In this document: positions 1 to 27,431 of the stretch, one piece after another
Layout of the letters: every line of letters starts with the position of its first letter
Numbering within the stretch: position 1 is the first letter of the stretch
Virus record (IMG/VR): IMGVR_UViG_3300032265_000245
Span: 1 to 27,431 of that record
From: a virus
Reading direction: 5' to 3' (one strand)
Length of the DNA: 27,431 nt
The notes under the pieces: generated by a model
Seen by the model: the letters and a program-made list of their open reading frames with translations, nothing else
What the model was told of the DNA's origin: nothing
Database searches by the model: none
Translations under genes and position numbers: made by a program

Positions 1-632
1 ATCTGGGCCAGTTGTCCACCTACTGCGTAACAGTAATCCTTTACGCCACAAGTGCCACATGACATGCCAATATTTGGCAAAAAAATTTCTGCCTGTAAGC
101 CACGCTCAAATTGGGCAAACAGTTCTGTAAAAACGGGTATGGTCCAACGATCCAACCCTATGGCTTCTTCAAACTCTGCCTTGCGAGCTGAGTAAAAGTA
201 GCCACGAGTCGGACGGATACCAAAAGTCATTTCCATCATACAAGCATAGACACCCAATTGCATTGCTGAGTCAGGTGTGTAATTGCCTGTCTTAAAATCA
301 ATTACTGCTATCTCACCATTGGGCAAGGTAACAATTGCATCGGCAAAACCTTTGATAGGAACATCACCAAAGGATTGGTTGAAGCCAAGTTCAATTCCTG
401 GTATGCCTTGAGGCGTTACCCAAATCTCAAACTGACTTTCACTCCAAGCGTTGATGAAGTTAAAGAACATTTGCTTGCCGTTAACATCCCACCAAGCGCC
501 ATCTTCCTTATCAGGATTGGCTTTGGAAGCACGTCCACCACGACGCCAATCTTGTGGATTGGTACCGGTCTTCTCTTCTTGTTCAGCAATCTGCGCAGTA
601 AACGCTTCTTGCCAAATCGTATCCCAAGTCAT
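1..632 (-). CDS. C-terminal half of a split Cas4/RecB-like PD-(D/E)XK exonuclease (3' end beyond window)
   Basis: The reading frame is open from an ATG at 632 to the window edge, giving 210 visible residues. The nuclease core is seen as GFAD (Asp98), then VIDFKTG (Asp112, Lys114), then the QLGVY motif (Gln125, Tyr129). This is the D...DxK...QxxxY order of RecB-family nucleases. Near the visible end CGTCGVKDYC supplies Cys192, Cys195 and Cys201, the three C-terminal ligands of the 4Fe-4S cluster in Cas4/AddB-type enzymes. The family's N-terminal part (first cysteine and GxxxHxxxxE helix) is missing here but is encoded by the gene at 1216-998. The ATG overlaps the stop of the upstream small gene (ATGA). 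Likely role: DNA end processing in phage recombination or replication. The family assignment is firm; the biological role is inferred. Confidence 0.85.
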   Translation of the reverse strand, partial: MTWDTIWQEAFTAQIAEQEEKTGTNPQDWRRGGRASKANPDKEDGAWWDVNGKQMFFNFINAWSESQFEIWVTPQGIPGIELGFNQSFGDVPIKGFADAIVTLPNGEIAVIDFKTGNYTPDSAMQLGVYACMMEMTFGIRPTRGYFYSARKAEFEEAIGLDRWTIPVFTELFAQFERGLQAEIFLPNIGMSCGTCGVKDYCYAVGGQLAQ

Positions 633-817
633 TCTATCTCTTTTCCAACTACTATTTCTAAGGCTTTCTTTAGCCCTACAATTGTAGCAGGATTAGTTTC
701 TGTTTTAATTTCTTTCTGAATCAAATCGCCAAGTGCCTTACGCATAAGGACTTCAGCTTCAACAAAGGCCTGCTCAAAGGCAGCCTTGGTAATGATCTGT
801 GCGCGTTTTTTTCCCAT
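629..817 (-). CDS. Small helical protein of unknown function inside the split nuclease locus
   Basis: This 62-residue protein starts MGKKRAQ and is predicted mostly alpha-helical, with alternating charged and aliphatic residues (AFVEAEVLMRKALGDLIQKE). It has no cysteines and no membrane segment. The start lies one base after the stop of the zinc-ribbon gene, and its TGA overlaps the ATG of the downstream nuclease half, so it is probably translated by coupling. I do not recognise the family. Its position between the two halves of one nuclease suggests that it arrived by insertion, or that it works with the nuclease; both are inference. Confidence 0.7.
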   Translation of the reverse strand: MGKKRAQIITKAAFEQAFVEAEVLMRKALGDLIQKEIKTETNPATIVGLKKALEIVVGKEIE

Positions 818-818
818 G

Positions 819-998
819 TTATTCCTTGTCCAATTCTGTAACTACCTTAGCAATACTACCGCATTCAACACAGGTAGCATCTGTCATATACATGCCAATC
901 TCATAATCCTCATCAAACTTACACTTAACGTTCCACCATTCAGAACCGCAATGGCAGACACGGATAGGTCCAAGTGAGCGTAGATCAGTGGCAAACAT
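819..998 (-). CDS. Small zinc-ribbon-like protein, 59 aa
   Basis: This short gene begins at the ATG at 998, overlapping the stop of the upstream nuclease fragment as TAATG, and ends in TAA at 821-819. The protein begins MFATDLRSLG. It carries a CHC motif (Cys15, Cys17), a further Cys26, and CVEC (Cys43, Cys46), followed by Gly and Ser as in zinc knuckles. The aromatic SEWWNVKC stretch lies between the cysteine pairs. The pattern suggests a compact zinc-binding fold for nucleic-acid or protein contact; the precise family is unknown. Together with the 62-aa gene downstream it forms the insert between the two nuclease halves. Confidence 0.7.
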   Translation of the reverse strand: MFATDLRSLGPIRVCHCGSEWWNVKCKFDEDYEIGMYMTDATCVECGSIAKVVTELDKE

Positions 999-1216
999 TA
1001 GAACGGTATGTCAACCGTGGTTGACTTGTCTTGTGCTTTATCAAACTGTTGTAGCAGATACTTTTCTGCCGCTGCGTGAAACGCAGATCCACCAACAAAC
1101 CACCAAGCTGGTTCTGAAGGTGCTTGTAAACCACGTTCTAGTTGCCATGCTTTACCGCAACGTAGCCATGATGTAAATGAACTAAACGATCTATGTTGTA
1201 TTGTTATTTCAGCCAT
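998..1216 (-). CDS. N-terminal half of a split Cas4/RecB-like PD-(D/E)XK exonuclease, 72 aa
   Basis: I place the start at the ATG at 1216 (MAEITIQHRSF) rather than at 1264 in the same frame. The 1216 ATG lies six bases after an extended -10 motif, TGCTACCCT, and the residues before it look unlike the family. The protein has the RecB/Cas4 N-terminal signature: FSSFTSWLRCGKAWQ, where Cys20 matches the first 4Fe-4S ligand of Cas4/AddB enzymes, then GGSAFHAAAEKYL with His46 and Glu51 of the GxxxHxxxxE helix. It then stops after VDIPF. The rest of the enzyme is at 632-1, separated by two small genes. It is the first gene after the late terminator and so opens a new operon. The homology is clear; function as a two-chain enzyme is inferred. 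Confidence 0.75.
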   Translation of the reverse strand: MAEITIQHRSFSSFTSWLRCGKAWQLERGLQAPSEPAWWFVGGSAFHAAAEKYLLQQFDKAQDKSTTVDIPF

Positions 1217-1254
1217 GCGATAAGGGTAGCAGATAGGCATGAGAGGCGTGTCAA
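1217..1254 (-). promoter_or_regulatory. Putative promoter for the nuclease operon, leaderless geometry
   Basis: On the minus strand an extended -10, TGC TACCCT (1231-1223), ends six bases before the ATG at 1216. A TTGACA box lies at 1254-1249, but the 20-base spacer is longer than ideal, so the extended -10 probably carries most of the weight. No Shine-Dalgarno sequence precedes the ATG. This geometry would put the transcript start at or next to the start codon, as in leaderless actinobacterial genes. It follows the late-operon terminator, as expected for a new transcription unit. Confidence 0.5.
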
Positions 1255-1283
1255 GTTGAGCCATTGGCGCGTCAAGTTGCGCC
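1245..1283. repeat. Two-copy 18-bp direct repeat, candidate operator
   Basis: GGCGTGTCAAGTTGAGCC (1245-1262) and GGCGCGTCAAGTTGCGCC (1266-1283) match at 16 of 18 positions and are 21 bp apart, so they lie on nearly the same face of the helix. The second copy has an inverted repeat, GGCGC...GCGCC, at its ends. Each copy contains a TTGAC box on the minus strand, and the first supplies the possible -35 of the nuclease promoter. A repressor or activator site is a reasonable reading; no regulator gene is present in the window. Confidence 0.45.
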
Positions 1284-1342
1284 TATGGTTTGGAGTATGT
1301 GTACAATACGAGCGAAGCGAGTGCGACAGGGTAGAAGGCGGC

Positions 1343-1357
1343 AAGGCTGATAGCCTT
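1343..1357. other. Short inverted repeat between the late terminator and the next promoter
   Basis: AAGGCT GAT AGCCTT forms a perfect 6-bp stem with a 3-base loop. No T-run follows on either strand, so it is not a typical terminator. The 90-base stretch 1284-1374 has no gene. A TACCCT box on the minus strand (1333-1328) resembles the nuclease -10 but lacks the TGn extension. Confidence 0.3.
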
Positions 1358-1374
1358 CCAACGGGTAAAATGGC

Positions 1375-1403
1375 AAAAAAAATAACCCCCACCGAAGTGG
1401 GGG
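1375..1403 (-). terminator. Intrinsic terminator at the end of the late (structural and lysis) operon
   Basis: On the minus strand CCCCCAC TTCG GTGGGGG (1403-1386) is followed by TTATTTTTTTT (1385-1375). The stem is 7 bp, mostly G:C, with a very stable UUCG loop and an 8-T run: a textbook Rho-independent terminator. It lies 19 bases after the stop codon of the last lysis gene. Confidence 0.92.
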
Positions 1404-1422
1404 CTACGTTTGCTATTAAGTT

Positions 1423-1659
1423 TTACTTAGTTGTAACTGGCGCCGAAGGTACGATCTTATGATCTACCGGTGGCAGTGTCTTATTAAACAAAGAATATGG
1501 ATTGATGCGTGCTACGACTGGTCCAAGCACACCAACAAGAGCAGCCCAAGCAACATGCTTGAGATTGTGATTGCCAGTCTGGTAAATAGCTACACCAGCA
1601 GCAATAGTTGCGTATAGATAATGCTCAACAAGAGCCTTTTCACGTGATGATATTTTCAT
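1423..1659 (-). CDS. Holin-like small membrane protein, 78 aa
   Basis: The N-terminus is charged (MKISSREKALVEHYLY), followed by two hydrophobic stretches at about residues 14-27 and 36-51. The second ends in VVARINPYSL, a pattern I associate with holin-like proteins of actinobacteriophages. The C-terminal tail is polar and Pro-rich. The start directly follows the stop of the 76-aa gene, whose last codons (GTA GAG GAA GAA) supply the Shine-Dalgarno sequence. It is the last gene before the late terminator. Likely role: pore formation or membrane depolarisation at lysis. The holin call is from size, topology and position. Confidence 0.65.
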   Translation of the reverse strand: MKISSREKALVEHYLYATIAAGVAIYQTGNHNLKHVAWAALVGVLGPVVARINPYSLFNKTLPPVDHKIVPSAPVTTK

Positions 1660-1890
1660 TTATTCTTCCTCTACATTGTCAACATATGGAGTATTCATGT
1701 GTGAAGCCTCTGGATCTTCTAACGGAGAACCATAAGGCTTGGGAGCTGCGGAGCCTGCTAAGGCTGCCGTTGCTACCATACCCAAATGTACAGGATCAAG
1801 GGAGAAATTGCTTGCTTTCCAAACCATCAAACCGGCAACGCTGCCAAGCACGGCAGTCTTAGGATTTGTATGGTCAATCTTAAATGGCAT
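1660..1890 (-). CDS. Small membrane-associated protein of the lysis cassette, 76 aa
   Basis: Two short apolar stretches, at about residues 12-24 (TAVLGSVAGLMVW) and 35-49 (GMVATAALAGSAAP), are followed by an acidic C-terminal tail ending VDNVEEE. The start overlaps the stop of the endolysin gene (TAATG). The apolar segments are short for firm membrane spans. It could be a holin partner, an antiholin or a spanin-like accessory; I cannot choose between these. Confidence 0.55.
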   Translation of the reverse strand: MPFKIDHTNPKTAVLGSVAGLMVWKASNFSLDPVHLGMVATAALAGSAAPKPYGSPLEDPEASHMNTPYVDNVEEE

Positions 1891-2753
1891 TATGAACCAG
1901 CCTTTGCCACCATGGAACTGTAAGTAAAGGCATCAATACCCTTACCCTTTACCTTAGCAAGACCTGGATACCTAGCCTGATAGACAGGCACAAGGGCTAG
2001 ATCCTCTGCGGTTAATGTACCTAAAATTTGATTCTGAGGTAGCAATCCTGCGTTGGCTAAGGCTCTCTCTACAATCAGGGCTGCTTGGCTCTTAAAACCC
2101 ACTTTAAAGGCTGCTGTGCCAGGAAATGGCGGGGCTACGATGACCGTTGGAGCCTTGACGCTAGGCGTAGATGAGTTGAGATTATTGTTCAAAGCCATCC
2201 CACCACCACCAAGGGCAGTTGCGCCTGCAACTCCCGTTGCTAGGACCTTGTTCTTGGTAGGCACTGAAGGCTTAACAGGTGTTGGATAGTTTGGTCTAGC
2301 AATAGCCATGACGTTCAGCCAAGGGCGATGCCGGCGAAAGACGCCTATGCCGTTAGCTTGTGAGCCAGTGGCATGGTCAGGGCTGGTGTTAGCCTCAATG
2401 ACTGTTAGCCCTGCTGTTGAGCAATTCTCCAGAATACCAACATGCTCGGCTACACCTTTGCCAGAAAAATCATAGAAGACAATATCACCTGGACGACCTG
2501 TTCCTTTAGGAACTATCTGGCTATGCTTTTGAAACCAACTCAAACCTACTGGGCAGTAACTAAATCCTTTGGGTGTTTCAGCGGCAACAAGTGCCGTCAA
2601 CTGGGCTTGACTAAATACCCAACTAACAAACATGGCGCAGTAACTTTGATTAGGCATTCCATACCAAGTGCCATATGGATTTTCGTTATTAGGTCCTTCA
2701 ATAAAGCCGATCTGTTTCTGAGCAATGTTGACTATATCTAAGCCACTGCTCAT
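1890..2753 (-). CDS. Endolysin: CHAP amidase/endopeptidase with C-terminal binding-like domain
   Basis: The first 150 residues form a CHAP domain: SYCAMFVSW carries the catalytic Cys39, GRPGDIVFYD is the usual CHAP strand, AEHVGI carries His104, and IEANTS gives Glu120/Asn122. A Pro-rich linker follows, then an Ala/Gly-rich apolar stretch (about 170-187, VLATGVAGATALGGGGMAL), a Ser/Pro linker, and a C-terminal region (about 210-285) that weakly resembles a peptidoglycan-binding domain. The protein should cut peptidoglycan cross-links or stem peptides at the end of infection. There is no classical signal peptide, which fits holin-dependent release. The gene overlaps its neighbours on both sides, within the lysis cassette. 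Confidence 0.85.
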   Translation of the reverse strand: MSSGLDIVNIAQKQIGFIEGPNNENPYGTWYGMPNQSYCAMFVSWVFSQAQLTALVAAETPKGFSYCPVGLSWFQKHSQIVPKGTGRPGDIVFYDFSGKGVAEHVGILENCSTAGLTVIEANTSPDHATGSQANGIGVFRRHRPWLNVMAIARPNYPTPVKPSVPTKNKVLATGVAGATALGGGGMALNNNLNSSTPSVKAPTVIVAPPFPGTAAFKVGFKSQAALIVERALANAGLLPQNQILGTLTAEDLALVPVYQARYPGLAKVKGKGIDAFTYSSMVAKAGS

Positions 2754-3229
2754 TGCCAGATCAACCTCTCAGCCAAATCTCCTGGGGTACACAAATAATC
2801 ATGTTCAGCAATAACTAGCCCACCCTTGCGGTAGCACTCAGCTACCAACTCAGAGCAGATGTAGCCAGCACTTTGAGCAAGGCGATTGATAAATCCTTTG
2901 GTTAATACTTTAAGCCCAAGACTTCTTAGTGCTATATCAGCAATGGTAAAAAAATCATATGGCTTACCGACTGCCTCAAGGGCAGCATTAACAATCTGCA
3001 TCCGTTGGTTGTCATCTAATTCCTCATGCTTGTTCCAAGCAATACAGCAATACTCAGATGCTTTCTTTTTCTTTATCCCACGCGGATCAGCAGAGACAAT
3101 GTCTCCGTTGCCGACATAGAGAACAGCATGGTTCCAACGAGAAAAAGTACCAAAACGAATAAGCCAACCAAAGAAACCATTGGTTTTAACCACTCCGTAA
3201 TCACCAAATCTAGGTTCATAATTCATCAT
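2750..3229 (-). CDS. Permuted papain-like cysteine peptidase/amidase (NlpC/P60-related), 159 aa
   Basis: WNHAVLYVGNGDIVSA places a likely catalytic His34 near the N-terminus, and AGYICSELVAECY places Cys125 near the C-terminus. The His-before-Cys order is that of the circularly permuted NlpC/P60-like families (YiiX/YebB type). GKPYDFFTIADIA (about 88-100) is a conserved middle segment of that fold. No signal peptide or binding domain is seen. The start codon overlaps the upstream stop (ATGA); the second Met could also be used. Directly before the CHAP endolysin, it is probably a second cell-wall or peptide hydrolase, though a head or tail maturation role is possible. Confidence 0.7.
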   Translation of the reverse strand: MMNYEPRFGDYGVVKTNGFFGWLIRFGTFSRWNHAVLYVGNGDIVSADPRGIKKKKASEYCCIAWNKHEELDDNQRMQIVNAALEAVGKPYDFFTIADIALRSLGLKVLTKGFINRLAQSAGYICSELVAECYRKGGLVIAEHDYLCTPGDLAERLIWQ

Positions 3230-3420
3230 TTCTCCTCTGGAAAACTATCCCTTGGGTTAAGCCATCGCAAGGCTACAGGAATAATAGCCGCAACAGTTGC
3301 TTGAAAAAATAATTTTAATTCCGTAAAATCTTTAAGGTGAATACCAATTTCAACAGCAAGGAATGACTCAAACCAAGTCCTGCTAATGGCTCGTATTTTT
3401 ACCCAAGCCCATTTGTGCAT
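3226..3420 (-). CDS. Small membrane protein, holin-like, 64 aa
   Basis: The protein opens with a basic, Trp-rich segment (WAWVKIRAISRTWFESFLAV) and has one clear apolar helix at about residues 36-52 that ends in ALRWLNPRD. The RTW.ESFL...LRWLNP pattern is familiar from small holin-like proteins upstream of endolysins in actinobacteriophages. It overlaps the upstream gene as TAATG and the downstream peptidase gene as ATGA. Holin is the best guess; no direct proof. Confidence 0.6.
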   Translation of the reverse strand: MHKWAWVKIRAISRTWFESFLAVEIGIHLKDFTELKLFFQATVAAIIPVALRWLNPRDSFPEEK

Positions 3421-3677
3421 TACAGTTCAGCCTTTGCCTTCATTACTTCTACATCAATTTTAATGACTTGTTGATTTTCAATCAATTGGTCTACCTTGTT
3501 GATAAGGCCAGTCTTGCCATCGTTGTATAGTGCATACTCAATTTTGGCTAACTTATCTTTTAAATCGTCAGTATGCTTGGCAATGGTGTGCTTAGCAATA
3601 ACGCTAATACCAGCAAGCAATGCTGCGATTACGAAGAAGTATGAGTAAACAATTGTAGCTGTATCTACATTAGCCAT
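3420..3677 (-). CDS. Single-pass membrane protein with coiled-coil tail, 85 aa
   Basis: A short N-terminus is followed by one transmembrane helix (about 9-27, IVYSYFFVIAALLAGISVIA), then a long polar helix with heptad-like spacing (HTDDLKDKLAKIEYALY and QLIENQQVIKIDVEVMKA). Similar small proteins, TM then coiled coil, sit just before the lysis genes in many actinobacteriophages. Only a weak AGGG lies upstream, about 10 bases from the ATG. It could be a holin partner, a lysis regulator or a tail-associated membrane anchor. Confidence 0.6.
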   Translation of the reverse strand: MANVDTATIVYSYFFVIAALLAGISVIAKHTIAKHTDDLKDKLAKIEYALYNDGKTGLINKVDQLIENQQVIKIDVEVMKAKAEL

Positions 3678-3695
3678 TGCGGTATGCCCTATCTT

Positions 3696-5897
3696 TTATA
3701 CGGTACGGAACTGAACGTTAATTAACCCACCAAAACCTGTGAAGCGTCGCTCAGGTGGAGTCATACGAAGAAATGTAATAGATTCAATAACACCACGGAC
3801 TGTTTCTCCATTGGTAAAATCTTGAAGAACAATAACATCTCCGCCTGATTCAATTGTTTCAAGCGCATTTAAACGTTCAGCAGCACGACCTTCATAGCCA
3901 GTAGTCATGTTGTATCTATCGCCTTCAAAGTCAAAATTAAGCAAAGGCAAAGTAATAATGCGTTGACGCTTAACAGCTGGAAGGGCTTTAAGTTGATAGC
4001 CGTTAAAAGAATCTTCTGAACCTACTGTTTGCCCACTTGAAGGATAAAGGGTAAAGCGCAGGGCAATAGATTCTTTCGGATAAAGGTCGTAGTTATCTAG
4101 ACCCACAATATCTTGTGTAAAGTCAAAGTTATTATCTACAGTAATAAGATCAGTTACTGATTGATTTGAGTCAACAAAAGACAGTTTAAGTGTGCCAAAG
4201 ATTGGTTGTGTCACACGTAATTTAGCCAACTCAAAGTGCTTATCTTCAAGGGTAAAGTACCGGATCTGTCCAGTCTGTAGGTAACCTGAGGTAACCAATG
4301 TGTTGGACTGAAAATAAATACCATTGCTGGCTACGCCAATAGCCAATTTACCAGTCTTGCCAATGGTGACTACTTGAGAAGCCTCAGCTGTTGTAGGCAC
4401 ACGCAAGTGTGTGGCATACGCCACTTGGTTTGGTGACAATTGACGGCTCAAATCAAGTTTGACTAAGCCAGAAGAAAAGGTGCCATCGCCATTGTCAATG
4501 TAGTTTGTGACTGTGCAATAAGCAAATCTGTCTTGGAAGGTAATTGATTTAACAGGTAAGCCATTAAGTTGAGTACCTTGGGCTGGATCATAGCCATTGG
4601 TGATAACAGAGATTGGACCATAGGTAATATAACCATTTGAGTAAAATCCTGATGTATCAATTTCACCTACGCGTACACCTTTATTGGTACCAAAGACCAT
4701 GTACTTACCAACATAGGATCCAATGGCATAAACAATTTCACCCTTTGGCATATCCGCTGCTGTCAAAGCACGGGTAAGAAGTGGCACGGCGCCTGATGTA
4801 TCAAGGACTAGGCGGAAAATGCTAGATGAATCTCCAACATATCCTGAAACATAAATGTTGTTTGGTCCTTCACAAATACCAGTCCATACCCAGTTTGTAT
4901 CAGGATGGGCATAGATAGGAAGATTGTTGTTGCTTGCAAGAGTAACTGTTCCGCTTGCGCTAGCTTGGCTAACTGCGGCGTTGTTTAAGAAAAATACAAC
5001 CGATGTGCTGTTAGGCACATTTGTTACTGACCATGTGCCGTTGTAAGGAGAACCAACAGAGGCTACAGTAATTAAAGAACCAACTGCAAAATTGTGAGAA
5101 GATGAAGTAGTAAGGGTGGCGTTGTATGAGCCATCTACTTTGCTGGTTGTTACTGTATATGATGTAATTGGTTGTACTTCAAATAAGTAGTTGTTAATAC
5201 CAGCAATAAGGCGTTGTTTAACCCAACCTAATTTAACAACAGTAACTGTTCCGACCATAGATGGGTGGGTAAAGATTGATGTGCCGCTAGTAGCGCCAGT
5301 AAGTGGGCCGCGATAGATGCCTGTGGCATTAGCTGCATAGTAGTTAAGACCATCTTGGGCTACGGATAGGATCGTACCTGAACCGCCCCATGTCAAAGTT
5401 GTAGTTGTACCAGCAGCTGTTGTGCGATAAAGGGTAGATCCATCTGACCAAATAACTAGATCAACACCATTAACATCGGTACCACCAACCATAATTGGTG
5501 TAGCACTTGGAGTAGTAGATAGTTTTGTAACATCTGGCAATAGTGTTACCTTGCCAATATTAAATACATCTACCCCGGCTGATTTGGTAAAGCGTAGCCC
5601 AACAGTGTCGCCTTCAATTGGCTCTTCATAGCGGATACCAGCTCCGTAATGAAATGAAGATTGGCTACGAAGCCACCAACCTGTGAGTGTCTGCTCACCT
5701 GGTTCTTTCTGTTGGTCAATCTGTTGCTTGCGATACTGCGCAGTCTCACGCTTGTATGGGTATTCTTTTGATACGCCAAGGAAGAATGGCAGGCCAGCAA
5801 TAGCACAGTCGTATTGGTTGCTAGTGTTGTAAAAGGTGGATCCAGATGTTGATGGTTGACCGACTGGGATGTCGGGTTTATCAATGATACTTGTCAC
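3696..5897 (-). CDS. Large beta-rich tail protein (tail nozzle-like or minor tail), 733 aa
   Basis: The start is GTG at 5897, six bases after a GGAG Shine-Dalgarno sequence (5907-5904); the nearby ATG at 5901 is in another frame that stops after six codons. The protein is rich in Thr, Ser, Gly and Val and has repeated short strand units (VIWSDGSTLYRTTAAGT, YYAANATGIYRGPLTG) suggestive of a propeller-like fold. Residues about 247-320 look like an inserted adhesin-type beta domain (SSHNFAVGSLITVASVG and NGTWSVTNVP). The C-terminal part (GGDVIVLQDFTNGETVRGVI, RFTGFGGLINVQFRT) is typical of tail base or nozzle proteins. It is the last structural gene before lysis. Nozzle identity is inferred from size, fold type and the lack of long-tail genes. 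Confidence 0.6.
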   Translation of the reverse strand: MTSIIDKPDIPVGQPSTSGSTFYNTSNQYDCAIAGLPFFLGVSKEYPYKRETAQYRKQQIDQQKEPGEQTLTGWWLRSQSSFHYGAGIRYEEPIEGDTVGLRFTKSAGVDVFNIGKVTLLPDVTKLSTTPSATPIMVGGTDVNGVDLVIWSDGSTLYRTTAAGTTTTLTWGGSGTILSVAQDGLNYYAANATGIYRGPLTGATSGTSIFTHPSMVGTVTVVKLGWVKQRLIAGINNYLFEVQPITSYTVTTSKVDGSYNATLTTSSSHNFAVGSLITVASVGSPYNGTWSVTNVPNSTSVVFFLNNAAVSQASASGTVTLASNNNLPIYAHPDTNWVWTGICEGPNNIYVSGYVGDSSSIFRLVLDTSGAVPLLTRALTAADMPKGEIVYAIGSYVGKYMVFGTNKGVRVGEIDTSGFYSNGYITYGPISVITNGYDPAQGTQLNGLPVKSITFQDRFAYCTVTNYIDNGDGTFSSGLVKLDLSRQLSPNQVAYATHLRVPTTAEASQVVTIGKTGKLAIGVASNGIYFQSNTLVTSGYLQTGQIRYFTLEDKHFELAKLRVTQPIFGTLKLSFVDSNQSVTDLITVDNNFDFTQDIVGLDNYDLYPKESIALRFTLYPSSGQTVGSEDSFNGYQLKALPAVKRQRIITLPLLNFDFEGDRYNMTTGYEGRAAERLNALETIESGGDVIVLQDFTNGETVRGVIESITFLRMTPPERRFTGFGGLINVQFRTV

Positions 5898-5907
5898 CCA
5901 TTACTCC

Positions 5908-6705
5908 TTATTCTAAAAGGTTCACCAACGTTCTTGTACGTCCGTGAGCCAACTGTGTATATACCTGCGTGGTTGCGACACTTGAGTGGCGCATAAGTTC
6001 TTTAACAGCAATCAAATCGCCACCGCTTTTTTCAAGCATTGTGGTGGCAAAGTAATGTCTAAGGCTGTGGAAATGCTTTGCCTCTGAACCAAGGATGCGA
6101 CGCATCTCATTGGCTGCTTTGGCAGAAAACTTGTTTGGGTCAATACGCCATAATCTATCTAGCGTGTTGTGAGACTTAATCATCTCAGCCACTACAGGGC
6201 TGATCGGTATAACAAGGTCGGTATTGCCCTTGCCTATGACGCTGAGCATTGGACCTTCGTCCGTCTCAATAAGGTCTGAGCCTTTAATCTTGGCTGCTTC
6301 CATACAGCGCAAGCCAGCCATACCACCTAGGATAAACCAGTCTCTAAAGGGTTGATCTGCGTCGGCTAATAGCTTTGCATACTCAGCCTTAGTTACGGGC
6401 TTAGGCACCCCTCTGCCGGCTTTTACGTCGGGCAAATCAAGGGCTGGGTTATTGTCATTGACAAGCCCTAGCTTGTTCAGGTGCTTGTAGATAGACCGTA
6501 AGCGAGAGACATAGTTAGCTTTGGTTGACTGCTTGGTAGCAGCCAGCACAACCTTCTCTAGATCTTCTCGCTTAGCCAAGGCAGGGTGTACGCCTATACG
6601 GCGTATGATCTGCCAGTCAGTCCTAATAACATACGGGCTAAAGCCCGATGAATCGTAGCGATTCTTGAGCTGGCGGTATATCTCGTCCATTGGTGTAAGT
6701 TCCAT
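5908..6705 (-). CDS. Tyrosine recombinase (integrase), 265 aa
   Basis: The N-terminal half (about 1-100) is a helical SAM-like core-binding domain. The catalytic domain follows, with all expected residues: Arg133 in AGLRCMEA, Lys159 in IGKGN, the box HFHSLRHYFA with His213 and Arg216, His240 in LMRHSS, and the nucleophile Tyr249 in TTQVYTQL. The enzyme should cut and rejoin DNA through a 3'-phosphotyrosine, most simply for phage integration and excision. It stands alone between a fibre-tip partner gene and the large tail gene, an unusual place for an integrase. It has no Shine-Dalgarno sequence but has an extended -10 just upstream, so it is probably expressed separately from the late operon. 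An alternative role is rearrangement of the neighbouring fibre genes. Confidence 0.92.
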   Translation of the reverse strand: MELTPMDEIYRQLKNRYDSSGFSPYVIRTDWQIIRRIGVHPALAKREDLEKVVLAATKQSTKANYVSRLRSIYKHLNKLGLVNDNNPALDLPDVKAGRGVPKPVTKAEYAKLLADADQPFRDWFILGGMAGLRCMEAAKIKGSDLIETDEGPMLSVIGKGNTDLVIPISPVVAEMIKSHNTLDRLWRIDPNKFSAKAANEMRRILGSEAKHFHSLRHYFATTMLEKSGGDLIAVKELMRHSSVATTQVYTQLAHGRTRTLVNLLE

Positions 6706-6736
6706 AGGACAAGCATACCACTAACTCTCAGTCAAG
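6706..6736 (-). promoter_or_regulatory. Putative leaderless promoter for the recombinase gene
   Basis: TGG TATGCT, an extended -10 (6720-6712), ends six bases before the ATG at 6705. This is the same geometry as the nuclease promoter at 1217-1254. A TTGACT lies at 6735-6730 but is only 12 bases from the -10, so it is probably not a working -35. There is no Shine-Dalgarno sequence in this 31-base gap, whereas most structural genes here have one. Confidence 0.5.
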
Positions 6737-6877
6737 TTAGCCCTGTGGAGCCTCTAGGCTGGCTAGGTAGGCTTGGTAGTCGCTGTTGGCAGGGTTTAAC
6801 GGGATGGTTGCTCCATCTGACCTTAGAACAACATTTTCTCCTGACAAAGTTTGATAAATTTCATAAGAATAGTCCAT
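6737..6877 (-). CDS. Tiny fibre-tip partner protein, copy 2, 46 aa
   Basis: The ATG at 6877 follows the fibre gene's stop by two bases, with the Shine-Dalgarno GGAG inside the fibre's last codons. The protein begins MDYSYEIYQTLSG and ends with the block IPLNPANSDYQAYLASL, which nearly repeats the block in the 57-aa gene at 8081-7908. Short proteins or domains with a P.D.AN.DYQ.YL signature commonly follow phage tail-fibre genes. A fibre-assembly helper or fibre-tip subunit is plausible. The repeated pairing with a fibre gene is the best evidence that the gene is real. Confidence 0.75.
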   Translation of the reverse strand: MDYSYEIYQTLSGENVVLRSDGATIPLNPANSDYQAYLASLEAPQG

Positions 6878-6879
6878 AA

Positions 6880-7908
6880 TTATAACTCCGCATTCGCTGT
6901 GTAATGTATATAAAGATAAGTTTTAACATTAACTGTTCCACCATTTATATAAACTGTAAAACGACCATCTTCAATTTGTTGTGTTGCAGCATTGACATCA
7001 GTTGCACTGGCTTCATTAAACCATTTTGCTGTTGTTCCGCTATTAGGAGAATACACAATTATAGTCGGGGCAGTTCGCATAATTTGTGGAAATGAAATAG
7101 TTAATCTTCCATCACCAGGGTTTGCATAAGTGACAGGTGCAAAATATCCATTTACATTGCTGAGCGATGTTGTTCCTGGAGTTGCACTTTGCGGGTAAGA
7201 TTTTGAATAGTACCTCTGGCACAAGGCTAACTCTCCTTGGACTGTTCCTGAAGCGGTGGTGAATGGGGTGGCTACTGAGCCTGCTTCTAGTTGAATGCCC
7301 CATACATCTACTGTAAAAGTAGTGTTGAGTGGCATATATAAAAATAAACCTAGGTTAGAGCCTGTACCAATGGTTTTTCCTGAAATGCTTGGAAACAAAA
7401 CTGTTGCGGTAAATCTTTGCCAAGAAGTAGTCAAAGCAAAATTGCTTCCAGCAGTTGTATAAACTGCACCCGAACCACCTGAGCCAAAATCTTGTCCAAC
7501 AGCAACGCTTGGCATAGTTATATTTGCCGCTGCCTTTGCCCAAAATGAAATGGTTACAGTTTGATTTGCAAAGATTCTTACATCTTCAATTTTTTGCAAA
7601 AGAACATTATATGTTCCACCTGAGCCTGCAACGCTTTGATTGAAACGATAAAAATATGTGCTTTCATAACCATTTACGGGTGCGGTACCAGGAGTAAAAG
7701 TCTGTTGGCTAAATGCTCTTGTTGCACCTGTACCATCCCAGTTGGTATACCATCTATCTGCGGTGTATGAATTGTTTGCAGAGAATGAAGTACCTCTTTG
7801 CCACACACCAAAATCACCATTGATAATTTTGTTCTTGCCTGCAAGGAACGGGCTGGCCGCACCTGCTGAGTTTTGTTCTACTGTTGAGGTTAATTGTGCG
7901 CGACTCAT
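6880..7908 (-). CDS. Tail fibre / receptor-binding tip protein, copy 2 (short form), 342 aa
   Basis: After a short N-terminus the protein enters a carbohydrate-binding-like beta-sandwich that starts NKIINGDFGVWQRGTSFS (26-43) and YTADRWY, then a segment with GSVATPFTTASGTVQGE and LALCQRYYSKS, and a C-terminal beta domain ending in YTANAEL. The order NxxFxxWQRGT...ADRW...VQGELALCQRYY is shared with the 465-aa protein upstream, so the two are paralogues. This copy lacks the N-terminal anchor of the longer one. The start overlaps the stop of the 57-aa gene (TAATG). It probably binds the host surface, or serves as an alternative tip. Sugar specificity cannot be read from the sequence. Confidence 0.75.
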   Translation of the reverse strand: MSRAQLTSTVEQNSAGAASPFLAGKNKIINGDFGVWQRGTSFSANNSYTADRWYTNWDGTGATRAFSQQTFTPGTAPVNGYESTYFYRFNQSVAGSGGTYNVLLQKIEDVRIFANQTVTISFWAKAAANITMPSVAVGQDFGSGGSGAVYTTAGSNFALTTSWQRFTATVLFPSISGKTIGTGSNLGLFLYMPLNTTFTVDVWGIQLEAGSVATPFTTASGTVQGELALCQRYYSKSYPQSATPGTTSLSNVNGYFAPVTYANPGDGRLTISFPQIMRTAPTIIVYSPNSGTTAKWFNEASATDVNAATQQIEDGRFTVYINGGTVNVKTYLYIHYTANAEL

Positions 7909-8081
7909 TAGTTACCTGCCTGTGGTGTAGAAGAGTTGGATACGAGTGTTGCTAGGTATGCTTGGTAATCGCTGTTAGCAGGGTCGGTAGGGATGAACCA
8001 AACCTGACCATTTTCGTCTGTGCGCTTTATGCAGACATTACCAAAATCAGATGTAATTACTTCATAATTTGATTGATTCAT
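7908..8081 (-). CDS. Tiny fibre-tip partner protein, copy 1, 57 aa
   Basis: The gene starts at the ATG at 8081, overlapping the fibre stop as TAATG, with GGAG inside the fibre's last codons. It ends at 7908, overlapping the next fibre gene's ATG in the same way. The protein reads MNQSNYEVITSDFGNV at the start and has WFIPTDPANSDYQAYLATL near the end. The PANSDYQAYLA block is identical to the one in the 46-aa protein at 6877-6737. Position and similarity suggest a fibre-assembly chaperone or a separate tip peptide. Confidence 0.78.
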   Translation of the reverse strand: MNQSNYEVITSDFGNVCIKRTDENGQVWFIPTDPANSDYQAYLATLVSNSSTPQAGN

Positions 8082-9478
8082 TACAACTCCGCACTAAAAT
8101 CATAATTGGCTGTACCTGCTGATGGGGCAAGAATTACACCTGGTCTGCCCGCAATTAAACCTGAACTTGTAAAACTTACACTAACGCCATCAACAGTCGC
8201 TCCATAAGTAGCAACTGATGCAGTTGGCGCTGTTGAACCATCATAAGCCCGTGGCGAGCCAGTTAAAGAAAATGATGGTGCTGTTCGCATTGTTACTGGC
8301 ATAGTAATTGGTACACCAGCCAACGAAGTGCTGGTGTTATTTACGCCAGTTCCTATTGGTGCATCTGTTCCAGCCGTTGCACTTTTTCTTACAAAGTACC
8401 TCTGACAAGCGGCTAACTCCCCCTGAACTGTTCCAGCGTAAGTGCGGAAGGGTAGGGCTACTGAACCAATGTCAACCTGCATACCAGTTACTTCAAAGTA
8501 ATCATTCGTACCAGCCGTACCAGTTGGCGTAAATCCGAAGGTTGGTGCTAATTGCGTTATTGATGTGGCAAGAGTTGCGCTATAAGAAAAGCGTTGCCAA
8601 GTAGTTGTAAGCGTTGCAGTTTGACTTATTGGCTGTGCTTGACCAGTAAATCCTGATAAAACATTTTGGTCAGTTCCCGTGCCTGTTTGTAAATACACAG
8701 CCAGTGCGTTAGATGTTGCTGAATAATTAGCACCAGCCCGAGCATAAAATGACATTGTAACAGTTTTGCCAGCAAAGGGAATTGAATTAATTGTTTCAAA
8801 AGATGTTGCAACCGCCATTGTTGAAGTGCCAGTTTGTCCTGAGTTTCGTTGCACTCTTGCACAATATTGAATAAACGGCAAATTTGTTGTGTCATTTGTT
8901 GTCTGTCTTGAAAATGTAAAAGCCTGATTTGCATTAGTGTTTATACTCCAACGGTCTGCTGCATAAGTGGCTGTGTTTGATGCTGCAATAGCAACAGAAG
9001 TACCGCGTTGCCATATTTGAAAGGCTGAATTAAGAACTGGATTAGCCGATGCTGGCCCTGCCCAAGCAACACCTGTTGCGCTGGAAGAGTTTGCCACGAG
9101 TGTTGTACCGTCAGCTCCGACTGCAAGGTTGGTGACTGAAGCTGCGCCGTTGGCTACGATCAAGTCCCCTTTGGCTCCAACAGTAGAATTGGGGATAGCG
9201 TTAGCCACGTTAAATGAGTTGGCGGACATTACGGTAGCAATGTCACCAGCAACTAGAGCGGTTAGCCCTGTGATGGATGTACCGGTTGAGGCTGTGTAAT
9301 CCACAGCACGCTCAAGCAATACGCCGTTGATATAAACTTCTTCAGCTCCTACTGTGTAGGAGAGGCTTAGTCCAAAGCCATCTGTGCCTGAAAGGGTTGT
9401 CTCGCCACCAGTGGCTGTGTAACGCCACTGCTTAACGGTAACAGCCGTTCCAGTACTAGGGTGACGGATTACTGACAT
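8081..9478 (-). CDS. Tail fibre / receptor-binding protein, copy 1 (long form), 465 aa
   Basis: Residues 1-90 form a beta-rich anchor (EEVYINGVLLERAVDYTAS and ITGLTALVAGDIATVMSAN) as in fibre attachment domains. GAKGDLIVANGAASVTNLAV and GADGTTLVANSSSATGVAWA (101-140) form the linker repeats common in tail fibres. NPVLNSAFQIWQRGTSVAI (146-164) opens a carbohydrate-binding-like sandwich. GTVQGELAACQRYFVRKS leads into the C-terminal tip ending NYDFSAEL. The tip is paralogous to the 342-aa protein downstream, while the anchor is present only here. The gene starts next to the stop of the 116-aa gene. It is the likely main host-recognition fibre. Confidence 0.8.
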   Translation of the reverse strand: MSVIRHPSTGTAVTVKQWRYTATGGETTLSGTDGFGLSLSYTVGAEEVYINGVLLERAVDYTASTGTSITGLTALVAGDIATVMSANSFNVANAIPNSTVGAKGDLIVANGAASVTNLAVGADGTTLVANSSSATGVAWAGPASANPVLNSAFQIWQRGTSVAIAASNTATYAADRWSINTNANQAFTFSRQTTNDTTNLPFIQYCARVQRNSGQTGTSTMAVATSFETINSIPFAGKTVTMSFYARAGANYSATSNALAVYLQTGTGTDQNVLSGFTGQAQPISQTATLTTTWQRFSYSATLATSITQLAPTFGFTPTGTAGTNDYFEVTGMQVDIGSVALPFRTYAGTVQGELAACQRYFVRKSATAGTDAPIGTGVNNTSTSLAGVPITMPVTMRTAPSFSLTGSPRAYDGSTAPTASVATYGATVDGVSVSFTSSGLIAGRPGVILAPSAGTANYDFSAEL

Positions 9479-9479
9479 A

Positions 9480-9830
9480 TTATGCTATCTCGCTTCCGAA
9501 AGCATTAAATGAGACGGATGTACTTGATGCTGCTATTGAAATAACGTCTGTTGTTGCCAAAGTTACACCCAGTGTAAGAGTATCTGTGGTATTGCTACCT
9601 AGTACTATATCATAGGCAATATATTGCTTAGGTGTGTCGGCTGCTCCAGCCACACGGATTGCCACACGATATGTAACAGTTGAGGTTGACTGATTGGTTA
9701 CAGAGATAGTAGATACTACAGTGCTTGTTGCTGAAGGTACGGTATACAAAGTTGTAAAACTTGATGCCGCTCCTGCTGCTGTAGTTGCTGCTGGGACTGC
9801 TTGACCCAACACTTTATAGGTTGTTGCCAT
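9480..9830 (-). CDS. Small beta-sandwich virion protein, 116 aa
   Basis: The protein is made almost entirely of Ala, Thr, Ser and Val strands: LYTVPSATSTVVSTISVTNQ, TVTYRVAIRVAGAAD, KQYIAYDIVLG, DTLTLGVTLATTDVISIAAS and VSFNAFGSE. This pattern recurs in small structural proteins of many actinobacteriophages and aquatic phages, usually near fibre genes. A good Shine-Dalgarno sequence (AAGGAG) lies upstream. Likely a tail or capsid accessory (decoration-like) protein with an Ig-like fold; its exact place in the virion is unknown. Confidence 0.65.
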   Translation of the reverse strand: MATTYKVLGQAVPAATTAAGAASSFTTLYTVPSATSTVVSTISVTNQSTSTVTYRVAIRVAGAADTPKQYIAYDIVLGSNTTDTLTLGVTLATTDVISIAASSTSVSFNAFGSEIA

Positions 9831-9851
9831 TTATTTCTCCTTAGTTGTTGG

Positions 9852-10316
9852 TTAAGCACCCATTAGCATAATGGTTGTTGCCATTGCAACATCGCCTGTT
9901 GCTAGATTTAAGATACTGTTTTGAGAAGCATCAATTGTTTTGTTGGTAAGAGTCTGAGTATCGGTTGTGCCGACTACTGATCCTGTGACACCATGTACTC
10001 CAGCTGTTCCGTCGTAGTGATTTTGAGCATCGGTAAAGTCTTGAGCCACTGCAACGTGCTTAACTACAGCCCCGGTCTTGTGAGCTACGTGTGCAGTTCC
10101 GTTAAACCCACGAGTAACTGTTAGTGTAAGCCCGGTAATAGCGGTTACAAGGACAAGCTCTTCAAGTGCATTTCCCCAGTCCAAAGCAATAACATATGGA
10201 AAATTTGATGGGTAGCCAGAGTTTGTTCCAACGGCAATAGTTGTTTGGATGCTAGTAATATCTGCCGTAAGGGTTGTATCCTGAGCAATAGCACTGAAAT
10301 ATCTGTTAACCGCCAT
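9852..10316 (-). CDS. Tail fibre-linker / minor tail protein, 154 aa
   Basis: The N-terminal 85 residues form a beta domain with ELVLVTAITGLTLTVTRGFN and GTAHVAHKTGAVVKH. The second half has GVHGVTGSVVGTTDTQTLTN, where the TQTLTNKTI motif is a common trimerisation or linker element of phage fibres. The protein ends shortly after, in TTIMLMGA. It probably joins the tail to the fibres encoded downstream. The beta domain resembles the one in the N-terminal third of the adaptor encoded just upstream. Confidence 0.65.
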   Translation of the reverse strand: MAVNRYFSAIAQDTTLTADITSIQTTIAVGTNSGYPSNFPYVIALDWGNALEELVLVTAITGLTLTVTRGFNGTAHVAHKTGAVVKHVAVAQDFTDAQNHYDGTAGVHGVTGSVVGTTDTQTLTNKTIDASQNSILNLATGDVAMATTIMLMGA

Positions 10317-10325
10317 TTGCCTGCC

Positions 10326-11219
10326 TTAGAGAGTGTAGTGGGTACGAGGTGGGAATTGCTCTTGTAGACGACGTACTTCAATAAGTAGACGTTGCTGGTA
10401 CATCTGTTGAATCATTCTGCCGATATTGGCTGCTGAGCCAATTGGATCGTTAGTCTGTTGCGCATCGGCTTCAGCCGTTGCTGCTGGTACACGACCAAGG
10501 TCTAGGTACATTGCTGTACGATAGGCAGCACCAAGAACAATAACTTCACGAGCTGAATCAGATAGACCAGTAGTGCCGGCAAAATCATCTGTGTCATACA
10601 CCATTGGTGTTGGCTTCTTTGTGTAAGTAACCATCAAAGTACGACCAGGAATAATTCCTTCACGGATAGATAGTGTCTTACCTGTTCCCCATGTAGTTGG
10701 GTTAGCCATACGATCTACGCGATAGTGGCGAACTGGTAGCCATTCTTTAGAAGGACCAATTGTCTGCCATGAGCAGCCAAGAATATCTACTGCCTCTTGT
10801 GGCAAAGCATAGGTAGTTACCGCTGCTTGAAATTTAAAGGTTGTGTAAAAAGTACCAAACAAATCTGGGTATACACCATCTACCGCCAAGTTAACGTTAC
10901 GACGAATAACGCTACGAGGGAATGCTGGTGTAATAGTTACGCGGGTACCAATAGCATGGGTAGCTGCTGTGGTATCACGAAAACCTCTGCCATAAGCAGG
11001 AATGGTTGCAGTATTGGTTGTTCGGTCAAATGAGTCAACCCAAATCAATTCATCATCAATTTCAACCAAACCACGGGTTAGTACTGTTCCATCGGCAACT
11101 GTAAAGCTAAGGTCAGTTGATCCAATTGCGCTAGTAAGGTATGTAGCCTGATCTTGACGGTTGGTATAACCAGTCAGAGCAAGGGCTGTCTCATTGATAA
11201 TATCTATAAAAGCCGTCAT
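10326..11219 (-). CDS. Head-tail adaptor / tail tubular protein A-like protein, 297 aa
   Basis: The protein opens with a helix (FIDIINETALALTGY), then an inserted beta domain (about 26-100: IDDELIWVDSF, YGRGFRD and ATHAIGTRVTI). It continues with SVIRRNVNLAVDGVYPDLFG and a beta region on a substrate-sheet pattern (PQEAVDILGCSWQTIG, EWLPVRHYRVDR). It ends in long helices (SDSAREVIVLGAAYRTAMYL and MIQQMYQQRLLIEVRRLQEQ), typical of adaptor proteins that ring the portal. The start overlaps the stop of the 94-aa gene (ATGA). In a short-tailed phage this is the expected ring between portal and nozzle. The family name is tentative. Confidence 0.6.
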   Translation of the reverse strand: MTAFIDIINETALALTGYTNRQDQATYLTSAIGSTDLSFTVADGTVLTRGLVEIDDELIWVDSFDRTTNTATIPAYGRGFRDTTAATHAIGTRVTITPAFPRSVIRRNVNLAVDGVYPDLFGTFYTTFKFQAAVTTYALPQEAVDILGCSWQTIGPSKEWLPVRHYRVDRMANPTTWGTGKTLSIREGIIPGRTLMVTYTKKPTPMVYDTDDFAGTTGLSDSAREVIVLGAAYRTAMYLDLGRVPAATAEADAQQTNDPIGSAANIGRMIQQMYQQRLLIEVRRLQEQFPPRTHYTL

Positions 11220-11500
11220 GATGCAATCCTTGCCGCTGCTTCAGCCTCACCGATACCATAGGTACCAGCAAGGGCGTTTAATACACCAGGTGTATCTAGA
11301 TAATAATTTTTTCCACCATTACGATTTGCGTAAATAAGATTAAGCGCATCAATACCACGAGTAGCCTTATGACCAGGAATGGCAATGTCAGCCCATTTTA
11401 CGCAAGCACCATTAAAATCATATTGTGGTACGCCACCAACAATGGTGCCAGCCAAACGATTTAAATGATAAACCGTAGATAACCCGCCGTAGTTTGCCAT
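11216..11500 (-). CDS. Small structural-region protein of unknown function, 94 aa
   Basis: The protein begins MANYGGLSTVYHLNRLAGTI, has a central part with two aromatic turns (YDFNGACVKWADIAIPGHKA, LNLIYANRNG), and ends in an Ala-rich helix (GEAEAAARIAS). There is no membrane segment. The Shine-Dalgarno sequence lies within the last codons of the upstream gene (AAG AAG GGT AAG TAA). Its position just before the adaptor suggests a connector or completion role, but I do not recognise the family. Confidence 0.6.
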   Translation of the reverse strand: MANYGGLSTVYHLNRLAGTIVGGVPQYDFNGACVKWADIAIPGHKATRGIDALNLIYANRNGGKNYYLDTPGVLNALAGTYGIGEAEAAARIAS

Positions 11501-11515
11501 TTACTTACCCTTCTT
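11494..11515. repeat. 22-bp direct repeat at a gene junction, copy A
   Basis: This stretch is identical to 12013-12034. On the minus strand it contains the last codons AAG AAG GGT AAG, the stop TAA, and the ATG GCA start of the next gene. It therefore supplies a Lys-Gly-Lys protein end, a Shine-Dalgarno sequence and a start. The two copies bracket three small genes. Confidence 0.85.
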
Positions 11516-11692
11516 ATGACCTTTGTTTTTGTGGTATTTCACAACTGCTGCTACACCTTGTTGAATGGTTTTAGCGCCAGCCTTTTTAGTTAAATCAATA
11601 TTAGGGCCTTTATTGTCTGGGTGAACCACATGCACATCACCCTTTTGGATAACAATTTTGTGATTAACACCCGCAGCCTTAATTGTTGCCAT
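11501..11692 (-). CDS. Small basic protein, 63 aa
   Basis: Lys- and His-rich protein (HKIVIQKGDVHVVHPDNKG, then KAGAKTIQQGVAAVVKYHK) ending KNKGHKKGK. The N-terminal half looks like a small beta hairpin and the second half like an amphipathic helix with a basic tail. The start overlaps the stop of the Cys-containing gene (TAATG). No family recognised. A DNA-binding or virion-condensing role is possible from charge alone. Confidence 0.6.
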   Translation of the reverse strand: MATIKAAGVNHKIVIQKGDVHVVHPDNKGPNIDLTKKAGAKTIQQGVAAVVKYHKNKGHKKGK

Positions 11693-11832
11693 TATTTAGA
11701 TCCGCTGTTCCCAACATTATTGGTTCCGCCAACGCCCTCATATTGTCCATAAGGAGTCTTTGTTGGCTTGCCTGTAAGTTTGTCATTCAACTTACCAATT
11801 GCTGTTGTGTTGCATCCGCATTCTACGCACAT
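11692..11832 (-). CDS. Small Cys-motif protein, 46 aa
   Basis: This short gene starts at the ATG at 11832, one base after the stop of the upstream gene, and ends at 11692, overlapping the next ATG. The protein begins MCVECGCNTTAIGKL, giving a C..C.C cluster (Cys2, Cys5, Cys7), and ends in a Gly/Asn-rich tail (GVGGTNNVGNSGSK). The N-terminal cluster suggests metal binding. I have seen similar MCVECGC openings in phages of this type, but no function is known to me. Confidence 0.65.
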   Translation of the reverse strand: MCVECGCNTTAIGKLNDKLTGKPTKTPYGQYEGVGGTNNVGNSGSK

Positions 11833-11833
11833 A

Positions 11834-12019
11834 TTACTTACCACCCTTTTTTACTGGAAGAACCTTCTTGAGGTTTGGATTTGCTTTCTTTGCTGCTGAA
11901 CTTGCCTTACGAGTTGCAGATGCAAGAATTGCACCAGCACGCTCCATTGGAATACCTTGCTTCTTTGCAATATTTGATTGAGCTGCTTTAAAGCCCATAC
12001 CCTTTTTAACTGTTGCCAT
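11834..12019 (-). CDS. Small Lys-rich helical protein, 61 aa
   Basis: The protein reads MATVKKGMGFKAAQSNIAKK, then IPMERAGAILASATRKASSA, and ends in a basic PNLKKVLPVKKGGK tail. It is likely two helices with strongly positive charge and no acidic counterpart. The Shine-Dalgarno sequence is inside the last codons of the preceding gene. Unknown function; a nucleoid-like or packaged basic protein is one possibility. Confidence 0.6.
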   Translation of the reverse strand: MATVKKGMGFKAAQSNIAKKQGIPMERAGAILASATRKASSAAKKANPNLKKVLPVKKGGK

Positions 12020-12034
12020 TTACTTACCCTTCTT
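12013..12034. repeat. 22-bp direct repeat at a gene junction, copy B
   Basis: Identical to 11494-11515, 519 bp away in the same orientation. It spans the stop of the 59-aa gene and the start of the 61-aa gene. Recombination between the two copies would remove exactly three small genes and leave an intact junction. Confidence 0.85.
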
Positions 12035-12199
12035 GATTTTTGCTACAAGGGCTTTATCCATTTTGGCATCAGCCTTAGCAGATGGTTTCTTTTTATCCAT
12101 TGCTGTGTCAGCCTTTTTAAAGGCTGCCTTTTGCTTAGTGTTTAATCCTTTTGTAACTTTGGCGTCTTGCTTCTTATCAGCCTTTTCGCTATAAGCCAT
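12020..12199 (-). CDS. Small Lys/Ala-rich protein, 59 aa
   Basis: The ATG at 12199 directly follows the stop of the zinc-motif gene; the frame ends in TAA at 12022-12020. The protein is about one-third lysine (MAYSEKADKKQDAKVTKGL, AFKKADTAMDKKKPSAKAD, ending VAKIKKGK), with repeated KAD/KMD units. It resembles linker-histone-like low-complexity tails. The last codons supply the Shine-Dalgarno sequence for the next gene. Function unknown. Confidence 0.65.
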   Translation of the reverse strand: MAYSEKADKKQDAKVTKGLNTKQKAAFKKADTAMDKKKPSAKADAKMDKALVAKIKKGK

Positions 12200-12643
12200 T
12201 TATACTACCCCTGTTTCTTTCATTACCTTTGCAGACTGCTTGGTAATCTTGGATGCTGCTGGCATAGATTCTGCGTTAAATGCAACGCCTAGTTTGTCAC
12301 TAGCCTCTTTTGCTTCAGCAACTGCTTTCATTGTTGTACCCGCTGGTTGGATACCTTGTGAACGAGCATCTGCATAAGCATCTAACTCTGCCGTCCACTT
12401 CTTATCAGACATAGAATTTGACCTGCCAGCATCACCAGTGTTAAGTTCTAATGTCCTAATCTTGCAAGCAAAACACCCATCAATATAATCATCGTGCTGA
12501 TTATGATCCGATGGTATTTCTGCATAAATTGGTATTGTGGTATACGTTTCATGGCATTCGGCACAGCCGTATTTAACAGGTATAGTGTTGTACTTTTCAT
12601 CAAAGCCCCACTCAATTACCTTGCTCGTATGTTGATGGTCCAT
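12200..12643 (-). CDS. Zinc-motif protein with helical C-terminus, 147 aa
   Basis: GCAEC (Cys27, Cys30) and GCFAC (Cys57, Cys60) form two CxxC pairs 26 residues apart, consistent with one zinc site. His-rich flanks (MDHQHTS, SDHNQHDDY) may add ligands. The second half (KKWTAELDAYADARSQGIQP, then KAVAEAKEASDKLGVAFNAE) is helical and ends KVMKETGVV. A good Shine-Dalgarno sequence, AGGTG, precedes the ATG, which lies within the end of the glycosyltransferase gene (32-base overlap). I believe this two-part arrangement is common in aquatic actinophages, but its function is unknown to me. Confidence 0.7.
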   Translation of the reverse strand: MDHQHTSKVIEWGFDEKYNTIPVKYGCAECHETYTTIPIYAEIPSDHNQHDDYIDGCFACKIRTLELNTGDAGRSNSMSDKKWTAELDAYADARSQGIQPAGTTMKAVAEAKEASDKLGVAFNAESMPAASKITKQSAKVMKETGVV

Positions 12644-13688
12644 TCTTCACCTGTCTAAAAAATTGTAGGTTGCGTTGAATACGCTCTGTTTCTTCGCCAT
12701 TACCCTTAACAGCATTCTCGGCAAAAACAATTGCTTCGTCAATATGCTTAAGGTTGTAAGCGGCGATTGAGGCAAGATCAAAAGCCTTCCAATCCCATAC
12801 CGCTGATTCGTAGCAGTAGTGGACTGATCTAGGCCGTTCCAAAACATTGACACAAGCATCTAAACATCTTGGCCAGTTTTGTTGGCGATAGGCATTGATA
12901 GCCACGCCATACCATGATTCACCTTCACGGGGAAGAAGTTGTACACCTTTGTCATACCATTGAGTAGCTTCATCTTCACGACCCAATTGATGAGCAGCCT
13001 CACCTGCCCATCGGCAGACAGCGGCTTGTTCTACATCCCAGCCATTGAGCGGAATTTGTTTCTCAGCAGATGAGATAACATCTTCCCATTTATGGTGGAA
13101 ATAATATTCGCGGGTCATATAAGTCCACATACGAGCATCGTGTGGATTTTCTTTTACCGCTAGTTCAAGTAAAGTTAGATATTGTCCTCTGGACTTGCTG
13201 TCGTCGGGAAGGTGTTTAATAACGGCGTTGCGTATGTCGCAATCTCGTGTGTCACCTTGTCCGTACCACAGTTGCACTTCGTGGCAAGGGTATTTCCATG
13301 CCCATCCAAATCGTGAATGAAGTCTGTCTCGTTCCCATTTTTGACCAGTATCCATGCTGACCCAGCCAAGATGTGAACCTGGTACCCACTTTTGTTTGAC
13401 TTTCTTAAAGAAGGTTGGTTCTGGAACTTCGTCCATATCCAAGATAAGGCAGACATCAACATCCTTTGGGACAAGTGATAAGGCTGTGTTGCGAGCCACA
13501 TCAAAGCGAAATGGATCTAAATGTATTTGATGAACGGTTATACCTAATTCACGCATTTTTTCTTGGCTACCATCGGTAGATCCAGTATCAACTACGATGC
13601 GATAATCCGCATCTTTTGTAGCTTCTGCGTAACGCTCAATATGTTTAATCTCATTTTTACAAATGGAATAAACGGCTATCTTGGGCAT
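12612..13688 (-). CDS. Family 2 glycosyltransferase with TPR-like repeats, 358 aa
   Basis: The N-terminal GT-A domain shows IAVYSICKNEIKHIERY, VVDTGSTDGS (Asp35 region, nucleotide-sugar binding) and LILDMDE with Asp84-x-Asp86 as the metal-binding DxD motif. Residues about 180-345 are helical repeats resembling TPRs (ARMWTYMTREYYFHHKWEDV, CRWAGEAAHQLGREDEATQW, GVAINAYRQQNWPRCLDAC). This build matches SunS-like, TPR-linked GT2 enzymes that modify proteins or small acceptors. The gene directly follows the collagen-like fibre gene, so that protein is the obvious candidate acceptor. An extended -10 overlaps the fibre stop codon, suggesting separate expression. The family is clear; the acceptor is inferred. 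Confidence 0.85.
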   Translation of the reverse strand: MPKIAVYSICKNEIKHIERYAEATKDADYRIVVDTGSTDGSQEKMRELGITVHQIHLDPFRFDVARNTALSLVPKDVDVCLILDMDEVPEPTFFKKVKQKWVPGSHLGWVSMDTGQKWERDRLHSRFGWAWKYPCHEVQLWYGQGDTRDCDIRNAVIKHLPDDSKSRGQYLTLLELAVKENPHDARMWTYMTREYYFHHKWEDVISSAEKQIPLNGWDVEQAAVCRWAGEAAHQLGREDEATQWYDKGVQLLPREGESWYGVAINAYRQQNWPRCLDACVNVLERPRSVHYCYESAVWDWKAFDLASIAAYNLKHIDEAIVFAENAVKGNGEETERIQRNLQFFRQVKNGPSTYEQGN

Positions 13689-13699
13689 ACCCTATTCTA

Positions 13700-13702
<3 letters not shown>
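13689..13702 (-). promoter_or_regulatory. Putative promoter for the glycosyltransferase gene
   Basis: TGA TAGAAT (13702-13694) is an extended -10 with five of six consensus bases, five bases before the ATG at 13688. Its TGA is also the stop codon of the collagen-like gene. The only purine-rich stretch, AGGGT, is too close to the ATG to act as a normal Shine-Dalgarno sequence. The arrangement resembles those at the nuclease and recombinase genes, but with one base less spacing. Confidence 0.35.
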
Positions 13703-15279
<1,577 letters not shown>

Positions 15280-15288
15280 GCTGCTCCC

Positions 15289-15546
15289 TTAAACCGTTGT
15301 GATGTATGCGCCATAACCGCCGTTGATTAAGATAGTTCTTTCAACTGGGGTAATAAAATATTCATGTCCGCCTAGGTAGCAGTAATCTGCTGCCTGTGTC
15401 TCATCTACTCCTGGCGTACGTTCTGAGTAAATGGTTGTGCCGTAAACTAAAATTGTATTTGCGCGAGCAATGCGATAACGCCAAAACAAACGACCAAAAC
15501 CTGCTGGTCCTTCATCAATCGTTGGTGGTTTGAATATGTATGCCAT
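15289..15546 (-). CDS. Conserved small protein after the capsid gene, 85 aa
   Basis: The protein reads MAYIFKPPTIDEGPAGFGRL, then FWRYRIARANTILVYGTTIY and YCYLGGHEYFITPVERTILI, ending GGYGAYITTV. Short proteins opening with a FKPPT.(D/E)EGP motif follow the major capsid gene in a number of phages of actinobacteria, in my recollection. It is likely a minor head or connector protein. The Shine-Dalgarno sequence AAAGGT is seven bases upstream. Confidence 0.65.
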   Translation of the reverse strand: MAYIFKPPTIDEGPAGFGRLFWRYRIARANTILVYGTTIYSERTPGVDETQAADYCYLGGHEYFITPVERTILINGGYGAYITTV

Positions 15547-15569
15547 TGCTACCTTTCATGGTGTTGCCG

Positions 15570-15595
15570 CCTAGCCCCCACGTGCGAGGGCTAGG
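15570..15595 (-). promoter_or_regulatory. Hairpin 3' of the major capsid gene
   Basis: CCTAGCCC (15570-15577) and GGGCTAGG (15588-15595) make a perfect 8-bp stem with a 10-base loop. It starts 17 bases after the capsid stop codon on the minus strand. No T-run follows, so it is more likely a partial terminator, a processing site or a 3'-end stabiliser of the abundant capsid message than a full terminator. Confidence 0.6.
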
Positions 15596-15612
15596 ACAAC
15601 AACTAACTCAAA

Positions 15613-16650
15613 TTATGAGTTGTGGATTGAAGATGTTGATTCAATACGAACCAATGCAGCGTCACGGTAACGGCTCCAGCCGAGTACACCGTACCAACCG
15701 ATTGGACGGAAACGCATCAACTTATCAACAATTGGTCCGAAGATAACGTGTGGCTCTTCGGCAACTGCTTCTGCAAGTGCTTGCTTACCAGCAACGAGTG
15801 TACGGAATACACGTACGCCACCTGTAGCATTTACATATGAAGATGTACCAAAAGTACCTGAAGATGATCCAGCACCTGTTCCATCTGTAGCAGAGAACAA
15901 ACGTGGAGACTCTACGAACATTGATCCTTCGTAGGTTCCGATTGTTCCTGGCCAGAATTCTGAAGCACCAGTCTCAGAGAACTTATGGTCATCACGCCAT
16001 CCGCCAGAACCAGTTTCTGAGCGAAGGTCAAATGAAACTTCTGGGTGGATACCAGTCCAGTAGTATTCTCCTTGACGAGGAACAGCCTTGTTAGCGCGTA
16101 GCTTTGCTACTGCTGTACGGATGTCGCGTGACTTGATTACGTCAGTTCCAAGAATTGACTTGTTTGTTGTTCCGTTTGTGTATGTACCTGCATAGGTAGA
16201 AACAAGAGAACCGTTGACTTCTGCAATTGCATTTGGTCCACCAACGAGAGTGTTGAGAACTGTTATGTCAAGTGAGTCAGCCATGTTGAAGGCGATGATG
16301 TCAGCGATTGCTGGATCAACGTCTGAGAGTGAGAATAACTCCAACTTACGTGTAGCAAGTGAAGCGTTACCATATTCATTCAGTGAAACGGTGACAGGTG
16401 TAGTATTGCCGAGGGCAACTGCATCTGGATCAACGCTTTCTGAAAGTGGTGAGGTAACTGCTGATAGGTCTGTGTAAATCTGGAAGACTACAGAAGACCC
16501 AGGCATTGCCTGTTGTACTGGACGCTTGTCCGCTACGTCGCGGATAAGAGGTACAGCACGGAGAGCGAATTCAACATAACGATCATAGGCTGTTTGTACT
16601 AGAGAAGTACCAAGGGAGCCAGATGTAGTATCTGTATATGCGTTGCTCAT
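15613..16650 (-). CDS. Major capsid protein, N4-gp56 family-like, 345 aa
   Basis: The protein has the HK97-fold order of N4-gp56-type capsid proteins: a helical N-arm (YDRYVEFALRAVPLIRDVAD), then SSVVFQIYTDLS, a long helix around ADIIAFNMADSLDITVLNTL, and the marker segment YYWTGIHPEVSFDLR (196-210) with GGWRDDHKFSETG. C-terminal strands (GSMFVESPRLFSAT and FRTLVAGKQALAEAVAEEPH) end in GWYGVLGWSRYRDAALVRIE. The size is typical. The Shine-Dalgarno sequence AAGGTG lies five bases before the ATG. The scaffold gene lies just upstream. It forms the icosahedral shell. Confidence 0.82.
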   Translation of the reverse strand: MSNAYTDTTSGSLGTSLVQTAYDRYVEFALRAVPLIRDVADKRPVQQAMPGSSVVFQIYTDLSAVTSPLSESVDPDAVALGNTTPVTVSLNEYGNASLATRKLELFSLSDVDPAIADIIAFNMADSLDITVLNTLVGGPNAIAEVNGSLVSTYAGTYTNGTTNKSILGTDVIKSRDIRTAVAKLRANKAVPRQGEYYWTGIHPEVSFDLRSETGSGGWRDDHKFSETGASEFWPGTIGTYEGSMFVESPRLFSATDGTGAGSSSGTFGTSSYVNATGGVRVFRTLVAGKQALAEAVAEEPHVIFGPIVDKLMRFRPIGWYGVLGWSRYRDAALVRIESTSSIHNS

Positions 16651-16696
16651 GTGTCACCTTCTTTCTTAAGGTTTGTGCGATGGATAGGAAATGTTT

Positions 16697-17182
16697 CTAT
16701 CGGCGTCGTTGAGTAGGCTGTCCCATAAGCTCGTTTAACTCATCTATTGATTTTGCGCCTGAGATTTTTGACATTAGGTCAACATCACGAGACGGAGTTG
16801 TAGCGTTTTGAGTAGCCGCGTTAATCCTCTGATATGAGGCGCGGTTTGCTTGCTCTTCTTCACTGATAGGAGCAGATTCCGCATCAGCCTTTTGAAAACC
16901 GAATACATCGGAATTTTCATTAAGCCATGCGTCAATTTGCTCTGGCGTTGAAATATCGCCAGGTATAAACTTGGCGACTTTGTCAGGTACGCCTTTCGTT
17001 GCCAATACGTCTTTGACTGAGCGTGAGCGAAGATCAGATTGAATCTGTGCCAATTGCTCGGCAAGTTCTTTCTTTTCCTTCTCAGCGCGCTTCAATGCCT
17101 TGCGAAGATTCGCAGGACCATTAGCATCTTGTACTTCTTCGGTGACATCAAAGTCATCGTCTTCATCATATTGGTTTGCCAT
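16697..17182 (-). CDS. Capsid scaffolding protein, 161 aa
   Basis: I choose the ATG at 17182 (MANQYDEDDDFDV) because AGGGAG lies six bases upstream; the ATG at 17254 in the same frame adds 24 unlikely residues. The protein is acidic at the N-terminus, then has a charged coiled coil (LRKALKRAEKEKKELAEQLA), a central part with VPDKVAKFIPGDISTPEQID, and a C-terminal helix with a basic end (IDELNELMGQPTQRRR). This acidic, coiled-coil, basic-tail build directly before the capsid gene is typical of scaffolds, whose basic tail contacts the shell. Confidence 0.8.
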   Translation of the reverse strand: MANQYDEDDDFDVTEEVQDANGPANLRKALKRAEKEKKELAEQLAQIQSDLRSRSVKDVLATKGVPDKVAKFIPGDISTPEQIDAWLNENSDVFGFQKADAESAPISEEEQANRASYQRINAATQNATTPSRDVDLMSKISGAKSIDELNELMGQPTQRRR

Positions 17183-17308
17183 GTGGCACTCCCTTTCGTG
17201 TTGATTGAGACGCAGGCCGCAAGCACTTCCAGGGGAAGAAGTGTTGGCTCCCACTACCAGTCTAAATACGCGTCATCTATGCTGGTGAGTAGTGACGGAT
17301 TTTATTTG
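17183..17308 (-). promoter_or_regulatory. Leader region before the scaffold-capsid pair with two hairpins
   Basis: This is the longest non-coding gap inside the late operon. Hairpin 1 (17271-17297) pairs CGTCA and CTA with TAG and TGACG, with one bulged base and a 10-base loop. Hairpin 2 (17222-17245) pairs AGCACTTC with GAAGTGTT, including one G:T, around an 8-base loop. No T-runs follow. They could stabilise or process the capsid message; I see no convincing promoter here. Confidence 0.4.
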
Positions 17309-18553
17309 TTAAAGCGTGCCTTGAGCGTTAGCTATTCCTAGGCTCTGTGCTTGAGTTGAGGCACCGGCAGATCCACTGAAGGTGGATACTTCTTGTGTCT
17401 GTAAACGCTTCAATGCTGCTGCGGCTTCAGCGGCACCTTGTGTGCCAAAGGTAGATGCTTCAAGTGCTTGACCGACTTGTTCTGGAGCCACGTAAGGGTT
17501 GTAACGAGCAGCCAATGTTTGTGTGGCTGGCAACTGCTGAGCAATTGTTCCAAAGCCTTGTGCGGCTTGTGCTTGTGTTACACCTTGTGCTGCCAATCCC
17601 ATAGCACTCAATGGACCAGTTCCGCCATATTGAATGTTAGTTCCTTGACGTGCTGCTTCAGCACCGATTTGAGCGGCAGTAACTTGCTGTTGAATAACAT
17701 TTGCAGCAATGTCTGGGCTAAGTAGGTGAAGGGCAAGTGCGCCTTGAGTTAATCCATATTGACTTTGCAATTGAGCAATGACTTGTGGATCTTCAGATTG
17801 TAGGGCAGACATAGCAGCATTTACACGCATTTGTGTTTCTGCTGGAGATACATCCTTGCCAATCAATTGACCAAGCAAAGCATTGTCTGTTGCTGCGGCT
17901 GGTAGTCCAGCTTGTTGCATAACAGCCTTGTATGAATTTTCTGTAGCAATATATGATGCTGGATCCAACGGTGTTAATCCAGCCTTCTCACGAAGTGTGT
18001 TACCAGAAAAACGTGTTTGCCAAGCATTAGCCAAAGCCACTACATTTGGGTCTGTTGATTTAGAAGCATTTGGATCTTGAGCCAATGCTGTAATAGTTTG
18101 AGCATCATAGTTGCTTTGAGTAAGACCAAGAATAGCATTACTGATTGCACCCGTTGGGTCAATACCATAGCCAGCAAGAGTTGATTGCATTAGTTGTAAT
18201 GCGTTTTTATTTGCAATTTCTTGTTGTGCAGAAGCAGATGAAGGTCCTGTTGGCCCAGTTGCGGTTATAGGTGTACCAACAATACTTGTTCGCGTATATG
18301 TACCACCATTGCCATCTGCATATGTGGTAGTAACAGTATATGTTCCATTACCATTTGGTGTAGAAGTTTGACCAATAACTGTTCCAGCTGTTGGATTTGC
18401 TGGAGAAGAAGTAACTGTTCCACCATATTGTGTAACAATTTTATTAAATGCTTCTCCACCGCCAGAATTTGACGCTGCTACCGCAGCAGATGCTGCCTTG
18501 GCTTCTGGTACGCCAAGATCAATCATACGCTGTACTTGAACATCACTTGCCAT
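17309..18553 (-). CDS. Putative internal virion protein, 414 aa
   Basis: The N-terminus is Ala-rich and helical (LGVPEAKAASAAVAASNSG), then a Thr/Gly linker with strands (TYTVTTTYADGNGGTYTRT). From about 120 on it is helical: YGIDPTGAISNAILGLTQSN, LREKAGLTPLDPASYIATEN, GKDVSPAETQMRVNAAMSAL and LSPDIAANVIQQQVTAAQIG. The segment around SYKAVMQQAGLP...DVSPAE...RVN matches, as I recall it, a helical domain of large virion-associated proteins in actinobacteriophages. There is no enzyme motif. With its three upstream neighbours it probably forms the internal core or ejection complex. Confidence 0.6.
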   Translation of the reverse strand: MASDVQVQRMIDLGVPEAKAASAAVAASNSGGGEAFNKIVTQYGGTVTSSPANPTAGTVIGQTSTPNGNGTYTVTTTYADGNGGTYTRTSIVGTPITATGPTGPSSASAQQEIANKNALQLMQSTLAGYGIDPTGAISNAILGLTQSNYDAQTITALAQDPNASKSTDPNVVALANAWQTRFSGNTLREKAGLTPLDPASYIATENSYKAVMQQAGLPAAATDNALLGQLIGKDVSPAETQMRVNAAMSALQSEDPQVIAQLQSQYGLTQGALALHLLSPDIAANVIQQQVTAAQIGAEAARQGTNIQYGGTGPLSAMGLAAQGVTQAQAAQGFGTIAQQLPATQTLAARYNPYVAPEQVGQALEASTFGTQGAAEAAAALKRLQTQEVSTFSGSAGASTQAQSLGIANAQGTL

Positions 18554-19704
18554 TATTGACCCACCACCAATCCAAAGTTACGAAGCATATTTGTGGCAGT
18601 ATCCATTAGGCTGTTACGAGCATTGGTTGTATTTAGCCATTCAGGACGTTGCTTGACTTGTGTCATAAATTGATCCAAAGACATAGCTTGTGGGTTAGAA
18701 GGATCTGTGCCTCTCAAAGCACCGGCAACCATTGCGCCATAGCCGGTAGGTGCGCTAAGGTCAATGCTGCTTGAATCTACATTCTCTAGCAAACCGCTAA
18801 GAACATTTTTGTAAGGAGCAGCCAAAGAATCTACAGTAACGCCATCCATGATTTGCTTGGCAAATGGCTTGTAAATATTTGCTGCTTGGTTCATCAAATC
18901 TGTCTTCCAAGTATCAAGATTTGTAGTACCCATTTCAATGCTGTTGGCTGCGTTAGTAGCATAATCTGCACCAGCAGCACCCGCTGGAAGAACAAGGCTA
19001 TTTAGGCCGTAATCTTTAGCCCATGAGCGAATCTGATTGACATTTGCCGCTCTATCTCCACCAAGTTTTTGATTTGGGTTATTCTTAGATAGTTGAACAA
19101 TGTGCTGTTTAATCTGATTTGCAATGTCTGCTGAGTTAAGATTTTGCCCATAATAGTTATGCAATGTCCAGTCAACAAGATTATTTGGATCATAAGTGTG
19201 AGTTGAGTTGGCATTGATGTGTGAAGCAGACGGGTTGTTAGGATCATAATTAGCACCCATGAGTGATGGATCTACATTGTAGCCCATCTGACCTTGAAGG
19301 GTTGATAGGTAATCTGATACACGATTATATGAATCGGCATAAGATACTGGACTTTGAAGACGATCTTTTTCTGCCAGCTGCCATTGTGAACTATGCGTTT
19401 GAGCAAACTTGGTAGCAATAAATGCTTGCTGAAATTGAGGAATTGAGTAGTGCTGATTCATCGCAGTGATGAATAGTTTTTGCAATTCTCCAGTTGGATC
19501 AGATTGAATGTAAGAAGCAGGTACGCCGTACTCGCTAGTAAACTTTTGCCATGCTGGATCTGCTGGGTTAAATGCGCCAGTAGGACCTGTTACAGCAGGA
19601 AGAACTGTTGCTGGGCCAGTTGGAGCTGGCACACCTGGTGCAGACTTTTGAATTGGTTTAGCAGGTGCCTTTTTAACAGCAGTTGGCTTTGGTGTGTTAG
19701 CCAT
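18553..19704 (-). CDS. Putative internal virion protein, 383 aa
   Basis: A Pro/Ala/Lys-rich N-terminus (VKKAPAKPIQKSAPGVPAPT) leads into a helical body. Markers are LFITAMNQHYSIPQFQQAFI with KFAQTHSSQWQ, then GDRAANVNQIRSWAKDYGL, KPFAKQIMDGVTVDSLAAPY and PQAMSLDQFMTQVKQRPEWL. The order F...T..W, A.DYG, then GVTVDSLAAPY, resembles the conserved core of large virion proteins of actinobacteriophages, here as a separate gene. The start overlaps the upstream stop, and its own stop overlaps the 414-aa start. Probably part of the same internal complex. Confidence 0.6.
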   Translation of the reverse strand: MANTPKPTAVKKAPAKPIQKSAPGVPAPTGPATVLPAVTGPTGAFNPADPAWQKFTSEYGVPASYIQSDPTGELQKLFITAMNQHYSIPQFQQAFIATKFAQTHSSQWQLAEKDRLQSPVSYADSYNRVSDYLSTLQGQMGYNVDPSLMGANYDPNNPSASHINANSTHTYDPNNLVDWTLHNYYGQNLNSADIANQIKQHIVQLSKNNPNQKLGGDRAANVNQIRSWAKDYGLNSLVLPAGAAGADYATNAANSIEMGTTNLDTWKTDLMNQAANIYKPFAKQIMDGVTVDSLAAPYKNVLSGLLENVDSSSIDLSAPTGYGAMVAGALRGTDPSNPQAMSLDQFMTQVKQRPEWLNTTNARNSLMDTATNMLRNFGLVVGQ

Positions 19705-20237
19705 TAAAAGCCACCCCCGAATTGTTGCATTGCTTGGTTCATAGCACCCATGTATCCGGTTGCTGCTTGGTAAGCCTTAGAATCTGCGCCTTGACGAACA
19801 ATGTTTGTAATAAAGTCTTGTTCAGCCAATGGATTCTTTTGGGCTGTAATATCTCGTACTGCTACATAAGGCAATCCAGTTGCTGGATCGTATGTAGCCT
19901 GACGGGTAAAGATAGGGTGAGTTTTGGCATACTCTGTAAATTGCTGATGGTATTGAGCAATCTCATTGGCAGTAGCGTCACGACCCATAAGGCTTTGATA
20001 AACTTGATTTGTAATATAAGCAGTTGTTGTAATATCGGGTTGTTGAATTTCCGATGTCATTGTTGGTACGCGTGTGCTTGTGGCAGTGCCTGTACCAGCT
20101 GCTGAAATTGCAGGTGTGTAAGCGCCTAGGCTAGTAGATGTTGGACCAGCAATTGTTGTGGTACCAGCAGCACTGTTTTGCATCGCATATGATGATGCAG
20201 GCACAGTGGTTGTAGTAACCTTTGGTTTTGGCGCCAT
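19704..20237 (-). CDS. Putative virion protein with disordered N-terminus, 177 aa
   Basis: Residues 1-70 are low-complexity Thr/Ala/Pro. The rest is helical: DITTTAYITNQVYQSLMGRD (69-88) continues into ATANEIAQYHQQF, reminiscent of the short LxGRxA...E repeat of DUF4214-like linkers. Then comes LAEQDFITNIVRQGADSKAY, and a Gln/Gly end (MNQAMQQFGGGF). The Shine-Dalgarno sequence AGGA is seven bases upstream. Probably a linker or core protein beside the giant internal protein. Confidence 0.55.
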   Translation of the reverse strand: MAPKPKVTTTTVPASSYAMQNSAAGTTTIAGPTSTSLGAYTPAISAAGTGTATSTRVPTMTSEIQQPDITTTAYITNQVYQSLMGRDATANEIAQYHQQFTEYAKTHPIFTRQATYDPATGLPYVAVRDITAQKNPLAEQDFITNIVRQGADSKAYQAATGYMGAMNQAMQQFGGGF

Positions 20238-20239
20238 TA

Positions 20240-23200
20240 TTATCCTAACCTTGAAAATACACTGTTAATAACAGTATTTAGTTGTGGGACTTGTTGAGCA
20301 ATACCCTTAATGTAAATCTGCCAGTTATCTTTTTCAGCAGTAACTGCGCCGGTACCACCACTTAAACGGGCTTGTGAAAGCGCATTATTGTGTTGGTTCC
20401 AATCGCTGTACAACTGAGCAACTAACCCTGCTTGCTCTCCATATTGCTTTGTAATCTGGTCTAAATTCTTGCTAGCAAATAATTGTTGCATATCATTAGC
20501 CGCTACTTGAGCAAGGTGGGTGCGGGTAGTAGAAGAATAGTCATCCCACCACAATGGATTCATTTTACCATATGCAGTGATATAAGCATTCCAATTAGCA
20601 CGCTCTGCTGTGGTTGATTGTCCACTAGCCTTTAATTGATTCATAGCATTATCATGTGTTGTACGCTGTTGGGCAATGTCATTATTGCCAGCTGCGACAT
20701 AGTATGAAGTTAAGAATTGTTGAGGCGTATCTTGTGAACGAAGGTGCATCTTGATAATTTCATCATGGATGGCTTGAGCATCGCCTGTGCCGCTAGTTAC
20801 TTGTGGAACTAGGAATGCTGCTCCTACGGCATTTGAACCGCTAAGCAGATTTTTATTGCTTTGGATCCAGTTAATAGCGGAATCTGTATAAGGCATTGTT
20901 GCGCCTTTAACTGCTGCTTGAGTCTTAGAGATGGTGTAAGAAATTGCGTTATTACCATGCTCTTTAAGGAATACATCAAGTGCTTCTGGGTAAGTCATTG
21001 GCTTACCAGTAACAGGTGACTTGCTATCTAAAATCTTGTAAAACTCGTTGCGTAGACCCAAGTCTTCTTGAGTAACTGCGGCAGACAATGGGCTTACAGC
21101 ACCAACAAGTGCCTTCATAATCATAATAGAACGAGCATTGTTTTTTATACGATCTAGGAAAGCCTGTTGTGCTAATGGGTCATTAGATGCTGGTACTTGA
21201 TTGTGGTACATAGCAGACGCCATTGAAGCCATCATTGCGTTATAGAAACTTGTTTCTGTCTCGCTAGCATTAGCAGCATGGTAAACAGTACGAGCAATGC
21301 TGTTAGGCATAAGTTGATCAAATAGGCTTGTAGAGAATCCACCGCCACCAGTCAACTTCTTTACTTCACGCTCTAGGTTTGGATCAAGTGAACCAAGGTC
21401 ATTGGCTGCAATTGATACAAATGGTGAGACGCCAGGAATGTTAAGTTCAGGCAAAACAGTCTTAAGTGACTGTAGGTTACCTGTGATATTGACAGGCAAT
21501 CCGCCAACTACCGGCATACCGATAGCCTTAGCCGCATTCATTGCCATAGCACCAAGTTCACCGATGTAAGGAACGGTAACAATACGGTTGCCATTGGCAT
21601 CAGTTTGTACAAAGGCTGGGTTATTCATACCTTGTTGTACTAACTGATAACGACGGAAAGCATCAGGATTTGAAAGGATTAAAGATCCAGCACGGCGCAT
21701 AGCTTGCTCTTGCGCAAAGTAGAATGGCAAGTAGTTGTTAGCCAACACAGAGAATTGTGTACGAAGTGCAGTATTGTGGATCTGAGGCACCATTGCAAAA
21801 GAAGCACGGGTCATAGCCAAACGTGTTGCTTCTTCTTCGCTAATTACGCCATTATCCAAAGCCCATTGAAGGCTTTTCATCTCTTGCTTGACGTGGTTAA
21901 AAAACAAAGGTTGACGAGACATGTTATTGATGATTGGATCAATAATGTACTCAAAGCCATGTTGTGTAATGCGTTGTGCTAGGTTTGGTCCAGGCATAAT
22001 GTCATAACGCTGACCAGCAACTGCCTTTGGAAGTAACTCAGGCTCAAGAGCCTTGATTTGCTCCAAGGTAGGCTTTTGACCATTGGCAATCATTTCCATA
22101 AACTTTTGGTTGACGGCATTACTAGCCAAACCAGTCTTAGCATCTTCTACAGTACGACCTGTAAATAGGTTCTTCATGATGTCTACACGACGAGCAGAGA
22201 AAGCCGTTGGATCTTCGTTGATATATCCAGCCATAACATTACGCTCAGAAGCGTATGGATCAACTTTGGTAGGTGCGCCAAAGACTGATGGATTATCAGG
22301 ATTAAAGTCTAATTTACGAATACGGGCTTCATCCTTAAGACGAGCCACTTCCCATGCTTCATCGTATGTAGAACCTTTTTTAAGTTCAGCAAGAGCATCT
22401 TGAACAATTTGATTACGAGATGTTGTAGTTGCTGACTTTGAAAGTTCAGTAAAATAATGAAGGGCAAAAGAAGGATCTGTATTGCTGAAGTAAGAATAAT
22501 CGCCACTTGGCATAGCAATACGACGCTTACCATCTTGACCAAGAATGTTAACCATCTGGCGCATCCACTCTTGCTGTTCAGCAGGAATGCCATAACCAGT
22601 AAATGTTGCTCCAGTAGCCATATGGCCTTTGGTTGCAATAGTAATACGAGCTGCTAGATCAAGGTCTTTTTCATCCGCTAACTTGTTTAATCCGCCAGCA
22701 ATAGCTTTACGAATAGGCTTGCCTTGTGCAGCATCGGCAGCGTTTTGTAGATATGCAACAGGATCAGCGCCTTCTGATAATGCGTGAATAGCATTTTCAA
22801 CAATGTGTTGATCTTCACCAGCAGCAAGTTTGTAATTCATCTTGGCTGCGGCACCGGCAACTTTAGCCCTAGCAATGTCCATTGAGCCAAAGCGGAAAAT
22901 TGCTGGAATTAACTCAGATGCGGCAATACGCAGACCAAATCCACCAGTAAGTAAAGCGAGAGGCTTAAAAGCCTTGTCAATATAACGACGACCAAAGTCA
23001 TCTATCTTACCGTATAACTTGCCGTATGTACCCATCTCGCGCATAGCGCCTTTGACAGCACGAAAGTCTGGCATAGTAAAGTAACCGCGTTGATCTTCAA
23101 AAGCACCTTGTGGTGATGATTTGCCATCAAATTCGGCAACAGATGCACGATTATCTGAGAGAAGACCTACGCCATAATTTTGTTTGTCAATTGGACCATG

Positions 23201-24889
23201 TACTAGCGCAGCGGACTTATCCATAATGCGTTGAGCAAGTGCTGGGTCATCTGGCAATCCAGCAGCCTTGTACATTTCATTGACTAGGCTTGAATAGATA
23301 TCCTTCTTGTCAGCAATGTTTCCATTGATAAATTCTGTAGCCTTTTGCTTTGCCAATTGATCTGACAAAGAAAAACGACCAATACGATAAACTGAGATAG
23401 CAGATGCTGGATCGTTTGGATCAAATTTTGTATTTGAAAGTTCAAGTGATTTACTGTCAATGTTGTATGGAAGGTAGCCACTAAATGTGCGTACCTTACC
23501 AGCAATAGCAGACTTCCAAGCATCCCCGTTAAATGGGCGTAGTGCTACAGGTAGAATTGTTTGACCAGTTCCACTGTTAACTACAGCACCAGTTGCAGGA
23601 TCAACTGTTAGTTGCTCACCTTTACGAGGCAAGAAGAAATTTGCTTGGTTGCCACGAAGATACAATTCATCATTGCTATCCCATTGACGCAGTTTGTCTG
23701 CTACATTAGATAGAGCAGCACGAACAACTGTACGGCTTGGAACCATTGTGGCTCCATTGACTGAGAAATTCTTCATCATTTCAGCGTCAGTTGTTGCTTG
23801 TAGAAAAACCTTGTGAATTTCATCCACTGTTACGGCAGAACCTGTAACTGCTGATGGCTTGAGATATTGAACTATTCCTTGTAAGCCAGGAAACTTTTGA
23901 GCAATATCTGCTTGAGCAAATCCAGCTTTGGCTGAGTCATTGAGAGTATCTGCAATACCCTTCAATGCGCGAACATATGTTCCGCCAGCATTACCAGCAA
24001 GGATGTTGGTAACTGTTGGATTTTTGCCAGCTTGATAAAGGCTATCTAGTTGATCTGGTGAAAATACACGTAAGCTGTTTTGACCTAGAAAATCTGTAAT
24101 GCCATTCATTAGTCCACGCATTGGACCTTTAATGGTTGTAACTAATTTACCCTCTTCAGTGGTAAGCATCTTACCTTGAAGAATATCTGTGCGTGCTTTG
24201 CCAATGCCCATCAAAGGATCAAGTTTAAAGTCAAATGCGGCATCGCCAAGACCTGAAACTACTTTACCTACACCGGTATTAGTATTTTTTAAATCACCAA
24301 GACCAGGTACTTGTGCTGCGGCGTTAGCCAAATCACGACCAAAGGAAACTTGATAGTTAGGATTGGTAGCATCGGAAAGAGAATCACGATATGTTTTGCC
24401 AAATAATCCTGCAACGCCACGTTCTGCTTCTGCGGCTAAATCTGCGCCAAGTCCAGGTTGATCTATAAATGCGCCAAGAGTAGCGCCACCTGCCACACCA
24501 GCACCAGCCATTAAGCCTTCTAAGGCTCCGTGGCGTACCCATACTGAGTGGATAAACTTGTAATCTTGTTGAATTTGTTGAAGTGGCTTATTAAGCCATG
24601 CCAAACCACTGCTAACAACTTTTCCTGCTCCACCAAATAATTGTTGCCATACGCCAGCACTATTGTTTGTTGCGGCATTGTCCTGAATAGCTTGTTGCAT
24701 GCTAGAGACATTTGTGGCATGAAGAACAGTAGTTGCTGTTCCATCTTGGTTTGGAGATGACGCTACATCGCTTGCTAGTCCAGGCTGTTGTGATAAGCCA
24801 GGATGGTTTGCAAGTGTTGTATTTATGTCATTGGCAGGTGTATTGATAACAGGTGCTACACCATTATTGATGTTTGGCGTACCTGGCAT
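20240..24889 (-). CDS. Giant internal / ejection-type virion protein, 1549 aa
   Basis: The N-terminus (1-80) is polar and probably disordered. A Gly/Ala-rich apolar segment, HGALEGLMAGAGVAGGATLG (120-139), and another at about 640 (FKPLALLTGGFGLRIAASEL) could enter membranes. Most of the rest is helical, with charged stretches. About residue 1050 reads NNYLPFYFAQEQAMRRAGSL, a pattern I associate with very large virion proteins in actinobacteriophages. Near the C-terminus two related units, AERANWNAYI (about 1425) and AEKDNWQIYI (about 1518), suggest a repeated domain. No peptidase, lysozyme or ADP-ribosyltransferase motif is evident. Size, position between portal and scaffold, and amphipathic segments fit a protein packed in the head and ejected with DNA. 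The start overlaps the upstream stop (TAATG). Confidence 0.6.
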   Translation of the reverse strand: MPGTPNINNGVAPVINTPANDINTTLANHPGLSQQPGLASDVASSPNQDGTATTVLHATNVSSMQQAIQDNAATNNSAGVWQQLFGGAGKVVSSGLAWLNKPLQQIQQDYKFIHSVWVRHGALEGLMAGAGVAGGATLGAFIDQPGLGADLAAEAERGVAGLFGKTYRDSLSDATNPNYQVSFGRDLANAAAQVPGLGDLKNTNTGVGKVVSGLGDAAFDFKLDPLMGIGKARTDILQGKMLTTEEGKLVTTIKGPMRGLMNGITDFLGQNSLRVFSPDQLDSLYQAGKNPTVTNILAGNAGGTYVRALKGIADTLNDSAKAGFAQADIAQKFPGLQGIVQYLKPSAVTGSAVTVDEIHKVFLQATTDAEMMKNFSVNGATMVPSRTVVRAALSNVADKLRQWDSNDELYLRGNQANFFLPRKGEQLTVDPATGAVVNSGTGQTILPVALRPFNGDAWKSAIAGKVRTFSGYLPYNIDSKSLELSNTKFDPNDPASAISVYRIGRFSLSDQLAKQKATEFINGNIADKKDIYSSLVNEMYKAAGLPDDPALAQRIMDKSAALVHGPIDKQNYGVGLLSDNRASVAEFDGKSSPQGAFEDQRGYFTMPDFRAVKGAMREMGTYGKLYGKIDDFGRRYIDKAFKPLALLTGGFGLRIAASELIPAIFRFGSMDIARAKVAGAAAKMNYKLAAGEDQHIVENAIHALSEGADPVAYLQNAADAAQGKPIRKAIAGGLNKLADEKDLDLAARITIATKGHMATGATFTGYGIPAEQQEWMRQMVNILGQDGKRRIAMPSGDYSYFSNTDPSFALHYFTELSKSATTTSRNQIVQDALAELKKGSTYDEAWEVARLKDEARIRKLDFNPDNPSVFGAPTKVDPYASERNVMAGYINEDPTAFSARRVDIMKNLFTGRTVEDAKTGLASNAVNQKFMEMIANGQKPTLEQIKALEPELLPKAVAGQRYDIMPGPNLAQRITQHGFEYIIDPIINNMSRQPLFFNHVKQEMKSLQWALDNGVISEEEATRLAMTRASFAMVPQIHNTALRTQFSVLANNYLPFYFAQEQAMRRAGSLILSNPDAFRRYQLVQQGMNNPAFVQTDANGNRIVTVPYIGELGAMAMNAAKAIGMPVVGGLPVNITGNLQSLKTVLPELNIPGVSPFVSIAANDLGSLDPNLEREVKKLTGGGGFSTSLFDQLMPNSIARTVYHAANASETETSFYNAMMASMASAMYHNQVPASNDPLAQQAFLDRIKNNARSIMIMKALVGAVSPLSAAVTQEDLGLRNEFYKILDSKSPVTGKPMTYPEALDVFLKEHGNNAISYTISKTQAAVKGATMPYTDSAINWIQSNKNLLSGSNAVGAAFLVPQVTSGTGDAQAIHDEIIKMHLRSQDTPQQFLTSYYVAAGNNDIAQQRTTHDNAMNQLKASGQSTTAERANWNAYITAYGKMNPLWWDDYSSTTRTHLAQVAANDMQQLFASKNLDQITKQYGEQAGLVAQLYSDWNQHNNALSQARLSGGTGAVTAEKDNWQIYIKGIAQQVPQLNTVINSVFSRLG

Positions 24890-25371
24890 TAGTACCCCTG
24901 ATTAAATCGCGCTGCTAGTGCCTTAAGTGCAGGAGATGCTTGTGGGTTTGACGCCATTGATTGAATGCCTTGTTTTGCAGTCTGATACTGAGCAATGTCA
25001 GGAGATTGCAAATTAAGTGCTTCAGGACCAACGCCAGGACCTGCTGCTGCACCGGCAGTAACTGGTTCATTAGGACGTTGAGTATCGGCAAGCAAAGGTA
25101 CTACTGGTTGTGCTTGTCCAGCTCCTTGAGCAGTAGGTGCAGATTGCTGAGCAGCATTGCGAACCTGTGCTGGTGTTGCTGGCTTTGGTGCTGGTGATGA
25201 AGAAAGTGGTGCTTGCTGTTGAAGCAGTGCCAATTCTTGTCCATCCCCGTAGTTAGGCATACCTGAGATATACCGTTGTGCTTGCTTTGATGCAGGTCCA
25301 CCATCGGTGCGTTGGCTTAAAGCCCCTGGGCCTGATGACATTGCTGGATTTTTCGCCTGTGGCATAGTCAT
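24889..25371 (-). CDS. Low-complexity protein after the portal cluster, 160 aa
   Basis: The protein is rich in Gln, Ala, Pro, Gly and Ser (QELALLQQQAPLSSSPAPKP, QVRNAAQQSAPTAQGAGQAQ), with a short helical end (QYQTAKQGIQSMASNPQASP, LKALAARFNQGY). It is probably largely disordered. The start overlaps the upstream stop (ATGA); the next in-frame ATG at 25365 is possible. Unknown function; perhaps a portal-proximal or internal virion linker. Confidence 0.55.
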   Translation of the reverse strand: MTMPQAKNPAMSSGPGALSQRTDGGPASKQAQRYISGMPNYGDGQELALLQQQAPLSSSPAPKPATPAQVRNAAQQSAPTAQGAGQAQPVVPLLADTQRPNEPVTAGAAAGPGVGPEALNLQSPDIAQYQTAKQGIQSMASNPQASPALKALAARFNQGY

Positions 25372-25580
25372 TCTCCCTCTTGTAGTGTCTCAATGGTCCG
25401 AGCCGCATACTCGTGAAAGTCTTTTTTGTCTTCCACGAAACTTGCTTGTGTGTCAAAAATATTAGTTAGTGCATTTGCAAAATTGGCAAACGCTATAAAA
25501 ATATTAGAAATTAGATCAGCAAAAAGGGCAAACATGTCCCACTTGTTAAAACGATTAGGGATATGCTCACCCTTTTGCAT
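25368..25580 (-). CDS. Small helical protein with apolar centre, 70 aa
   Basis: The centre FALFADLISNIFIAFANFAN (about 17-36) is a strongly apolar, Phe-rich helix, continuing with ALTNIFDTQASF. The ends are charged (MQKGEHIPNRFNKWD and DFHEYAARTIETLQEGE). It could span or insert in a membrane, or pack against portal or scaffold. There is no clear Shine-Dalgarno sequence; translation is probably coupled to the gene upstream, which ends five bases before. Family not recognised. Confidence 0.55.
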   Translation of the reverse strand: MQKGEHIPNRFNKWDMFALFADLISNIFIAFANFANALTNIFDTQASFVEDKKDFHEYAARTIETLQEGE

Positions 25581-25585
25581 GAAGG

Positions 25586-25792
25586 TTACTTTGCGCCTGA
25601 GTTTGTTCCGCGTGTAGCAGAAGGCTGTACGCTGTACTTAATGTCAGACTTGCCTGTTCCTACTGGACCAGACTTCTTTTGGATCTTTGTCTTCTGAGTT
25701 GTTGCATCAGATGAACCATGTCCACCTTGCATCTTTGGTGAAGGAACCTTTGTTGTAAGGCTTGCCTTCATTTGTGGGGCTACTTTAGCCAT
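25586..25792 (-). CDS. Small basic Gly/Lys-rich protein, 68 aa
   Basis: The protein is basic and low in hydrophobic residues: MAKVAPQMKASLTTKVPSPK, KMQGGHGSSDATTQKTKIQK, KKSGPVGTGKSDIKYSVQPS. AGGAG lies seven bases before the ATG. It is probably disordered. It sits directly after the portal gene. Unknown function; charge suggests contact with DNA. Confidence 0.6.
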   Translation of the reverse strand: MAKVAPQMKASLTTKVPSPKMQGGHGSSDATTQKTKIQKKSGPVGTGKSDIKYSVQPSATRGTNSGAK

Positions 25793-25831
25793 TTGTTTTC
25801 TCCTATAGGTTTTGTGTGGAAACCAGTAGTA

Positions 25832-27431
25832 CTAGACTGGTTGCCTTCTAGCAACATTGGCAGATAACTGCGGTGCGCCAGAAGATGAAAGTCCTGCTAA
25901 TAGATTTTGCAGGGCAGATGGTTGCGCGCCACCTTGTGGTGCGCCTTGCGGCATAGGTACCCCAGCAGGAGCCTGTCCTGGGGCGCCTTGAGGCGCCGCA
26001 CCAGCGGCTGCGACTTCTGGGGATTCTGGTTGTGGTGCAGGTGCGAAAGCAGCGGCAATAACATCTTCAATGTTATCTCCTGCTTGACGACCCTTAATCG
26101 CTGCGGCAATTGCATTGATTGCCTTTGAAGGGTCTTGTCCCTGCGCTGCAAGTGAAGGAATAGCATTTGCGTAAGCACCAACTGCCGCCATAAGTGAATC
26201 GCGTAGTGCTTCTACTTCAACTTTTTCTTCTTCTTGGGTTACGTTCATTTCCCAAGGCATTTGACGACGCAAGAAATCGCGTGAGATTAACTTATCTCCA
26301 CGAGCTTGCAATCCAAATACCAAAGCACGGTTTGGATCTAGTCCAGCCATCATGCCGTAAGATACGTCACACCAGTAATCGCCTTGAATATCTTTCTTAG
26401 GTGTGTATGTAATTTCATAAGGCGCACCGGCATTTACACCGCGTACTTCCTTCTCAACATCACCAAAAAGTTTTTCATCCATCATGAAACAGATGCGCAT
26501 AACATGGCGGAATACTTCAGCAAATACTGCTTGAGCAGTTTTGACTTGAGTATCAAAGCCACCCATGAGTGCTTCTACACCACGGCCTGTAACGATAGAA
26601 CCTGATTGCTGTCCTAGACGACCTTGTGGGTAACGTGCGCCAACGCGTAGTTCTTGATCTAGTTGTGCTGTCTCTTGGAATATTCCTGGTGGAATCTCAA
26701 GGCCAACACGGCGAATCTTTTCAGGATTGGCAGAGCGAATAGTTGCATCTGGACCAATCTCAAGTACATTCACATCAGAAGGCAAAGCAAACGGAGCCTG
26801 TACAGACTTCTGTGCTGCTTCCAATTGAAGTGTAGCAAATCTAGCACGGGCTACTTGTAGCCACATAATGTCATCAAATTGTCCGCGTTGATTTTCGTCA
26901 GAGTCAATACCAGGACGAGTAGCAATGACAATAGGCAATTCGCCAATGACATTCTTGGCACGATCTAGAATAAGGTTGTTACGCTCAGGTACAAAAAGAA
27001 CTAACTCATCTTTGTCCTGATAGCGATAGACTTCAAGAATACGCTCTGAGTTGCGATTCTCATAAGGTCCTTTAATGACTGACTCATATTCAGGATAGTC
27101 ATTGACCAACTCACGGACAGTCTTCTTGTAGCGACGTGTATATGAAAGCAACTTGCCAAAACGATCATACTCTGGGTATGTTCCAATTGGGTTATCAATA
27201 CGAATCATTGGGCGATTATTTTCATAATCAGGTTCAATGATAAATGCTAGCATTCCGTAGGTGAGGTAACGGTCAGCACCGGTGTACATCAAAGTCTGAA
27301 GGTTTGCGGTATCACGATAGCCAGCGGCAATCATGGTGCGCTTATCGGCTTTCTTTCTAGCACGATCTGAGATAGCGTCTGTTGTATCGCAGTTAAATGC
27401 TGGAAGAGGAGCAATAACTTCTGCTACATCG
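25832..27431 (-). CDS. Portal protein (5' end beyond window), at least 532 aa
   Basis: The frame is open to the right edge, so the ATG at 27334 is not the true start; 32 more in-frame residues precede it (PLPAFNCDTTDAISDRARKK). Visible portal features are a wing/stem layout with FIIEPDYENNRPMIRIDNPI, ERILEVYRYQDKDELVLFVP, IVIATRPGIDSDENQRGQFD and the long helix MWLQVARARFATLQLEAAQK. The stretch SGSIVTGRGVEALMGGFDTQ is typical of portals that thread the DNA. The C-terminus (about the last 100 residues) is Ala/Pro/Gln-rich and probably disordered. It forms the dodecameric DNA gate at one head vertex. The terminase gene would be expected further upstream, outside the window. Confidence 0.82.
   Translation of the reverse strand, partial: DVAEVIAPLPAFNCDTTDAISDRARKKADKRTMIAAGYRDTANLQTLMYTGADRYLTYGMLAFIIEPDYENNRPMIRIDNPIGTYPEYDRFGKLLSYTRRYKKTVRELVNDYPEYESVIKGPYENRNSERILEVYRYQDKDELVLFVPERNNLILDRAKNVIGELPIVIATRPGIDSDENQRGQFDDIMWLQVARARFATLQLEAAQKSVQAPFALPSDVNVLEIGPDATIRSANPEKIRRVGLEIPPGIFQETAQLDQELRVGARYPQGRLGQQSGSIVTGRGVEALMGGFDTQVKTAQAVFAEVFRHVMRICFMMDEKLFGDVEKEVRGVNAGAPYEITYTPKKDIQGDYWCDVSYGMMAGLDPNRALVFGLQARGDKLISRDFLRRQMPWEMNVTQEEEKVEVEALRDSLMAAVGAYANAIPSLAAQGQDPSKAINAIAAAIKGRQAGDNIEDVIAAAFAPAPQPESPEVAAAGAAPQGAPGQAPAGVPMPQGAPQGGAQPSALQNLLAGLSSSGAPQLSANVARRQPV

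Follow-up and report, generated by a model that had tools for sequence, protein, structure and literature searches.

What is a complete integrase-type recombinase gene doing among the tail genes of a phage? The question is raised by a 27,431-nucleotide stretch of virus DNA, here called the window (IMG/VR virus record IMGVR_UViG_3300032265_000245, positions 1 to 27,431). An "integrase" in a virus contig is not, on its own, proof of a temperate phage. Fibre tips, for their part, largely set phage host range. We examine the recombinase gene, INT, its neighbours, and short DNA sites that recur around it.

The Recombinase Gene and Its Setting

INT encodes an arm-less tyrosine recombinase of 265 amino acid residues (Table 1). 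It has the PF00589 domain (E 1.5e-15) and the R-K-H-x-x-R-H-Y catalytic set by which tyrosine recombinases are recognized, and it matches the integrase family PHROG_1 (7.7e-33). The catalytic residues R133, K159, H213, R216, H240, and Y249 show no variation across 14 relatives. The AlphaFold2 model, with a mean pLDDT of 84 but low values over the tyrosine segment 241–253, predicts core-binding and catalytic parts only, with no arm-binding domain. The solved structure nearest to the model is the Brujita integrase, 5vfz, and the relatives found by tblastn are integrases of mycobacteriophage and Gordonia phage. No other PF00589 match occurs in the window record, a 27.4-kb fragment; the virus records examined here are fragments.

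The gene lies on the late strand, with fibre 2 and a 46-aa ORF on one side and a 733-aa tail protein on the other. Thus, an earlier sequence-only reading of the window, which described a complete integrase-type recombinase on the late strand among the tail genes, is borne out. The interval given there ends at 6736, as it takes in the ORF, a promoter-like element, and part of the site described below. That reading also credited the gene with its own promoter-like element, and here conservation is supportive. The extended −10-like element TGGTATGCT stands 6 nt 5′ of the INT ATG. Among 26 non-redundant INT upstream sequences, TGNTANNNT is placed 6–7 nt before the start in 13, where shuffles expect 0.4, and TANNNT precedes the start in 19. 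This conservation beyond chance is compatible with a putative leaderless promoter. A generic promoter scan of the window missed the TGGTATGCT element and found no excess over shuffles, nor did a generic terminator scan.

The capsid and tail genes of the window phage are nearest to those of Streptomyces phages of the Beephvirinae. In phage Immanuel3, the gene for the homologue of the 733-aa protein comes immediately after a structural gene of unknown function, and no integrase intervenes; INT therefore has the appearance of an addition at this junction. Relatives of INT (at least 75% identity) were found in 80 virus contigs, nearly always directly 3′ of fibre genes; many of the loci compared apparently come from few sampling projects. 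The phages themselves vary. A 36-kb contig with genes for a tape measure, terminase, primase-polymerase, and thymidylate synthase represents another type of phage than the window does, yet has the same fibre-cassette-INT locus; this contig both starts and finishes inside the cassette region. That is, the module is found in differing phage backbones.

Table 1. Features of the fibre-INT locus, in window positions.
Feature	Position	Strand	Basis
733-aa tail protein after INT	3696..5897	-	homologue in Streptomyces phage Immanuel3, without INT before it
INT, arm-less tyrosine recombinase, 265 aa	5908..6705	-	PF00589/PHROG_1, invariant catalytic residues, AlphaFold2 model
Extended −10-like element TGGTATGCT, putative leaderless promoter of INT	6712..6720	-	conservation in INT upstream sequences
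End site CTAACTTGACTGAGAGTTAG, putative recombination site next to INT	6721..6740	-	upstream comparison; identity break in the window
s46, 46-aa fibre-associated small ORF ending in the end site	6737..6877	-	ORF comparison
Fibre 2 (fib342), tip variable after the f2 site	6880..7908	-	PHROG_4492 tail fibre, 1.7e-67
f2 site ACAGTCCAAGGAGAGTTA inside fibre 2 (T-V-Q-G-E-L codons)	7228..7245	-	frozen codons
s57, 57-aa fibre-associated small ORF	7911..8084	-	ORF comparison
Possible second-type site ACACTCGTATCCAACTCT in s57	7932..7949	-	island comparison
Fibre 1 (fib465)	8081..9478	-	PHROG_4492/38058 tail fibre
f1 site ACAGTTCAGGGGGAGTTA inside fibre 1	8414..8431	-	frozen codons
Possible second-type site f0 ACACTCGTGGCAAACTCT, N-terminal part of fibre 1	9086..9103	-	left breakpoint of the L018–L025 fibre swap

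The End Site and the Small-Gene Cassettes

Just 5′ of INT is a short element, the end site, whose usual form, from DNA compared in the 80 related contigs, is GAACACTCCAC(A/C)GAGAGTTA. The 18-bp site adjoining INT follows the pattern ACACTY-N7-AGTTW, of which the window carries the variant AACTTGACTGAGAGTTA. The stop codon of s46 falls within the end site. On the INT side the sequence is constant, whereas 5′ of the site it differs from phage to phage.

In most INT loci the site adjoining INT is the last of a series. About a dozen contigs carry small gene cassettes, from one to three of them, in the interval that separates the fibre locus from INT, with the related site AACACTTGACTGAGAGTTTGCC at the cassette borders. 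In the window, INT follows s46 without any additional cassette. The genes in these cassettes are unrelated, and their cassettes finish in the site. Cassettes are shared with differing neighbours: K0 follows K1, K3, K20, or K43, and K3, an acetyltransferase cassette, is last or last but one in its array. One lineage shows five different cassette arrays; its INT genes share 99–100% identity, and the 1.5 kb downstream, where comparable, about 99.5%.

Five contigs (L013, L042, L051, L065, and L067) share a leader close to GGTGTAAGGTATTTCCTACCTAGAAGGGGGTA 5′ of their first cassette; it may be a promoter for the cassettes. INT was also considered as a cassette itself; inspection by eye of the 90 bp after the gene revealed no site, and the idea was dropped.

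Sites inside the Fibre Genes

Both fibre genes bear the site motif, in identical codon phase, at the residues T-L/V-Q-G-E-L. The fibre 1 form is ACACTTCAGGGGGAGTTA, and the fibre 2 form is ACACTCCAAGG(A/C)GAGTTA. The codons are frozen at synonymous positions in 39 of 40 fibre 1 genes and in about 49 of 52 fibre 2 genes. In fibre 1, codon entropy is 0.17 bit for T, Q, G, E, and L and 0.58 bit for the Leu before Q, whereas at equally conserved neighbouring residues it reaches 1.4–2.2 bit. Fibre 2 shows similar freezing, save that the third base of the Gly codon is A or C. Related fibres from Stenotrophomonas, Rhizobium, Synechococcus, and marine phages have an ELALCQRYY-like motif written in other codons and lack the element.

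The sites are also uniform in direction. Over 265 kb, ACACTY-N7-AGTTW matches number 163 in the coding orientation and 1 reversed. Of the 29 matches in 13 large contigs, 27 fall within the fibre-INT locus, and the reversed control pattern has none. In fibre-INT regions, ACACTY is followed at a fixed distance by A(C/G)T in 289 of 422 cases, against about 13 expected for random bases; as members of a class share ancestry, this count is no test of independence.

A second type of frozen island, ACACTCGTKGCAAACTCT, is found in the N-terminal part of fibre 1, with relatives in small ORFs, and has only the ACACTY half in common with the sites above. The second-type islands are a lead only. Two INT-less contigs, L186 and L187 (G039 and G040), have five fibre-type sites in a row, in the order f1, f2, f2, f2, f1, apparently an amplified fibre array.

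Mosaic Breakpoints

A breakpoint was defined as an end of a BLAST alignment between two phages at 95% identity or more; unique ends were counted and the site classes scored apart, as the loose f2 pattern also matches end sites. Sites hold 46 of 292 unique right ends and 56 of 303 unique left ends, 7.8-fold and 9.2-fold over the uniform expectation; counts from pairwise comparisons are not fully independent. Because related pairs violate the independence behind binomial p-values, we place weight on the fold values and on examples. Rightward of the end site, L055 matches L058 at 100% for 1201 bp, and leftward it matches L064 at 100% for 1272 bp; in both pairs similarity is absent across the site. 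Between the window and L003, L004, and L005, close similarity (at least 93%) starts at 6748 and is absent over 7211–6748, which comprises the fibre 2 tip and the small ORF.

Breakpoints at the end site are confined to about 16 bp. In the f1 and f2 areas they are scattered across about 100 bp of conserved sequence, so that for these two sites synonymous freezing is the stronger evidence; breakpoint support at f2 is moderate. Many further breakpoints fall outside sites. In the L018–L025 group, an entire fibre distinguishes phages that are otherwise near-identical; its limits are the second-type element and ACACTCC.

Contig ends also gather there: among the 29 contigs that reach 10 kb, 16 end within 1 kb of the end site, against 3.4 expected, a pile-up that is to be expected if natural populations vary there. 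Several mosaic junctions recur in more than one assembly, and chimeric assembly, joining at about 17 bp, is an unlikely source of the junctions. Genome comparison thus supports the exchange of fibre tips and small genes between freshwater phages at recurring sites.

The Role of INT and Competing Explanations

We propose that this is a locus for tail-fibre cassette exchange, with INT as its recombinase acting on direct ACACTY-N7-AGTTW sites, a reading that we judge probable from the sequence comparisons. The enzyme is complete; the sites exist, are frozen at the DNA level, have one orientation, and carry mosaic breakpoints. INT would act on short direct sites beside itself, between small cassettes, and inside the fibres at the border between conserved body and variable tip. 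It would join sites that share a spacer class, whether these lie in co-infecting phages or one is on an excised circle, and differing spacers would hold unlike sites apart. The outcome would be replacement of a fibre tip and small gene, or the gain, loss, or swapping of small cassettes, in the manner of an integron. We infer that INT is the exchange enzyme, that the crossover lies inside the site, that the spacers determine specificity, and that the benefit of exchange is a change of host range.

Sites are not limited to phages with INT. Beyond the INT-bearing contigs, 13 with fibre sites and at least six with the end site yielded no INT and no tyrosine or serine recombinase match; contigs with sites and no PF00589 or PF00239 match are 15–96 kb in length. 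In such phages INT would act in trans, or another process uses the sites. One such process is ordinary homologous recombination, of phage or host, for which the 18-bp islands would be mere linkers between fibre modules and INT an unrelated passenger. Identical islands in INT-less phages fit this explanation, as does the extension of the f1 and f2 breakpoints into flanking conserved sequence. So does a further frozen island, GGATTTAGTGCGGAGTT(A/G)TAATG (GFSAEL stop), found at the fibre 3′ ends of related loci in up to 12 unlike contexts and devoid of the ACACT motif. Linkers would not, however, account readily for one motif in one orientation recurring in unrelated contexts (the fibre interior, the ends of different small genes, and the DNA beside INT), for cassettes of unrelated small genes that terminate in a site, or for end-site breakpoints within about 16 bp. 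We regard the linker explanation as unlikely, though it is the most serious of the alternatives.

The sequence-only reading had offered two roles for the recombinase. One, a displaced lysogeny integrase, finds no support, and INT is probably not a lysogeny integrase. On that account INT would have been shifted beside the fibres, the end site would serve as attP, and attP × attP recombination would produce the mosaics as a side effect. The Brujita enzyme, its nearest solved relative, is a lysogeny integrase; the tblastn relatives are phage integrases too, and a site adjoins the gene as attP adjoins int. But a pattern-seeded scan of about 85,000 bacterial and archaeal genomes found no INT relative beyond a 30% fragment and no INT-bearing prophage. 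In 14 contigs examined for repressors, no HTH_3 match rose above cut-off, and 4 had weak, sub-cut-off HTH_17 matches. Contig L061, besides INT, has on the opposite strand a second, longer tyrosine recombinase (4151–5254; 35–36% identity), adjoining a 48-aa ORF that is ribbon-helix-helix-like by eye. The additional sites within fibres and cassettes also speak against an attP, and we give this account very little credence. The sampled proteins of the 36-kb contig include no lysogeny gene among the few kinds sought. A tRNA-based attP was considered and rejected, as no tRNA was found in the window.

The other role, a recombinase rearranging fibre genes, stands in essence, as exchange between phages through direct-repeat sites together with a short cassette array and not as inversion, the sites being oriented 163:1. 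A shufflon, in which INT would invert fibre tips inside a single genome, as Rin does in Bifidobacterium prophages, shares with this locus an arm-less tyrosine recombinase adjoining receptor-binding genes and short repeats at the tip border (PMC6109161). With the sites in one direction and no inverted silent tips seen, it is the least credible of the explanations, and the cassette-exchange proposal is preferred.

Relation to Known Systems

The INT locus resembles a cross of an integron and the Rin shufflon. In the Rin systems of Bifidobacterium and Eggerthella prophages, resident tips are inverted between inverted sites (PMC6109161, PMC8778435). Like Rin, INT appears as a phage-encoded, arm-less tyrosine recombinase beside a receptor-binding gene, receptor binding being deduced here from the fibre family, with short in-gene repeats at the tip border; Rin too is distinct from the lysogeny integrase. 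The differences are the direct INT-locus sites and variation that is seen between phages.

Like integrons, including phage-borne integrons and attC arrays (PMC9892861), the locus has one-way, site-bounded cassettes of small genes beside a tyrosine recombinase, with rapid turnover. The mobile cassette array next to a recombinase by which integrons are defined is present in a short form of 1–3 cassettes. Unlike an integron integrase, INT lies downstream of the cassettes on the same strand; the system also takes in the fibre tips; and INT scores 50.5 bits against the integron integrase model TIGR02249, the cut-off of which is 265. By inspection the sites also differ from attC: they are about 18 bp between nearly abutting ORFs, not long folded hairpins, and read GTTAGTG, GTTAGCC, or GTTTGCC rather than GTTRRRY.

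The Brujita integrase (Gp33) and related short mycobacteriophage integrases are arm-less and closest to INT in fold. Brujita is among the phages with integration-dependent immunity (PMC6109161); the INT locus, unlike that of Brujita, has several fibre-locus sites, and no lysogeny module was found. The Gin, Cin, and Min invertases likewise diversify tail-fibre C-termini by site-specific recombination (PMC6109161), but these are serine recombinases that act by inversion.

In the open-access literature we found no prior report of a fibre cassette system of the INT type, only shufflons and phage integrons. There is perhaps an even chance that the locus represents a cassette platform that is specific to phages and distinct from the integron family. 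Such a platform would have one arm-less recombinase and several spacer classes of direct sites, at the fibre body/tip border and after the fibres. Unrelated phages of the same habitat, including enzyme-less ones helped in trans, would draw on a shared pool of tips and cassettes. Exchange at the sites could permit quick host change. If the proposal is correct, a dedicated recombinase with standardized exchange sites would explain why unrelated freshwater phages share tips and accessory genes, and the locus would be a natural case of recombination sites kept separate by their spacers.

Other Features of the Window

Two further features of the window lie apart from the fibre-INT locus. A RecB-type exonuclease is encoded in two pieces, 3–632 and 998–1264 (-), that match consecutive parts of PHROG_1870 and have about 360 bp between them. 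The split is identical in the relatives L008, L015, L022, and L030, and could reflect an intervening element or two genes. In addition, a long collagen-like Gly-X-Y gene (13700–14932, -) adjoins a glycosyltransferase gene with TPR repeats (12612–13688).
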